From positions 1-64,000 of the forward strand of contig CANRZB010000012.1 in NCBI GenBank assembly GCA_947644195.1: DNA of 64,000 nucleotides, read 5' to 3'. Each line of letters opens with the position of its first letter. Position 1 is the stretch's first letter. Positions 1 through 64,000 of the stretch are shown here, in pieces. The position numbers and the translations under genes were made by a program. The notes beneath the pieces are model-generated. The model was not told the DNA's origin, did no database searches, and saw only the letters and a program-made list of their open reading frames with translations. The DNA is from an uncultured Clostridium sp. (GTDB taxonomy: Bacteria; Bacillota; Clostridia; Lachnospirales; Lachnospiraceae).

Positions 1-1666
1 TTACAATCTCCCAGTCCTCCGACTCTGACGACCCATCTTCCTCCAAATCTACTATGTTTTCCATTCCCTCAGATTCCCCGTCAGAAGGGGTCATCTCCTG
101 TGGCATCCAATATTGATCCCGCACCCAGACCTCACTCCAGGCATGGGCATCCGAATCTAATACTTGCGCCGTAAACGTCCCATCCTGATTCTGTACAAAC
201 TGGTTCGGCGAAATCCGATAACCGGAGACATATCTTGCAACATAATTCATGTTCCGGAGCAACAAAGTCCCCGCTGTGGCAAAATGTTCACAATATCCCT
301 TCTGGGAGTAGAACAAAAAAAATTCTGCATAGTCCCGGTTCCCCGGCAAAGGATCCAACGATAAGCTATATTCTGCATTTCTCCAAAGAACACTCTGCAC
401 ATCCTTGATGAGATATTCGCTGATTTCGTCAAAATCCTGCGGCATTTCCTCTGCCACTTCCTGGTATAATTCCAGTGTATCGTCAGACTCCCCCAGGCAC
501 AACTCCTGTTCTTTCTTGCTGATCTGATTAAAATCACTTTTCACGCCGTAAGGAAGATACAGATATTTGCTCCGTTTCCCCCAATTCGTATATTTTACGG
601 TAATGTCACCCTCGCCGGGATGATACTTGAGATAATAGGAATCATTATATTTTCCCTTCCATATTCCCTTTTTTCGTCTGGTTTTGCTCTTTGCAATCTG
701 TTGGGAAGCCTTCCATTTTCCCCCATGGTAAATATCCCCTACAAACCCTCTCAAATACATGGAATTTTCCGGTTTCTTGCTGACCGTGACGGAAAAAACC
801 TCTTTGCCCAAATGTTCGGGAGGCAAGTTACTTAAATAGCCGCCGCTGTCCATGCCGAACCACGCCTGTACCTGCTTCCTTTTTTTCTCCACCATAATCT
901 GGAGTTCTTTCTCAAATTTCTGCTGCCGCTTTTGTATCTGCTTTACATCACGGAAAACAGGACCAGACATCCGCTCGGAGACAAACCAGGAAAGGCTAAA
1001 CGTCACCGCAAGTAAAACCACAAATACAAAAACTCGTTTCACGCTGTGGGTCTGCTCCGTTTTTCCCCGGGGCTTAACGGTACTTTTTCTTCGCTGTCCC
1101 TCAGAAATCCATAACATTTCCAGTGTCATCCCAATCATCAGAAACAGAACCGCAAATTGTCCTGGTGTCACCCCCAGCAAAAGCGCTCCGCAATAAAGTA
1201 ATATAACCGGAACCGTGATCAGTACTTTACTATGTACCCGAATCGCAGACCATGCGATAAACACACCCAGCAGACCACATAACACTGCTAACGTCACATT
1301 ACGGCCTAAATTCCCTTCCAGACACCAATTAGAAGGGAACAGCTCCTGTCCGGTATATATTTGGTATTTTTGATTGATATAATAAACCAGTATCCTAGCA
1401 TCTTCCACGATTCTATGCCAGTTTTTCCACAGCAAGAACCCAGAGACACAAAAGAAAATAAATAAAAATGGTATTTTTCGAATCCAGTGTTTCGGCTTGC
1501 GTACCAAAAATATGATCAGCAGAGAAACGAAACCATAGACCACGATCATTTCTCGATACAGGCCACCTCGATCCAATGTGGAATAGACCGCTTCCTGCAT
1601 CCCGTACAGGATCAGCCACAATCCCACCATCGGAATATATGCCGATCTATCATACCACCGCTTCAT
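1..1666 (-). CDS. Membrane transglutaminase-like protein (3' end beyond window)
   Basis: I read this frame directly: it starts at an ATG at 1666, 17 nt inside the end of the DUF58 gene, and stays open to base 1. About 555 residues are visible. The first ~270 residues carry several hydrophobic membrane segments. A basic, probably helical stretch follows (around residues 285-305), then an extracytoplasmic part with a transglutaminase core. The catalytic triad is visible as Cys in YCEHFA (about residue 459), His in SDAHAW (about 508) and Asp in TPSD (about 529). It resembles TgpA/DUF3488-type proteins that accompany MoxR and DUF58 proteins. The substrate is unknown; envelope protein processing or crosslinking is inference. 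A paralogue lies at 19109-21427. Confidence 0.85.
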   Translation of the reverse strand, partial: MKRWYDRSAYIPMVGLWLILYGMQEAVYSTLDRGGLYREMIVVYGFVSLLIIFLVRKPKHWIRKIPFLFIFFCVSGFLLWKNWHRIVEDARILVYYINQKYQIYTGQELFPSNWCLEGNLGRNVTLAVLCGLLGVFIAWSAIRVHSKVLITVPVILLYCGALLLGVTPGQFAVLFLMIGMTLEMLWISEGQRRKSTVKPRGKTEQTHSVKRVFVFVVLLAVTFSLSWFVSERMSGPVFRDVKQIQKRQQKFEKELQIMVEKKRKQVQAWFGMDSGGYLSNLPPEHLGKEVFSVTVSKKPENSMYLRGFVGDIYHGGKWKASQQIAKSKTRRKKGIWKGKYNDSYYLKYHPGEGDITVKYTNWGKRSKYLYLPYGVKSDFNQISKKEQELCLGESDDTLELYQEVAEEMPQDFDEISEYLIKDVQSVLWRNAEYSLSLDPLPGNRDYAEFFLFYSQKGYCEHFATAGTLLLRNMNYVARYVSGYRISPNQFVQNQDGTFTAQVLDSDAHAWSEVWVRDQYWMPQEMTPSDGESEGMENIVDLEEDGSSESEDWEIV

Positions 1667-2771
1667 CCTTTCCCCTCATTTCTTCCCATACAATCTCATC
1701 ATTATAAGTACAAACCAGATCCTGCCGTAAAACCAGTTTCGCCGCATAGGAGATCTGGCGGTATTTTTCCCGGTATTCCTCCTCCCAATCCGGGAGAAGC
1801 CCCCACCGGCCCTGCTCCTTTCTGCGAGACCAGAAAGGACGTTTTCGGTCTGTCAAATCCGTCTGCAAAAAATACCCATACAAATCCTCCTCACAGGTTA
1901 TCATAGTCCTGACCAGATCCTGGGTCTCCCATTCATAATATACCAGATAATAACTGCATTTCTGCCTCAACAACTCCAGCCCCAGGGAATAAAATACCTG
2001 AAAAAACCGTTCTGAAGACCCCCGTAAATCCACAAAAAACAGAATCGGACAACTCTGCTCCGAAATATGCTCCCGAACCATCAACATCTCCTGCTTGGCT
2101 GTCAGCTTCCAATGCACATTATGTAACGCATCACCGGGTTGATATTCCCGGACTAATGCTACCTCTGGCGGGTTCTTCTCTCCCTGGATACGGAGTTCTG
2201 TCTCTCGGTCCAGAGAAAATTGACGAACCATTTGATCAATTTCTAATGGTATTTCCTGCTTCTCCGGAAGCACCATGACAGCCGACTGATCTGACATATT
2301 TTTTCTGCGCAATCGGGACGGCAAGATTCCGAGCAGATCCAATAAATTAGCCCGCTTCACAGATACTTCTAACCTGCCGGTATACTGTGGTTCCAAATGA
2401 AACCGCAGCGGCAGCGCTGCTTTCTGCTGTCCCCATTTTCGCCCTGGGACGGCAGAGCAAATCTGGATATTCTGCCTTTTATTCCGCATCGGATACACTG
2501 CCTGCAATTGAATCTGCACCTGGCCGGCCGGTAAAAAACTATAGTTATACAGAGTCAGTTCTACAGGTATCTTGTCATTTTTCTCCACAATGGCAAGAGG
2601 CGTATGGATTCTGATCTGTAGTTTCCGATAAAAGAATAAATTATAGACTTGCAGGCAACATTCCAGGATCAAAACGGTATAGACCAGAAACAGCATACTT
2701 GGACTGAAATATATGAGGGCAACATAATACAGCATCGCAACTGACAGTATAAATAATATCCATCGCTTCAT
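1650..2771 (-). CDS. DUF58 domain protein (module 1)
   Basis: This 373-residue protein begins with two hydrophobic segments in the first ~50 residues, followed by a beta-rich region. It carries the hallmark DUF58 motif around residues 210-230 (YQPGD, then VHWKLTAK). DUF58 proteins resemble a von Willebrand factor A fold and are regularly encoded with a MoxR AAA+ ATPase and a transglutaminase. The gene starts 9 nt after the moxR stop and overlaps the next gene, so the three are probably translated as a unit. The biochemical role is not established; envelope assembly or quality control is the usual inference. Its paralogue is at 21420-22475. Confidence 0.9.
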   Translation of the reverse strand: MKRWILFILSVAMLYYVALIYFSPSMLFLVYTVLILECCLQVYNLFFYRKLQIRIHTPLAIVEKNDKIPVELTLYNYSFLPAGQVQIQLQAVYPMRNKRQNIQICSAVPGRKWGQQKAALPLRFHLEPQYTGRLEVSVKRANLLDLLGILPSRLRRKNMSDQSAVMVLPEKQEIPLEIDQMVRQFSLDRETELRIQGEKNPPEVALVREYQPGDALHNVHWKLTAKQEMLMVREHISEQSCPILFFVDLRGSSERFFQVFYSLGLELLRQKCSYYLVYYEWETQDLVRTMITCEEDLYGYFLQTDLTDRKRPFWSRRKEQGRWGLLPDWEEEYREKYRQISYAAKLVLRQDLVCTYNDEIVWEEMRGKDEAVV

Positions 2772-2780
2772 CCTGCTCTC

Positions 2781-3755
2781 CTATCTACCGGCTGCTGTAG
2801 GTTTTCTAACTTGCTCCAGAATATCCTGCAAAATCTGGTCTACCGGCAGTCTGGCAGCTCTCGCCTTGGCTCCCCGCAGGATCCGGTGTGAGGCGACATC
2901 CAGAAAAACTTCTGCGACATCCTCTGGGATCACGTAGGATCTCCGATGCAGGAAGGCCATCGCCTGTGCCATACGCATGAGAGCCACGGTCCCCCGCGGA
3001 CTAACCCCCAAATCAATATACAGGCTCTGTCTGGTCTCCTGTGCCAGTTTACAGATATAGCGGTACACACTGTTTTGAAGATGGATCTGGCTGATCTCTT
3101 TACGCAACTCCTGCAATTCGTCCGCTGTCATAATGGCATGCTTCCCATCATCCCACTTTTCCCCAGTCGAATACGTCTGGTTCTTTTCCTGCATAATGCG
3201 GATTTCATCTTCCAAATCAGGATATCCCAGCGACAGACAGATCATAAAGCGGTCTAACTGCGATTCCGGCAATAGCTGTGTGCCGACACTTCCCGCAGGA
3301 TTTTCTGTCGCAATGACGATAAACGGATCCGGGAGCGACCTTGTAATACCGTCCACCGTTGCACTGCCCTCCTCCATAACTTCCAAAAGCGCCGACTGTG
3401 TCTTCGGGGAGGTACGGTTAATCTCATCTCCAAGAAAAAGATTACACATAACTGCTCCCGGCTGGTACACAAACTCCCCGGTCTGTTTTTGGTACATAGA
3501 AAAACCCAGGATATCGGATGGCATTACATCCGGTGTAAACTGAACCCTCTTGCTCTGCAGGGACAGGGCATCCGAAAATGCCATGGCAAGCGTTGTTTTA
3601 CCCACGCCCGGAATATCATCCATCAAAATATGTCCTCCTGCCAGAATTGCCGCCATCACTTTGCGAACACATTCCTCTTTCCCTATCAATACCCGATTAA
3701 CCTGTGTTAGAACACGCTGTACCTGTTCATAATAAAATTCCATTCGTTCATTCAT
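2781..3755 (-). CDS. MoxR-family AAA+ ATPase (module 1)
   Basis: This 324-residue protein is a MoxR-type AAA+ ATPase. Walker A is IPGVGKTT (about residues 48-55). Walker B and the following MoxR signature read GDEINRTSPKTQSALLEVME (about 109-128). The C-terminal lid contains SPRGT, as is usual in the family. MoxR ATPases are thought to act as chaperones that remodel or load metal or partner proteins, often together with DUF58/VWA proteins. It is first in its operon, ahead of DUF58 and the transglutaminase. The RBS GGGAGG lies close before the ATG. Compared with the second MoxR (22708-23664) it is a clear paralogue, not a recent copy. Confidence 0.93.
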   Translation of the reverse strand: MNERMEFYYEQVQRVLTQVNRVLIGKEECVRKVMAAILAGGHILMDDIPGVGKTTLAMAFSDALSLQSKRVQFTPDVMPSDILGFSMYQKQTGEFVYQPGAVMCNLFLGDEINRTSPKTQSALLEVMEEGSATVDGITRSLPDPFIVIATENPAGSVGTQLLPESQLDRFMICLSLGYPDLEDEIRIMQEKNQTYSTGEKWDDGKHAIMTADELQELRKEISQIHLQNSVYRYICKLAQETRQSLYIDLGVSPRGTVALMRMAQAMAFLHRRSYVIPEDVAEVFLDVASHRILRGAKARAARLPVDQILQDILEQVRKPTAAGR

Positions 3756-3786
3756 AGGTATCCTCCCTCACGTTTCCCTCAAAGAA

Positions 3787-3821
3787 ATAGTAGCGGAAAC
3801 GATCTCAGCCTCCGCTACTAT
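3787..3821 (-). terminator. Hairpin after fucI
   Basis: A perfect 11-bp inverted repeat (ATAGTAGCGGA / TCCGCTACTAT) with a 13-nt loop lies between the fucI stop and the moxR start. On the minus strand it is followed by TTTCTTT. It probably ends the fucI operon. As it also lies just before moxR it could act as a leader structure for that gene. Confidence 0.6.
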
Positions 3822-3898
3822 CATACCATACGTTCCAGTATTCATTTACAACAAACTACGCTGCAGTTTGCTTGTTAAAAGCACGATAACAGCAGGTA

Positions 3899-5695
3899 TT
3901 ATAATTTATACAATGGACCATAGGCAGCACATGCCCGGAAATCCTGTCCCTCTTTATCCATGCCAAAAGAATTCCAGGCAGATGGACGGAAGATCTCTTC
4001 CTCTGGTACATTATGCATACATACCGGAATCCGCAGGATCGAAGCCAGCGTAATTAAATCTGCTCCAATATGCCCATAACTGATTGCACCATGATTGGCA
4101 CCCCAGTTATTCATCACATCATATGCCGTTTTAAATGCACCCTCTCCCGTGGTACGCGGAGCAAACCAGGTACATGGCCAGGTATAATCTGTCCGCTTCC
4201 AGAGCTTATCTGATACCTCGTCTGGCAAATTAATCGTATGTCCTTCACAGATCTGTAATACCGGCCCCAAACCTTTAACAATATTCAAACGGATCATTGT
4301 GACAGGCATCTCTGCCCTGGTCAGATACCGGGAAGAGAACCCGCCCCCGCGGAAGTATCCCTGATCCGCAGCACACCATTCCGTTGCATCCAGGCATACC
4401 TTGATATCCTGTTCTGTCATCTCCCAGAATGGTTTCATAACGCCTTTTCCATCGGCATCTTTGACCTCTCCACAGGCATCCAGACAAGCCGCACCGGAAT
4501 TAATCAGATGCAGGAATCCGCCCGTTTCCTTGGCAATTCCCTCCAACTCATATCCGGTTGCTTTCCTCACTGCCTCCGGGCTCCAATAGGTACGTACATC
4601 AGCGAAGATCTGAGCACGCCCGGTCAACAATTTCATAAACAACATGCCGATTCCATTTAAGGTATCATTTTCCGTTGCAAGAACATATGGCTCTCTGGCG
4701 CCATTCCAATCAAAAGAGGAATTACACAAAGCCTCTGCAAAATCTCCATTCGGATAAAAATCAGTCCACTGTCTCTGTCCCTGGAATCCAGCTGCAATCG
4801 CATTATGCCCTACCGCTTCTTCCTCCCTGCCCTCTGGCAGATGGGAATTTCCATTCATCAGATCCTTGATAATGCACATCATCTTTACTACAAATTCCCA
4901 GTCACGTTCCTTTTGTTCATCGCTTCTCTTGACAAACTCCGGATTTTTATCAAAACCTTCCCGGCAATGGGACTTGGTCCAAGACAGCGCTTTCTCATAT
5001 TCCCCGTGATCATAGATTCCCTCGGTCATACGGCGGATAATTTCCACTTCATCCACAGATTCCACACGCATCCCCAAATATTCTTCCATAAAGTTCGGAT
5101 CTATGATAGAACCTGCAATTCCCATGGTTACTGCACCGATCTGCAGGTAGGATTTTCCCCGCATGGTTGCAGCTGCCACCGCCGCACGACCAAATCGCAG
5201 TAATTTCTCCCGCACATCTTCCGGGATCTCTGTAGCATCGGCTTCCTGTACATCCCTGCCATAGATCCCAAATGCCGGCAACCCTTTCTGTGCATGCGCT
5301 GCCAATACTGCTGCCAGATAAACAGCACCCGGCCGCTCTGTACCATTAAATCCCCAAACTCCCTTAATGGTATCTTTGTCCATATCCATCGTTTCTGATC
5401 CATAGCACCAGCACGGTGTCACCGTCAAGGTTATGGAAACACCTTCTTTTTTGAACTTCTCAGCACAGGCCGCTGTCTCTGCTACACGGCCGATGGTCGT
5501 ATCTGCAATTACCACCCGTACCGGTTCTCCATTAGAATAGCGCAAATTATTGCGAAACAATTCTGCCGCACTTTTCGCCATGTTCATCGTCTGCTCTTCC
5601 AGCGATTCACGAACCTTTAACGGTCCTCTCCGCCCATCAATGGTAGGACGGATTCCAATTACCGGATACTCCCCAATCAGTCTGCTCTCTGCCAT
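3899..5695 (-). CDS. fucI: L-fucose isomerase
   Basis: This 598-residue protein aligns by eye along its whole length with Escherichia coli FucI (591 residues), which interconverts L-fucose and L-fuculose in the cytoplasm as the first step of fucose use. Shared blocks include [36 protein letters not shown] and FQGQRQWTD. Residues matching the metal and catalytic ligands are present: Glu342 (ATEND), Asp366 (FADVRTYW) and His535 (WGANHG). The start has a good RBS (GGGAGG, 9 nt spacing). It follows the HD-GYP and solute-binding genes on the same strand with a 73-nt gap, so it may share their promoter. No fuculokinase or fuculose-phosphate aldolase is in the window. Confidence 0.97.
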
Positions 5696-5768
5696 TTTGC
5701 ATTACCTCCCTTAAAGTTAATTATTAAATTTTATTTCCACAGGAGCGCCACCTCTTGCTCTACCCATT

Positions 5769-7106
5769 CTATTGGGATAAGACTTCCAGGATCTCCTCCC
5801 GCATATCCAAAAATACTTCTGTCAACTGCGGATCAAAGTGCGTTCCAGCAGATTCTTCAATAATTTGAAATGCTTTGTCATAGGACATCGCATCCTTGTA
5901 ACACCTTTTAGAAACCAGCGCATCAAATACATCTGCTAATGCCATAATACGGGCACTGAGCGGAATTTCCTCCCCCGATAATCCTGCCGTATATCCGTTG
6001 CCATCCCATTTCTCGTGATGGTACGCTGCCACTTGAGAGGCAAGTTCAATATATTTTTCATCCTCTACATCCCGGAACACTTCTTTGACAATCCGGCCAC
6101 CCTCCGGTGCATGCCGCTTCATCTGCTCAAACTCTTCCTCCGTCAGCCGTCCCGGTTTCTGCAAAATCCGGTCTGGTACCGAGATCTTTCCGACATCATG
6201 CATCGGAGCCGCCTTAACCAGCAGCATGATATATTCATCGGTCAGGATATCCGTATACATCCCGGCTTCTCTGGCTCTTTTCGCCAGCATTTCTACATAC
6301 TGGCTGGTTCGTTTAATATGTTCTCCGGTATCACCATCTCGGTTTTCAATCAGGTTTGCCATGCCCAGAATAATATTATCCTGCATATCCATCAAATGTT
6401 CCACATGCGCCATCAATGTATTATGCTGGACATCCATGGCTCGTTTCAGGTCTTTCTCCTGCCGTTCCATACCACTGGCACTCTTCACGCAATATGTGAT
6501 ACAGATTACCACGGCCACAATAATACAAACCACACAGACAATCTCCGTAATCCGGGTAAACTGGATATAGTAATCCATCGACTCCCTCGCCTCATCCATG
6601 ACTTCATCAATTTCATGCTCTAATTCCTCAATGTCGTCATCCACATCGGCCAAAAATTCTTCCAACGTATTATTCACATAATAGCTGGCCGTTGCATCAC
6701 TGCCTTTCTGACAGAGCTGCAATGCAATATCTGCATTTGAGAGATAACTGGTATAGTCCGAATAAACGGTATGGTACAGCGACTCCATCTCCGAACCCTT
6801 GATCCGTTTCCCCAATTCCTGGAACATCGTCTTTAATTCTGCACGCAGTTCCTGTTCTTCCTTCAGATAACTTTCCAACTGCTCCTGGTCCTCTGCGATC
6901 AGACAGCTTACCAATGTCGCTTGATGGCGGTATAACATCGCGGAAATCCGCAGGGAATATTCCTGGTCTTTCATGACTCCAACTGCCACACGGTTGTAAT
7001 TCGACGCCAATTGGTCAATATCATACTTTAATATAATCTCCCCGGCAATTCCGATCAACCCGGTCAATAACACCACCCAAAATATTTTTAATGGTGTCCC
7101 TCTCAC
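5769..7106 (-). CDS. Membrane sensor with HD-GYP domain (c-di-GMP phosphodiesterase)
   Basis: This 445-residue protein has an N-terminal membrane anchor (about residues 8-25), a helical extracytoplasmic region of the four-helix-bundle type (about 30-185), a second membrane segment (about 187-207), and a C-terminal HD-GYP domain. The metal-binding HDVGK is at 303-307, followed by HHEKWDGNGY (363-372), where the GYP signature reads GYT, and LADVFDALVSKR. HD-GYP proteins hydrolyse cyclic di-GMP. The gene overlaps the end of the solute-binding lipoprotein gene by 4 nt (ATGA). That suggests the extracytoplasmic domain may read that binding protein; this is inference. Confidence 0.92.
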   Translation of the reverse strand: MRGTPLKIFWVVLLTGLIGIAGEIILKYDIDQLASNYNRVAVGVMKDQEYSLRISAMLYRHQATLVSCLIAEDQEQLESYLKEEQELRAELKTMFQELGKRIKGSEMESLYHTVYSDYTSYLSNADIALQLCQKGSDATASYYVNNTLEEFLADVDDDIEELEHEIDEVMDEARESMDYYIQFTRITEIVCVVCIIVAVVICITYCVKSASGMERQEKDLKRAMDVQHNTLMAHVEHLMDMQDNIILGMANLIENRDGDTGEHIKRTSQYVEMLAKRAREAGMYTDILTDEYIMLLVKAAPMHDVGKISVPDRILQKPGRLTEEEFEQMKRHAPEGGRIVKEVFRDVEDEKYIELASQVAAYHHEKWDGNGYTAGLSGEEIPLSARIMALADVFDALVSKRCYKDAMSYDKAFQIIEESAGTHFDPQLTEVFLDMREEILEVLSQ

Positions 7107-8449
7107 GACGCCACCTCCTCTGATGTTTCCCCATCCTTTTCAGAGCTTTCCTGTTCCGCTGTAATTCCTTTTACCATCTGATCCAGCAAGATCTGCAAAT
7201 CTGTCCCGTCAGGATTCTTCGCCGCAATCTCTGTACCAAACAAATGAGTCGGTGTCCAAAAGGTATCCGCTACATTTTGCAAATGGCCAAATTCTGATTG
7301 TTCATTTAACGCTGCCATAACAGGATCAGATTCCACCTTGGCAGAAGATGCCGCCTTTACATTTGCTGGCCTCTCTCCCCGCATATCAAAACGCAGCTCC
7401 TGGTTTTTCTCATTTGTGATCCAACGCGCCAACCTCATTGCCCACTCTGGCTGCTCTACATTCGCATTGACACCGAGCAGTTTGAACCCGGTAAAACTAT
7501 GCATCTGTACCTGGTCTCCCGCCAATGTATAGGTCGGTAATTTAGCGGCTGCATAATTTTCCCCCCAGGCAGTTTCCAGATCTTTGGCGTCCCATGCCCC
7601 GCTGATCCCGGCAATCATGGTTCCCTTCTCTAAGGCATCCTGCTTAAACTCCTCGGTCGTCGCATTGCGGAAGCCTTCATGCGAAGCGATATCTAACAGC
7701 GCCTGTGCAACCTGCTTCCCGGTATATTTTGTACCAGCCAAATTCCAGTCGCACTCATTGGTACCCTTTTCTTCCTTCCACTCTACAGACAATCCGGCTC
7801 CCTTAAAGAACGAGTATAGATACCATCCACTGGAAAAATCCATGGAGACCTTCTTTCTCTGCTCTGCAGCAATCTGCAGTATTTGATCGAAGCTCTGTAC
7901 ATCCTCTTCCTTAAAATAAGACCGGTTATAATACAAGAAATATCCATTACTTGCCGTCGCCGGATAAGCATATAATTTACCGTCTTTCATAACAGATTTG
8001 GCGGCTTCACTCTGTTCCCCACCGCTGTCGCGGATAATGTCTTTCGCCTGATCCGTCACTTCCAGAAGTGCCCCCGCCTGCTGCAACGAATAAAACTGAT
8101 CTCCCGCAAACGCAAAGAGATCTGCCGCTGCTTTCGGATCAGCCAGCACCGTATCCCGGCAGGTCGTTTCATTTTCCTCACTCACGGTAATGTGGAAGTC
8201 TGCCTTTCCAGCATATTCTTGTTCAAAGGAATCAATGACCTTATGTAAAAATTCCTGGTCCTCTTTTGCACTCCAGATTGATAACTCCACCTCCGGCAGT
8301 TCCTTTTTCGACTGCCCACATCCTGACAGCACACCGAAACACAATACTAATGACATTCCAAAGGCTGTCAGCGCCTTTCCCAGGCGTTTCCGTCCTGCGG
8401 CGCTTTTCTCTTTTTCATTACATTCATCATGCTTTGCTTGTAAAATCAA
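7103..8449 (-). CDS. Sugar-type solute-binding lipoprotein
   Basis: This 448-residue protein is a family 1-like extracellular solute-binding protein. A basic n-region (GRKRLGK), a hydrophobic core and a lipobox (GVLSGC) lie near residues 20-44, so the mature protein should be a lipoprotein. The body contains typical motifs such as LYAYPATASNGYFLYYN. The only sensible in-frame start is TTG at 8449, with AGGAG 9 nt upstream and a good promoter at 8494-8522; no ATG gives a complete signal peptide. No ABC permease genes are adjacent. The next gene, overlapping by 4 nt, is a membrane HD-GYP sensor, which points to a sensing role rather than, or in addition to, transport. Confidence 0.88.
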   Translation of the reverse strand: MILQAKHDECNEKEKSAAGRKRLGKALTAFGMSLVLCFGVLSGCGQSKKELPEVELSIWSAKEDQEFLHKVIDSFEQEYAGKADFHITVSEENETTCRDTVLADPKAAADLFAFAGDQFYSLQQAGALLEVTDQAKDIIRDSGGEQSEAAKSVMKDGKLYAYPATASNGYFLYYNRSYFKEEDVQSFDQILQIAAEQRKKVSMDFSSGWYLYSFFKGAGLSVEWKEEKGTNECDWNLAGTKYTGKQVAQALLDIASHEGFRNATTEEFKQDALEKGTMIAGISGAWDAKDLETAWGENYAAAKLPTYTLAGDQVQMHSFTGFKLLGVNANVEQPEWAMRLARWITNEKNQELRFDMRGERPANVKAASSAKVESDPVMAALNEQSEFGHLQNVADTFWTPTHLFGTEIAAKNPDGTDLQILLDQMVKGITAEQESSEKDGETSEEVAS

Positions 8450-8493
8450 TGGTAAACTCTCCTAACCTTCTCATATTCCCCATAACCTATCTA

Positions 8494-8522
8494 AGTATAG
8501 CATACTTGCAGATATCTTTCCA
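8494..8522 (-). promoter_or_regulatory. Sigma-A type promoter for the SBP/HD-GYP/fucI operon
   Basis: On the minus strand TGGAAA and TATACT are spaced by 17 bp, and TGC directly precedes the -10, making it an extended -10. It lies about 45 nt upstream of the TTG start of the solute-binding protein gene. Confidence 0.65.
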
Positions 8523-8556
8523 GTAAAAATACCCCTAGCATCGCAGAGAACTTTCC

Positions 8557-9039
8557 CTATTTTTCCTCTGATTTCCGAAACAATTCACTGCGGTTTACAA
8601 AATATCTCCGACACATCAGAACAATGGCAACCGTGCTAATCACACCACCCAGATCATAAACCGTAAAGATCGGCAGCCCTATGACCAAAGAGGCCAGACC
8701 ATCGTAAATAAAATGATAGCACCCTGCCAATGAAATCACAGCGAGATAGACTGCTGGCGCTTTGGGATGAAAATACCAAAGCAGCTGTCGGGATATCACA
8801 GATAAAACAGCGATAGCAAATCCCAATACTGCCATAATTACCTCCACCTGTTTTAAGGTTGGATGTTCCGTATATAACGCCTCTGCAGTACCGAAACCAT
8901 ACAGCAGCCCCTGTAAATGCATCATCCCCTGTACCACATAGATCACCGCAAACGCAAATAAATGAAAATATACGGCAAACTGGTACCACTTCATCGGCTG
9001 CTGTGTCACAATCACTTTTTCTGCCACTTTATTCTCCAT
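8557..9039 (-). CDS. Small integral membrane protein, function unknown
   Basis: This 160-residue protein has about four predicted membrane helices (near residues 22-42, 66-86, 93-115 and 118-140) and a charged C-terminus. I do not recognise a family. The start has the RBS GGAGAGG 2-3 nt before the ATG-proximal bases, which is tight but workable. It lies between the alpha-galactosidase gene and the solute-binding operon on the same strand. The 52-nt gap to the GH27 stop allows co-transcription with it. No substrate or partner can be read from the sequence. Confidence 0.75.
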   Translation of the reverse strand: MENKVAEKVIVTQQPMKWYQFAVYFHLFAFAVIYVVQGMMHLQGLLYGFGTAEALYTEHPTLKQVEVIMAVLGFAIAVLSVISRQLLWYFHPKAPAVYLAVISLAGCYHFIYDGLASLVIGLPIFTVYDLGGVISTVAIVLMCRRYFVNRSELFRKSEEK

Positions 9040-9091
9040 CCTCTCCTGTTACCAGTACAACGAATATCATAGAGCAAAGACTTCATTCTCG

Positions 9092-10363
9092 TTATACCAG
9101 ATGATATGCTTTCGCCCCGTGTTTGGACAGCGATACCGTCAGATGTTCTTCCACCGGTTCCTGTTGTCCACTCCACAGCTCTGTGGCAGTGACAGGTTGA
9201 TATAGCTCCAGATCCCGCAGAGAAATAGAGATCTGACTGTCTTTCTCTCCTGTATTAAACACAGCAGCGTAACATCCTGTCTCTGCGCTGGCGGCAATCC
9301 ACAAAATATGCTCCACACCATCCACTTCTTTTCTCCATACCTGATGGGAATGTCGCGCCAAACGATGCATCTTGAGGATCTCTGCATTGGTCAGAAGATC
9401 CTGTGTAAAATCATCCAGACCCGTCAATTCACCGCCAATCATCAATGGAGAACGGAATATACTCCACAAGGTCAACATCGTAATCTGCTCATCCTCCGTA
9501 AAATTTGTGCGGTTGGCAGGGTCATAATCCTGTCGGATCGGCCCTACCGGAAGCATGTCTGCATCCGGCCAATGCCCCGCCCCGGAATGGGTACACCATT
9601 TTTCTGCCCGTTCAAACATATGGTACAGAGCATCCCAGGTATCCCAAAAATCATCCGTGATTCTCCACATTGTAGAAGTCTGTTTATATAATTCTGCTTT
9701 CTCTAACAGAGCTGGTCCAGGGGAAAGGCTTAACAACATCTCCCGTCCACAGCTCCGCAATGATTCACTGAGCAGGATCAGCTCACTCTCCTCCTGCGGC
9801 AGCTCCCTCGCAATATCATCACACTTGATAAAATCCACGCCCCAGGAAGCATAGAGTGCAAAAAGGCTGTCGTAATATTCCCTGGCGCCCTCTTTCTCTG
9901 GATCTACGCCATACATGTCCGTGTTCCACACACAGATACTGGACATCTTTGCAATCTCTCTGGCTGTTCGTTCTGATCCCAAAATTGGTGTATTCTGATG
10001 CACAGCCTGTCTCGGAATTCCACGCATAATATGTATACCAAATTTCAACCCCAAAGAATGGACATACTCTGCAAGCGGCGCAAATCCCTTTCCACCCGCC
10101 GAAGACGGAAAACGGTTCTCCGCCGGAATCAACCTGGAATACTCATCCATACACAATTCCGTAAAATTATGGTAAGCATGATTTTCAGCAGTTGGTTCCG
10201 ACCACTGGATATCTACTACCACATATTCCCAACCATACTGTTTCAGATGCTTTGCCATATAATCCGCATTATTACGGACTGTCTGCTCGTCTACCGCTGT
10301 TCCGTAACAGTCCCAGCTATTCCACCCCATCGGTGCAGTATGCATTTTTTCTGTTTTTCCCAT
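9092..10363 (-). CDS. Alpha-galactosidase, glycoside hydrolase family 27
   Basis: This 423-residue protein begins with the GH27 hallmark MGWNSWDCYG near residue 13 and VVVDIQWSEP. The nucleophile Asp is in FIKCDD (about residue 176) and the acid/base Asp in RITDDFWDTWD (about 235). A C-terminal beta domain completes the usual fold. No signal peptide is present, so it should act in the cytoplasm on imported alpha-galactosides such as melibiose or raffinose-type sugars; related specificities in GH27 (alpha-N-acetylgalactosaminidase) cannot be excluded. It begins 28 nt after the sensor-GGDEF gene, so the two probably form an operon linking c-di-GMP signalling to galactoside use. Confidence 0.93.
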   Translation of the reverse strand: MGKTEKMHTAPMGWNSWDCYGTAVDEQTVRNNADYMAKHLKQYGWEYVVVDIQWSEPTAENHAYHNFTELCMDEYSRLIPAENRFPSSAGGKGFAPLAEYVHSLGLKFGIHIMRGIPRQAVHQNTPILGSERTAREIAKMSSICVWNTDMYGVDPEKEGAREYYDSLFALYASWGVDFIKCDDIARELPQEESELILLSESLRSCGREMLLSLSPGPALLEKAELYKQTSTMWRITDDFWDTWDALYHMFERAEKWCTHSGAGHWPDADMLPVGPIRQDYDPANRTNFTEDEQITMLTLWSIFRSPLMIGGELTGLDDFTQDLLTNAEILKMHRLARHSHQVWRKEVDGVEHILWIAASAETGCYAAVFNTGEKDSQISISLRDLELYQPVTATELWSGQQEPVEEHLTVSLSKHGAKAYHLV

Positions 10364-10390
10364 TACTCTCTTATATTCCTTTCTTTTATT

Positions 10391-12289
10391 CTACTGCCGC
10401 AAGGTTTTCTTGCGAACTTTAATCTCATACATTAACTGATCTGCCTCGGTTACCAGATCCTCCAGAGAATGTACCTCCTCTGCCGGCCGCACGCAATGTC
10501 CGCAGCTACAGGCAACACGATATGGCCAATTATTCATCTCATTGTAATGATCCAAATAATCTTCTACCCGGCGGATATAATTCTGTGCATCATTATCATG
10601 CTCCACAATCCCGAAGACCAGGTATTCATCACCACCACTCCGACAACATACCTCCCGGCGTTCCGAAGCCTGCCTTAACGCATTGGCTACCTGCACGATC
10701 GCATTATCCCCTGCGGCATGTCCATAGTTATCATTAATTGGCTTTAAGCCATCCAGATCTAACGCAATACACATGACCCTCTTCCCATCACGTCTGGCCA
10801 CTTCCAATACCTTGTCAACATAACGCTGCATCCCAAAACGGTTATATAACTTTGTCAAGGCATCCCGGACATACATACTATCCAGCTTATCCACCAGGGA
10901 ATCCTTTTCCCGCAGCAGACAGAAATCACTGATCGCACTGTTGACCGTTGTCAAAAAGGTATACAACATACTAATCTGAGCCATATGATGTTTTAGCGGG
11001 ATCCACATATATCCGATGGTGCGTTCTTTCATGTACAGAGGAATAAAGATGCATTGCTGCCGTTCGCTGCCCTGGAGATCCAACGACGGTAAAATGTCAG
11101 GATAAAACACATTTTCAAATTCGGGTCCAAAGTCTTTATGATACCTAACCTGTACCATCGAAGGAGAATAGCCCAACCGCCGGGCATCTTCGTCATCCAG
11201 CCCCCGGCCAAAAATGTCGTCACAGATACATAGATATACCTGATCCCACTCAAAAAAGGATAAATGTTGACAGGCCACTTTCAACAGTTCTTCCATATTC
11301 TCTACCATCAGAAAATCACGCCACATATCCGAAATATTGCGAATAAAAATATCACGTTCCGTAATCCGCAATGACTTGACACGATTCATTTCATAGACGT
11401 CACGAACCGTTTCCCTCATGCATCCACAACTCTGCTGTAATACCAGATGTGCCGGAATACGAAGTTCCTGCGGTGGTGTTTTTCCATCCCACAAATCACG
11501 CAGGATATCTACTGCGCCGGTTCCCGCCTCAAAGACAGAACGCTCTACGGAGGAAATCGAAGGACGGTACTCATCCGAATCCTGCAAATGGTCAAATCCG
11601 GTAACCAACACATCATCTGGCACCTGGTATCCCTTGTCTTCCAAATATTTTATGACAAACAGCGCCATAGCATCATTGGCACAAACAAAAGCATCCGGCA
11701 GCGAATGGCTTTCCAGATACTTTTTTACAGCATCTACAGAGCGCAGATAAAATTCCCCATATAAGATATGATCTTCCAAAAAAGGAATTCCCTCTGCCTG
11801 CAGCGCCTCCTTATATGCGTTCTCACGTTCCATTGATTCCTTATTTCCCTCAAAACCAGAGAGAAATACAATATCACGGCATCCATGTTCCCGAATGATA
11901 TGAAGTACCATATCCTTCATGCCAACCACATCATCAAAGGATACATGATAGCAGCCCTCTTGAAAATTATTTATATTTACCACCGGCACATGATGTTCCT
12001 GCGCCTGCTCCACAATCTCACGCATCACATCGGTCCGCAGTAATTCTCCCAGAATAATAATACCGTCTAGTTTATCATAATCCGGTAACCTGTAGATTGC
12101 ACTTTCCCCTTTTACCACACTATTTGACAAAGTCCCTTCCGCATAAGTTGGTTTTGTCATCAGACTTTGAAAGACCAATACATTAAAATCATACTGTTCT
12201 CCTGCCTGCATCACTGCTTCGGTCATAATCCCTTCCAGTAATGCATTGTCCCCCTCTGAAAGCAACCCGATCGTCTTTCGTTTTCCCAT
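10391..12289 (-). CDS. LacI-like sensor fused to GAF-like and GGDEF domains (diguanylate cyclase)
   Basis: This 632-residue protein opens with a periplasmic-binding-protein/LacI-type ligand domain (about residues 5-285; motifs LPDAFVCANDAMALFVIKYL and PDDVLVTGFDH) but has no DNA-binding helix-turn-helix. A conserved QQSCGCM follows, then a GAF-like region of about 170 residues, then a GGDEF domain with GGDEY near residue 565. The inhibitory RxxD site is replaced by ERRE, so product inhibition may be lost. Having no signal peptide or membrane segment, it should make c-di-GMP in the cytoplasm in response to a small, probably sugar, ligand. The protein at 47107-49095 has the same sensor and linker but an HD-GYP output. 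Confidence 0.92.
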   Translation of the reverse strand: MGKRKTIGLLSEGDNALLEGIMTEAVMQAGEQYDFNVLVFQSLMTKPTYAEGTLSNSVVKGESAIYRLPDYDKLDGIIILGELLRTDVMREIVEQAQEHHVPVVNINNFQEGCYHVSFDDVVGMKDMVLHIIREHGCRDIVFLSGFEGNKESMERENAYKEALQAEGIPFLEDHILYGEFYLRSVDAVKKYLESHSLPDAFVCANDAMALFVIKYLEDKGYQVPDDVLVTGFDHLQDSDEYRPSISSVERSVFEAGTGAVDILRDLWDGKTPPQELRIPAHLVLQQSCGCMRETVRDVYEMNRVKSLRITERDIFIRNISDMWRDFLMVENMEELLKVACQHLSFFEWDQVYLCICDDIFGRGLDDEDARRLGYSPSMVQVRYHKDFGPEFENVFYPDILPSLDLQGSERQQCIFIPLYMKERTIGYMWIPLKHHMAQISMLYTFLTTVNSAISDFCLLREKDSLVDKLDSMYVRDALTKLYNRFGMQRYVDKVLEVARRDGKRVMCIALDLDGLKPINDNYGHAAGDNAIVQVANALRQASERREVCCRSGGDEYLVFGIVEHDNDAQNYIRRVEDYLDHYNEMNNWPYRVACSCGHCVRPAEEVHSLEDLVTEADQLMYEIKVRKKTLRQ

Positions 12290-12660
12290 TCGATTTTATC
12301 CCTTCCCTTCTCCACGAAGAAATTATAACACCTACTCCAATACATATTACTGTTAAGTTTATGTCATTTATTGCTAATTTTCAATAAAAATCAATCAATT
12401 TCCTATTTTTTTTCAACTTTTTTAAATATTTTTGAAAAAAATTTATATCCATAAAAACACTGATGTTTACTGGGTTTTCTCATATCTATCTAAATGAAAT
12501 ACCCGCGATTTTATATCTAATAACACTAATATATTTCATTAATAAGTTGTTTTTTTAATACATTTACGGTATACTAAGTTCGGAGTTTATCAATGTGTTT
12601 TTCATTTCGTAGAGGTTATGAAAAACCAAATAAAGTACAAGCACCTGGGGAGGCAATTTT
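12290..12660. other. AT-rich divergent intergenic region
   Basis: This 371-bp region separates the divergent sensor-GGDEF and XRE genes. It is very AT-rich, with long A and T runs around 12390-12450. I find the plus-strand XRE promoter (12547-12575) and no further gene. The minus-strand start has AAGGGAAGGGA as a purine-rich RBS near 12300. No convincing -35/-10 pair for that gene was settled on. Confidence 0.6.
12547..12575 (+). promoter_or_regulatory. Sigma-A type promoter for the XRE regulator
   Basis: TTGTTT and TATACT are separated by exactly 17 bp. The -10 is about 85 nt upstream of the ATG, leaving a leader of roughly 80 nt, and the RBS GGGGAGG sits 7 nt before the ATG. Confidence 0.7.
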
Positions 12661-12987
12661 ATGAAATCAAATCATGATATGGAACTAGCAAAAAGGATTC
12701 GTCAGATCCGCATCGACAACCATCTAACACAAGACCAGGTTGCAAAAGCTTTAAATGCAACACCTGGTTACATCTGCAACGTGGAAAGCGGACGTACCGC
12801 CATGTCTTTACGCATGTTAGTGTACTTCGCAAAGTTGACAGGAGAATCTTTGGATTCCCTGGTTGGCAGCATCGAAAAAGATTATCAGCCAACCGCTTTG
12901 GATCATGAGATTCTGGAGATGTTAGCTCATTTCTCACACGATGAGAAGGAGAAATTATTGGCTACTCTGAAAATCTGGAAACGCTAA
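12661..12987 (+). CDS. XRE-family helix-turn-helix regulator
   Basis: This 108-residue protein has a Cro/CI-type HTH in its N-terminal two thirds: IRQIRIDNHLTQDQVAKALN, then TPGYICNVESGRTAMSLRML (about residues 11-61). A short C-terminal tail (DHEILEMLAHFSHDEKEKLL) is helical. It should act as a DNA-binding repressor. It has its own promoter and RBS and is closed by strong hairpins, so it is monocistronic. No toxin, prophage or other obvious target lies beside it; the divergent sensor-GGDEF gene is the nearest candidate target. The target is inference. Confidence 0.9.
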   Translation: MKSNHDMELAKRIRQIRIDNHLTQDQVAKALNATPGYICNVESGRTAMSLRMLVYFAKLTGESLDSLVGSIEKDYQPTALDHEILEMLAHFSHDEKEKLLATLKIWKR

Positions 12988-13008
12988 CCAAAAACGTAAC
13001 AAACTCTA

Positions 13009-13048
13009 TGTCCGTCCTGTATTCCTACCTGGAATTACAGGATGGACA
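13009..13048. repeat. Inverted repeat downstream of the XRE gene
   Basis: TGTCCGTCCTGTA pairs with TACAGGATGGACA (one G-T type mismatch), and TTCC/GGAA extends the stem near the loop. It stands 21 nt after the XRE stop, directly before a second hairpin. It may be a first terminator stem or an RNA-stabilising hairpin. Confidence 0.6.
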
Positions 13049-13101
13049 AAAAGAGGCTGTTGCAACAGAGCCCTCTGTTCTGTTGTAACAGCCCTCTTTT
13101 T
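13048..13101. terminator. Strong bidirectional terminator
   Basis: AAAAAGAGG-CTGTTGCAACAGA pairs with TCTGTTGTAACAG-CCTCTTTTT around a short loop. A-runs and T-runs flank both sides, so it can stop transcription of the XRE gene from the left and of the NUDIX gene from the right. Confidence 0.85.
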
Positions 13102-13135
13102 GATTGTTTTAGTTTTTGGTCGTTCCATCTATGCT

Positions 13136-13636
13136 TTATTCAAATGCCTGCCATAGACTTTGATTATGCAAAAAAATCCCACGTCTGCTAAACTCACCGA
13201 TCTGATCGCGGTCTGCAAACTGATAATCTACGGTTTCCCCGATCTGTAACTGTATCTCCGATTCCTCGAAATCCATCTCAAAACGATAGATGTCTACAAA
13301 ATAATTTTCTCCTTTGTCAGGATTTTCCCGTTGATAGCCAAAGAGAAATCCTCCCTCTGCTCCCGTGACATCCAACCCGGTTTCTTCCAGAACTTCCCGC
13401 CGAACTGCATCCTCCGAGGACTCGCCCGCAACGACACAACCACCTGGTACTTCCCACCATCCGGGCGCCCAGGATTTATTTTCCGCCCGCTTGGTAATTA
13501 AATATTTCCCATCCGGTCTACGGATAACCGCCAGAACAATCAAATGGTAATCTCCCGGCTGCATATGCCAATCATCTCGCTCCATCGTACGTCCGGTTCG
13601 CTCTCTATTGCTGTCATAAATATCCCATCGTTCCAT
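13136..13636 (-). CDS. NUDIX hydrolase
   Basis: This 166-residue protein contains a complete NUDIX box: GGCVVAGE, then seven residues, then REVLEETGL (about residues 66-88), preceded by GWWEVPGG. It resembles small NUDIX enzymes with the N-terminal arrangement WDIYDSNRERTGR, seen in isopentenyl-diphosphate isomerase-like and YfcD-like hydrolases. The exact nucleotide substrate cannot be read. The start has GAGGAG 9 nt upstream. It converges with the XRE gene across the bidirectional terminator. Confidence 0.92.
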   Translation of the reverse strand: MERWDIYDSNRERTGRTMERDDWHMQPGDYHLIVLAVIRRPDGKYLITKRAENKSWAPGWWEVPGGCVVAGESSEDAVRREVLEETGLDVTGAEGGFLFGYQRENPDKGENYFVDIYRFEMDFEESEIQLQIGETVDYQFADRDQIGEFSRRGIFLHNQSLWQAFE

Positions 13637-13662
13637 CTTTCGTATCTCCTCAATTCATTGTT

Positions 13663-14373
13663 TTAATCATCCCTGCGGCCGCCAAACAGCAGAACCAGCC
13701 GTAACAACTGCAGAAGCGTTGAAACCACAGCGGTCACGTAAGTCATCGCCGCTGCAGAAAGCACTCTTCTGGCACCTTTCATTTCATCCTGATACAACAT
13801 TCCGCTGCCATCCAGGATCCGTAGTGCACGGCCCGAAGCATTGAACTCTACCGGCAGGGTAACTACCTGGAAGACCAATGTCAATGCAAACAGGATAATA
13901 CCTACATTGAGCAGATTGAGAGAGCCAAAAACCAATCCCAGAATGATGATCGGCCAGGACAGCTTAGAGCCTAGATTTACCACGGGCACAATCGCACTGC
14001 GTATCTTGATCGGAACATATCCCTGCTGATGCTGTATCGCATGCCCGCACTCATGTGCTGCCACCCCAACGGCCGCCACGGAAGTAGAGCCATACACACT
14101 GTCAGACAGATGCAGAACTTTGGAACGTGGATCATAATTATCCGTCAGATTACCAGATATATGCTCTATCCTGACATCCGTAATGCCCGCATTTCTTAAG
14201 ATAGCTGATGCAGCCTCCGCACCGGTTGTTCCCTTTTTACATCCGAACCTGCTGTATTTCTCAAAGGTTCTGGTCACATTCGCAGAAGCGATGATGCAGA
14301 TCAATGCACCTATAATGACCAGCAAATAGGTCGGATCATAATAAAATCCATAATATCCCATACCAATTAACAT
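13663..14373 (-). CDS. YugP-type membrane zinc metallopeptidase
   Basis: This 236-residue protein matches the YugP/neutral zinc metallopeptidase family (Zn_peptidase_2). It has an N-terminal membrane segment (about residues 14-32), the zinc motif AAHECGHAIQHQ (about residues 108-119), then two further hydrophobic segments in the C-terminal half. The expected location is the cytoplasmic membrane; the substrate is unknown. The RBS AGGAGG is 9 nt before the ATG. It lies 26 nt upstream of the NUDIX gene and may be co-transcribed with it. Confidence 0.93.
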   Translation of the reverse strand: MLIGMGYYGFYYDPTYLLVIIGALICIIASANVTRTFEKYSRFGCKKGTTGAEAASAILRNAGITDVRIEHISGNLTDNYDPRSKVLHLSDSVYGSTSVAAVGVAAHECGHAIQHQQGYVPIKIRSAIVPVVNLGSKLSWPIIILGLVFGSLNLLNVGIILFALTLVFQVVTLPVEFNASGRALRILDGSGMLYQDEMKGARRVLSAAAMTYVTAVVSTLLQLLRLVLLFGGRRDD

Positions 14374-14484
14374 GACTCATTACCTCCTTACCGTTTCCGA
14401 CGGTTCCAGCCTCCATTGTTTACAGAAGAATATAACGCAAATTTGTGAACAAAGCGTGTTTGAATCGTAAAAATCCTATATATT

Positions 14485-15234
14485 CTACTGTTCCAGAATC
14501 TCACTCATCCCGTTAATCATTTCCTCATCCTTTAAACGGAACAGAAATTCTACTCTTCTCGAAGCATTTTGGTCCTCGTTGCCATCCTCGTTCATAATTG
14601 GATTACTATAGGACTTTCCATTCGCAGTTATAATCCTGCGCAAACTTGCCACCTGTTTCTCTGACAATACCTGCTTTTCCGAATTTAAACAAAAAGCGGC
14701 AACGGACAACGCCCTTTTCTGGGAAAGTTCCAGATTATACAAATAATCCCCCTGGGAATCGGTATGTCCCTCAATAATTATTTCCGAAATGTAATCCTTA
14801 AATTCCTGATTTGTCAAAACACGGATATATTTGGGAATAAATTTTTTCAAAAACTCCTCCCCCGATGGTTTCAACGTATACTGCCCAGAATCAAACAAAA
14901 TACTGGAATCCAATGCGATAGATCCTGTCTTTTCATCCACACCGATATTCAGGTCAGATCCGTCAAACTCCTTCTTGAGTGCCTCAATCAATTCGGTACG
15001 GATTCCCAGCAATTTATCCAGTTGTTCCTGCTGCTCATCTAACTGTTTTTGCTGCTCCTGTACCAACTGCTGCTCTGCTTCTAACTCTGACTCCTTTTGC
15101 TCATACTGTACCTGGGACTGTAATATCGTAAAGGAGATAATTAAAATAAAAATCAAGAGCAGCGCCGCCATCATATCAGAATAGGATAACCAATAACTGG
15201 TTTCTTCTTCCTCTCGTCTCTGCCGTCTTTTCAT
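14485..15234 (-). CDS. OmpA/MotB-like protein with peptidoglycan-binding domain
   Basis: This 249-residue protein has a short basic N-terminus, one membrane helix (WLSYSDMMAALLLIFILI, about residues 14-31), a Gln/Glu-rich coiled coil (about 40-90), and an OmpA-type peptidoglycan-binding domain (IIEGHTDSQGDYLYNLELSQ and RRVEFLF). The helix has the conserved Asp of MotB/ExbD-like proteins (YSD), expected to carry protons. It is encoded 66 nt after the MotA-like gene. The pair should form an ion-driven stator-like complex spanning membrane and wall. It is not in a flagellar cluster, so a non-flagellar role is likely. Confidence 0.88.
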   Translation of the reverse strand: MKRRQRREEEETSYWLSYSDMMAALLLIFILIISFTILQSQVQYEQKESELEAEQQLVQEQQKQLDEQQEQLDKLLGIRTELIEALKKEFDGSDLNIGVDEKTGSIALDSSILFDSGQYTLKPSGEEFLKKFIPKYIRVLTNQEFKDYISEIIIEGHTDSQGDYLYNLELSQKRALSVAAFCLNSEKQVLSEKQVASLRRIITANGKSYSNPIMNEDGNEDQNASRRVEFLFRLKDEEMINGMSEILEQ

Positions 15235-15300
15235 AGCGATCCCTCATTTCTCTATCCACTACAACGTCTTCTGTATTGTTCCCAAACAAAACTAATTGGA

Positions 15301-16188
15301 TTACTCACCCGTTTGGCTTTGCCCATCCGAAACTGTCTGCCTCAGATAAGGAGAATTCATCGCTTCCACAATCTTGACGGCTAACTGGTCACCAAAACCG
15401 TCCAGCATATGTTCCATCTGCCGGAGCTGCTTCTCCTGTACTGCCAGCATCACACTCAAATCATCATTTTCCGTTTTAGGTAAGACATATTTATGATAAC
15501 TCTCTAAAAACCGATCCACGGCGCGATAGGCATCTTCCAGATTCTTTTTATAGACAAAATTATAGACCAGGGAAAACACCATGCCATAGATCGAGGTGTG
15601 AAATGCTATTTTAATTCCATCCATCAACGGTGCAATGCTGTTTGTTATTGTTTCTGCACTGGCTGTATCAAAGTTCTGCAAACCGAAAGCCAACCCCACA
15701 AAAGTTCCAAGGATCCCCAGTCCGGTCATCACACCGGGAATAATACCGACCAATCCCTTTTTCATCTGCATGTCAATCAGATACTCATTGATATAATCCT
15801 CAATCTCACATTTGACACCATGCTCCGAAAGCAAATTTAAACGCTTTCTCTCAATACGATATTCATGAAACCGCTTGTTCAGAATCTTATTGTGAAATAA
15901 ATCCAGCTCATCGCGGTATTCCTCCCAGAGATAGGCACCCGATTTATTGAAATCGAACTCCATCCGCCGGATCGCATAATACAGGCTGGTCGTCATCTTT
16001 CCCACCGGGCTCAGGCACTGCATATTCGACCACAGAATAATAAAGCCAACGATGACAAACATAGCGGCATTGACACTGATATTAGCCACATCGAGTCCGG
16101 AACCTCCCTTGATATTTAAGCCTACACATACTGCCAGCATCAAAAAATAGGTTCCCAGCAGGATGCTTCCTCCACTGTATGATTTCAT
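15301..16188 (-). CDS. MotA/TolQ/ExbB-like proton channel protein
   Basis: I choose the ATG at 16188 (295 residues) because AAAGGAC precedes it by a normal spacing; an upstream TTG at 16224 would add 12 residues. Two membrane helices lie near residues 9-25 and 33-52, followed by a cytoplasmic region (60-155), and a further helix pair. That pair contains GLVGIIPGVMTGLGILGTFV and APLMDGIKIAFHTSIYGMVF, typical of the MotA_ExbB family. The C-terminus is a probable coiled coil. With the downstream OmpA/MotB-like protein it should form a proton-driven complex. Zorya defence systems use similar pairs, but no ZorC/ZorD/ZorE gene follows here. Confidence 0.88.
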   Translation of the reverse strand: MKSYSGGSILLGTYFLMLAVCVGLNIKGGSGLDVANISVNAAMFVIVGFIILWSNMQCLSPVGKMTTSLYYAIRRMEFDFNKSGAYLWEEYRDELDLFHNKILNKRFHEYRIERKRLNLLSEHGVKCEIEDYINEYLIDMQMKKGLVGIIPGVMTGLGILGTFVGLAFGLQNFDTASAETITNSIAPLMDGIKIAFHTSIYGMVFSLVYNFVYKKNLEDAYRAVDRFLESYHKYVLPKTENDDLSVMLAVQEKQLRQMEHMLDGFGDQLAVKIVEAMNSPYLRQTVSDGQSQTGE

Positions 16189-16238
16189 GATTTCTGTCCT
16201 TTCTTTCGTTTGCCCGGCTTTCAATGTTCAAACCGGAA

Positions 16239-17501
16239 TTACTTTGTTTTGGCCTGCTTCACTACAGACCATGCAGAATATACCTTTTTCCCGTTCTTCC
16301 TAGCATAGCATCGAATACGGATATAATATTTACACTTGGCTTTGAGACCTTTCCATGTCTTAGATTTCTTTGCCGCCCCTTTGACTGTTACCTTCTTCAC
16401 GCCAGACTTGAAATTTTTTTTGGTAGATATCTGGATCTGATAGCCTTTTCCCTTTTTTACTGTATTCCATCGAATGACCAGTTTTTTCTTCCCCGCCTGG
16501 ACCTTCTTTAATTTAACTCTCGCCAGCGCGGATTGCACCGTGATTGTCCTGGTTCCCACAGCCCCATTTTGCGCGGTCGCCTTTATTACAGCCGTCCCCA
16601 TTCCCTTTATGTTCAGGACACCGGAACGGTTCACACTGACTGCCTTTGGATTGGAAGAGGTCCAGGTAACCGATCCCATCGCTCGTACCCTGCTTTCCTG
16701 GACGCCACTGGTTAAGGTCTGTATCAACGCACATTCCTGCTGGTCTCCCACTCCAAGTTTATTAAAATCACCGTCTATCGCCTCAATGCTGCCTTCCGAA
16801 GAAAGATAAAACTGCTGAACCTCAATGATTTGCAAACAGGAAGGGACAGCGGCAAGCTGTGTCGTATCCTGCTGGCTGGTTCTGCTGAATCTGCCACAGG
16901 TTGCACTGGGCCACGCCCCATCCGGGGACTGGAATAACCCCAGGCCAACCGATACATTGGATGGATCAATCATAGAAGTATAATGTCCCGTAACGGCATC
17001 CTTCCCCTGTACCCAATCCTCTTTTTCTGTATACCATTGATTGACTGCCGTAACCATAGAAGCAGAAGAATTCCAAGCCAGAACTTCCCCGGAGCTCGCA
17101 ACCCCATTCGTAGATTTCAGGCTGAAACAACTTTTACCATTTGGCCTGGTATGCCCCGTGACCGCAATTGCCTCTGCCGCACGGATCCGTGCTATCTGTT
17201 CCAGATCGGCAGACCATTTCAGAGGAACATAATCGCTTTCCCGCAGTGCTTTCAAGGGATCCGACGGATTGGGAACCCCCTCCTTGCAAGCCTCCAGACG
17301 AATCGCATTGATTCTTTTGAGAGCTGCTGCCGCATCCGTCCTGTAGGCTCCCTGTATCCCCACCAGAGCACATCCAGCCGATGGAGCCGTAACCTCCGTA
17401 TTCAACACGGTCATTTTTGCTTCTGCCGATGTATGGACACCAGCGAAAAATGCCATCCCCAGTACCAGGGCACCTATCACTTTTTTATAATTTTTCCTCA
17501 T
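16239..17501 (-). CDS. Secreted CAP-domain protein with Ig-like and fibronectin III domains
   Basis: I start at the ATG at 17501 (420 residues): GGAGG stands 5 nt upstream and a clear signal peptide follows, cut near TSAEA. The CAP/SCP domain spans about residues 60-230 and includes LKWSADLEQIARIRAAE, GHTRPNGKSC and GEVLAWNS. A bacterial Ig-like (Big_2) domain follows (WTSSNPKAVSV, VIKATAQNG, about 275-335). A Lys-rich fibronectin type III-like domain ends the protein (YQIQISTKKNF, YYIRIRCYARKNGKKVYSAW). It should be extracellular or wall-associated through its basic C-terminus. The role of bacterial CAP proteins is poorly defined. Confidence 0.9.
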   Translation of the reverse strand: MRKNYKKVIGALVLGMAFFAGVHTSAEAKMTVLNTEVTAPSAGCALVGIQGAYRTDAAAALKRINAIRLEACKEGVPNPSDPLKALRESDYVPLKWSADLEQIARIRAAEAIAVTGHTRPNGKSCFSLKSTNGVASSGEVLAWNSSASMVTAVNQWYTEKEDWVQGKDAVTGHYTSMIDPSNVSVGLGLFQSPDGAWPSATCGRFSRTSQQDTTQLAAVPSCLQIIEVQQFYLSSEGSIEAIDGDFNKLGVGDQQECALIQTLTSGVQESRVRAMGSVTWTSSNPKAVSVNRSGVLNIKGMGTAVIKATAQNGAVGTRTITVQSALARVKLKKVQAGKKKLVIRWNTVKKGKGYQIQISTKKNFKSGVKKVTVKGAAKKSKTWKGLKAKCKYYIRIRCYARKNGKKVYSAWSVVKQAKTK

Positions 17502-17557
17502 AAACTCCTCCATTCGCAAGTAATCGACACAATTCCGTAAAATATCCCATTCCTCAC

Positions 17558-17586
17558 AGTATAGGGGATATCCTTTTGAAACGCAA
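17558..17586 (-). promoter_or_regulatory. Promoter for the CAP-domain gene
   Basis: On the minus strand TTGCGT and TATACT are spaced 17 bp apart, with the -10 about 57 nt upstream of the chosen ATG. Confidence 0.6.
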
Positions 17587-17655
17587 GTCCGCAACAATTC
17601 CCCCGCAGGGCAGCAACCTTCCTGGTACCCTGGATTCCCTAGGCTCAAAGACAGG

Positions 17656-19083
17656 CTATGCTACCAGGTTATTCATCCAAACACCCTTTTTAATTAAAAT
17701 ATAACCGACCACAACCTTGATAAAATCTAACGACTGCACCAATGCAAATACCACCAGGATAGGCAGTGTTGTGTAACGACATAACACAAACGCTGCCGGA
17801 ACGGAAATTACCCAGGAATACATACTGTCAAACAAAAAGGTAATCATCGTCTTTCCGCCGGAACGCAGGGTAAAGTACAGGGAATTGAGAAAGCCCTGTA
17901 ACGGGAAAAAGAGCGCGGTAATAATGATAAAACAGGTGCCGTAATGCCGCACCGTGCGGGTGGTATCATAGGCGAATGGAAAGACCCCGGCAACCAAAAT
18001 CAAGACCACGGACAAGAACAGGCTCATGGCGCTGGTAAACCACATCAGCCGCACGGAATCTTTTTTCGCTTTCTCATATTCGGAGGCTCCGAGCATCTGA
18101 CCCGAAAGAATCCCAACCGCATTTCCCATTGCAATAAATACTACGTTTAACATATTGCAAAGGGCATTGGAAATCGTCATCCCAGCCACCACAGTTAATC
18201 CCCGTATAGAATAACACTGCGTCATTACTGCCATACCACCGGCCCACAAGAATTCATTAAAGAAAATCGGCAGACTCTTTTTAATAATTGAAACTGCCAT
18301 TTCTCCTGGCACTTGAAAAGAACGGTAGACCTGATTCAAAAAAGCATATTTCTCTCTGCCAAAATGCGCCCAGCCAACGATGACACACATTTCCACCATT
18401 CGGGCAATAACCGTTGCCACCGCAGCACCACGGACTTCTAATCTCGGCAGACCCAGCTTTCCATAGATGAGCAGATAGTTAAAACAGATATCTGCCACGA
18501 CGGAACAGATGGCGGCAATCATCGGCTTCACGCTTTCTCCGGTTTCCCTGAGGGTATTGGCATAGATTTGTGTCACGACAAATGGCGGCAGGCCAAATAA
18601 CATAATCAACATATATTCCCTGCCGTACTGCAATGTTTTTGCCGCATCAATACCATCCTCCTGTCCCTGCAGATAAAGAGACAAAAGTTCATTCCCCCAC
18701 AGCACAAAGACTACTATGCCAGCCACCAGGCAAAACAGGCCAATCCACCATTTCAAACGGAATACATTTCTGACCCCCTCTATATTTCCCTGACCGAAAT
18801 ACTGGGTACTATAGATCCCCGGCCCTGACATCCCGCCAAATATAGCGAGTGAAAATACAAAAAATAGCTGCCCTGCAATGGAGACCGCTGTCATACTCTC
18901 GGTTCCCAGACTGCCCACCATGACATTATCCACCAATCCAACCGCATTGGTTATTCCATTCTGGATCATCATCGGCACAGCCAATATCAACGCCCGTTTA
19001 TATACCTTTTTTCTCGCCTCTCTCTCCTGGCGGATGAGGTATGTCCTCTCTGCGCTATTTTCCTTCTGTACTCTATTTCTCAT
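17656..19083 (-). CDS. MATE-family efflux transporter
   Basis: This protein (475 residues from the ATG at 19083, which has GAGG 7 nt upstream; a TTG two codons earlier is less likely) has about twelve membrane helices in two halves. The family pattern is visible: ILAVPMMIQNGITNAVGLVDNVMVG near the N-terminus and the matching SLPIFFNEFLWAGGMAVMTQ in the second half. MATE proteins export drugs or metabolites using Na+ or H+ gradients; the substrate is unknown. It begins about 25 nt after the transglutaminase gene and is probably the last gene of that operon. Confidence 0.93.
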   Translation of the reverse strand: MRNRVQKENSAERTYLIRQEREARKKVYKRALILAVPMMIQNGITNAVGLVDNVMVGSLGTESMTAVSIAGQLFFVFSLAIFGGMSGPGIYSTQYFGQGNIEGVRNVFRLKWWIGLFCLVAGIVVFVLWGNELLSLYLQGQEDGIDAAKTLQYGREYMLIMLFGLPPFVVTQIYANTLRETGESVKPMIAAICSVVADICFNYLLIYGKLGLPRLEVRGAAVATVIARMVEMCVIVGWAHFGREKYAFLNQVYRSFQVPGEMAVSIIKKSLPIFFNEFLWAGGMAVMTQCYSIRGLTVVAGMTISNALCNMLNVVFIAMGNAVGILSGQMLGASEYEKAKKDSVRLMWFTSAMSLFLSVVLILVAGVFPFAYDTTRTVRHYGTCFIIITALFFPLQGFLNSLYFTLRSGGKTMITFLFDSMYSWVISVPAAFVLCRYTTLPILVVFALVQSLDFIKVVVGYILIKKGVWMNNLVA

Positions 19084-19108
19084 GAACAAACCTCGTTTCT
19101 ATCTTTAA

Positions 19109-21427
19109 TTAATGTTTTACACCGCTCTGCAGCGTCTTACGCACCCATCGGTCCTCCTGCTCACTAATTTCTGTCGGGCTAAACCCTGCCTGCTCCATTA
19201 CCTGGATCAACTTCTGTTTCTCCTGTCCCGTCAAATCTAAGATTCCCTGATCTACCATCGCATTGATCTGTTGCTCATAATTGACCAGGGAAGACAAACC
19301 CGTAATCTCTCTCCCCTTTTTTTGTACAAACCTCTGATAGGCATCAACCAATAGATCATTTCTGCCTTTCTTTCGATCACGCAGGCTACGGCAAACTCTC
19401 TGCACCAGGATCCACAGAGCCAGGGTCAAAACGACTAGAAGCAGAATCATCCCCAAAACACGCAGAACCGTCCGTAGGATATTTTCTGCCGTCTTTGCAA
19501 TCGAAGTCGTCGGACTGACATCCGTCGTTTCCTGCACAGCTGCACCCCCCATACCATTACCAAAGAATCGCCGGAACATTCCCCACAATCCCTGTCCCGG
19601 ATCTTCTTCCTCGGAAGCCGGAGTCACATCCACTACCTGCCAGCCCTTTCCGGTAACCCAGATTTCTACCCAGGCATGTGCATTAGCATCCACGACATTC
19701 ACTTTGACCGCAGCCGTCTGCTCCAGTTCAGAAGCGCCCTCATAGTATTGTTCTTTCGGTTCTTCGAGTACCGTACCTTCCTCCGTAATATCCTCCGGAT
19801 CAATGGCATATCCCTCCACATAACGCGCCGGGATTCCCAGTTTTCGGAATATCAACGTTGCCGCGCTGGCAAAATGGGCACAGTATCCTCTTCTGTTCTC
19901 CAGCAAGAAATAATTAACAAAATCTTTGCCATACGGCGTAACTCCCGGTTGATAGCTATAGGGAATTTCCCGCTGAAAATACTCTGCCAGTTTACTGACA
20001 TTTACCTCGTCAAAAGACACCGGATCCAGCCCTGCCTCCTGGATGATCTGTTCCACAGCTTCCTGATTTTCCGCTGGCACCTCTAAATAAGTTAAGAAAT
20101 CATCTGGCAGTTTTAAAGCGAGTGCCCTTTTTTCATTATAGATATTAAAATCAGTATAATAGGTGTAAAACTGGTTTCGTCCTACCCAGACGGATTTCTC
20201 CAAATCCATAGAATAATAGGGAAGATACACACTGCTCAGTCCCGCTACATTCTCAACGACCGCCTGTCCTTTCCCCATCTTCGGCATACCATCCTCATAG
20301 GCCTGTTTAGCCGCCTGTTCGGTTTCACTAGTCAGCTTCTTGATCCGTTCCCAGCGATTTCCATATGGAACATACTCCCTGCTGACAAACTGACGCAGAT
20401 AAAAACGCTCCTCTGCTGCCGGCACAAAAGTCAGCGTCAGATCGGTTTCATAATCCAGGCGCAAGGAACTGATCCCTCCTAGCCTTCCGCTGGTCAGTCC
20501 ACCCACATTTTCATAAAAATTAAATAGTCCAGCGATTCCCACGACAGACAAATTCTCTACCGTATCCGCCGTCTGCTGTTTTAAAGTGCCTGCCGGATGT
20601 CTCTCATGGTAGGATTCCTTAGGCGCAATGACAGACACTGCCATAGATACCCCTGCAACCAGAAGCAAAAGACAACCTCCGAATTGCACAATAGTGCGAA
20701 CGGAATAGACGTAGGAGTATCCCTTTTTCTTCCTCTCATATTTCGTGTCGTCCTGATGCAGCGTATAGTGTCTGCCATGATGGATACAGGCAGCTAGAAA
20801 CAGCCCTGTCAAGAGCTGTACCACAGAAAATAAAGACGGCTCCAATTCCAAATACAACGGCAACACCAGGCAAACACTGACGGCTAAGACAGAAAAAACA
20901 TACTGCATCCTGCGCGAGATAGAGATATTAATAACCAGGCAGCAGACTACACCAATATAACTCATGGACACAGTAATCGCCAACGCCCGGTTGCTGATTC
21001 GTTCCCCATAGCTGCGCATGGCATTGGATTCGAAATAATCCGAGACCATTTCAAAAATATCATTTAACACGCCATAAAATCCACTGTTAATATAGCTTCG
21101 CAGGGTATAGGCGGTAAAAACCATAATGAGAAAGAGCAAAATATAACCAAGATTTTCCCAAAGTCGGCTATAAAACAAGGACGCTAGAAAAATACAGGCG
21201 ACTGCGATTACCAACTGTACGATCACAGCGTAGTATACCGTTCCCAGTGCCGACAGCAGGCAGCCGATGCCTCCTCCCACAATGCAATATACGATCCAAG
21301 CTTTCCACAGTAAGGTAAACATCCTATGTTCGGTCTGCCTGCACAATAAATGATCCGCTGCCCAGATTCCCTCACAAAGAAAGGTAGCCTGGTTTTGGTC
21401 TGCCTGTTTCCGTCGAACTCTAAACAT
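19109..21427 (-). CDS. Membrane transglutaminase-like protein (module 2)
   Basis: This 772-residue protein has an N-terminal block of membrane helices (about residues 40-260), a long extracytoplasmic part with a transglutaminase core, a further membrane helix (about 650-675) and a cytoplasmic C-terminal region of the DUF4129 kind. The catalytic triad is visible as Cys in RGYCAHFASAATLIFRKLG, His in DANAHAWVEIW and Asp in VDVTP. The start overlaps the DUF58 stop by 8 nt (ATGTTTAG). It is a longer paralogue of the partial protein at the left edge. Substrate unknown. Confidence 0.92.
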   Translation of the reverse strand: MFRVRRKQADQNQATFLCEGIWAADHLLCRQTEHRMFTLLWKAWIVYCIVGGGIGCLLSALGTVYYAVIVQLVIAVACIFLASLFYSRLWENLGYILLFLIMVFTAYTLRSYINSGFYGVLNDIFEMVSDYFESNAMRSYGERISNRALAITVSMSYIGVVCCLVINISISRRMQYVFSVLAVSVCLVLPLYLELEPSLFSVVQLLTGLFLAACIHHGRHYTLHQDDTKYERKKKGYSYVYSVRTIVQFGGCLLLLVAGVSMAVSVIAPKESYHERHPAGTLKQQTADTVENLSVVGIAGLFNFYENVGGLTSGRLGGISSLRLDYETDLTLTFVPAAEERFYLRQFVSREYVPYGNRWERIKKLTSETEQAAKQAYEDGMPKMGKGQAVVENVAGLSSVYLPYYSMDLEKSVWVGRNQFYTYYTDFNIYNEKRALALKLPDDFLTYLEVPAENQEAVEQIIQEAGLDPVSFDEVNVSKLAEYFQREIPYSYQPGVTPYGKDFVNYFLLENRRGYCAHFASAATLIFRKLGIPARYVEGYAIDPEDITEEGTVLEEPKEQYYEGASELEQTAAVKVNVVDANAHAWVEIWVTGKGWQVVDVTPASEEEDPGQGLWGMFRRFFGNGMGGAAVQETTDVSPTTSIAKTAENILRTVLRVLGMILLLVVLTLALWILVQRVCRSLRDRKKGRNDLLVDAYQRFVQKKGREITGLSSLVNYEQQINAMVDQGILDLTGQEKQKLIQVMEQAGFSPTEISEQEDRWVRKTLQSGVKH

Positions 21428-22475
21428 GGGAAATCACCTCCCCGTCCGCTGCCCCCTGTATCTGGTGCAGATATACATAAGATTGCAGGGCGGGACGCAG
21501 CCTCTGTAATAATTCTGGCAAGTTTTGCCTGGTTCGGCAGATCTGGCTGTGCAGTAATTTACCAAATCTATCCTCCAATGCTGCTGCCTCCGCAATCAAC
21601 ACTTCCTCAAAGTCATATTGGTGCTCGTCCCACCAAAGGATACGTACTGGCACATAAGTATCCAGAAAATCTTGCGCCACACCATAGGCAAGCCCCAAGA
21701 TCTGGGATACCATTTCATACCCCTCCGATAAATCAAGCAACAGGATGACCTGGCTCTGGGCTACGCTTGCACGCTCTTTTACCATTAAATCCTGCTTCTT
21801 GGCTGATAATTTCCAATGGATATCCTTAATTCTGTCCCCCGGCCGATATTCCCTCATATCCGTCACTTCGGAGAAATCATGCCCTTTGCTCAGGGTTTCC
21901 TCTGCTTCACTGATCCCCGCCTGGAATCCCTCTCTATGGTATTCCGTCTGTTTCTGTGGGTTTGGCAAAATGACGCTCTCCGCAAACGCCTGAACCGGCT
22001 TCTGTATGCGCAATAATCCCATGGGATCTCGATATTCCATCGTATGTAATTTCACTTTCAGTAAACCACAATACTGTACCCCCAACGGCAAATCCATATG
22101 CTCTGTATATTTCATAGAGATTGGCATCACTGCCTTCCACTCTCCGACGGTTCCCAGAAAAGTATTCTCCACATTCCCCGTCAGTGTACAGGATAGTGCT
22201 AATCCATAACTGTCATTTTGCAGATAGATACGCCAGATGCCTTCCTCCCCCTCCTGCAAGACCGGCTGCATAGAAGCAATGCGAACCGATAAAAACTGGC
22301 GCATCCACCAGGCAGTACCTATGGAACAGGTCGGAAGTACCAGCATCAACACTAAAATTGTCAAAAGAAAATGGCTTTTCAGAAACAGAAACCAGCCAAA
22401 TAAAATAGCAAGCAAAAAAAGATAGCACAACATATGTGCCAGACAGATCCGTATTCTGACCCCCTCTTTTCGCAT
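21420..22475 (-). CDS. DUF58 domain protein (module 2)
   Basis: This 351-residue protein has two N-terminal membrane segments (about residues 8-47) and the DUF58 motif EYRPGDRIKDIHWKLSAK (about 208-225). It is the middle gene of the second moxR/DUF58/transglutaminase module. The only unusual point is its distance from moxR: 232 bp filled with inverted repeats, whereas in module 1 the two genes are 9 nt apart. The ATG start has only a weak purine stretch (GGCGGTG) upstream. Confidence 0.9.
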   Translation of the reverse strand: MRKEGVRIRICLAHMLCYLFLLAILFGWFLFLKSHFLLTILVLMLVLPTCSIGTAWWMRQFLSVRIASMQPVLQEGEEGIWRIYLQNDSYGLALSCTLTGNVENTFLGTVGEWKAVMPISMKYTEHMDLPLGVQYCGLLKVKLHTMEYRDPMGLLRIQKPVQAFAESVILPNPQKQTEYHREGFQAGISEAEETLSKGHDFSEVTDMREYRPGDRIKDIHWKLSAKKQDLMVKERASVAQSQVILLLDLSEGYEMVSQILGLAYGVAQDFLDTYVPVRILWWDEHQYDFEEVLIAEAAALEDRFGKLLHSQICRTRQNLPELLQRLRPALQSYVYLHQIQGAADGEVISHV

Positions 22476-22707
22476 CTCTGTTTCACCGCCCTTTCTTTAT
22501 GTACACTTCCAGACATGCCATGCCCTAACAGTTAGGCACAGCCTAACCATGGCACAAACCATGAACGAAAAATGCTGTTTTTGCACACCACAAAATATGC
22601 ATCGCTAACCAATCCGATCTCGATGGGAAGAACGCTGCCTTTGCGTTCTTCTTAGAGTTGACTAAGTTTCACTTAGCGAGTTTACGAACTTAGTGAAACT
22701 TCAACTC
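22476..22707. repeat. Intergenic block packed with inverted repeats
   Basis: Between moxR and DUF58 of module 2 I see several hairpins. GTTAGGC-ACA-GCCTAAC is at about 22530-22546, inside a wider CATGCC...GGCATG-like arrangement. GAAGAACGC with a 7-nt loop and GCGTTCTTC is at about 22627-22652. AGAGTTGA...AGTTTCACT pairs with AGTGAAACT-TCAACTCT at about 22654-22708, reaching the moxR stop codon. No gene is present. It looks like an inserted repeat element (MITE- or REP-like) or an mRNA processing region. Confidence 0.6.
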
Positions 22708-23664
22708 TTATATCCTTGGCGCCTTTACCTGCTGCTGCAATCTCTGCATCGTCTGCACCATCGTCAGCCCGTCCGCCTTCGTTCTGGCACTGCGTTTCAC
22801 ACGGTGACCGAGCACATCTGCCATTACCATCTGTACATCCTGTGCCGTGACATATTCCCTGCCATGCAACACTGCCATTGCCCTGGCAATTCGGAGCAGG
22901 GCAATCGTGGCGCGGGGACTAGCGCCCATCTCAAACATCTCATTGCGTCTGGTTTCTTCTACCAAGGTTACAATATACTCATAAATGCTTTCATGCACAA
23001 AGATATTCTCTGTACCCCGGCGGATCGCACACAATTCTTCTGCTGTCAGAACCGGACGAACCTGGCTGATCAGATGGGATGACTCCCCTTTTAAGATACT
23101 GACCGCATCTGCATGGGCAGGATATCCCATAGAAACACAGATCATAAAACGGTCTAACTGCGATTCTGGCAACATCTGTGTCCCAGAGGAACCCGTCGGA
23201 TTCTCTGTTGCTATAACAATGAAAGGATCCGGCAATTCTCTGGTAACACTTTCCACCGTCACATGCTGTTCTTCCATTACTTCTAACAAAGCGGATTGCG
23301 TTTTGGGTGACGTGCGGTTAATCTCATCTGCCAGAAAAAGATTACAGAAAATGGAGCCCGGACGGTATTCAAATTCCCCCGTCCGGTTATTATACATGGA
23401 AAACCCAACAATATCACTGGGAAGAACATCCGGTGTAAACTGCACTCTCTTGTAATCCAGGGATAATGCCCTGGCAAAGGTCGTTGCCAATGTCGTTTTT
23501 CCCACGCCCGGAATATCTTCCATCAGGATATGGCCCCCACTGATTACCGCTGCAAGCACTCTCTCCACAACATCTTCTTTTCCCCGGATTACCTTATTAA
23601 CTTCATCCTGTACCGCCATCAACAGGCTCTGGTATCTTCTTTGTTCTTCTGTCACTGTACTCAT
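22708..23664 (-). CDS. MoxR-family AAA+ ATPase (module 2)
   Basis: I start at the ATG at 23664 (318 residues), which has AAGGAG 9 nt upstream; a GTG ten codons earlier lacks this. Walker A is EDIPGVGKTTLATTF and the MoxR signature DEINRTSPKTQSALLEVMEE follows. The C-terminal lid contains ASPRATIALLRIARAMA. It heads the second module. The same core motifs as the first MoxR (2781-3755) are present, but the two differ throughout their N- and C-termini, so they are old paralogues that probably serve different partner sets. Confidence 0.92.
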   Translation of the reverse strand: MSTVTEEQRRYQSLLMAVQDEVNKVIRGKEDVVERVLAAVISGGHILMEDIPGVGKTTLATTFARALSLDYKRVQFTPDVLPSDIVGFSMYNNRTGEFEYRPGSIFCNLFLADEINRTSPKTQSALLEVMEEQHVTVESVTRELPDPFIVIATENPTGSSGTQMLPESQLDRFMICVSMGYPAHADAVSILKGESSHLISQVRPVLTAEELCAIRRGTENIFVHESIYEYIVTLVEETRRNEMFEMGASPRATIALLRIARAMAVLHGREYVTAQDVQMVMADVLGHRVKRSARTKADGLTMVQTMQRLQQQVKAPRI

Positions 23665-23803
23665 ACTACTGATCTCCTTCCCTGCCATTCCCACCGATCA
23701 ACTCCGCTGTGCAGCGAGCTATTATGCGAATAAGCACTGAACGGTATTTCTGCCTGCCTTACCCAGTCTCACCATCTGTCTGCGCTTGCCAACCATCCTG
23801 GCT

Positions 23804-25021
23804 TTATCGAATCTCTCCCTTCAGATATTCGATTGCCGCCTGCATCTGGTTATCCGGTAGATCCTGTCCGGACGCATCCTTCTGATGCAGGGTATTTTTA
23901 TCTAATTCTACCGGAATGTCAGGTTCCAGACCCGTACCGTGAATATTCCGTCCTTTCGGCGTAAAATACTTTGAAGTAGTCATCTTTAAGGCAGAACCAT
24001 CCTCCAAATCAAAAATTGTCTGCACAATCCCTTTGCCAAAGGTTTTGGTTCCAACCAATTTTGCCTTCTCCTTATCCTGCATAGCGCCGGAAAAAACCTC
24101 CGATGCACTGGCAGAATTGCCATTTACTAGAATCGCAACCGGCACAGATATCTCATCATCATCTTCCGCAAAAAATTCTTCCGCTACTCCCTTTTTATCC
24201 TCCGTATATACCACCCGACCTTTCGGCAGCATACGGTCTAACATCTCCACCGCGGTATTTAACAAGCCTCCCCCATTGTCGCGTAGATCAATCATCAATG
24301 CCTTCATGCCCTGATCCTGCAAATCATGCAGCGCTGTTTCAAATTGCACTGTAGTAACCTCTTCAAAACTGCTGACGGCAATATAGCCAATTTTTCCTGC
24401 AAACATCCTGCTTTCTACTGTATCTTCTTCAATTTCTGCTCGGGTCAGTGTAAAGTCTAGATAATCGTTTTCACCGCTGCGGATCACCTGAAGTTTCACT
24501 TCCGTTCCCGGTTTCCCTTTAATTAACGCCAAAACGGCGGATAAATCTTCTCCGCTTACCTTGGTGTCATCTACTGCATAAATAATGTCTTCCGGTTTCA
24601 GCCCCGCCTGATCTGCCGGACCTCCCGCAATGGGTTTGACAATGATAATTGCACCTGTCTCAATATTCTGCGTCACATAGGCACCAATCCCACAATACGT
24701 CCCGCTGGTTTTTTCTGTGATTGTCTGATATTCCTCTTCCGTATAATAGGCAGCATATTCATCTCCCAGGCCAGATACAACACCTTTATAAATGGAATCT
24801 GCCATTTGTTCCGGGTCAATTTGATCCAGATAATACGCATTAATAAAACGCTCTATTCTCCCTACTTTCGCATTTACCTCTGATTTGAACGAACGATCGC
24901 CGGTCGATAACACACCGGTCAGATTCAAAACTCCCGTCCAGGACAGGACAAGTACTGTTACCATAAATACCACCGCACAACTCAGAAATCCACACAAGAA
25001 ACTTTCGATATATTTCCTCAT
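23804..25021 (-). CDS. S41 C-terminal processing peptidase (CtpA/CtpB-like)
   Basis: This 405-residue protein has an N-terminal membrane anchor (about residues 10-30), a PDZ domain (about 105-195; AGGPADQAGLKPEDIIYAVD) and an S41 catalytic domain. The catalytic Ser305 is in GNSASASEVFSGA and the Lys330 in GTKTFGKGIVQ. It should be a membrane-anchored protease acting outside the membrane. It lies directly downstream of ftsE-ftsX and the M23 hydrolase gene. Such proteases often control cell-wall hydrolases; here that is an inference from context. Confidence 0.95.
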   Translation of the reverse strand: MRKYIESFLCGFLSCAVVFMVTVLVLSWTGVLNLTGVLSTGDRSFKSEVNAKVGRIERFINAYYLDQIDPEQMADSIYKGVVSGLGDEYAAYYTEEEYQTITEKTSGTYCGIGAYVTQNIETGAIIIVKPIAGGPADQAGLKPEDIIYAVDDTKVSGEDLSAVLALIKGKPGTEVKLQVIRSGENDYLDFTLTRAEIEEDTVESRMFAGKIGYIAVSSFEEVTTVQFETALHDLQDQGMKALMIDLRDNGGGLLNTAVEMLDRMLPKGRVVYTEDKKGVAEEFFAEDDDEISVPVAILVNGNSASASEVFSGAMQDKEKAKLVGTKTFGKGIVQTIFDLEDGSALKMTTSKYFTPKGRNIHGTGLEPDIPVELDKNTLHQKDASGQDLPDNQMQAAIEYLKGEIR

Positions 25022-25076
25022 AATCCATTCAGATCCTTCGATCCATCCACCTCCGAAACAAAATGATAGCTATGGA

Positions 25077-25117
25077 AAGGCAAAGCAGCGGATTCCGAAA
25101 AATCTACTGCTTTGCTT
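25077..25117. terminator. Hairpin between M23 and S41 genes
   Basis: AAGGCAAAGCAG and CTGCTTTGCTT form a stem, with GGATT/AATCT extending it near the loop. A T-rich tail exists on the plus strand (TTTTCGTTATTT) but only a weak one on the minus strand. It may reduce read-through from the M23 gene into the S41 gene. Confidence 0.5.
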
Positions 25118-25125
25118 TTCGTTAT

Positions 25126-26433
25126 TTAAGATACATAATTCATCGGATTGACGTACTGTCCTCCTATATTTACCGCGAAATGCAGATGCGGTCCTGTAGA
25201 GATCCCGGTCGAACCCGATAAAGCAATCGTCTGCCCCTGGGCAACCTGGTCACCTACCGATACAGAAAGCGCAGAACAGTGCATATAGTAAGTATAAACT
25301 CCACCTCCGTGATAGAGGGCAACATAATTCCCAGCAGAGGAAGAATAGGTCGCAGTAACTACTTTTCCTGCCTTGGATGCCCGAACCGCTGTACCAGTCG
25401 GAACTGCAATATCAATTCCTTTATGATTGGTGCTGGCACCTGCCGTAGGTGACCGCCGTGGTCCAAATCCACAGCTAATCCGGCCGGCAGCTGCCAATGG
25501 CCAGACAAAACCAGAGGCACTCGCCGTCTGTCCCGCCGGAGCCTCAGGAGCTGTGGAACCGTCTGCCGTATTGCTCTTTCCGGCGGCAGCAGCAGCGGCG
25601 GCTGCCGCTGCCTCTTCCTGGGCAATCTGTTTTCGTTGTTGCGCCAATAGCCGTTCCACTTCATCTGATTTTTTCTTGATCTCAGCATTATAGCTGTCTA
25701 ATTCCGATTCAGAACGGCTGATCAGTGAATTATACTGCTCTAACTGATCTTGTTTTTTATCCAGCAACTGATCCACGGATTCTTTCTCAAAGGAAAGCGT
25801 ATTCTTTACTGCTTCCAGTTTATCCTTTTTTATCCGTTTCTTTTCCTTAGTCTCAGACAATTCTACTTTCGTCGCTTCATAATCATCTAACATTTTCTTA
25901 TCATAGGCATTGATCCTGCTTATGTACTCCATGCGGTTATACAAATCTGAGAGACTGGCCGAACCCATCAATAGATCAATATATCCCTCCTGCCCGTTTT
26001 CATAGATATATTTAATGCGGGATTTCATGGTCTCATACTGGCGGTCCATTTTATCAGACACCTCTGCCTCCTGGACGGTCAGCAGCTCAATCTCCCCCTG
26101 GGTTGTGTCAATCTTGCCCTGGTTTTTCTCTATTTTCTTACTAAGTTTCGCCATTTTCTCGTCCAGCGTTTTTACATAGCTCACCAGATTATGTTTTTTA
26201 TTCTCGATCTCTTTCAGATCAGAAACCAACTCTTTTTTCTCGTCCTGCAATTCCTGTACTTCCTGATTGGCCTCATTGATCTTTTGCTGGGTCTGTTCAG
26301 ACTGCGTTGCTGCCTGCACAACAGGCAAAACAGAATCAAGCACGGAGCGATCCCCTGTCAGACATCCACTGCCAAGCACAACAGCTCCGGCCGTCCAAAT
26401 CCCTACTCCTGTTACGATCCATTTTCGTTTCAT
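25126..26433 (-). CDS. M23 (LytM) murein hydrolase with coiled coil, PcsB/EnvC-like
   Basis: This 435-residue protein has a signal peptide, a long coiled coil (about residues 42-265; many EL, KK and Q repeats), an Ala-only run of ten residues in the linker, and a C-terminal M23 endopeptidase domain. Zinc and catalytic residues are seen in NHKGIDIAVPTGT and GPHLHFAV, with YVALYHGGG between. The fold order matches EnvC/PcsB-type proteins, which are activated by FtsEX to cut peptidoglycan at division. The ftsX gene is 21 nt upstream, which fits this role strongly. Confidence 0.94.
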   Translation of the reverse strand: MKRKWIVTGVGIWTAGAVVLGSGCLTGDRSVLDSVLPVVQAATQSEQTQQKINEANQEVQELQDEKKELVSDLKEIENKKHNLVSYVKTLDEKMAKLSKKIEKNQGKIDTTQGEIELLTVQEAEVSDKMDRQYETMKSRIKYIYENGQEGYIDLLMGSASLSDLYNRMEYISRINAYDKKMLDDYEATKVELSETKEKKRIKKDKLEAVKNTLSFEKESVDQLLDKKQDQLEQYNSLISRSESELDSYNAEIKKKSDEVERLLAQQRKQIAQEEAAAAAAAAAAGKSNTADGSTAPEAPAGQTASASGFVWPLAAAGRISCGFGPRRSPTAGASTNHKGIDIAVPTGTAVRASKAGKVVTATYSSSAGNYVALYHGGGVYTYYMHCSALSVSVGDQVAQGQTIALSGSTGISTGPHLHFAVNIGGQYVNPMNYVS

Positions 26434-26454
26434 CGCTTTTGTACCCCCTGTATT

Positions 26455-27360
26455 TTATCCTCTTTGCAGGTGTTTCCTCACGGATACTGCGCTTCCGACC
26501 AAACCGATTCCCACGCCGATCAAGAGCAGAACCGGAACTAATACAATCATTTCCCGTTCTGTATCAATAAACGTCAGCCATTGTGATAACGCTGAAAAGT
26601 GATCTAGGACAAACCGGATCATTCTCTCATAGGAAAAAAACAGAATCCCGATGGGAAGCGCCGCACCGATCAAGCCCAACACAACTCCTTCCACCAAAAA
26701 CGGTGCACGGACAAATCCATCGGTCGCACCGATCATTTTAATAATCGCAATCTCATCACTGCGAACACGGATACCAGTGGCTACCGACGTATTGATCAAA
26801 AAGACAGATACCAGCAACAATAAAATAATGATTGTTGCGGAAATGTAGGCAACAAGCATATTAATACTGCTCAAGCCCTTTGCCGCCGCACTAGATCCAT
26901 TGACCTTACGAATCCCCTCCAGTCCTTTAACATAATCCACCACAGCACTTTGTGCGGAAACGTTCTTTAAATATATTTCAAAGGATGCGGAATCTTTTAA
27001 TGGGTTATCTGAACCAAAGGTATTTTCTATTTGGTCAGAATCTCCGTTCATCTCTTTTTGAAATTCCTCCCATGCATCCTGCGGCGAGATATATTTCACT
27101 TCCTCCACATCGTCCCGGGCACGGATCTGTTCTGCCAGTTTATCAATTCTCTCCGCTTCAATATCCGGATCAAAAAATGCTGTGATCCCCATATTACTCT
27201 CTGCGTTGTACATAATATTCTGGAAATTGCTTATTAATACATAAAATAATCCCAATAAAAACAAACAGGTTGCAATGGTTCCAATGGCCGCCAACGAAAA
27301 AATCTTATTCTGCACTACATTTTTGAACCCCTGTTTCAGCCCATATCCAAATGTCCTCAT
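26455..27360 (-). CDS. ftsX: Cell division protein FtsX
   Basis: This 301-residue protein has the FtsX arrangement: a short cytoplasmic N-terminus ([20 protein letters not shown]), a first membrane helix (about residues 22-46), an extracellular domain (about 50-165, with IRARDDVEEVKYISPQDAW), and three more helices. A conserved cytoplasmic loop (IRVRSDEIAIIKMIGATDGF) lies between helices 2 and 3. With FtsE it forms an ABC-type complex that transmits ATP hydrolysis to a periplasmic or wall hydrolase. The start overlaps the ftsE stop by 4 nt. Confidence 0.96.
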   Translation of the reverse strand: MRTFGYGLKQGFKNVVQNKIFSLAAIGTIATCLFLLGLFYVLISNFQNIMYNAESNMGITAFFDPDIEAERIDKLAEQIRARDDVEEVKYISPQDAWEEFQKEMNGDSDQIENTFGSDNPLKDSASFEIYLKNVSAQSAVVDYVKGLEGIRKVNGSSAAAKGLSSINMLVAYISATIIILLLLVSVFLINTSVATGIRVRSDEIAIIKMIGATDGFVRAPFLVEGVVLGLIGAALPIGILFFSYERMIRFVLDHFSALSQWLTFIDTEREMIVLVPVLLLIGVGIGLVGSAVSVRKHLQRG

Positions 27361-28073
27361 TGCACGTAACCCCCCTGCACCTGATCACTGACGATGATTC
27401 CCTGATTCAGGGTTACCACACGTTTCATCATCTGATCCACGATCTCATTATTATGTGTCACTACCATGACGGTCGCCCCCAGATGATTCATATCTTCTAA
27501 CAACTTCATAATATCCCAGGAATTCTGGGGATCCAGGTTCCCCGTCGGCTCATCCGCTAACAAGACGGAGGGACGGTTGACCATCGCCCTGGCAATTGCC
27601 ACACGCTGCTGCTCTCCGCCGGACAGTTCCCTCGGGTAAGCTGATGCGCGGTCTGCTAACCCCACCAGTTGAAGCATCCCCTTTACATTTTTCTTGATAC
27701 GGTGGTGTTCCACGCCGATAACCCGCTGCGCCAATGCCACATTTTCAAAAATATTTCGGTCATCCAACAGACGGAATTCCTGAAAAACCACACCAATTCT
27801 GCGCCTATAGTAGGGCATGAATTTACGTTTTAGATTTGCCACATCATTGCCGCCCACCAGGATTTTCCCTGACCGGATCGGTATTTCTCCTAATAATGAT
27901 TTAATCAATGTGGATTTGCCGGATCCACTGCTCCCGACAACAAATAAAAAATCTCCTTTATCTACCTGCAGGCTGCAACCCTTGAGTGCTTCTGTCCCTG
28001 TCGAGTATACAACAGATAGATCCGAGATCTGGATCAGCGGCTGATCTGCTGCAATCATCTCATGTTTCCTCAT
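27357..28073 (-). CDS. ftsE: Cell division ATP-binding protein FtsE
   Basis: This 238-residue ABC ATPase has Walker [10 protein letters not shown] (about residues 48-56), the signature LSGGEQQR (about 149-156) and Walker [14 protein letters not shown] (about 170-182). The length and the linked ftsX gene, overlapping by 4 nt, identify it as FtsE rather than a LolD-type or MacB-type ATPase. The RBS AGGAG precedes the ATG by about 10 nt. It is the first gene of the FtsEX/M23 operon. Confidence 0.96.
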
Positions 28074-28143
28074 GAAACTTTATCTCCTATCCTGATACTA
28101 CGATGTCATTTGTTCTTTCTATTGATTTTCCCAAATCGAAGAA

Positions 28144-29232
28144 TTAAAATTCAAAGTTTTCCATATAGTTCATATATTTCACAACCATCAATGCAATTTT
28201 AAAGGTGATCGCATCGTCAAAGACCCGAAGATCCAAACCAGTTCCCTTTTGCAATTTATCCAGACGATAAACCAGCGTATTTCTATGAATATATAACTGA
28301 CGGGATGTCTCTGAGACATTCAGACTGTTCTCAAAAAATTTATTGATGGTAGCTATCGTCTCTTCATCAAATTCATCGGGTGTATTTTCTCCAAAGATTT
28401 CCTTGATAAACATTTTGCACAACGGCATAGGCAGCTGATAGATCAAACGCCCAATTCCAAGACTACTGTAAGCAATCACATTACGGTCACTGTAGAAAAT
28501 TTTTCCAACATCTAGCGCCATTTTTGCTTCTTTGTAGGAACGGGATACATCCTTAATCTCAGAAACCATGGTTCCATAGGAAACATGAACGGTTGTCATT
28601 GCCTCCGTATTGAGCATATCTACCAGCACCTTGGCAGTCCGCTCCATATCCTCATAAGTCTCCCCCGCCTTCACTTCTTTAACCAGAATAATATTTTTCT
28701 CATCAACCTGCGTAATGAAATCCGTCGTCTTGCCAGCATACAACCCCTTTACGGTCTCCAATGCATTGGCATCTTTCTCATGCTTTGTCTCCACCAGGAA
28801 TACTACACGCTTGACCTGCGCCTCAATATGAAGTTTCTTGGCCCGGTTATAGATATCTACCAGCAACAGATTATCCAGCAGCAAATTTTTGATAAAGTTA
28901 TCCTTATCATACCGTTCCTTATACGCTACCAGCAAATTCTGGATCTGAAATGCCGCTAATTTTCCAACCATATATACATCATCGCTGTCACCCTTGGCAA
29001 GAATCACATATTCCAACTGATGTTCGTCAAATACCTTAAAAAATTGGTTTCCCTGTAAAACCTGGCTATCTGCCTGTGAATCCACGAAATTCATGACAGC
29101 ATTTTCGTACTCTTCCACATGGTCAATCGTTGTTGCCAAGGATTTCCCCTCTGTATCCATCACACAGAGATCGATCCGGGTAATATTTTTCAACCCGTCA
29201 ATCGTCGCCTGTAAAACCTGATTTGATATCAT
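28144..29232 (-). CDS. CdaR/PucR-type transcriptional regulator
   Basis: I start at the ATG at 29232 (362 residues), 7 nt after GGGAGG; a longer frame upstream translates the promoter region and is not credible. The N-terminal part (about residues 1-130) resembles the sugar-diacid recognition (CdaR) domain. A central GGDEF-like fold without the active motif follows, and a PucR-type helix-turn-helix ends the protein (SETSRQLYIHRNTLVYRLDK, about 310-330). Such proteins are usually activators of sugar-acid catabolism genes. No such genes are adjacent, so the regulon is unknown. It has a strong promoter of its own. Confidence 0.9.
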   Translation of the reverse strand: MISNQVLQATIDGLKNITRIDLCVMDTEGKSLATTIDHVEEYENAVMNFVDSQADSQVLQGNQFFKVFDEHQLEYVILAKGDSDDVYMVGKLAAFQIQNLLVAYKERYDKDNFIKNLLLDNLLLVDIYNRAKKLHIEAQVKRVVFLVETKHEKDANALETVKGLYAGKTTDFITQVDEKNIILVKEVKAGETYEDMERTAKVLVDMLNTEAMTTVHVSYGTMVSEIKDVSRSYKEAKMALDVGKIFYSDRNVIAYSSLGIGRLIYQLPMPLCKMFIKEIFGENTPDEFDEETIATINKFFENSLNVSETSRQLYIHRNTLVYRLDKLQKGTGLDLRVFDDAITFKIALMVVKYMNYMENFEF

Positions 29233-29278
29233 TCTAATACCTCCCGATCGTAAACATTTGCCCAATACCCTACTTTGC

Positions 29279-29307
29279 AGTATAACACGGACGAAAAAAA
29301 ATGTAAA
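29279..29307 (-). promoter_or_regulatory. Promoter for the CdaR/PucR-type gene
   Basis: On the minus strand TTTACA and TATACT are separated by 17 bp, which include a run of eight T. The -10 lies about 46 nt upstream of the ATG. Confidence 0.7.
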
Positions 29308-29399
29308 CCAATCCATTTTCCTTGCGTTTCCGGGTATAATATCCCATTTTTTGGACATAGTAAACAGAGAAACAAAAAAACAGAAAGGATGGGTATATT

Positions 29400-29570
29400 A
29401 TGAAAAATCGAACAACTCGTACAGAAAATTGTCACAGAACAGGTGCAAAGCAGGCAAAGACAGATTCTATTTCCGGCGCTTCTGACCACTCCGACCAGGA
29501 TTCTAATACCAGCAAATATGTCGAGAATGAAGATCACAGAAAACGTCAGGATGGGCCAGGAGGAAACTAA
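29400..29570 (+). CDS. Small hydrophilic protein, function unknown
   Basis: A 56-codon frame starts at an ATG with AAAGGATG about 9 nt upstream and ends in TAA. The product is very polar (rich in Ser, Asp, Asn, Lys, Arg and Gln), has no membrane segment and one Cys, and ends in DGPGGN. A TATAAT hexamer lies at 29335-29340 with no clear -35, and a long terminator hairpin follows at 29588-29653, so the unit looks like a genuine transcript. I do not recognise a family. Non-random codon choice and the flanking signals support coding; a non-coding RNA remains possible. Confidence 0.6.
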   Translation: MKNRTTRTENCHRTGAKQAKTDSISGASDHSDQDSNTSKYVENEDHRKRQDGPGGN

Positions 29571-29587
29571 ACGTTTCCCTTCAACCC

Positions 29588-29653
29588 AAAACAGGAATCT
29601 CCAGCAGAATCCCAGTGTTTCTTCCTCTGGTATTCTGTGGAGATTCCTGTTTT
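29588..29653 (+). terminator. Long intrinsic terminator after the small gene
   Basis: AAAACAGGAATCTCCA pairs with TGGAGATTCCTGTTTT, and CAGAAT-CCCAG with CTGG-TATTCTG extends the stem to more than 20 pairs. A T-rich tail follows on the plus strand. Its A-rich other side could also serve the AIM24 gene from the right. Confidence 0.85.
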
Positions 29654-29733
29654 ATATTTCTTTTATTTCAACGCACAGACTTTGCGATGGATACATCGCC
29701 ATACTGCCTGGTAATGATATAATCTCCGTTTAT

Positions 29734-30486
29734 TTATAACGGAGCCATCAATACTCTGCCCGTACCACGGTATACATTAACCAGACCTTCCCCGCTGGCC
29801 GCTGATCCAATCAATGTTTTGGTGGAACGCTCCACCGTAAAACTCAGGCTTTCGCTCCATGCAATCGCAAAATTGCCATCCACTTTTAACTCATCGTTTT
29901 CCAACTGCACTTCAACCAATTCCTCCCGTGGACAGTTACATTCCAGAACGGCGTATCCTGTTCCGGTCAAACAGGAATTAAATAATCCCTCCCCGCCAGC
30001 TACCGCTGAGGATAAATTCTTGCGGGCTACTGTCTTGATATCTACGCTGCCCTCACAGGCAAGAAACAGGCCATCATCAATAACCATCCCATTCCAGGCT
30101 CCCACATCTTCAATTAAAAGATATTTATAAGTCGGCTCCAATACCAAAATTCCATTTCCCATATAACGTGGTTTGATCGCCGTTTCATTCGTAACTTTGG
30201 AAGTAACTAATTTTTTGGCAAAATCACCGATCCCTTTCACATTGGTGGCGCTGCTGACATTTCCTGCCATCCACTGCATAGCCCCCGCCTGAAGGATCAT
30301 TTCATGCTTGTCATCGAGCTGCACCATAACCTGACGTTTGCGGATATTCATCTGAGATGCATAATAATACTGCATGGCAGACCCTAGATTCGTACTCATA
30401 TCATGGTCATACTCAAAAATAGTAATATTGCCTTTCTGCTCCAAAATTTTCCGGTTCGCAGTCTCCTGCATTGTTGTTCTGAACAT
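29734..30486 (-). CDS. AIM24 family protein
   Basis: I start at the ATG at 30486 (250 residues), shortly after GGGAGGA; a 15-residue N-terminal extension is unlikely. The sequence has the AIM24 (TIM-barrel-free beta) pattern: LQAGAMQWMAGNV, YMGNGILVLEPTYKYLLIED, and repeated GEGL-containing strands (AGGEGLFNSCLTGTGYAVLE, ASGEGLVNVYRGTGRVLMAP). Bacterial AIM24 proteins have no settled function. The gene has a strong promoter and is flanked by the terminator at 29588-29653, so it is probably transcribed alone. Confidence 0.88.
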   Translation of the reverse strand: MFRTTMQETANRKILEQKGNITIFEYDHDMSTNLGSAMQYYYASQMNIRKRQVMVQLDDKHEMILQAGAMQWMAGNVSSATNVKGIGDFAKKLVTSKVTNETAIKPRYMGNGILVLEPTYKYLLIEDVGAWNGMVIDDGLFLACEGSVDIKTVARKNLSSAVAGGEGLFNSCLTGTGYAVLECNCPREELVEVQLENDELKVDGNFAIAWSESLSFTVERSTKTLIGSAASGEGLVNVYRGTGRVLMAPL

Positions 30487-30531
30487 AGTAATCCTCCCTC
30501 TTCTTTTTGTAAAAACAAGTTCTTCCATCAA

Positions 30532-30560
30532 AGTATAGCATATTCTATTTCATTGCACAA
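30532..30560 (-). promoter_or_regulatory. Promoter for the AIM24 gene
   Basis: On the minus strand TTGTGC and TATACT are separated by 17 bp, with TGC directly before the -10 (extended -10). It lies about 45 nt upstream of the ATG. Confidence 0.7.
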
Positions 30561-30884
30561 ACGGGTATTTTCCATTGATTAAATAATATATCGTCTGACA
30601 GAATCCTTTCCTCCATGGAGGACAAAACGCTGGACATAGAAAAATTATTTCAGAGAATACCGGGACCAAAAGGACTTTTTCTTCCAACAGAAAATAAAAT
30701 ATGGGGTGTTGGTTAGGATTGTCGGATTCGTCCATGGGGCTACTGGCCCCGGCATCATGATCATAACACAAAATTTTCGTTTTATGTGCAAAAAGGAATC
30801 ATTCGCACTTTTTGGGTTACCGATTGCAGAAAAAGTTCTTTCTATCAATTAGATATCAAGTAAAATCAATCATAAAGGTATCAA
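30561..30884. other. Intergenic stretch without a recognised gene
   Basis: This region between the AIM24 promoter and the DUF1848 stop contains only short frames that lack RBS and family motifs. A small GC-rich hairpin (GGGGC-CAGTA-GCCCC) occurs near 30740-30755. It could hold a decayed gene or a structured RNA; nothing firmer is supported. Confidence 0.4.
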
Positions 30885-31826
30885 TCATAAATCAAAAATG
30901 CTCAATTGCTGCTCTTTCCATGATTTTACTTTTCTCTCTGTGATCTTATCATTTTCGTCTAATTTCCCACACAATAGCGGCGACTCCGGGTCATAGTTCC
31001 TAACATTCTTTATGACACTTTCTACGCTCTCATTTGCATAACAATATTTACAGCCATTTTTACAGGTATGATACGTGCCAATTTCTACGCTCTCCATACA
31101 CCCACACTCTTGACGTTGGTTTCTGTCTTTTCCTACGTTAAGCCTGCATCCAATAATGCCTTTTATTAGGGTTTTATCAATACAACAATTGTGTTCAATG
31201 CCACATGCTTTCAAATCTATGCTCTCAGCACAACTTCCTATCATCATTCGATTGTCTTTTGCTATGGTAGCTATTTCCTTTGCAAACTCCATCCTTGTAT
31301 TTTTATCAGCCTCATAAAAATCTATCATCTCCAAATTTTTCTTATTCTTTGCATAGATATCAACAAAACTTATGACACATTTCTCTGTATAACCATGCAG
31401 TGCTGTTGCAATTTGTTCAAAGGCATTTAAGTGATATTCCGGGGTATATTTCTTAGTAAAAATGATAGGATCATATCTCCATATCACCTTTTTCATTCCT
31501 ATTTTCTCCGATAATTCCTGAAAAACAGGAATCATTTTTTCTTTTTTATCTGGAACGTTACACTCAATCTCTTTTCCATATCCAGTCAGGGTAAACTGAA
31601 AATAGTAATGATAGGGAGCAAGTTCTTCCAATCTGTCCATCATTGGCTTTGGATTCTTTGTCCAAAAAACGATACAATCAACTACTTCTGGCGTGATAGC
31701 AATCTTACTCACCTTATGTACATTCCTTGGATTTCTCACATATACGTATCCTTCTTTGATCCGATGAAAAAACCACTCTGAATAATAATTTGGGATGTCC
31801 GTTCTACGGCTCGCACTTAATATCAT
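30885..31826 (-). CDS. DUF1848 protein (Cys-rich, radical SAM-like)
   Basis: I start at the ATG at 31826 (313 residues), since family members begin MILSASRRTDIP; AAAGGG stands 9 nt upstream. The N-terminal half has ASRRTDIPNYYSEWFFHRI and VFWTKNPKP, diagnostic of DUF1848. The C-terminal third carries a Cys cluster (ECGCMESVEIGTYHTCKNGC, then KYCYAN), which fits an iron-sulfur site. The family is described as related to radical SAM/SPL-type proteins; its reaction is unknown. The gene and its GNAT neighbour are more AT-rich than the flanking genes. Confidence 0.88.
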   Translation of the reverse strand: MILSASRRTDIPNYYSEWFFHRIKEGYVYVRNPRNVHKVSKIAITPEVVDCIVFWTKNPKPMMDRLEELAPYHYYFQFTLTGYGKEIECNVPDKKEKMIPVFQELSEKIGMKKVIWRYDPIIFTKKYTPEYHLNAFEQIATALHGYTEKCVISFVDIYAKNKKNLEMIDFYEADKNTRMEFAKEIATIAKDNRMMIGSCAESIDLKACGIEHNCCIDKTLIKGIIGCRLNVGKDRNQRQECGCMESVEIGTYHTCKNGCKYCYANESVESVIKNVRNYDPESPLLCGKLDENDKITERKVKSWKEQQLSIFDL

Positions 31827-31881
31827 TCTCCTAATCCCTTTCCAATAAAATGACTCTATCATAGATCTAGAATTTATAGCT

Positions 31882-32664
31882 TTACTTATTCATCTCTGAT
31901 ACAGTGTCATTATCTTTTACTGTCATTTCAACCCAAGCCGGTTTGAATCCACTGTTTATCGCATTTCTGACTGACTTCAAGTTACTCCATGCTGCACAAT
32001 AAAATGGGACTTTTCCCTTGGCAAAAGTTTCTAATGCCAATCTACTCGTCAACGCTGAAGCAACGCCTTTTCTTCGATATTCAGGCAAAACATCTACTCC
32101 TATTTGCCACATGGATTCACAATCCGCGGAACATGCCGCCAAACCTATCAATTTTTCATTGTCAAACGCAGCGATTCCCAATACATCCAGTTCTTTTCTC
32201 TTTTCACACAGGGCGTTCTCCCACTCAGGCTTATATAAGTCGACAAAATCATTCTGTTGCAATACACGCAATTCGTAGCCACAATTTCGTTCCACCAAAT
32301 GATTTAAATCCGGCAAAAAATATTCCGCCATAAAACAAATCCTTAATCCGTATTTTTGTAATTCATCATTCAATACATGCATATTAGGTGTTTCAAAACA
32401 ATGTTCCATAGGATATTTATTAATGTACGCCGCAACAATCTCCCTAAATTCCTCATTGATGGACGCTACAATATTATTTCCATACGAAATCAAATTACAG
32501 GCAAGTGGTAATTCCAAATATTTTCTTGCCTGTTCGTTTGTGACAGAGGTAACGATTACATTTTTTTCTTTACAGAAATCGTCTGCCTGACAATTCGCAT
32601 CAATTGCGGACTGTCTCATTGCAATCTGCACTATTTCTTGATTGGTAAAACTCATCTCTTTCAC
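31882..32664 (-). CDS. GNAT-family N-acetyltransferase
   Basis: This 260-residue protein has an N-terminal region of about 120 residues without clear match and a C-terminal GNAT domain. The acetyl-CoA binding motif is visible as DVLPEYRRKGVASALTSRLA (about residues 190-209), preceded by a core strand (KLIGLAACSAD). The acceptor substrate is unknown. The N-terminus (MKEMSFTNQEIVQIAMRQSA) resembles Clostridial GNAT proteins that carry an extra leader domain. It lies 55 nt upstream of DUF1848 and may be co-transcribed with it. Confidence 0.87.
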   Translation of the reverse strand: MKEMSFTNQEIVQIAMRQSAIDANCQADDFCKEKNVIVTSVTNEQARKYLELPLACNLISYGNNIVASINEEFREIVAAYINKYPMEHCFETPNMHVLNDELQKYGLRICFMAEYFLPDLNHLVERNCGYELRVLQQNDFVDLYKPEWENALCEKRKELDVLGIAAFDNEKLIGLAACSADCESMWQIGVDVLPEYRRKGVASALTSRLALETFAKGKVPFYCAAWSNLKSVRNAINSGFKPAWVEMTVKDNDTVSEMNK

Positions 32665-32720
32665 CCTCTTTCTTAAACGCTCTTCCCGCTGTTCCGTTTT
32701 GTGGTATTTAAAACGAAATC

Positions 32721-32764
32721 AAAAGGCTTTACAAATGATAAAAACCATTTACAAAGCCTTTTTT
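32721..32764 (-). terminator. Terminator after rpsI
   Basis: AAAAGGCTTTACAAATG and CATTTACAAAGCCTTTT form a stem of about 17 pairs with one AC/AC mismatch site and an 8-10 nt loop. On the minus strand it is followed by TTTTGATTTCGTTTT, about 50 nt after the rpsI stop. Confidence 0.85.
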
Positions 32765-32812
32765 AGAATACCGCTTGTAGTAACACGGAAATTATGCTGC
32801 TGATACCACAGA

Positions 32813-33205
32813 TTATCTCTTAGAGAACTGAGGTGCTCTACGAGCCTTCTTAAGACCATATTTCTTACGCTCTTTCATACGAGGATCACGCGTTAAGAAT
32901 CCCGCCTTTTTCAGAGTTGGGCGAAAATCCTGATCCACCGTCAATAATGCTCTGGCAATTCCATGACGGATTGCACCTGCCTGTCCGGTAAATCCACCAC
33001 CACGAACAGTAACCTTTACATCGTACTTGTCCGCTGTGCCAGTAGCTTCCATAGGCTGACGTACAATAATCTTTAATGTCTCCAGCCCGAAATACTCATC
33101 CATATCTCTCTTATTAATGGTAACCTTACCAGTACCTGGCATTAAATATACTCTAGCAATGCTGCTTTTTCTTCTACCTGTTCCATAAAATTTTGCGTTT
33201 GCCAC
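32813..33205 (-). CDS. rpsI: 30S ribosomal protein S9
   Basis: I start at the GTG at 33205 (130 residues): GAGGAGG is 7 nt upstream and bacterial S9 proteins begin (M)[12 protein letters not shown]. An ATG 11 codons earlier would lie before the RBS. The whole S9 pattern is present: [45 protein letters not shown], and the conserved basic C-terminal tail ending [16 protein letters not shown] that reaches the ribosomal P-site. It follows rplM by 19 nt in the conserved rplM-rpsI operon. Confidence 0.98.
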
Positions 33206-33224
33206 GACAAATCCTCCTCTCTGA

Positions 33225-33665
33225 CTATGCTCTCTCAATAATATCTAATACTTCTGGTTTCTGAGCTGCCTGCTCATGCTCTGGTCCTGCATATACATGA
33301 AGCTTTTTCAGCATCTGTCTTCCCAGAGGTCCTTTTGGAAGCATACCCTTAACCGCATGTGTAATCACATACTCTGGTTTCTTCGCCAGCATGTCCTTCA
33401 GAGTGGTCTCTTTCATACCACCAACATAATCGGAATGATGATAGTAAATCTTCTGCTCTAACTTCTTCCCTGTCACTTTGATCTTGTCAGCATTTACGAT
33501 GACCACATAATCACCGGTATCAATATGAGGTGTATAGATCGGTTTATTCTTACCTCTTAATACGTTTGCTACCTCTGATGCGAGGCGGCCTAATGTATGT
33601 CCTGTAGCGTCAACTACGTACCATTTTCTTTCAATTGTGGATGGGCTAGCCATATAACTCTTCAT
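33225..33665 (-). CDS. rplM: 50S ribosomal protein L13
   Basis: I start at the ATG at 33665 (146 residues), 7 nt after AGGAGG; the longer upstream frame is leader RNA. Family motifs are complete: [60 protein letters not shown] and [15 protein letters not shown]. It is the first gene of the rplM-rpsI operon, which is driven by a perfect consensus promoter and a leader of about 100 nt. Confidence 0.98.
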
Positions 33666-33767
33666 CCCAGTACCTCCTAATCTAAAATCTAAATCGAAGT
33701 CTCTATTTTCAAACCAAGTGCGTCTGAATGCGTTACCGGGGCTTTGGTCAGCTTTCACACGCCACAT
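33666..33767 (-). ncRNA. Probable L13 leader (autoregulatory 5' UTR)
   Basis: The stretch between the promoter at 33774-33802 and the rplM start is about 100 nt long, much longer than needed for a simple leader. L13 leader elements are known in Firmicutes ahead of rplM, where they are thought to let L13 repress its own synthesis. The leader contains GACGCACTTGGTTTGAAAA, a phrase I associate with that element, but I could not align it to the covariance model. A start upstream inside it would only add non-conserved residues to L13. Confidence 0.5.
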
Positions 33768-33773
33768 CTAACG

Positions 33774-33802
33774 ATTATATTACGATTTTTCTCTGCTGTC
33801 AA
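33774..33802 (-). promoter_or_regulatory. Perfect consensus promoter for rplM-rpsI
   Basis: On the minus strand TTGACA and TATAAT are separated by exactly 17 bp: the ideal sigma-A promoter, as expected for a ribosomal protein operon. Confidence 0.9.
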
Positions 33803-33865
33803 GAATATTTTGCCAAAGTGCATACACAAATAGTCCCCAAATAGTCTAAGCCAGCTCATAAACCA

Positions 33866-34888
33866 TTATTCTGCCTTTTTCAGCCACTGAATTGACTGCC
33901 CTTTCTCTAAACGAGATTCTACCGTCAATCGTTCCACTTTCCTATCATCGTCGCTCTCTATCAAATGAATCAGGCTTTCCGCCGCTCTCTTTCCAATCTG
34001 TTCCGTATCCTGATGTACGGTGGTCAATCGCGGTTTCAACTGACCAGCAATCATCAGATCATCATAGCCTGCTACCGAGATATCTTCTCCTATTACTTTT
34101 TCCATATCATGAAGCTGTTCAATCCCCCCCAAAGCTGAAAAATCATCTGGATACAGGATACAGGTGGGCGGATCTGGCAGTTCCATCAACTGTTTTGTAT
34201 ATTTCCGCGCCAACGCCATATTACGGTATTTTGAAGAAATCTGATATTCTTTACGAACAGGAAGTCCATGTTTCTGCATCGTTTCATAATAGCTTTCCAA
34301 TCGCTGCCGGGTCACTGCAGAACTGTCTCCCGATATATATGCAATCTTCGTATGTCCCATGGAAATGATATACTCAATCAAATCCCGCATACCTTCTATA
34401 TTATTGGATACCACAGAAGTACAATTCGTGTAAGAATGATCAATGGAAACGACTGGTACATCACTGTCCACTAATTCCAGAACCTCTTTATTGTCAAAAT
34501 TAATACAGGCAATGACAACTCCATCCAGTCCCCGGTATCGGCAATGTTCTAAATATGTCTTTTTCTTTTGATTGTTCTTATCACAATTTATAAATGTGAT
34601 ATCATATCCACTGGCTTCTGCCGTCACTTTAAAACTGTTCAAAATGTGCGCAAAATAATCATGTGTCAACCCACTCTGCGCTTCATCGACACACAAAACT
34701 CCCAAATTAAAACTACGGTTTAATCGAATTGCCCTCGCATAATATTGCGGAACATATCCCATTTTTTTCGCAACTTCTTTAATGTGCCGCTTTGTCTCCT
34801 CGCTAATATCCTCTTTATCATTTAAAGCCTTGCTTACCGTTGCCACCGACACACCACATAACTTTGCAATTTCTTTAATGGATGCCAT
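33866..34888 (-). CDS. LacI-family transcriptional regulator
   Basis: I start at the ATG at 34888 (340 residues), with GGGGGAG 10 nt upstream; a GTG eight codons earlier precedes this RBS. The N-terminal helix-turn-helix is canonical: IKEIAKLCGVSVATVSKALN (about residues 4-23), followed by a hinge. A LacI-type ligand domain follows (IAYISGDSSAVTRQR, PTCILYPDDFSALGGIEQL, ISVAGYDDLMIA). It should be a sugar-responsive repressor. It is the last of three same-strand genes after the GH42 beta-galactosidase and a small membrane protein, so that enzyme is its likely target. Confidence 0.93.
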   Translation of the reverse strand: MASIKEIAKLCGVSVATVSKALNDKEDISEETKRHIKEVAKKMGYVPQYYARAIRLNRSFNLGVLCVDEAQSGLTHDYFAHILNSFKVTAEASGYDITFINCDKNNQKKKTYLEHCRYRGLDGVVIACINFDNKEVLELVDSDVPVVSIDHSYTNCTSVVSNNIEGMRDLIEYIISMGHTKIAYISGDSSAVTRQRLESYYETMQKHGLPVRKEYQISSKYRNMALARKYTKQLMELPDPPTCILYPDDFSALGGIEQLHDMEKVIGEDISVAGYDDLMIAGQLKPRLTTVHQDTEQIGKRAAESLIHLIESDDDRKVERLTVESRLEKGQSIQWLKKAE

Positions 34889-35026
34889 ATTTTTCTCACT
34901 CCCCCTATACACTTAACGGTTTTCGTGACAAGTATAGCATAGAATATGCATTTGCGCAATATCCATCTTTCGGGACATCAAAAATAGGAATAAATAAAAA
35001 ATGCAGGCAGAAATAATCCTATTTTT

Positions 35027-35404
35027 CTATCGTCCCGGAAACAAAACATAAATCAGATAACACCAGCGCAAAACAGCGCCTGTCATAATCATGCCACCCT
35101 GTAAAAGCAAATCAAACCATTTACGATGAATTCTGGGTTCTCCTGACCTCTCATCCTGTTCTACAATATCAATTTGAAAAGAAGATTTTCGAATTACCCA
35201 AGCATAGGCCGCCAAAATCACAAACCACAGCAAAACCATCCCCACACCGATCACCTGACGCAGGACATCTGTACCAGACGGGTATGATCCTACTTTCCGC
35301 TCTGCTACAGCCAACAAACGATAGGCAAAATAGAGATAGTCTAATGATACATAACCCCAAATGAGGCTGATAGCAGAAAACAAAACCCGTTTCCATCTCT
35401 TCAT
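35027..35404 (-). CDS. Small membrane protein, function unknown
   Basis: This 125-residue protein has three likely membrane helices (about residues 8-29, 49-69 and 99-120) with a basic N-terminus and a short polar loop between the second and third (SFQIDIVEQDERSGEPRIHR). I do not recognise a family. It is encoded 31 nt after the GH42 gene, so it is probably co-transcribed with it. A role in galactoside use is possible only by position. Confidence 0.7.
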   Translation of the reverse strand: MKRWKRVLFSAISLIWGYVSLDYLYFAYRLLAVAERKVGSYPSGTDVLRQVIGVGMVLLWFVILAAYAWVIRKSSFQIDIVEQDERSGEPRIHRKWFDLLLQGGMIMTGAVLRWCYLIYVLFPGR

Positions 35405-35435
35405 GATTCTACCCTCCGATCCCTCTTAACTGGCA

Positions 35436-37436
35436 TTATAACAGCTGCTGTATCTTCATTTCAAATGGTTCCAAAATCATTTCCTCCTCGAAAGTCACAA
35501 TCTGCTGCCTGTCTGTATTGTTAAAGATAAACTGCCATTTTCCAGAATCTCCTGCCCTCTGTGTTATTTCCACTCCGATCGGCAGATCCGGGTAATACAG
35601 CATGTTTTTTTCCTGCAAAATAGTCTCTGCCAAAGCAATATACGCTTCTCTCTGCAACATTGTGCCCTGATAGTAACAGATTCCCTCTCCATAATGATGT
35701 CTGCCAAGGGCAGGAACCCCTTGATAGAATCCCTCTCCATAGACGGCCAGAATCTCCACTTCCTCCTGCACTGGCTCCAACAAATCACACCACCGATTAC
35801 AATAATTGATTGTGTGATCTGTGTTTCCATCCATCCGTTTTTTCCATCCACCAAGGTTTTCTTTCCACTGAGCATCGCAAATATCCAAAATCTGTTCTGT
35901 ACTTCCCAACGGATCATATTCTGCAACCGTAATTCCGGACAATTCACGGTATATGGAAGGAAGCGGTTCTCCCTTACACTGGTTACATTCATCCTTCACA
36001 CCGCAGCGGCAGGTCAGTACCACCGTCCCCCCCTGTCTGGCAAAATCATACAATCCCTGTACCACAGAATCATTCTGAACCAGTAAATTAGGCGCAATGA
36101 CAACGTCATAGCCCTCCAGGGAAGCGTGTTCTGCAATCAGATCCACTCCCACTCCCAGACAGGTAAACGCATCATGCCAGGATTTTAAATTTTCTAAATA
36201 ATACATCCCCTCTGCCTGATGTTGGATTTGAAAAGCATACTCCTGTACCGCAGAATATAATATCGCCACCCGATTTTCTGGAACCGTGCCATCCATCTGC
36301 GGCAAGTTACGCACTGCCTGGCATAATTTCTGAAATTCCCGGTATCGCCTACCCTGCGTATTGTCGGGATCCAAAATTCCCTGCCAATACATTTCCGCCC
36401 CGGCACGCGCCGACCTCCAGCGAAAATGCACTACCGCATCTGCTCCATGGGCATATGCCTGCATCGCATATCCCTGGATCATCCCAGGTTTTACAATTCT
36501 ACCCATCGGCGCCCAGCTACCGATGGAACCGCTTAACTGCTCCATGATCCAGAAAGGTTTTCCCTGAATTCCACGCATCAGATCCAAATGAAACGCATGG
36601 GAATATAGTTTCCTCGGATCTTTTGGAATCTCTGTTACCGGATAGTTGTCATAGGAAACAAAATCCAGATCCGCAAATAGATCGTACCAATCCGGCATAT
36701 GTTCACATAACCAGGTATTGGTCGTAATCCAAACATCCGGATCATGTTCCCGAATCCATGCCGCCTGTGTCCGTGCATATTGCACCGTACTATCCGAAGC
36801 ATAACGTTGAAAATCTAAATGCAGGGAGGGATTTATCCACATGAAATGCTCTCCCATGGGTGCCGATATTTCTTCAAACGAAGAATATTCTCCGCTCCAA
36901 ACAGTATTCCCATATGCCTGGTTGACCTGATCCACTGTACCATATTTCTTTTTGATCCAGTCGCGGAATTTCTGCTGACAAACGGGGCAACGGCAATGGT
37001 TTGCCTCCAGTTCATTGTCAATCTGATAACCGATCACACAGTCCCAGGTTTGATAGCGGGAAACCATTTTTGAAATTATCTTGTGGCAAAATTCTAAAAA
37101 AACAGGCTGATTCATACAACGGTGTCCCCGGATCCCAATCGCAGCCGGGTGTCCGGATGGATCTACCTGAATAATCTCTGGGTAACGGTGGAACATCCAT
37201 TGGGGCGGCGTACAGGTTGGCGTCCCCAGAACCACCTCAATCTCCCGGTCTCTAAATATCTGAATGACCCTGTCTAACCACGCAAAGTCATAGTGTCCTT
37301 CTTTCGGCTCCAGTCTCCCCCAGGCAAATTCTGCCAACCGAACCACATCCACACCAATTTCTTTCATTTGGTCGGCATCCGCCTCCCACAATTCTTCCGG
37401 CCACTGCTCCGGATAATAATCAACCCCAATTTTCAT
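35436..37436 (-). CDS. Beta-galactosidase, glycoside hydrolase family 42
   Basis: This 666-residue protein matches GH42 along its length: GVDYYPEQWPEELWEADADQ at the start, LGTPTCTPPQWM, and a Cys cluster (CRCPVC) with upstream cysteines that binds zinc in many GH42 enzymes. The acid/base Glu is in GYQIDNELEANH (about residue 147) and the nucleophile Glu in PFWIMEQLSGS (about 307). A trimerisation domain follows and a small beta domain ends the protein. It lacks a signal peptide, so it hydrolyses imported beta-galactosides in the cytoplasm. The RBS AAAGGAAAG stands just before the ATG. Confidence 0.95.
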   Translation of the reverse strand: MKIGVDYYPEQWPEELWEADADQMKEIGVDVVRLAEFAWGRLEPKEGHYDFAWLDRVIQIFRDREIEVVLGTPTCTPPQWMFHRYPEIIQVDPSGHPAAIGIRGHRCMNQPVFLEFCHKIISKMVSRYQTWDCVIGYQIDNELEANHCRCPVCQQKFRDWIKKKYGTVDQVNQAYGNTVWSGEYSSFEEISAPMGEHFMWINPSLHLDFQRYASDSTVQYARTQAAWIREHDPDVWITTNTWLCEHMPDWYDLFADLDFVSYDNYPVTEIPKDPRKLYSHAFHLDLMRGIQGKPFWIMEQLSGSIGSWAPMGRIVKPGMIQGYAMQAYAHGADAVVHFRWRSARAGAEMYWQGILDPDNTQGRRYREFQKLCQAVRNLPQMDGTVPENRVAILYSAVQEYAFQIQHQAEGMYYLENLKSWHDAFTCLGVGVDLIAEHASLEGYDVVIAPNLLVQNDSVVQGLYDFARQGGTVVLTCRCGVKDECNQCKGEPLPSIYRELSGITVAEYDPLGSTEQILDICDAQWKENLGGWKKRMDGNTDHTINYCNRWCDLLEPVQEEVEILAVYGEGFYQGVPALGRHHYGEGICYYQGTMLQREAYIALAETILQEKNMLYYPDLPIGVEITQRAGDSGKWQFIFNNTDRQQIVTFEEEMILEPFEMKIQQLL

Positions 37437-37503
37437 TCTCTTTCCTTTCTATAATGTCAGATCGTAATTCCTTGATTTTACAGGCTTTTCTTTTAATTGT
37501 TTT

Positions 37504-39483
37504 CTATTCTCTCAATTGCTTCTTAATCAGCAACATCTCGTCACGCAGTTCCGCTGCCCGTTCAAAGTCCAACTCAGCTGCTGCCGTATGCATCTTCTGC
37601 GTTAATTTCTTCATCAGTTTTTCCAGATCCCGTCGACTCATAGATTCCAAATCTTTCTCAATCGTTCCGCTGCCTCCGTCTGCTTTCTTGGAAATACTGA
37701 TCAGATCTCTCACTGCTTTTTTAATGGTCTGCGGTGTAATATGATGTTCTTCATTATACTGCATCTGGATCTTGCGTCTACGGTTCGTTTCATCAATGGC
37801 CTTACGCATAGAATCTGTCATGATATCTCCATACATAATAACGCGCCCCTCTGCATTCCTGGCAGCACGTCCAATGATCTGCACCAGAGAAATCTCCGAC
37901 CGCAAAAACCCTTCTTTATCTGCATCCAGCACAGCAACCAATGCAATCTCCGGGATATCTAATCCCTCCCGTAATAAATTGATTCCCACCAGGACATCAA
38001 ACGCATCCAGACGCATATCCCGAATAATTTCAGAACGTTCCAGAGTATCAATATCGGAATGAAGATACCGAACCCGTATGCCCACTTCCTTGAGATAATC
38101 TGTCAAATCTTCTGCCATCCGTTTCGTCAAAGTATTTACCATTACTTTGTTACCTTCTTCAATGGTCTTGCGGATCTCTCCTAACAGATCATCAATCTGT
38201 CCCTCCACCGGGCGAACTTCCACTTCCGGATCTAACAGTCCCGTCGGACGGATGATCTGTTCGATCCGAGCCAACTCATGCTCCTCCTCATAGACATTAG
38301 GTGTCGCTGTCACAAACATCATTTGATTAATATGACTTTCAAATTCTTCAAAATTCAACGGACGGTTATCTAATGCAGAGGGCAGTCGGAAACCATATTC
38401 TACCAACGTCTGTTTTCTGGAACGGTCGCCGGCAAACATCCCCCGAATCTGCGGAATCGTCTTATGGGACTCGTCCACCATAATGATAAAATCTTCCGGA
38501 AAATAATCCATCAGGGTATGCGGTGTCTCTCCCGGCTGTAAACCTGCCAGATGCCTGGAGTAATTTTCCACCCCAGAACAAAAACCGGTTTCCCGCAGCA
38601 TTTCTACATCAAAATTTGTCCGTTCTGCAATTCGCTGCGCCTCCAATAATTTATCCTCACTGCGGAAATAGGAAACTCGTTCCTCAAGCTCCGTCTCAAT
38701 CGTACCGATCGCCCGTTCCAGGGATTCCTTATCCACAACGTAATGGGATGCCGGAAAAACCACCACATGCTCCAAATCCGCTTTAATTTCTCCCGTCAAT
38801 ACATCAATTTCCGTAATACGGTCTACTTCATCCCCAAAAAACTCAATCCGGATCGCCTTATCAGCCTCAGAAACCGGAAAAATCTCGACAACATCGCCGC
38901 GAACCCGGAATGTACCTCGCTGAAAATCCATATCATTGCGGTTGTACTGGATTTCAATCAACCGATGGATGACCTCATCCCGATCTTTCGTCATTCCCGG
39001 CCTCAACGAAACCGTCATATTCTGATAATCGATGGGACTGCCCAATCCATAGATACACGATACGCTGGCGACAATAATCACATCCCGACGCTCCGTCAGT
39101 GCTGCCGTAGCAGAATGACGCAGTTTATCAATCTCATCATTGATGGCACTGTCTTTTTCAATATACGTGTCTGAAGATGGAACATAGGCTTCTGGCTGGT
39201 AATAATCGTAGTAGGAGACAAAGTATTCCACTGCGTTACGAGGAAAAAATTCCTTAAATTCCCCGTATAACTGGGCTGCTAATGTTTTGTTATGTGCTAT
39301 GACAAGCGTTGGTTTATTTAATTGTTGGATGACATTTGCCATAGTAAAAGTTTTTCCAGAACCAGTGACACCAAGTAATGTCTGGAACTGGTTACCCTCC
39401 TTAAAACCTTTTACTAATTCCTCGATTGCCTGCGGCTGATCGCCGGTTGGAGCATATTGTGATACTAGTTCAAAATGATCCAT
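37504..39483 (-). CDS. uvrB: Excinuclease ABC subunit B
   Basis: This 659-residue protein is a complete UvrB. Walker [11 protein letters not shown] is at residues 38-46, the DNA-gripping beta-hairpin [20 protein letters not shown] at about 92-112, helicase motifs follow ([29 protein letters not shown]), and the UVR domain ends the protein ([18 protein letters not shown]). UvrB is the damage-verifying helicase-like subunit of nucleotide excision repair. The RBS AGGAGG is 7 nt before the ATG. No uvrA or uvrC is adjacent in the window. An AT-rich island is inserted directly upstream, and a piece of another uvrB lies within it (40878-41000). Confidence 0.98.
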
Positions 39484-39525
39484 AAAGCTTCCTCCTTTAT
39501 GAATTGATTAAATAATATACAATCT

Positions 39526-39777
39526 TTATTTTTCAATCATTCTTTTTAACTCTTTTACCTTCTTGTTTCGTTCTACATTGTCCAATTCCAATATTGACAG
39601 CAACAACATTTGATATGTCTCATCATACCACGATTCTAATTCCTCATCTGTCAAATTTGCAACATACCTTAATGCATTCTTTCCCTCTTTATTATTATGA
39701 CGGATATTCATTTTATTCAAAAGGTATCTTATGTTATCTTCTAAAATTGCATTCACTTTTTTCAACTCATTTTTCAC
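39526..39777 (-). CDS. Small AT-rich island protein, function unknown
   Basis: An 83-residue frame starting with GTG encodes a mainly helical, charged protein (KKVNAILEDNIRYLLNKMNI, then DEELESWYDETYQMLLLSIL). No family recognised. No RBS is visible before the GTG, so the true start may differ or initiation may be weak. A possible promoter (TTGTAT, 16 bp, TATAGT) spans 39806-39833. It ends 42 bp before uvrB and shares the low GC of the island, so it is probably acquired DNA. Confidence 0.55.
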   Translation of the reverse strand: MKNELKKVNAILEDNIRYLLNKMNIRHNNKEGKNALRYVANLTDEELESWYDETYQMLLLSILELDNVERNKKVKELKRMIEK

Positions 39778-39837
39778 TATAGTGTTACAAAGCCATATAA
39801 GATTTACTATATATTCTAAATAATTAAATACAATATT

Positions 39838-40773
39838 TTAGTTTCCATGACAGAGTTTAATATCATAATATGTAATAGACAGTCGTTTCCTTATATCATC
39901 ACAATTCGTACATCTTCCTCTAAATTTCCAATCGCGAATGCAATATGTATCTATCATCTCTTCTAAAGAATCATTATATATCGAATCTTCTGCCATCAGT
40001 TCAGCATAATCAATGAACATGGTTACCAGTCTATTTAAACGGGACAATTCCTTTTCATTTAAATAATTTTTGGCAATACCTATATCCCGCTTTAGCACTT
40101 TTCCATCTGGTGCATCCTTCCATGTTGTCAACCCCATAACTGGCTTTTCTGAATCCACATGCTCATATATTAATTCAGCCGCTGTCTTTCCAGTAACTGC
40201 AAAATGAAGCTTATTCTGAACAAAAGCATAAAAATTCTTTGTAATTTCACTGTTCTTATCATAATCATAGCTACATTGCTCAAATATATCCGTGATTTTC
40301 TGATAGGCTCTTCGCTCACTTGCCCTAATTTCCCGGATGCGTTCTAATAATTCATCAAAATAATCTTTTCCAAAGGGTTTGCCATTTTTTAACATATCAT
40401 CATTTAACACAAACCCCTTAATAATATACTCTTTTAATGTCTTCGTTGCCCACTGTCGAAACCTGGTGGCTTTTTTTGAATTTACACGATACCCTACAGC
40501 AATAATCGCATCCAAATTAAAGCATTTTACTTTTCGGCTAACATTTCTTCCTCCCTCATTTTGAACTACCGAGAAAAACTCGGCAGTTGCCTCTGCATCC
40601 AATTCTTCTTCTTTATAAATATTTTTCAAATGCAATGAAATATTATCTGCTGTACAATCAAATAATTCTGCCATTGCTCTTTGCGTCATCCAAAATGTCT
40701 CTTCTTTAAAAATAACATTCACATAAACATTTGTATCCTCTAACTGATATAATATAATCTCATGCTCCTGCAT
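39838..40773 (-). CDS. RhuM-family protein
   Basis: I start at the ATG at 40773 (311 residues), just after a purine-rich GGAGAGGCGGG; an upstream extension of 21 residues is less likely. The family pattern is clear: FWMTQRAMAELFDCTADNIS with a helix-turn-helix-like element, then a conserved SRKVKCFNLDAIIAVGYRVN segment and LKEYIIKGFVLND. RhuM proteins are named after a Salmonella pathogenicity-island gene and often sit in mobile or defence islands; their biochemical action is not established. It lies in the AT-rich island between uvrB and the ATPase/nuclease operon. Confidence 0.88.
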   Translation of the reverse strand: MQEHEIILYQLEDTNVYVNVIFKEETFWMTQRAMAELFDCTADNISLHLKNIYKEEELDAEATAEFFSVVQNEGGRNVSRKVKCFNLDAIIAVGYRVNSKKATRFRQWATKTLKEYIIKGFVLNDDMLKNGKPFGKDYFDELLERIREIRASERRAYQKITDIFEQCSYDYDKNSEITKNFYAFVQNKLHFAVTGKTAAELIYEHVDSEKPVMGLTTWKDAPDGKVLKRDIGIAKNYLNEKELSRLNRLVTMFIDYAELMAEDSIYNDSLEEMIDTYCIRDWKFRGRCTNCDDIRKRLSITYYDIKLCHGN

Positions 40774-40877
40774 AGATACCCGCCTCTCCAAATTATATAA
40801 CATAATATTTTTTCCATATAAAACAATAGCCCTCATCCATATAGTGTTATATAGTTCATTACACGAATCCAGGTCAC

Positions 40878-41000
40878 AAACTCCTTGAATTCTCCGTACA
40901 ACTGAGCAGCAAGCGTCTTGTTATGAGCAATAACAAGAGTTGGTTTCTGCAATTTCTGGATGACATTCGCCATCGTGAAAGTCTTGCCGGAGCCTGTAAC
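40878..41000 (-). pseudogene. Fragment of a foreign uvrB (41 codons)
   Basis: Read on the minus strand, these 123 bp encode [15 protein letters not shown] followed by [20 protein letters not shown] and GEFKEF, which equals residues 39-79 of UvrB. Compared by hand with the intact uvrB of this window, 39 of 41 residues are identical but about 29 of 123 bases differ, nearly all at third codon positions. It is therefore not a local copy but a piece of another species' uvrB, brought in with the island. The match starts and stops sharply; the left junction abuts the stop codon of the nuclease-like gene. Confidence 0.9.
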
Positions 41001-41001
41001 T

Positions 41002-41508
41002 CTATTCGCATGGCTGGATGGGAAACTTACCATACTCTTCATTGTTGTTCCATTCATCAATTGACAAAACAGCCATTTTTTCAATAAGTCTTCTGCCTTC
41101 TCCAATATTCTTTTGAAGAAGAAAAGGAAGTTTTTTCCTCATTTTATTTCTAATCATTTTTCTTGAAACAGAATCACCATTTGGATACTCCAATATGAAG
41201 ATATATTCTTTTGATTTTGTTTTTCCTTGCAAAGTCAAATAATGTAATGAATCATAAAACTTTTTAATAACATTATTAATCATTTTATCTTCTCCGGGCT
41301 TAAACGCTTCTGGTTTTTGTGCACCAGCTATATTCGCATTTTTATACTCTACAAGAATAATAATCTCATCCGTTTCCAAAACCCAATCAACATCACTTAA
41401 TAAGCATTTTGCTATATGATATTTTTCGTGTAATTTATCTGTTGCCCATAATGCTTTAGAACAATCAATTATATACTTTCCATTTTCTTCTGTAAAAACT
41501 TTTTCCAT
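41002..41508 (-). CDS. Candidate PD-(D/E)xK-like partner of the island ATPase
   Basis: This 168-residue protein has an early acidic segment and then [20 protein letters not shown] (about residues 39-58). The spacing Asp41 ... Glu54-x-Lys56 inside a strand-turn-strand context resembles the PD-(D/E)xK nuclease core. The rest is Lys-rich ([30 protein letters not shown]). I do not recognise a named family. It starts 3 nt after the ATPase stop, so both form one operon. The last codons stop at 41002, exactly where the foreign uvrB fragment starts, so a slight truncation cannot be excluded. Nuclease activity is inference. Confidence 0.75.
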
Positions 41509-41511
41509 ACG

Positions 41512-42540
41512 CTATTCTCCCAAATCATAAATCTCATCAAGCAACGCATCAAAAGACTCTATAATAAGATTATCTTTTAACCCATCAAATTTTGCTGCTG
41601 ACGAATATTCCACAATATCTCCATTGCGTCTAAACGAGTGAAAAATAAGAGAGATATCCTCCGTTTTTCTTGTTTCAAAATATTTTGCAAGCATGTAATC
41701 ATGCGTAGAAACAAAAATTTGCACACCATTTCGTTGTAATTCCACCAGCAACTCTACAATAATTGAAAGATATGCCGGATTGATATTTGCTTCAGGCTCA
41801 TCCCAGAAAAGTACAGAACCTTTTTCCAACGTCCCATTTTTTACCAGTTGCCACAGCAAAGCCATTTTACGTATTCCCTCAGCCACAAGATTAAACTCTT
41901 GCTTAGAATTCCCTTTTTTTAAATAAAATTCATCCTTTTTGCTATCATAATACACTGTACCATCAATGATTTTTTCAATTGCTTTCAAACGATTATCTCG
42001 ATCCGCACTATTACGTCCCACAGAAATATCTACTTTAGCTGAATTTATAATATCTATATAGGTATCATCAAAACGAACATTATCTTTTTCGGCCGCAGCA
42101 GCCAGATTAAAACCATTTGATAAAATTTCCTTAGCAGGAATAAAAATACTACTAATTTTATTAAATTCCTTTTCCCATGTGGCTTCTCCTTTTACAGAAG
42201 CCTCCCACTTTTTTGTCTTATTATTAAAATCCACGATTAAATTTCTAGTAGAAGAATTTTCATCCATTTTAGCTGAGATTTTTACTTTCGCATTATGATT
42301 TCCACGATTTCTCGTAATTAGCCTAGAAATTTTATAATCATCAGGCAACATTGTACGCACTATCTTGTTTGAAAATGAAACTTTTGGATTAGATGCCTGG
42401 CAAGCAGAATATACCATTTTTAAGATATGCGTTTTGCCTGTACCATTTTCTCCAATAAAAATATTAATTCCTTTATCAAAATGTATCTCTATATCTTTAA
42501 ATACTGTAAAATTTTCCAATGTAATCTGTGTAATATTCAA
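41512..42540 (-). CDS. ABC/SMC-like AAA ATPase of the island operon
   Basis: The frame reaches an ATG at 42555, but the RBS GGAGGTG lies inside it and 6 nt before a TTG at 42540, so I prefer the TTG (342 residues, beginning NITQITLENFTVFKDIEIHF). Walker A is GENGTGKTHILK (about residues 30-41). Near the C-terminus an ABC-type Walker B reads VLFWDEPEANINPAYLS, followed by the His switch (IFVSTHDYMLAKYF). This is the AAA_15/AAA_21 class found in OLD, RloA, Septu and similar phage-defence ATPases. It leads the two-gene operon from its own promoter. Confidence 0.88.
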   Translation of the reverse strand: MNITQITLENFTVFKDIEIHFDKGINIFIGENGTGKTHILKMVYSACQASNPKVSFSNKIVRTMLPDDYKISRLITRNRGNHNAKVKISAKMDENSSTRNLIVDFNNKTKKWEASVKGEATWEKEFNKISSIFIPAKEILSNGFNLAAAAEKDNVRFDDTYIDIINSAKVDISVGRNSADRDNRLKAIEKIIDGTVYYDSKKDEFYLKKGNSKQEFNLVAEGIRKMALLWQLVKNGTLEKGSVLFWDEPEANINPAYLSIIVELLVELQRNGVQIFVSTHDYMLAKYFETRKTEDISLIFHSFRRNGDIVEYSSAAKFDGLKDNLIIESFDALLDEIYDLGE

Positions 42541-42575
42541 CGTAGACACCTCCATTCAACATTTGTATCTATTCT

Positions 42576-42604
42576 ATCATAAGGGGAAAAACCTGAAAAG
42601 TCAA
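42576..42604 (-). promoter_or_regulatory. Promoter for the island ATPase operon
   Basis: On the minus strand TTGACT and TATGAT are separated by exactly 17 bp, about 36 nt upstream of the preferred start. The operon can therefore be expressed without read-through from the host genes. Confidence 0.7.
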
Positions 42605-42788
42605 AACAATATGCCCGCAACCATTCCATTCGCCCATCTTCCATTTATTCTATCCAAAAAAAAGCCAAATCTATTGATCAAAAATAAGATCCAGCTCTTC
42701 TCTTTAATTTATTCTATTGGTTCCAATCCGATTTCATCTGCCATAAAACACGCGAACTCCCATGCCTTACAACAAATTCACTCCCCCA

Positions 42789-44108
42789 CTACTCCGCCAA
42801 AGATTCCTCCTGTAGCTTATCAAATTCCTTCATACACTCGTCTACCGTCGCTCCGTTAAGCAGTTCCCGTACGATCAGACAGGTATTTCTCCATTGCTCC
42901 ACTTTCATTCCTGCATTAGCCCCAAGCACATAGACATTTTCCTCAATCTTGTCATTTAACGGCTTTAAGGCTGGAATACAATCCACCTGCACATTTTTAG
43001 AGGGAGAAATTACTTTGTTGGTTTCCGTATAGGTCTGAAGCGCTTTGTCCGATAAAATCACATCCAAAACACGTATGGCGTCTTCCTTGTGTTCCGCTTC
43101 TGCACCGATTCCAAAACCTGTCATCGGCAAAACAGGCATTTGTCCTCGACTGCTCGGGAAACCAATTACCTGCATATTAAAATCTGGATTTCCATAGGCG
43201 GTATCTGTATTGGCAGCGCCCCAGTATGCCATCACAATAGGCGTCTTTTGGGCCAGAAAATCTGCGCCCTCTCCCTCAATTGCCTCACTCCTGTAAGCTT
43301 TTTTTGCATCAATATAACCACAGTCAATCATTTCCTGAAGAAACTCAAAGCCGGCACGCATATAATCACTATATTTGCTTTCTCCACTATTGAGTGCTGC
43401 AATCTCTGCTTCCGTGTTTCCTCCATTATATAGATCCGCATATGCCTGTGCCAAAACAAACGTCTCCAGCCACCAGCGATTTGCTCCCACCGGTGTCTCA
43501 ATTCCATTTTCTTTCAATACCCTGCAACATTCCAAAAATTCTTCGGGCTTCTCTGGCAATTCCAGATGGTACTGATCGAACATATCCTTGTTAATAAACA
43601 AACCGTAAGCCACTACCTCCTGAGGAATCCCAACCAGTTTTCCATCAATCGTATTTGCCGTTTTCACGACATCCCGCAAATTCTTTACACACTCCAACCC
43701 CGACAGATCCATCAGTTTCTCCTCATCTCCCAGAAGCCGGATCGTATCTGGATTGAGCAGATAGATATCATCCATATTGTTGCGTGCCCTGCTCAAAGTA
43801 ACATCATCATATGTCTTATCCTGATAATCTTCCGCCGTATAAGTGATATAATTTACAGTTAAATCCAATTTCTCCTCGGCCATATGAATCGTTTTATCCG
43901 CAGCGCTCCTCGCCACATTCTCCGCATCGGGATCTGTTTTTTCCATGGGACTGAACAGATTGACAAAACGTCCGTTCTCTTCTTTGGGAACCACCAAGTT
44001 CATATCGGATTGCTTTTCTTTCCCGCATGCTGTCACCAAAAATAACAGTGATCCCATCAAACATACCATCGTAACTCTCTGTAATACTTTCCTGTTCCTT
44101 ATATTCAT
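42789..44108 (-). CDS. Sugar-type solute-binding lipoprotein
   Basis: I start at the ATG at 44108 (439 residues), with AAGGA just upstream and 11 nt after the stop of the histidine kinase gene. A signal sequence ends in the lipobox LFLVTAC (about residues 25-31). The mature part is an extracellular family 1-like solute-binding protein (SGLECVKNLRDVVKTANTID, VAYGLFINKDMFDQYHLELP, MTGFGIGAEAEHKEDAIRVL). No permease gene is adjacent. Its neighbour is the disrupted sensor kinase, which would have been a natural partner for a sensory binding protein. Confidence 0.88.
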   Translation of the reverse strand: MNIRNRKVLQRVTMVCLMGSLLFLVTACGKEKQSDMNLVVPKEENGRFVNLFSPMEKTDPDAENVARSAADKTIHMAEEKLDLTVNYITYTAEDYQDKTYDDVTLSRARNNMDDIYLLNPDTIRLLGDEEKLMDLSGLECVKNLRDVVKTANTIDGKLVGIPQEVVAYGLFINKDMFDQYHLELPEKPEEFLECCRVLKENGIETPVGANRWWLETFVLAQAYADLYNGGNTEAEIAALNSGESKYSDYMRAGFEFLQEMIDCGYIDAKKAYRSEAIEGEGADFLAQKTPIVMAYWGAANTDTAYGNPDFNMQVIGFPSSRGQMPVLPMTGFGIGAEAEHKEDAIRVLDVILSDKALQTYTETNKVISPSKNVQVDCIPALKPLNDKIEENVYVLGANAGMKVEQWRNTCLIVRELLNGATVDECMKEFDKLQEESLAE

Positions 44109-44118
44109 AGTTTCCTTT

Positions 44119-46720
44119 TTACTCCTCATTTATTTTTTCTGTCTCCTTATGAATAAACTCTTTTACCGCTTTTTTTAACAAATCCATTTCAACCGGCTTG
44201 GCTAAATGGATATTCATCCCCGCTTGTAACGCCTCTTTTTCATCTTCCGCAAAAGCGTTCGCCGTCATTGCAAAAATAGGAATCTCCGTGGCATCTTTTC
44301 TATCTAGCGCTCTAATCGCCCTGGTTGCATCATAACCGTTCATAACCGGCATCTGCACATCCATGAGAATGGCGTCAAATTCCCCTTCTGCCGATTCTGT
44401 AAAACACTCCACTACCAACTGGCCATTTTCGGCAATTTCACAACTGGCACCCTCGATCGACAAAATTTCGGAAAGAATTTCCGCATTGATTTCATTATCC
44501 TCTGCAGCCAGAAAATGCAGACCCTGTAAAATATTTTTTTCCTCTGGCTCTGAATCTACGTCTTTCCCGGATTCTTCCTTTTGAATCTCCATTACCTTTT
44601 CTTTCAGATCGGAAACAAAAATTGGTTTTACAATTCCTCCCGTATATCCAAACCGTAGAATCTCCTCTATATCATCCAAAGAGTCTTCATTATGGTCGGT
44701 CATCAGTAAGAGAATCGTTGTTTCTGGCAGAGCTTTCCGAATTCTTCCTGCCATTTGTGCACTGCTGGCATCCTGGGAGTTCCAATCAAGCAAAACCAGC
44801 TGATAACTGCTGTCCATACTAGCGACATCCTCTATCTTCTGCAGGGCTTCCTCCGCCTGAAGTGCGATATCAGTCACGATTCCCATATCTCCCATAAACG
44901 TCTGAATATTTTTAATTTCCTGCACATTCTCATCCACAGACAGGATACGGGAGATTCCACTTTTTTCCCAGAACATCTTATCTGCTTGACTTTCGGATAT
45001 TCTGAGCTCAATTTCTACTCGGAATAGACTTCCCTGATCAATCTCACTGAATACTTCAATCGTTCCTCCCATCAATTCCACTATATTTTTGGTAATCGCC
45101 ATTCCAAGTCCGGTGCCCTGCACCTTATTCGTCGTACTGTTTTCCGCCCTCGTAAAGACATCAAAAATAGTCTTTAAATAATCTTTCGTCATTCCATAGC
45201 CGTCGTCTTCCACTTCAATCCGAATACGCTCAAACTGGCTGGAATGTTGCTTCAAGCCAATAATTCGGAACCAGATATTTCCTCCCTCCTGCGTATACTT
45301 GACCGCATTGGAGAGCAGATTAATCAGAATTTGGTTAATTCTTGTCTCATCGCCCAGAAGGTATTCATGTTTCATATCCATTATTTCTACATGAAATTCC
45401 TGTCCCTTGGCGCTCGCCATCGGACGAACGATGGCATCGATAGAAGACACCAAACTATTTAATGCAAACTCCTCTTTGGCTAGCACTACTTTTCCGCTTT
45501 CAATTTTGGAAACCTCCAAGATATCATTAATCAAGCTAAGCAAATGTTGTCCCGATGCCATTATCTTTTTCGTATATTCCCGCACCTTATCGGGATTTTC
45601 CGCATCCTTTTCCAGCAGAGTGGTAAAACCAATCACAGCATTCATCGGTGTGCGGATATCATGGGACATATTCGATAAAAACATGGTCTTGGCATTACTG
45701 GCAAGCTGCGCTGCATGTAACGCCTCTGTCAGCTCTTTGTTATACCGTTCCCGTTCCGCTTCCCGCTCCCGAATCACTTTTCTCTGTTGCCGCTGATTGA
45801 GAGAATACAGAATACAACACAGAGCAAATGCGCTCATCATCATGGCCACAACTATAAAAATATTATAGTTGACCGTCTTTCCCTCCTGTTGGATCGCCTC
45901 TCTTGGCACATATCCAATCAGACAGATGGTGCCTTTATTTACCATCCATATAAAATTCAGTGAACTTTTCCCCCGTATATCATGATAAAACATGATATTG
46001 TTTCTTTCCTTCACACAATTTTCAATTTCTTTTCGTAAATCCTGCTCATGAATATTATTCGCCCGGTAAAAATCCTCTAAATTCAAGTGCCCTGCATTAC
46101 GCTCCCCCATCCCCTTTGGTTTCAGCACAAATCGCTGCGTTTACGCATCCATAATATAGAGCATGGCTTTTTTGTTGTAGAATCCCTCAGGGAGTGACTT
46201 ATCCAAAGAGTCATACGTGTATTCGACATAAAGCGTACCAATCTCCTTGCCTTCTTTCGCCACAGGACATTTCATGGAATAAGCCCAGGTTCCCATATAA
46301 TTCAAATAGGAACTAGAAATTTCCAGGCCATCTATCATTTCACTCCAAACAGGGTCTATTCCCTCCTCGGAAAAAACCTCCCCTGTATTGGATATTCCTT
46401 TCCTCTTTCCGGTAGCAATCCATGAAACTTTTACCATGGTTTGATTTTTCTGATAAGAGCGTATATAAGCCTCCGGGTCGTCCACCATAGCGATTTCCTG
46501 TGCCATAAGCATCTGAAATTCCGCTTCCTTGTTCCAAATGGACTCAATGGTACATTTAATTAAGTCCAGGTTTTCATTAAGGTTCTGAATTGCGGCTTGG
46601 GACATTTCCCTGGAAGTTTTTTGGGACACCAGAAAAACAATACTCCCAAAAAAACAAAACACTAATCCAAAAAAACTTTCTGTCTGCTTTGTATGTCATT
46701 ATTTTTTTCTTCATCTTCAT
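44119..46720 (-). pseudogene. Hybrid sensor histidine kinase, disrupted by a frameshift and an in-frame stop
   Basis: Read together the frames encode a ~860-residue protein: membrane helix, extracellular sensor domain, second helix, HisKA (NMSHDIRTPMNAVIGF), HATPase (LINLLSNAVKYT, GTGLGMAI), a degenerate receiver and an intact receiver (AAEDNEIN, MDVQMPVMNGYDATRA). Two lesions split it. First, the ATG frame from 46720 and the sensor frame are joined only by removing one base from an A7 run at 46648-46654. Second, a TAA at 46141-46143 sits in frame inside the sensor (MDA-stop-TQRFVLKPKG). The kinase half (44119-46128, GTG start) could still be made, but it would lack most of its sensor. Confidence 0.82.
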
Positions 46721-46977
46721 TTACCAACATTCATTGCCTGATTATAACAGTTTACTATTGATTGATCCTTGATACATAGTATGCAAATCATATCTGCATG
46801 GTCATTCAAATCACCTATTTCTCTTTTCGTGAAATCTGCCGTTTTTATAACAGAAATAATAACAGATCATTTCCTCTTTTTCAATCATTTTTCAATCATT
46901 TTCCAAGCATTTGCCAACATTTATTAGACTCTCCCAAAGGCTCTCCACAAATCCATCTTTTTATCTCACTTTTGCTA
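46721..46977. other. Divergent intergenic region
   Basis: This region lies between the disrupted kinase and the sensor-HD-GYP gene. It contains the phrase TTTTTCAATCATTT twice in tandem near 46877-46903 and ATAACAGA twice near 46847-46866, which may be operator-like direct repeats. No gene is seen. The plus-strand promoter follows at 46978. Confidence 0.5.
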
Positions 46978-47006
46978 TTGTCTTTCCCTGTATTCACTTA
47001 TATAAT
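46978..47006 (+). promoter_or_regulatory. Promoter for the sensor-HD-GYP gene
   Basis: TTGTCT and TATAAT are separated by exactly 17 bp. The -10 is about 100 nt upstream of the ATG, and the RBS AGAAAGGA is about 8 nt before the ATG. Confidence 0.7.
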
Positions 47007-47106
47007 AGGATTTAGAAGAAATAAACCAGAATAGCACGAAAGCAATACAGCCTATTAAAACCGTATAAATATATACAGGCGTAATAATTGCCAGAAAGGA
47101 CTGTAT

Positions 47107-49095
47107 ATGGAAAAGCAAAAAATCATTGGCGTATGCGTTACCAGTATACATAAAATTACAATACACAAACTTTTGGCAGCTTTGGGAACGGAAGCTGAAA
47201 AATATGGTTATTCCCTGCACATTTTTGCCCCGTTTTCGGATTTATATCATGGCTCCAAAAGTGATATTGCAGAACAGAAAATTTTCGATTTGGTTCCTTT
47301 TGACCGAATCTGCGCTTTAATCCTGTTCAGCGAAATCATTAAATCAGAACAGGTACTAAAAGCACTTGCCAAAAAAGGACTGGAGTCAGAAATCCCTGTA
47401 TTAAACATCAAAGGAACTTTCGAGGATACGTGTAATATCCGCTATGATGCCGAATCTGCCCTGGCTGATATTATCCGACATGTCATTGAGCACCACCAAT
47501 GCAAACGTATTAATTTCATGGCGGGCATCCGAGGTAACTCCGTATCGGAAAAAAGAATCCAGATCTATCGAAAAGTTATGGCAGAATATGGCTATCCGGT
47601 AGAAGAAGACCGAATAGGTTACGGTGAATTCTGGACCATTCCTGCCAGAAAAGCAACACAAAAATTCCTCGATTCCCCATTGCCAGTCCCGGATGCCATT
47701 ATCTGTGCGAATGACGCCATGGGAATCGCCGTATGTGACTATCTGGCAGAGCAGGGATTACGTGTACCGGAGGATATCATCGTTACCGGACTTGGCGGAC
47801 TACAGGAACGGGAATACCATACCCCGCTTTTGACAACAGCGGTCTACGATCCCGTAAAAACAGGAACTGCGATTATGGAGCAGTTAAACGGTATGCTGCG
47901 GGGCGAAATCTCCTATCACGAGGATATTCGAATCCCCTGCAAAACGGTGTACACGGCCTCCTGTGGTTGTGCCATCCACGAAAAGCAGAAGACGGAAAAC
48001 CGCCTGGTTGCTCTCTTTTCCATGACGGAACAGGAACGGGCATACCGCCATGCTACCTATGAATTTACTACTTATGTCAATTCTGAAACAACATTGCAGG
48101 CGTTAGAAAAACATTTGCCGGATTATATTCAGGAACCGGGGCTGACCGGAGTAAACCTATACCTTCATACTGACTTTGTATCACTGGCAGGTTTTCCCAT
48201 CCCGCCTGACACAGACGCTCCTTTGATTCTGTTGAAACATATGACAGAACAGGAGCAATCCCTGTCGCTTCTTCCACGCTCACTCCAGGAACTTTGGACA
48301 AGCCCTGAGGAAACGTTTGAGGATGCGCCGCAGCTCTTGACCATTCCACTCAATATTCTGGACGACTCTTTTGGTTTTCTTACCTTAGAATACCATAGTG
48401 ACCGAATCCTTCACGAATGTTTATATGAGTTGGTCATGACTCTGAGCCATCTCCTGGATCATATTAAAAAAAGAATGGAGCTGCTGCGAACAAACCAACA
48501 GGTAAATGACGTTTCCGAACAGACGATCCAGTCCCTGGCAGAGATTGTAGAAGCAAAATCCGAATTTACCGGACTTCATGTAAAGCGTGTTTCGGAATAT
48601 ACACGAATTCTGGCGGAAGCCATGGGCTATTCCCCAGAAGAAGTAAACAATATTCGTATCGCATCCATGATGCATGATATCGGCAAGATCAATATTCCAG
48701 CAGAAATTCTGGAAAAACCAGGAAAATTAACACCAGATGAGTTTGAAATAATCAAAACACATACCAAAGAAGGGGAACGTTTGTTGCGCAACACTCCCGG
48801 TAAGATCATGGAAACTGCCAAAATCATTGCCCTGGAACACCACGAAAAATGGAACGGAACGGGATATATGGGCCGGAGCGGACAGGAAATCCACCAGGAT
48901 AGCCGCATCGTTGCGCTGGCAGATGTTTTTGATGCTCTTGTCAGTAAACGGCCATACAAGAAACCGTTTTCGAATGAACGGGCCAGGGAAATTATCATTG
49001 GCGACCGAGGAACTCACTTCGACCCAGATGTGGTGGATGCATTTGTGGATACGTTCGATCAGTTTCGAGAGATTCATGCAAGATATCCAGACTAA
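47107..49095 (+). CDS. LacI-like sensor fused to GAF-like and HD-GYP domains (c-di-GMP phosphodiesterase)
   Basis: This 662-residue protein has a LacI/periplasmic-binding-protein-like ligand domain (about residues 5-285; PDAIICANDAMGIAVCDYLA, PEDIIVTGLGG) without a helix-turn-helix. TASCGCA follows, then a GAF-like region, and a C-terminal HD-GYP domain: MMHDIGKINIPAEIL (about residue 518), HHEKWNGTGYMG and LADVFDALVSKRPYK. It should hydrolyse c-di-GMP in the cytoplasm in response to a ligand. The protein at 10391-12289 has the same layout with a GGDEF output. No signal peptide or membrane segment is seen. Confidence 0.93.
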   Translation: MEKQKIIGVCVTSIHKITIHKLLAALGTEAEKYGYSLHIFAPFSDLYHGSKSDIAEQKIFDLVPFDRICALILFSEIIKSEQVLKALAKKGLESEIPVLNIKGTFEDTCNIRYDAESALADIIRHVIEHHQCKRINFMAGIRGNSVSEKRIQIYRKVMAEYGYPVEEDRIGYGEFWTIPARKATQKFLDSPLPVPDAIICANDAMGIAVCDYLAEQGLRVPEDIIVTGLGGLQEREYHTPLLTTAVYDPVKTGTAIMEQLNGMLRGEISYHEDIRIPCKTVYTASCGCAIHEKQKTENRLVALFSMTEQERAYRHATYEFTTYVNSETTLQALEKHLPDYIQEPGLTGVNLYLHTDFVSLAGFPIPPDTDAPLILLKHMTEQEQSLSLLPRSLQELWTSPEETFEDAPQLLTIPLNILDDSFGFLTLEYHSDRILHECLYELVMTLSHLLDHIKKRMELLRTNQQVNDVSEQTIQSLAEIVEAKSEFTGLHVKRVSEYTRILAEAMGYSPEEVNNIRIASMMHDIGKINIPAEILEKPGKLTPDEFEIIKTHTKEGERLLRNTPGKIMETAKIIALEHHEKWNGTGYMGRSGQEIHQDSRIVALADVFDALVSKRPYKKPFSNERAREIIIGDRGTHFDPDVVDAFVDTFDQFREIHARYPD

Positions 49096-49118
49096 TCCTC
49101 ATTTTCGTCCATCCAATG

Positions 49119-49152
49119 AATATAAGCCATCCTTCGATGGATGGCTTATATT
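49119..49152. terminator. Hairpin between convergent genes
   Basis: AATATAAGCCATCC pairs perfectly with GGATGGCTTATATT around a 6-nt loop, between the sensor-HD-GYP gene and the convergent AAA/DUF1703 gene. No T-run follows on either strand, so it may be a weak terminator or an RNA-stabilising hairpin. Confidence 0.5.
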
Positions 49153-49186
49153 GCAAATTCGTGCACTAAAATCTCATAAATCTGAT

Positions 49187-50848
49187 CTACCCAATCAACA
49201 CCTCTTTCCCCCGAAAAGCAAAACCATATCTCCGTATACTATCTTTTTTGATCCCCTGATCCAGCAAGACCTGTTCATACTTTTTCTCTGCAATCTGCCG
49301 CAGTGCCGCCTGCACAGTATCCTCCAGATCACCTTCTTTTTTGGGATTATACACCTTAAATTCCAAAATAATGCCGTCATCTTCAGGCTTTAATGGACGT
49401 AACATAACATCATAACGTCCAAACCCACTTTCCCGGTTAGAAGTCACTTCATACCTGCCCTTAAGTTCAACCAGCAATCCCAGGACAAAACCATGATAAA
49501 ACCGTTCCGGAGTTTTCGCAGATGGTTTTTCCCCTCCATCAAAAGAACTGAACATCGACTCCGCAACCTGCGTCATATATTCATTCATGGATTCCAGATC
49601 CGCATTTAACAGAGACTGTACGAAATCATTATAATCCTCACTTTTGTTAAACCAACTATTGACCATGGTTTCAAACATTTTCCGTACTTCGTAATTGGTT
49701 AGTTCTAATTCAAAAATATCCCCCTGAATATCCACTGTTTTTAAATATCCACTGGCAAATAACAAACTCCATACTGCACTTTCCCCACTTCCATCTAATT
49801 GATTAAATACCATTTCTTCATCTATCTCACTATGAATCGAGGATCCCTGCAGCAAATCTTCAAACTTCATCTTAATTTTTCGGTTTCCTGCCCGGATCAA
49901 ACTGCCTACCAATCCATTAGAACTGGTATTGGCCCAGTATGTTTTTAGTTTTCCCTCATCCAAAAAACTAATAATTGACCATGGATTATAAATATCACTC
50001 AAATTCCCAATGGTAAACCCGTCATACCACATTTTTACCTCCGTTTTATTTGTCAGGCAAAATTCATCCATTGCCGCAAATACTTCTGCCTCTGTGAATC
50101 CAAAATAAGAAGCATATAAATCAGACGTCATTGTAATTACTTTTAAATTATTCAAATCTGAAAACATTGATTCTTTACTTACTCTGGTAATCCCTGTCAT
50201 TACCGCCCGCTCCATAAACGGATTTGTCTTAAAAGTATTATTAAATAACGCTCTGGTAAATGCCACAAGATCTTCCCAATATCCACTGACATAAGCCTCC
50301 TGCAACGGTGTGTCATATTCGTCTAGCAAAATAATAGTTTTCCTTCCGTAATAACGATGTAAATAGTTGCACATATTTCGAATCGCCACTGACGCATCTA
50401 CCTCATCCATATCCGAGCAGACGTTATCCCAATATCTCCGTTCCTGATTTGTTAGGATATCACTTTTTCTCACATATTCAAATTGCACATATACTTCTGC
50501 AATCAACTGACAAATTGCACGTTTTGCTGCTGGAAAATCCTTTTGTTTGACACCGGCAAAAGAGAGAAACAGAACTGGATATTTCCCTTGCAATTCTCGA
50601 AACTTCTGCACTTTCCAGATAGCCAGATTTTGAAAAAGATCTCCCTGTCCTTCATATTTATTACTAAAGAACCGTTCCAGCATATTCATATTTAAGGTTT
50701 TACCAAATCGCCTGGGCCTGGTAATCAAAGTAACTTCATCATTGCTATCCCACCACTCTTTAATCAATCCTGTTTTATCCACATAAAAACAATCATTGCT
50801 GATTAATTTCTCAAAATCCTGTATGCCAATTGCAACTGTCCTTGCCAT
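49187..50848 (-). CDS. AAA-ATPase-like protein with PD-(D/E)xK domain (DUF1703)
   Basis: This 553-residue protein belongs to a family common in gut Firmicutes and Bacteroidetes. The N-terminal AAA_ATPase-like domain (PF09820) shows FYVDKTGLIKEW and a Walker A-like TRPRRFGKTLNM (about residues 43-54), with a Walker B-like strand in ILLDEYDTPLQEAYVSGY. The C-terminal PDDEXK_9-like domain shows GRYDVMLRP and GIILEFKVY. It is often multicopy; its biological role is not established, and it has been linked to mobile DNA or nucleic-acid processing. It appears intact. Confidence 0.92.
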   Translation of the reverse strand: MARTVAIGIQDFEKLISNDCFYVDKTGLIKEWWDSNDEVTLITRPRRFGKTLNMNMLERFFSNKYEGQGDLFQNLAIWKVQKFRELQGKYPVLFLSFAGVKQKDFPAAKRAICQLIAEVYVQFEYVRKSDILTNQERRYWDNVCSDMDEVDASVAIRNMCNYLHRYYGRKTIILLDEYDTPLQEAYVSGYWEDLVAFTRALFNNTFKTNPFMERAVMTGITRVSKESMFSDLNNLKVITMTSDLYASYFGFTEAEVFAAMDEFCLTNKTEVKMWYDGFTIGNLSDIYNPWSIISFLDEGKLKTYWANTSSNGLVGSLIRAGNRKIKMKFEDLLQGSSIHSEIDEEMVFNQLDGSGESAVWSLLFASGYLKTVDIQGDIFELELTNYEVRKMFETMVNSWFNKSEDYNDFVQSLLNADLESMNEYMTQVAESMFSSFDGGEKPSAKTPERFYHGFVLGLLVELKGRYEVTSNRESGFGRYDVMLRPLKPEDDGIILEFKVYNPKKEGDLEDTVQAALRQIAEKKYEQVLLDQGIKKDSIRRYGFAFRGKEVLIG

Positions 50849-50990
50849 GATTCCCGCCTCCCCCGATTGATCTTTAATCTAATAACGGCTTCCAATGAAA
50901 TCTCTATATACTAACCTTTTATTCCAGATACAAACGTAACATCTTTTATTCTATCGTAAGTTTACCACAGCCAGATATTTTTTACCATCG

Positions 50991-52283
50991 TTACTTTGCC
51001 AGTACACTAGACCGCTTTACCTCATACAAAGCCTTTCCCTCTTTTCTCGCAATTTCTGCCAAATCCTCATACTCCGGTTTTGATTTCGTAACTCCATATC
51101 CCGTCCCGGTTTTGACCCGAACAGGCCCACATTCTGTCTCCACGATTTCCGTTTCGCACGCCAACGTGTAACGCGTCAATTCTGCTCTGCGAACTCCCCA
51201 GGTCGTCGTATGTCTCAACATTAGTGCCAAAAGCGTATCCACCTCCGTCTCCCTACACAGGCAAACCAGCTTATTCCCCGGACGGTTTTTCTTCATATTA
51301 ATACTTTCCAGAAAAACATCTAATGCCCCATGTTCCCGCAGCAATTCACAGGCAAATGCAATATCTTCCCCGCACATATCATCTAGATTGCAGGACAGCT
51401 CCACAATCTGCTCCCTCTGTCCAGCAGAACTTTCTCCCAGAAATGCCCGAATACAATTTGCCTGCGGAAAGTCCTTCCGCCCCATACCATATCCCGTCTT
51501 CTCTATCCTCATTACCGGCATCCTGCCATAGGTGTTCTGGAAATATTGCAGCAACGCTGCCCCCGTCGGTGTACAGAGTTCCCCGCGTATTTCCCCCTGA
51601 TAGACGGGAGCCCCTTGCAAAAGAAATGCCGTAGCCGGTGCAGGCACCGGTAATATTCCATGGGCACAATGCACTTCTCCAAACCCTGTATTGACCGCTG
51701 ACACAATGACCTCATCCACTGCCAGCCGTTCCATCAGCCAACAGACATTTAGCACATCTGCAATGGCATCTTTCATTCCCACTTCATGAAAGTGAATTTC
51801 CGATACCGGCTGCCCATGGGCATGGCTTTCCGCTGCTGCAATCTGTAGATACACCGCCTTGGCATGTTCCTGCACTGTATGCGAAACCGGATACTTTTCA
51901 ATCATAGCGCATACCTCTGCCAGCGTAGCATGGTGATGATGTTTCTCTCCATGGACGTGTCTATGACCTTCTTGCGCATGTCCATGGCACTCCCTTTCCT
52001 CACAAGGAACTACATGGGTGTGTCCATGAAGTTCACTTGCATGAGTGTGTCCTGCCTGCCCATATTCCATTTCCTCACTGCCGTCTAACAACACCTTCAT
52101 ATAGGTTCCCTGCACACCACATTTCTCCATTTTTTCGGGCACAATGCGAATCCCCCGTTCCTCATTGCTCATAACCCGGCAAAACTCCGCTTTATCTTCT
52201 TCTCCCAACAATTCATACAATGCCGCAGCTAACATATCTCCTGCTGCCCCCATATTACATTCCAAATATAATGTTTTTCCCAT
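50991..52283 (-). CDS. larC: Nickel insertion protein LarC
   Basis: This 430-residue protein matches LarC, which inserts nickel into the sulfur-containing pyridinium cofactor of lactate racemase in a CTP-dependent reaction. It opens LYLECNMGAAGDMLAAALYE, has a His-rich segment (about residues 78-125, rich in HGHTH and HHHH, likely nickel-binding), and then MKDAIADVLNVCWLMERL, LSCNLDDMCGEDIAFACELL and KPEYEDLAEIARKEG. In Lactobacillus plantarum larC is split into larC1 and larC2 joined by programmed frameshifting; here it is one uninterrupted frame. The RBS GGAGG stands before the ATG. Confidence 0.95.
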   Translation of the reverse strand: MGKTLYLECNMGAAGDMLAAALYELLGEEDKAEFCRVMSNEERGIRIVPEKMEKCGVQGTYMKVLLDGSEEMEYGQAGHTHASELHGHTHVVPCEERECHGHAQEGHRHVHGEKHHHHATLAEVCAMIEKYPVSHTVQEHAKAVYLQIAAAESHAHGQPVSEIHFHEVGMKDAIADVLNVCWLMERLAVDEVIVSAVNTGFGEVHCAHGILPVPAPATAFLLQGAPVYQGEIRGELCTPTGAALLQYFQNTYGRMPVMRIEKTGYGMGRKDFPQANCIRAFLGESSAGQREQIVELSCNLDDMCGEDIAFACELLREHGALDVFLESINMKKNRPGNKLVCLCRETEVDTLLALMLRHTTTWGVRRAELTRYTLACETEIVETECGPVRVKTGTGYGVTKSKPEYEDLAEIARKEGKALYEVKRSSVLAK

Positions 52284-52381
52284 AACTTCCTCCGTTCCTA
52301 TCTATCACAACATGCACCCAACACCATCTGCTGTGCCAAATCCATCAACGGACTCTCCGATCCGTCTCACACCGCATCTGG

Positions 52382-53146
52382 TTATTTTGCCATTTGATTG
52401 ATCATGCTGGCGCTATAAGCGGCACCAAATCCGTTATCAATATTAACTACCGTCACACCACTGGCACAGGAATTCAACATGGATAGCAAAGCGGACAGGC
52501 CACCAAAATTAGCACCATAACCTACACTGGTAGGCACAGCTATAATCGGACAATTTGTCAGACCTCCGATCACGCTGGGTAGCGCCCCCTCCATCCCTGC
52601 CACCACGATAATAACCCTGGCACGCATCAGCGTATCCGCATGTGCCAATAATCGGTGTATCCCGGATACTCCTACATCATAGAGACGTACCACCCGGTTC
52701 CCCAATACCTCTGCAGTCAGAGCAGCTTCTTCACAGACCGGCAGGTCGCTGGTTCCCCCGGAAGCAACTACAATATTTCCGGTTAATTCCCTGGTCCTGT
52801 CCCAATGAACAACACCGGTATGGGAAATCTCATCATAATACAGCTCCTCTTCCGAAGGCAGATGTTCTCGGACATACTCTGCCGCCTCCGGTTTCATACG
52901 AGATACCAGAATATTGACAGCGCCTTGTTTTAACATACTGCTTACAATCCCTAGAATCTGTTCTGGTGTCTTACTCTGTCCATAAATAACCTCCTGTACT
53001 CCCTGTCGAAGTTCCCTGTGATGATCCACCTTGGCATATCCAAGTTCTTCAAAGGGCTGCAACTTCAACTGTAACACTGCCTCTGAAACTTCGATCGTCC
53101 CCTGTTTCACTTCCTCCAACAATTGAATCATTTCTGCCTCATTCAT
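52382..53146 (-). CDS. larB: Cofactor biosynthesis protein LarB
   Basis: This 254-residue protein matches LarB, which carboxylates nicotinic acid adenine dinucleotide in the first step of nickel-pincer cofactor synthesis. The C-terminal AIR-carboxylase-like (PurE-like) domain is seen in VASGGTSDLPVCEEA, VVAGMEGALPSVIGGL, VPTSVGYGANFGGLSALLSM and NIDNGFGAAYSASMI. The N-terminal helical region (about residues 1-90) is of normal length. The start has GGAGG 5 nt upstream. A gap of 98 bp separates it from larC on the same strand. Confidence 0.95.
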   Translation of the reverse strand: MNEAEMIQLLEEVKQGTIEVSEAVLQLKLQPFEELGYAKVDHHRELRQGVQEVIYGQSKTPEQILGIVSSMLKQGAVNILVSRMKPEAAEYVREHLPSEEELYYDEISHTGVVHWDRTRELTGNIVVASGGTSDLPVCEEAALTAEVLGNRVVRLYDVGVSGIHRLLAHADTLMRARVIIVVAGMEGALPSVIGGLTNCPIIAVPTSVGYGANFGGLSALLSMLNSCASGVTVVNIDNGFGAAYSASMINQMAK

Positions 53147-53175
53147 ATCTTCCTCCCCACAAAACCTGTTCTAAT

Positions 53176-53949
53176 TTACTGCGGAATCTCCTCCGCCTTA
53201 CGACATTTTTTCTCCAATATAACCCTTGGGAACCACGGACGGAGCATAGCACGAATCCTGTCCAGATTTTCCTGGGCAAACTCCTTCTGGCGTTCCTCTA
53301 TTTCCAACGCTGCCGTTCCCTGTTCATAGCGAAATAATCGAATACGGAAATTACGAAATCCCATTTCTTCTAAAAGGGCTTCTGCCTGCTCTACACGGTT
53401 TAAATCCTTCTCCAAAATTTCATGCCCCGTCGCAATCCGGGTTGCCAGACAGGCGTAGGATGGTTTTCGATACGTAAACAAGCCCGCCTCTTTGGATAAT
53501 CGACGCACCTCTGCTTTGGCGATGCCACATATCCGCAAAGGCGATAGAATTCCCAATTCTGCCAGTACCCTCATTCCCGGTCGCTCCTCTTGCTCATCCG
53601 ATGCATTTGTTCCATCAATCACACAGGAATATCCATCGTTATGTGCCTGCTGGCAGATAGCTGTCATTAGCCGTTGTTTGCAATAATAACACCGATCTGC
53701 CGGATTGGAGCGAACCGGATCCTCACTCAGTATGTCACAGCTTATTTTGTACAATCCGATTCCTAACTGCTCCGCAATTCGAATGGCATCCTGATATTCA
53801 AATTCCGGCTGAAACTGACTACTCAAATAGTAGGCCCGCACATCACAACCATATTGCAACGCTGCATAGAGTAAATAGGCAGAATCCGTTCCCCCGGAAA
53901 ACGCAAGCGCACACTTATTATGTTCTGCAAAAAATTCTTTTAACTGCAT
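53176..53949 (-). CDS. larE: ATP-dependent sacrificial sulfur transferase LarE
   Basis: I start at the ATG at 53949 (257 residues), 3-4 nt after GGAGGGAG; a TTG eight codons earlier precedes this RBS. The PP-loop motif is FSGGTDSAYLLYAAL (about residues 19-33). The sulfur-donor Cys region reads DRCYYCKQRLM (about residues 81-91), and DGTNASDEQEERPGMR follows. LarE adenylates and then sulfurates the LarB product. Some LarE proteins sacrifice one Cys; others use a three-Cys cluster. CYYCK supplies two Cys close together, and a third conserved Cys appears in PSYACLATRI, so a cluster-type LarE is possible. Confidence 0.94.
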   Translation of the reverse strand: MQLKEFFAEHNKCALAFSGGTDSAYLLYAALQYGCDVRAYYLSSQFQPEFEYQDAIRIAEQLGIGLYKISCDILSEDPVRSNPADRCYYCKQRLMTAICQQAHNDGYSCVIDGTNASDEQEERPGMRVLAELGILSPLRICGIAKAEVRRLSKEAGLFTYRKPSYACLATRIATGHEILEKDLNRVEQAEALLEEMGFRNFRIRLFRYEQGTAALEIEERQKEFAQENLDRIRAMLRPWFPRVILEKKCRKAEEIPQ

Positions 53950-54001
53950 GTTCTCCCTCCTAAGTAGGACCAAATTTCCAATAAATAAAAACGATCCACT
54001 G

Positions 54002-54745
54002 TCACAAATCTATGTCTCGACGATATAACGATAACGGCAATTCCAACCCATGCGATTCCAATAACAATTGATTTTGCAGTATCTCCTTCGCCTCTCCATC
54101 TGCAACGATCAAACCATGGTCGATCAGAATGACCCGACTGCAAGTATCCATAATAAAATCCAGATCATGCGATGCTATGATTCTGGCAATATCCATAGAA
54201 TTTAAAAGATGGATCAGATTCCTACGGTTTCGGGGATCCAGAGCAGCAGAAGGCTCATCCATAATAATAATATCCGGCATCATGGATAAGACCGTTGCAA
54301 TAGAAATCAGTTTCTTTTCCCCACCGGACATACGATAAATCTGCTTCTCCCGTAAATCCAACGCCCCCACCTGTTTCAATGCCGTAATCACCCGATCCTC
54401 AATCTCTTCCTCCGGTAATCCATAATTTCTGGGGGCAAACGCCACATCCTCATACGCCGTAGACATGAAAAGCTGACTGTCGGAATCTTGAAAAACATAA
54501 CCGATTTTCTGTCGAATGGCAGCGAGCGATTTCTTTTGTAGCGGGATATCCTGGATCCTAACCGTTCCGGTAAAATCCAGATACAGACCAACCATCAATT
54601 TTAATAAAGTAGACTTACCCGCACCATTCTCTCCAATGATTCCAATCGTTTCTCCTTTCCCGACTTGGAACGTAATATCCTGCAAAACCAAATCCGTTCC
54701 ATACGCAAAAGAAAGCTGTTCCACTGACATCTCCATCTGTCCCAT
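54002..54745 (-). CDS. Nickel/cobalt ECF transporter ATPase
   Basis: I start at the ATG at 54745 (247 residues), 6 nt after GGAGG. Walker A is GENGAGKSTLL (about residues 36-46), the signature is RMSGGEKKLISIA, and Walker B is IIIMDEPSAALDP. It matches CbiO/NikO ATPases of energy-coupling factor transporters. With the NikQ- and NikMN-like genes upstream it should power nickel uptake; the larBCE genes downstream in the operon supply the reason for calling the metal nickel rather than cobalt. That choice of metal is inference. Confidence 0.93.
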   Translation of the reverse strand: MGQMEMSVEQLSFAYGTDLVLQDITFQVGKGETIGIIGENGAGKSTLLKLMVGLYLDFTGTVRIQDIPLQKKSLAAIRQKIGYVFQDSDSQLFMSTAYEDVAFAPRNYGLPEEEIEDRVITALKQVGALDLREKQIYRMSGGEKKLISIATVLSMMPDIIIMDEPSAALDPRNRRNLIHLLNSMDIARIIASHDLDFIMDTCSRVILIDHGLIVADGEAKEILQNQLLLESHGLELPLSLYRRDIDL

Positions 54746-54864
54746 GCACTTCCTCCGATCCATTCTCTATTCCATTCCTCTATTTTGTCCACCAGCATCC
54801 AAAATCCGATGATCTGCAGCATCCAAAATTTGTCACTCTCTTAATTCATTCCAGGTGTAATAAC

Positions 54865-55677
54865 CTAATTTATCATAGATTCTGCCATCTGTCCGGCCAG
54901 ACGAAATACAGGTATCCATCGCAGTAGCACCATCATCCCACACATTGTCACAAAAAAGAGCCAATCTGTCCAGGATAGTTTAATCTGCTCCCAATAAATA
55001 AATTCTCCCTGAAACCCACGCAGTCTCATGCTCTCATTGATCCGCTCTGCCCGCTCAAATGCCCGGAGCAGCAGCAATCCCACAAAACTACCCCAGGTAT
55101 TCCTTGCAATTCCCCGTTGTCCCGGAGCACGTAGCTGATATGCCTGCTGCATCCGTTCTGCTTCTTCTAGCAGCAGTCCAAGATAGCGGTATATTAACAA
55201 AACAATGGTCAAGATAGCGCTAGGTACATGACATTTCGCCAGTGAGGTACACATTTTTTCTACAGTTGTAGTGACAACAAGTAGATAAACAGCCAACACC
55301 GTATAAATTCCTTTTAGAAACAAAATCAAAAACTGCATCATTCCTGTCGTTACCGGGAATCTCCCAAAATAAAGTAAAACATCCCTTTCCGCAAACAATG
55401 GATACAATCCCATGAAAGCCACGAACGGCAATGCAATCCACAAACGGGAAACACAGAGTTTTAGAGAAATCCCCCCTGCCACAAACAAAAACACCAGGTA
55501 AATGGCCATAGAGAATAAAATTTCCCCTTTTTCCATAGGAATCTGGGTAACCATCCCAATATAGAACACCGTCAACAGCAGCTTAAACGTCGGATAAATG
55601 CGGTGTATCCACGAATCCTCCGAGGCTTCTTCCCGGATCTGATGTAATTGCTGCACTGCCTGCTCCATCTTACTCAT
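54865..55677 (-). CDS. Nickel/cobalt ECF transporter transmembrane protein (CbiQ/NikQ-like)
   Basis: I start at the ATG at 55677 (270 residues), which overlaps the stop of the NikMN gene by 8 nt; the longer upstream frame is only a shadow of that gene. About five to six membrane helices are visible (starting near residues 30, 50, 85 and 105 and at the C-terminus). The conserved cytoplasmic region with the coupling motifs is present: SLAKCHVPSAILTIVLLIYR, EAERMQQAYQLRAPGQ and ERAERINESMRLRGF. It should be the T-component joining the ATPase to the metal-binding subunit. Confidence 0.9.
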   Translation of the reverse strand: MSKMEQAVQQLHQIREEASEDSWIHRIYPTFKLLLTVFYIGMVTQIPMEKGEILFSMAIYLVFLFVAGGISLKLCVSRLWIALPFVAFMGLYPLFAERDVLLYFGRFPVTTGMMQFLILFLKGIYTVLAVYLLVVTTTVEKMCTSLAKCHVPSAILTIVLLIYRYLGLLLEEAERMQQAYQLRAPGQRGIARNTWGSFVGLLLLRAFERAERINESMRLRGFQGEFIYWEQIKLSWTDWLFFVTMCGMMVLLRWIPVFRLAGQMAESMIN

Positions 55678-56680
55678 AGGCGCCCCCATCCCGTTTCCGA
55701 TCTGACAGACGCCGGCAACTGCGGAAGACCTTTGCAGCACCAATACTGAAAAGCAGCACCAGAACGGCTCCCACAATACCAGACACTGCGGTTCCGGCAG
55801 GCAGCTCACTTGTTTTCCATCCATAATCCGGCAACACCGCAAGGTACTCCTGCACCTTTTCTACAACTGTCTCCTTCCCAGGCAGCTCCGTACTTCCCGT
55901 TAATTTTTGGATCGACCATTCCAGTCCATCTGGTTTCGCAGAAGCAAACAGAGATAGCCCGCCTCCCATCAAAACCGTCAGCAACAATAATACTGGTATC
56001 GTCCATACGGAACGACCTGTTTTCCCACTTTCCTGTCTCATTCCAACGCCCCAGAACAGTTCCGGCCTGGTCTGGTAAATAAAAATGAGAACGGCAGAAG
56101 TAATGAATCCCTCAACCAAACCAATTGCCAGATGAATCGGCTGCATCCAGAGTAAAAATACCGAAAACGGCAACGAAGTAATTCCTGAAACAGCAGTCTC
56201 CAGGACCACAGAAAATGCTCCCAGCTGCAACGTGAGCGTACAGCCAACCAACGAAGCCACCGTAATTTTCTTTTGGGTCATCCCCTTACCCATGATCTGT
56301 TTCCAGATCCATGCGCCAATAAAACATCCATAGAATGACATATTCCAAACGTTGCAGCCCAGTGCAAGCAATCCGCCATCTGCAAACACCAGGCATTGTA
56401 TCAGAAGCACCCCGAACATCGTCAAAAATCCCCGGCAGGGCCCTAACAATGCTGCCAGTAGTAGACCACCACACAAATGCCCGGAAGAACCAGTTCCCGG
56501 TATCGTAAAATTAATCATTTGTGCCGCAAAGACAAAGGCTCCCATCACTCCCATGATAGGAATTTTTTTCTCATCCTCCTCCTGTCTGATCTGCCGCACG
56601 GAATATCCGGCAGCGCCCATGCTACATACCGACATAACGCCGGCTACCGCCGGCACCACTAACGCATCTGCCATATGCAT
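55670..56680 (-). CDS. Nickel/cobalt-binding subunit, CbiM-CbiN fusion (NikMN-like)
   Basis: This 336-residue protein starts MHMADALV, whose free N-terminus and His2 form the metal site of CbiM/NikM. A CbiM-type membrane domain follows (VFAAQMINFTIPGTGSSGHL, GCNVWNMSFYGCFIGAW). After about residue 225 a NikN-like part with two membrane helices and an extracytoplasmic loop (GLEWSIQKLTGSTELPGKET) is fused. The fused form is called NikMN in nickel systems. It is encoded behind DUF3842 and ahead of NikQ and NikO genes. Substrate choice (Ni2+) follows from the lar genes in the operon. Confidence 0.92.
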   Translation of the reverse strand: MHMADALVVPAVAGVMSVCSMGAAGYSVRQIRQEEDEKKIPIMGVMGAFVFAAQMINFTIPGTGSSGHLCGGLLLAALLGPCRGFLTMFGVLLIQCLVFADGGLLALGCNVWNMSFYGCFIGAWIWKQIMGKGMTQKKITVASLVGCTLTLQLGAFSVVLETAVSGITSLPFSVFLLWMQPIHLAIGLVEGFITSAVLIFIYQTRPELFWGVGMRQESGKTGRSVWTIPVLLLLTVLMGGGLSLFASAKPDGLEWSIQKLTGSTELPGKETVVEKVQEYLAVLPDYGWKTSELPAGTAVSGIVGAVLVLLFSIGAAKVFRSCRRLSDRKRDGGAYE

Positions 56681-56756
56681 ATTATTTTTCCTCCTTACTA
56701 TAATTTCCTCAAGAAAGTTCTATGGAATCATAGAGATGGTTCCCTATAACAAACAA

Positions 56757-56793
56757 AAGACATGCTGTCCCATTTTAGGTACAAACATGTCTT
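56757..56793 (-). terminator. Hairpin between DUF3842 and NikMN genes
   Basis: On the minus strand AAGACATG pairs with CATGTCTT around a 21-nt loop and is followed by TTGTTTGTT. It may attenuate read-through from DUF3842 into the transporter genes. A possible promoter (TTGTTT, 18 bp, TATGAT) follows at about 56728-56757. Confidence 0.5.
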
Positions 56794-56812
56794 CCTGACA
56801 TCATAGAAACCA

Positions 56813-57226
56813 CTATTCACATTCAAACTCTTTTTCCAGTTGTGCAACCGCCTGAGACACCAACTCACTCATAGATAACGAAGCAACACCCACAACCATG
56901 GTATCGCATTTATTCAGTGGAATCAGAACCTTTCTGGCCCTGCTTCTGCCAATTGCCACTGCCATCTCTGCCGTAATCTCACCGACCAGCGCATCTGCAA
57001 TTACAATTCCCATCGGCCCTAAGATTACATCTGCTGTCTGTGAGGCAACCCTCACTGGATTTTCCCCGGTTGCCGCCTGATCCGGACCCGCTTTTAGCAT
57101 ATTAGCGGTAGCGATACTATTCGTTCCAATCGCTGTGATTTCTGCCTGGGGCAGTTTCTCCCTGACTCCTTCAATGAGCAGTTTTCCCATCTTTCCGCCT
57201 TGTCCATCTATAATCAGAATATGCAC
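56813..57226 (-). CDS. DUF3842 protein
   Basis: This 137-residue protein starts with GTG at 57226 and GAGGT about 5 nt upstream. It has a Rossmann-like N-terminus (HILIIDGQGGKMGKLLIEGV) and matches DUF3842, a small Clostridial family without known function. Other segments are ALVGEITAEMAVAIGRSRAR and VLIPLNKCDTMVVGVAS. It is the first long gene of the nickel operon, so a link to metal or cofactor handling is plausible but not shown. One Cys-Asp pair near the end (NKCD) could bind metal. Confidence 0.85.
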   Translation of the reverse strand: MHILIIDGQGGKMGKLLIEGVREKLPQAEITAIGTNSIATANMLKAGPDQAATGENPVRVASQTADVILGPMGIVIADALVGEITAEMAVAIGRSRARKVLIPLNKCDTMVVGVASLSMSELVSQAVAQLEKEFECE

Positions 57227-57229
57227 TTT

Positions 57230-57301
57230 CTACCTCATTTCCCGGTTATCCACTTCCTTAGAAATTCCTACCGCCATACAGAACGCTTCTTCCGTCCCCA
57301 T
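57230..57301 (-). CDS. Possible 23-codon leader peptide upstream of DUF3842
   Basis: Directly after the promoter at 57329-57357 an ATG at 57301 with AGGAAAGGA 5 nt upstream opens a 23-codon frame. It ends in TAG three nucleotides before the GTG start of DUF3842, so translation could be coupled. The product contains one Cys and no hydrophobic segment. The good RBS and the tight fit to the next gene argue for translation; its short length keeps it uncertain. Confidence 0.45.
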   Translation of the reverse strand: MGTEEAFCMAVGISKEVDNREMR

Positions 57302-57328
57302 GACGATCCTTTCCTTTCAAACATCCCT

Positions 57329-57357
57329 ATACTAACATACCCCCTGTTTTGCGTCAA
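57329..57357 (-). promoter_or_regulatory. Promoter for the DUF3842/nickel operon
   Basis: On the minus strand TTGACG and TAGTAT are separated by exactly 17 bp, about 28 nt upstream of the leader peptide ATG. I saw no clear nickel-regulator operator. Confidence 0.7.
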
Positions 57358-57401
57358 GACGCCCTCTCTCACAATTCATTGATCAGCAAGCGGTGTTTAT
57401 G

Positions 57402-57410
57402 TGTTATAAT
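57402..57410 (+). promoter_or_regulatory. Extended -10 promoter for metF
   Basis: TGTTATAAT is an extended -10 element. No good -35 was found at the usual distance. It lies about 92 nt before the metF ATG. I looked for SAM or T-box riboswitch features in the leader and found none. Confidence 0.55.
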
Positions 57411-57502
57411 AGTTCTATCTTCTATGCGGCAGTAACCGCTTACTTTTATCATACCAACCGGGCAAAATCAGGAAACCCCTGTTTTCAAAGAAAGGAATTG
57501 AA

Positions 57503-58363
57503 ATGAAACTTTCCAATCTATACACAGAAAAAAAGAAAAGCCTCTCCTTTGAGATTTTTCCACCAAAGAAAGACAGTGAATTAAAAAATATTGATGAAAC
57601 CTTAGAAGTGCTGTGTGAATTGAACCCTGATTTTATCAGTGTTACTTTTGGTGCAGGCGGCGGATCTAACCGCAACCGCACCATAGAACTAGCCAAAAAA
57701 ATAAAAAATGAGTACCAGGTGGAACCAGTCGTTCATTTAACCTGTTTGCATTATAGCAAAGCAGAAATTGATGAATTTATCAAAATATTAACCCACGAGG
57801 GATTACAGAATATTTTGGCGCTCCGGGGAGACCGAACTCCTGACATCCCCGAAAAAGAAGATTTTAAGCATGCGTCTGACCTCATCGCTTACTTAAAACA
57901 AAACGGCGATTTCTGTTTTCTCGGCGCCTGCTATCCCGAATGTCATCCCGAATCAGAAAATCGGATTCAGGAAATCAAATATACCAGAGAAAAAATTAAT
58001 GCAGGAGCAGAAATTTTCTTGTCGCAATTATTTTTTGATAATGCCCTCTTTTTCCGTTTCGTGGAAGACTGCCGAATTGCAGAGATCAACGTGCCGATCA
58101 TTCCAGGGATCATGCCTGTCATCAATGCCTCCCAGATCAAACGGATGGTTACCATGTGTGGAGCAACCTTCCTGGAACGTTTTCAAAAAATCATACATAA
58201 ATACGAAGATAACAAAGAAGCTCTTTTTGATGCCGGTATGTCATATGCCCTCAGCCAGATTATTGATCTACTGGTGAACGACATTGATGGAATCCATTTA
58301 TATACTATGAACAATCCACTCGTCGCCAGAAAAATATGCGAGGGAATCCGCAACATTATTTGA
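57503..58363 (+). CDS. metF: Methylenetetrahydrofolate reductase
   Basis: This 286-residue protein matches bacterial MetF, which reduces 5,10-methylene-THF to 5-methyl-THF with FAD. Family motifs are visible: SFEIFPPKKDSELKNIDETL, FISVTFGAGGGSNRNRTIEL, HLTCLHYSKAEIDEF, ILALRGDRTPD, SQLFFDNALFFRFVEDCR and IIPGIMPVINASQIKR. The RBS AAAGGAATTGAA stands before the ATG. It is one of few plus-strand genes and is flanked by opposing neighbours on both sides. In acetogenic gut bacteria MetF also serves the Wood-Ljungdahl path; no other genes of that path are here. Confidence 0.95.
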   Translation: MKLSNLYTEKKKSLSFEIFPPKKDSELKNIDETLEVLCELNPDFISVTFGAGGGSNRNRTIELAKKIKNEYQVEPVVHLTCLHYSKAEIDEFIKILTHEGLQNILALRGDRTPDIPEKEDFKHASDLIAYLKQNGDFCFLGACYPECHPESENRIQEIKYTREKINAGAEIFLSQLFFDNALFFRFVEDCRIAEINVPIIPGIMPVINASQIKRMVTMCGATFLERFQKIIHKYEDNKEALFDAGMSYALSQIIDLLVNDIDGIHLYTMNNPLVARKICEGIRNII

Positions 58364-58377
58364 TGAAAAATCACGAA

Positions 58378-58407
58378 TGCCACCGGCAATCAGCAACGCC
58401 GGTGGCA
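58378..58407. terminator. Terminator-like hairpin between metF and DUF362
   Basis: TGCCACCGGC pairs perfectly with GCCGGTGGCA around a 10-nt loop between two convergent genes. T-rich sequence follows on the plus strand (CTTGTTTAT) and ATTCGTGATTTTTC on the minus strand, so it may serve both. Confidence 0.7.
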
Positions 58408-58412
58408 CTTGT

Positions 58413-59279
58413 TTATGATAATTCAATGAATTCATACTCTCGGCTGCCATATCCCAATTTCGCAGCCGCTTCGATGGTGTGCACGCCATTTCTGGATTCG
58501 ATCCGTTCTATCAAGTGGTCCCTGCCCGGATCATCAGACTGATACACCAGATCCAGGCATGCCTGGTCTAATGCGATCGGATCCAGGGAAGCCAGGATCC
58601 CAATATCCTGCATGCAAGGATCTTCTGCCACAGCACAGCAATCACAATCAACCGACATATTACACATGACATTGACATATGCCAATTTCCCATCAAAATA
58701 TTGAACAATCGAAGATGCCGCATCCGCCATAGATTCCAGAAAGGAATCGTGGTCAGAATTCCAGAAATCGTCCACATTGCCCACCCCGTGGATATATGCC
58801 TTTCCATAGGAAGAAGCCAGACCAATCGAAATATTTTTGATTGCTCCACCAAATCCACCCATCGGATGACCCTTGAAATGGGACAGCACTAACATGGAGT
58901 CATAATTCTTCATATGATCCCCGACAAAATTCTTGTGGATCTTGTTTCCATTCTCAATAGCGAGCTCAATTTCTCCGTCCGCATCCATAATATCCACCGT
59001 AGCAATACCAGTCCAACCATGATTTTCCATGGTTTTACAATGCTTCTCCGTCGTATTCCTTTCCCCTTCATAGGCTGTATTACACTCCACAATCGTACCA
59101 TTTACCTGGTCAATGATTGGCTTCCAAAATTCCGGCCGAATAAAGTTCTGATTACCTACCTCCCCGGAATGAAGTTTCACTGCCACATTCCCTGGCAGGT
59201 CCACTCCCAATGCCTCATAGATACTCATCACAGCTTCCGGTGTAATCTCACGGATACAAAACACTTTTGATTTGCTCAT
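58413..59279 (-). CDS. DUF362 domain protein
   Basis: I start at the ATG at 59279 (288 residues), 8 nt after GGAGGAG. It matches the DUF362 family: NVAVKLHSGEVGNQNFIRPE near the start, SMLVLSHFKGHPMGGFGGAI, IKNISIGLASSYGKAYIHG and ASLDPIALDQACLDLVY. Cys residues cluster in MSVDCDCCAVAEDPCM, which could hold a metal or iron-sulfur centre, although no classic ferredoxin CxxCxxCxxxC motif is seen. The role of DUF362 proteins is not settled. It lies just downstream of the NSS transporter gene on the same strand. Confidence 0.88.
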   Translation of the reverse strand: MSKSKVFCIREITPEAVMSIYEALGVDLPGNVAVKLHSGEVGNQNFIRPEFWKPIIDQVNGTIVECNTAYEGERNTTEKHCKTMENHGWTGIATVDIMDADGEIELAIENGNKIHKNFVGDHMKNYDSMLVLSHFKGHPMGGFGGAIKNISIGLASSYGKAYIHGVGNVDDFWNSDHDSFLESMADAASSIVQYFDGKLAYVNVMCNMSVDCDCCAVAEDPCMQDIGILASLDPIALDQACLDLVYQSDDPGRDHLIERIESRNGVHTIEAAAKLGYGSREYEFIELS

Positions 59280-59315
59280 AACAAAATCTCCTCCTTCCAA
59301 ATACGCATCCTATTT

Positions 59316-60722
59316 TTATATTGCCGTCAAAATACCTAAAGATTTTAACAACAAAATGATCAAAAGTACAGGCGCAATATAACGGATCATTACCGTATAT
59401 AAATATTTTCTGCCAAACTTGCAACCTGACTTTTCCACCTCATCAATAATACATTTCGGCTTGATTACCCAGCCAACCAAAATACAAGTACCAATCGCTA
59501 CCAGAGGCATCAAGCAATTATTGCTGATATAATCCATCACATCCAGAATCTGTGCAGACGCACCATTTGGCAGTTTGATATTAAAGTATAACATATTATA
59601 TCCCCAACATACCATAATTCCAGCAACTAACGCAATCCCTGTCTCAATCAACGTAGCCTTCTCCCGGGACCAGTGGAACTTATCCATCAGACTAGAAACC
59701 ACAGCCTCCATAACAGATACTGCACTGGTAATCGCCGCAAACAGAACCATCGCAAAAAACAAAGCACCTACCACATTTCCAATTTTTCCCATGGAATCAA
59801 AGACCTTCGGCAGAGAGACAAACATCAGGCTTGGGCCGGACGCTCCCATTCCTTCCCGTCCCATAAAACAAAATACAGCTGGAAGAATCATGACCCCTGC
59901 CAGAAAAGCAACTCCCGTATCAAATATCTCAATTTGATTGATGGATGATCTTAAATCTGCATCATCCTTGACATAGGAACCATAGGCAATCATAATTCCC
60001 ATGGCCACGCTTAGGCTAAAGAATAACTGCCCCATAGCATCTAACAATACCGAGAAAAATTTCTTAACGGTAATCCCATGTAAATCTGGCACAAGATAGA
60101 TTTTCAATCCCTGCAAACCGGTTCTGGTTACCCCGCTGGCATCCGTATATGTGATAGTCAATGAAAATACTGCGATGATTAACACAAGTAACAGTAAAAT
60201 TGGCATCAAAATCTTAGAAGATGATTCTATCCCTCGATTGACACCACGGAAAATAATAAAGGAAACCACCAGAAGAAAAATGATCATTAAGATCATTGGT
60301 TCTGCTTCTTTACTGATAAACGTGGTAAAATAGGTGTCCGTTGCTGCCTTTGCACCTTCCCCCGTTAAAAATACCAGGAAATACTTAATAACCCAGCCTC
60401 CAATGGCACAGTAATACGGCATGATAATGATAGGAACCAAACAGGCCAGAATCCCCAAAAAACCCCACTTTTCCTGCAACTTAGTATATGCCGTCAATGG
60501 ACTCTGTTTCGTTTTCCTTCCTATGGCAATCTCTGTCGTAAGCAACGTAAATCCAAACGTAACCGCCAAAATCAGGTAGATAACCAGAAACAGGCCGCCG
60601 CCATCCTTTGCCGCAAGATAGGGAAAACGCCAAATATTTCCTAAACCAACTGCGCTGCCCGCCGCCGCTAATACAAAACCAATGGATCCTGAAAATGAAT
60701 TTCTCTTCTTACCTTTTTTCAT
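59316..60722 (-). CDS. Neurotransmitter:sodium symporter family transporter
   Basis: This 468-residue protein has about eleven to twelve membrane helices and the NSS family signatures: GFVLAAAGSAVGLGNIWRFP in helix 1 (unwound ligand- and Na+-binding region), TEIAIGRKTKQSP, and SLSVAMGIMIAYGSY in helix 6. It should import an amino acid or similar solute with sodium (LeuT-like/YhdH-like). The substrate cannot be read. The gene ends 37 nt before the DUF362 start, so the two may be co-transcribed. Confidence 0.95.
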   Translation of the reverse strand: MKKGKKRNSFSGSIGFVLAAAGSAVGLGNIWRFPYLAAKDGGGLFLVIYLILAVTFGFTLLTTEIAIGRKTKQSPLTAYTKLQEKWGFLGILACLVPIIIMPYYCAIGGWVIKYFLVFLTGEGAKAATDTYFTTFISKEAEPMILMIIFLLVVSFIIFRGVNRGIESSSKILMPILLLLVLIIAVFSLTITYTDASGVTRTGLQGLKIYLVPDLHGITVKKFFSVLLDAMGQLFFSLSVAMGIMIAYGSYVKDDADLRSSINQIEIFDTGVAFLAGVMILPAVFCFMGREGMGASGPSLMFVSLPKVFDSMGKIGNVVGALFFAMVLFAAITSAVSVMEAVVSSLMDKFHWSREKATLIETGIALVAGIMVCWGYNMLYFNIKLPNGASAQILDVMDYISNNCLMPLVAIGTCILVGWVIKPKCIIDEVEKSGCKFGRKYLYTVMIRYIAPVLLIILLLKSLGILTAI

Positions 60723-60860
60723 CTTTTCCTCATTTCTACACTGCCTTTTAATTCATTCGTTTCGTGCCACAATGCAGACACATTATAACACAATTACCAT
60801 ATAAATGGAATAATCATTCCTCAAAACGTCCAAGTACCACCTTTTTTATTTTCCTGTCAA

Positions 60861-60910
60861 AAACCAGGGTGCCTGAACACAAATCAATTATGTATCCAGA
60901 CACCCTGGTT
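60861..60910 (-). terminator. Terminator after the chemotaxis operon
   Basis: AACCAGGGTG-CCTG pairs with CAG-CACCCTGGTT around a loop of about 22 nt. On the minus strand it is followed by TTTTTGAC, about 58 nt after the MCP stop. Confidence 0.85.
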
Positions 60911-60967
60911 CTCATTCTATTGTTCTATTCTATGAATTACCGATCCACAGAAGATGACTTGCTCCTA

Positions 60968-62428
60968 TTAATATTTGCCAAATCCGTCATCAAAGGAAAT
61001 TACCTGCTCACTGTTAATGCTGCCGGAACCGGAATACTGAGAGGAACCACCTGCAGAATTACCGTCACCCAGATTGTAGATAGAAAGCATCTCGCGCATT
61101 CTGGATGCCTGGTTCGATAATTCTTCACTGGCTGCCGCACATTCCTCACTGGTAGCAGAGTTGGTCTGTACCACCTGTGATACCTGTGTGATTGCCTGCT
61201 CGATCTGTGATACTGCGGTTGCCTGATAATTAGAAGACTCTGCAATACCATTGATAATCGTCTCACTATCCTGTACTACGTTAGAGATCTCTTCCATTGC
61301 TTTGGCAGTCTCATCTACAATCTTAGAACCAGAATCTACCTTACTGATAGAATCCTCGATCAACTCGGTAGTCTCAGCAGCAGCTGCTGCACTCTTGGCA
61401 GCCAGGCTTCTAACCTCCTCTGCAACAACGGCAAAACCTTTACCAGCTTCCCCTGCTCTAGCAGCCTCTACTGCTGCATTAAGAGCCAGGATATTGGTCT
61501 GGAATGCAATATCGTCAATGGTCTTAATAATCTTGGAAATACTTTCAGAAGACTTATTGATATCCTGCATTGCAGTCATCATGTCAGCCATCTGCTTGTT
61601 ACCCTGTTTTACATCGTCAATGGCACGGGATACCAGACCCGCAGCTTCATTTGCCTGCTCTGCATTGTTCTTGGTCTTCTCTGCAATCTCATCAATAGAT
61701 GCTGTAATCTCTTCAATCGCACTAGCCTGCTCTGTAGATCCCTGTGCCAATGCCTGACTTGCACTTGCTACCTGAGAAGAGCTGATCGTTACCTGGGAAC
61801 CTGCATCGCTGATATTAGACAATGCATTAAAGTTATCGTCAACCAGTTTCTTCAAAGCATTCCCCAGCATATCTTCATTACTTTTCGGAGTAACCTGTAC
61901 GGTCAGATTACCATTGGAAACCTCCTCAGCAATCGCTGCCTGCTCCTTCACATTATTGATAACTTTGGTGTACTCATCTACCAACTCACCAAACTCATCA
62001 TTATTATACTTCACGAGTTCAATCTCCGTATGACCCAGGGCAATCCGTTTTGCCGCATCAGACAACTGTCTGACAGATTTTGCAATCTGTTTTACCAAGG
62101 ATAATCCCAGGATAATTGTTACAATAATAGAAACCAGCACTAAGGCAAGACTAAAATAATTAGACAAATTTGCAGACTGCTTAATGGATTTTAAATCACC
62201 TGCTTTCGCTTCCTGAATCGCATCAATCAAAAGCTCTGCCTTTTTCTCATCCGCACCAATTTCTTCCATCTTTTCACGGACACTGACAATCTCTTCTTTC
62301 TGCATATTCGTTACGGTATTTTTAATCCGGTTTACAGATGACATTCCTGAAATAGAATTGACTGCAGTTAGGATTACCAGAATAGCAAAAGCCAAAATCA
62401 TTTTAGTTTTCATCTTCATATCTTTCAT
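60968..62428 (-). CDS. Methyl-accepting chemotaxis protein
   Basis: This 486-residue protein has an N-terminal membrane helix (about residues 9-27), a short periplasmic part of only about 50 residues, a second helix (about 72-94), a HAMP domain, and the cytoplasmic signalling domain. The hairpin tip is visible as [40 protein letters not shown] (about 305-345). The small sensory region suggests it senses through the membrane or through a partner rather than by a large ligand domain. It is the last gene of the cheA-cheW-MCP operon; RBS AGAGAGG is 9 nt before the ATG. Confidence 0.95.
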
Positions 62429-62434
62429 ATTATT

Positions 62435-62983
62435 TTACCTCTCTTCTTCTTCATTCACATCGTTTACCTGTTCGACAGCGGATAACTCCTCATCATTGAG
62501 TAACTTATCTGGATCTAACAACAATTTCACAGAATCACCAACCTTGCCGATACCATATACATATTTATGGTGTACCTTATCCGCACGGCTAATGGTCGGA
62601 GGTGGCAGGATATTGTCTTCTTTAATCTCTACCACTTCTGCAATTTTTTCTACAATCAATCCGATCAGCATAGATTTCACACTAATCACAATAATACAGG
62701 TTCTGTCATCATATTCAAAGGGTTCTTGCTGGAACCGCAAACGGACATCAATGACAGGAATGACCTTCCCTCGCAGATTAATCAGACCTTTGATATAATC
62801 TTCGGTTTCAGGAATCTCTGTAATCGCCTGAATCTGGATCACCTCATTCACATACTGGATCTTCAGACCATAATACTCGTTTCCCGATTTGAAAGTCATA
62901 TACTTGCCCTTTTGCGCATCTCGTTCATCCGAAGTAGCCAGGACTTCTTCTGTCTGCTTTGTCAATTCAGCTGTTTCACTCAT
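62435..62983 (-). CDS. cheW: Chemotaxis coupling protein CheW
   Basis: This 182-residue protein has the CheW beta-barrel pattern: KYMTFKSGNEYYGLKIQYVN, VIQIQAITEIPETEDYIKGL, INLRGKVIPVIDVRLRF and GLIVEKIAEVVEIKEDNI. A charged N-terminal tail of about 25 residues and an acidic C-terminal tail extend the usual 150-residue length. It links MCP receptors to the CheA kinase. It is encoded 28 nt after cheA and 6 nt before the MCP gene. Confidence 0.96.
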   Translation of the reverse strand: MSETAELTKQTEEVLATSDERDAQKGKYMTFKSGNEYYGLKIQYVNEVIQIQAITEIPETEDYIKGLINLRGKVIPVIDVRLRFQQEPFEYDDRTCIIVISVKSMLIGLIVEKIAEVVEIKEDNILPPPTISRADKVHHKYVYGIGKVGDSVKLLLDPDKLLNDEELSAVEQVNDVNEEEER

Positions 62984-63011
62984 AACGGGTATACCATTCC
63001 TTTCTGTATTT

Positions 63012-64000
63012 TTAATCTATTAATCCACCAGGATCCAATATCAAAGCAATGCTACCATCACCAAGCTGTGTACAACCTGAGATTCCCCTTACCTTCTTAA
63101 TATAAGAAGGAATTGGTTTTACCACGATTTCCTGTTCACCAATCAGCTTATCAACAAAGAGACTGACTTTCTTATCCTCTACTTCCAGAATCAGCATCAT
63201 TCCATTTTCTACAGAACTCTGATACTCCTTGAGGCCATATCGTTTACCAAGGCGGAGTACTGGGAAACATTCGCCACGGATCATGATGTATTCCTCACCA
63301 TTCGGCTCATGGATCATCATATCCTCAGTCACTCTAACAAATTCCTTGATAACGCCGGTTTCCAATACAAAAGAGGATTCCCCGGTCTCCATCACGATAC
63401 CGTCCACAATGGCCAGCGTGAGAGGAATCTTCAGATTCATTACGGATCCAAAGCCCGGTGTGCTCTCAATATCCAACATTCCACCAATTTCCTGAATATT
63501 CCGCACAACCACGTCCATTCCTACGCCTCGTCCAGAGTATTCCGTTACCTGCTCATTCGTAGAAAAACCAGGAAGCGTGATAAACTGGTAGACTTCCTTA
63601 TCCGTGTAGGAGGATTCTGGTTTGCTCTCATCCAACAGTCCCTGATTTCTGGCTTTATTCAGGATTTTCTCCCGATCCAGTCCCTTTCCATTATCCTGCA
63701 CACAGATCCATACCTTACCAGCCTCTGTATGTGCTGAAAGAGTAACCTTTCCTTTTTCCGTCTTGCCGCTTTGTAAGCGCTCCTCATTGGTTTCAATACC
63801 ATGATCCACGGCATTTCTTACCAAGTGCATCAATGGGTCGGAAATATGTTCGATGATATTCTTATCAACCTCGGTATGTTCCCCTACCATCTCAAACTCT
63901 ATATCTTTTCCAAGCTTTCTGGATACGTCAAAGACAATACGGTTCATTTTCTGGAACGTATTGGTCAATGGCACCATTCGCATGGACATGATAACATTTT
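63012..64000 (-). CDS. cheA: Chemotaxis histidine kinase CheA, C-terminal part (5' end beyond window)
   Basis: The frame is open to the right edge, so only the C-terminal ~329 residues are visible. They include the dimerisation helix end (VIMSMRMVPL), the ATP-binding kinase domain (N-box DPLMHLVRNAVDHGIET, G1 VQDNGKGLDREK, G2 YSGRGVGMDVVVRNIQEIGG) and the CheW-like P5 domain (LTLAIVDGIV, ILDPGGLID at the end). The His-containing P1 domain would lie to the right of the window. CheA phosphorylates CheY and CheB. It starts the cheA-cheW-MCP operon as seen here. Confidence 0.96.
   Translation of the reverse strand, partial: NVIMSMRMVPLTNTFQKMNRIVFDVSRKLGKDIEFEMVGEHTEVDKNIIEHISDPLMHLVRNAVDHGIETNEERLQSGKTEKGKVTLSAHTEAGKVWICVQDNGKGLDREKILNKARNQGLLDESKPESSYTDKEVYQFITLPGFSTNEQVTEYSGRGVGMDVVVRNIQEIGGMLDIESTPGFGSVMNLKIPLTLAIVDGIVMETGESSFVLETGVIKEFVRVTEDMMIHEPNGEEYIMIRGECFPVLRLGKRYGLKEYQSSVENGMMLILEVEDKKVSLFVDKLIGEQEIVVKPIPSYIKKVRGISGCTQLGDGSIALILDPGGLID

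Follow-up and report, generated by a model that had tools for sequence, protein, structure and literature searches.

The integration site of SXT/R391-type ICEs is the 5′ end of prfC, and in streptococci both CIMEs and accretion at ICE sites occur. The elements proposed here resemble the former in that they would enter a housekeeping gene close to its 5′ end and supply a new one, but their target is uvrB, about 91 codons in, they carry two tandem tyrosine recombinases and their hosts are different. The short islands at the same site resemble streptococcal CIMEs in being stackable and bounded by attachment repeats without recombinase genes, but their cargo is mostly defense-like and the repeats consist of the 5′ part of the uvrB coding sequence. 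Upstream of uvrB in the 64-kb stretch of DNA analyzed here (the window) there is also a gene pair encoding an ATPase and a small protein. As in Septu, Gabija/OLD and PARIS, an ABC-type ATPase is combined with a putative effector, and the ATPase matches the PtuA, GajA and AriA profiles, although less strongly than its best model; unlike in those systems, the partner matches neither HNH nor TOPRIM families in Pfam (up to E 1). The closest relative is HEC-02, a PADLOC candidate system reportedly going back to a 2024 preprint by Payne et al. Both proteins match it at full length and in the same order, ATPase then small protein, and we found no difference. The new part is the site, i.e., apparent recurrent insertion at one spot in uvrB; the pair itself is already listed.

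Leftward along the minus strand, the gene order is solute-binding protein, ATPase, small protein, a piece of uvrB, RhuM, an 83-aa ORF and uvrB (Table 1). The first-pass annotation described this stretch as richer in A and T than its neighbors, and indeed the G+C content of 39484–42788 is 0.326, compared with 0.438 for the whole window, with 0 of 243 stretches of equal length as low; the uvrB piece within it has a G+C content of 0.447. The promoter assigned to the pair, TTGACT-17-TATGAT, is present at 42604–42576 but does not stand out, since promoter-like sites in the region are as common as in shuffled sequence (17 found, 17.2 expected). No tRNA genes were found within the window. The RhuM gene and the unknown gene said to complete the island are both there, but the uvrB piece splits the stretch, which is not one island. 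Both this 123-bp piece and the point at 39971 where the RhuM gene ceases to match its relatives had been missed. The AT-rich stretch holds an intact two-gene operon, and it looks as though remnants of mobile elements have piled up there, at a position in uvrB where insertion recurs.

Table 1. Features of the region upstream of uvrB, in window coordinates and leftward order.
Feature	Position	Strand	Remarks
Solute-binding protein gene	42789-44129	minus	Upstream neighbor of the ATPase gene in leftward order
ATPase ORF	41512-42555 (from ATG at 42555) or 41512-42540 (from TTG)	minus	From the ORF list
Small protein gene	41002-41508	minus	168 aa; HEC-02B-like, predicted nuclease-like fold
uvrB piece	40878-41000	minus (same strand as uvrB)	123 bp; about codons 39-79
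Left-end remnant	40857-40884	minus	28 bp; matches conserved left end of element
RhuM (PADLOC PDC-S05)	39838-40836	minus	Profile matches; 3′ end unlike relatives
83-aa ORF	39526-39777	minus	Function unassigned
uvrB	37504-39483	minus	Open over 659 codons
uvrB codons 1-91, proposed element-borne 5′ end	39211-39483	minus	Similarity shift past codon 91
Proposed crossover core TTTGTCTCCTA, codons 88-91	39212-39222	minus	Break point of uvrB pieces in relatives

The uvrB piece separates the pair from RhuM, beginning 2 bp past the small-protein stop codon. It is 77% identical to the window's own uvrB (39247–39369) and 85% identical to that of two congeneric species, and it stops short of the break point near codon 90 described below. 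The adjoining remnant corresponds to the last 28 bp of the conserved left end, matches the left ends of two loci (L126 and L157) exactly, with 0.00 such matches expected in shuffles, and is fused to the uvrB piece across GGAGTTT. Because the two are joined in this way, a deletion across GGAGTTT has taken out the crossover core along with most of the conserved end. No homologue of the second recombinase, Int2, was detected in the window's genome at E 1e-40 or in the island at E 0.05.

We consider it probable that the region is a decayed pile of remnants of integrative elements at a site inside uvrB, together with a HEC-02 ATPase that controls a nuclease-like partner. Each element would encode two tyrosine recombinases in tandem and, after them, a copy of its own of the first ~91 uvrB codons, and this copy would recombine with the host uvrB at codons 88–91. 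The product would consist of the old uvrB 5′ piece, then the left end, cargo, recombinases and the element's uvrB 5′ end, continuous with the remaining host uvrB, so that uvrB would stay whole and its old 5′ end would be left behind as a direct repeat. Later deletions would strip recombinases and repeat ends, giving short islands of defense cargo, and in this manner the elements would leave stacked, decaying, defense-rich islands at uvrB. In the pair, the ATPase would sense an infection cue and control the small PD-(D/E)xK-like nuclease. The pieces, their break point, the order of the repeats, the link to recombinases, the left end and the conserved motifs can be read directly from sequence; the mechanism of integration, the event that brought the pair, nuclease activity and a role in defense are inferred.

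The piece in the window prompted a search with the first 95 residues of UvrB in 397 genomes of the window's family (presumably Lachnospiraceae), which gave matches in 373 genomes and two or more matches in 43. A closer look took in 42 of these 43 plus G006. Four genomes (G002, G310, G523 and G644), whose second match is something other than a free 5′ piece, were left out of the genome count, and by our reading a free uvrB 5′ piece is present in 39 of the 397 genomes, the window's included. Left ends vary among the 46 short reading frames tabulated, 40 of which, including two from G676, end at codons 90–95. The exceptions comprise a uvrB cut by a contig end, a split uvrB and the left half of a piece already counted; the G545 frame is shifted, yet its DNA reaches the break, and those of G659 and G550 stop before codons 90–95. 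At the DNA level, each of the 22 pieces from the fetched loci continues across TTTGTCTCCTA or a near variant of it, and similarity is lost within about 9 nt. Piece and uvrB are on one contig in 23 cases, including the window, at intervals of 531 bp to 216,513 bp. In 20 of them the two form a direct repeat and the piece is located on the 5′ side; the exceptions are two pieces in G453 and one in G676, the latter 45.9 kb 5′ of uvrB if its contig closes into a circle. The break is followed by a conserved left end of ~150 bp, and a profile built from 22 such sequences matches two loci outside the training set (L168, 2.1e-33; L183, 3.8e-26). An apparent insertion of ~100 residues in UvrB of G002, G310 and G584 was rejected, as it corresponds to runs of N.

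In G024, uvrB is directly preceded by the genes of two tyrosine recombinases. The second of them, Int2, has 31 matches in 27 of the 397 genomes, 30 of them with a locus. In 25 of the 28 loci with more than 500 bp downstream, a uvrB 5′ end follows Int2 on the same strand at a distance of 289–1439 bp (the exceptions are L160, L178 and L181), and a second recombinase was seen in at least 18 of the 30 loci. Not all of these loci are independent, since some are nearly identical (G437 and G547) or share a genome. In L152, the recombinases, uvrB codons 1–92 and a left end are joined in one stretch; this left end is the one that opens the G437 element, and the order is that expected of an excised or tandem element. 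The G437 element itself spans 127,921 bp between repeats, with int2 adjoining uvrB. Among ten of its proteins scanned were a T4SS coupling protein (1.8e-41) and a TraG P-loop match (1.6e-17); no relaxase was identified. It has the features of an integrative (conjugative) element, i.e., recombinase, flanking repeats and conjugation genes. Outside the family, Int2-like recombinases were found in four genomes at 29–35% identity with no convincing uvrB nearby, and the uvrB habit therefore looks family-specific in this sample. A search of the open-access literature found no report of uvrB as an attachment site, which is not proof of novelty; uvrB is mentioned in other senses in the available portions of PMC4894674, PMC7466150 and PMC6543542. 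Elements targeting uvrB thus look undescribed in the literature searched.

Seven short islands have both ends, and six of them contain no recombinase of the Int1–Int2 kind. The seventh (L146, in G319) still has the C-terminal remainder of the second recombinase immediately upstream of uvrB, which fits an origin of short islands from full elements. Seven of the ten cargo proteins scanned, one of which (from L144) falls outside the seven short islands, score at E 1e-10 or better against PADLOC models, namely PDC-S02, PDC-M62A, PDC-M62B, AbiLi, AbiLii, PDC-M28C and PDC-M69B. In G673, an AbiL-like ATPase and a partner lie between the uvrB piece and uvrB (L145:3965–6111), in an island that also holds a transposase-like gene. 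The RhuM DNA of the window (40884–39971) is 90.7% identical over 917 bp to a locus in another genus (L156, G545), where it is located between a uvrB piece and uvrB, and similar RhuM DNA occurs near uvrB or a uvrB piece in loci of nine other genomes. The tail of the window's RhuM gene has no match in 196 other loci; the 83-aa ORF has no convincing family match and no tblastn match in the same 196. In G453 (L151), a RhuM-like gene is flanked by two uvrB pieces that are 2.7 kb from each other and some 4 Mb away from uvrB.

The window's uvrB may itself be chimeric. Compared with G689, from another genus, it is 87.9% identical over codons 4–91 and 69.8% over codons 92–500, although genomes of the G689 type were chosen for their 5′ similarity; compared with G010, of the same genus, it is 74.6% identical over the 5′ codons and 81.1% thereafter. 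G010 has RhuM at uvrB, and therefore its own 5′ end may be imported. In ten native/donor tests, 0 of 2000 permutations reached the observed value, with breakpoints from codon 60 to codon 174, and three of seven controls also gave 0–1 of 2000. This shift in similarity is supportive of a chimera, not proof.

The ATPase more likely starts at the TTG at 42540, just downstream of GGAGGTG (342 aa), than at the ATG at 42555. It matches the PADLOC HEC-02A model PDLC04213 (E 1.6e-121, residues 7–343), and the small protein matches the HEC-02B model PDLC04226 (E 4.5e-77, residues 1–167), so the HMM search covers both at full length. The first-pass annotation was right to propose a candidate defense pair of an ABC-type ATPase and a PD-(D/E)xK-like partner separated by 3 nt (41508 to 41512), but the view that the partner is unlike known defense proteins is not supported, given the HEC-02B match. 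The two features of HEC-02 membership, a HEC-02A match and an adjoining HEC-02B match, are both present, and from these profile matches the pair is a new member of an already catalogued candidate system rather than a new system. No paper on HEC-02 was found in the open-access literature; the portions available of PMC12111858 and PMC12988326 name HEC-04 and HEC-06, respectively. Relatives of the small protein occur in 54 loci, with the ATPase adjoining in 49, and HEC-02B model matches occur in 8 of 392 genomes of the order; the pair is therefore not specific to one strain. The small protein gave no match in phages or plasmids and no relative on viral contigs.

Whether the uvrB elements brought the pair is a separate matter, and there is slightly less than an even chance that the pair came in upstream in an event of its own and simply adjoins them. 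It sits just beyond the interval that the two repeats bound, between the uvrB piece and the host-side gene; its neighbors vary among loci, and uvrB is within the examined flanks of 0 of the 54. However, the uvrB piece starts only those 2 bp past the small-protein stop codon, and remnants stack at the uvrB site elsewhere, with cargo between two pieces in G453.

The other part of the preferred reading, a nuclease-like partner under ATPase control, draws on conservation. In the ATPase, Walker A residues G35, N37, G38, G40, K41 and T42, the D252–E253 pair and H285 are kept in 44 of 44 rows (≥290 aa). In the small protein, D41, E54 and K56, which form the D...(D/E)xK feature conserved in the PD-(D/E)xK superfamily, are kept in 45, 44 and 44 of 45 rows (≥140 aa, window included), the sole exception for E54 and K56 being a truncated fusion (L083). 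The structure was modeled from 28 sequences (an earlier model from six had a pLDDT of 75.4), and the predicted fold is PD-(D/E)xK-like; PD-(D/E)xK nucleases make up most of the top matches. It is unlikely that the small protein is instead a regulator or toxin-neutralizing partner of the ATPase, given this conservation and the dominance of nucleases among the top matches. Together, conservation and the confident model point to a nuclease effector, which is what this work adds for the pair.

The least credible account is that of an ordinary accessory defense island whose uvrB piece came from chance homologous or illegitimate recombination between species, unrelated to site-specific integration: it would suit a window piece limited to codons 39–79 without the break point, a genome without a recombinase in the Int2 search and HEC-02 pairs that sit away from uvrB elsewhere, but random events would not end 40 of 46 pieces at codons 90–95, yield a common left end, place a recombinase pair just upstream of uvrB 5′ ends or leave an exact 28-bp end in the window, and we regard it as improbable.

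Integration inside uvrB, if correct, would provide an attachment site, core and recombinase pair for elements with candidate defense genes in gut-associated bacteria, would explain short AT-rich islands upstream of uvrB, and would offer a positional route to new defense cassettes, i.e., between uvrB 5′ repeats. It also raises the question of whether DNA repair is altered by an element that supplies the uvrB promoter and N-terminus. More speculatively, and less likely than not, uvrB could be the attachment gene for a family of conjugative elements in Lachnospiraceae, each putting a new promoter and new first ~91 codons in place of the old, with the same site hosting recombinase-less defense cassettes bounded by uvrB 5′ repeats and moved in trans by co-resident elements; an element would then take over uvrB expression while importing defense.

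Some HEC-02 loci show further peculiarities. In L083 (8001–8783), the first third of a HEC-02B-like protein continues in frame into a sequence that by eye is response-regulator-like, and in L084 (1935–4867) HEC-02B-like sequence is present in two parts ~2.4 kb apart. In the window, a sensor-kinase-like protein (46141–46662) is encoded two genes upstream of the pair. A resembling protein lies near HEC-02 in L041 (4560–7151) and three other loci, 0.7 to 6.4 kb away, which may reflect chance in a large family.
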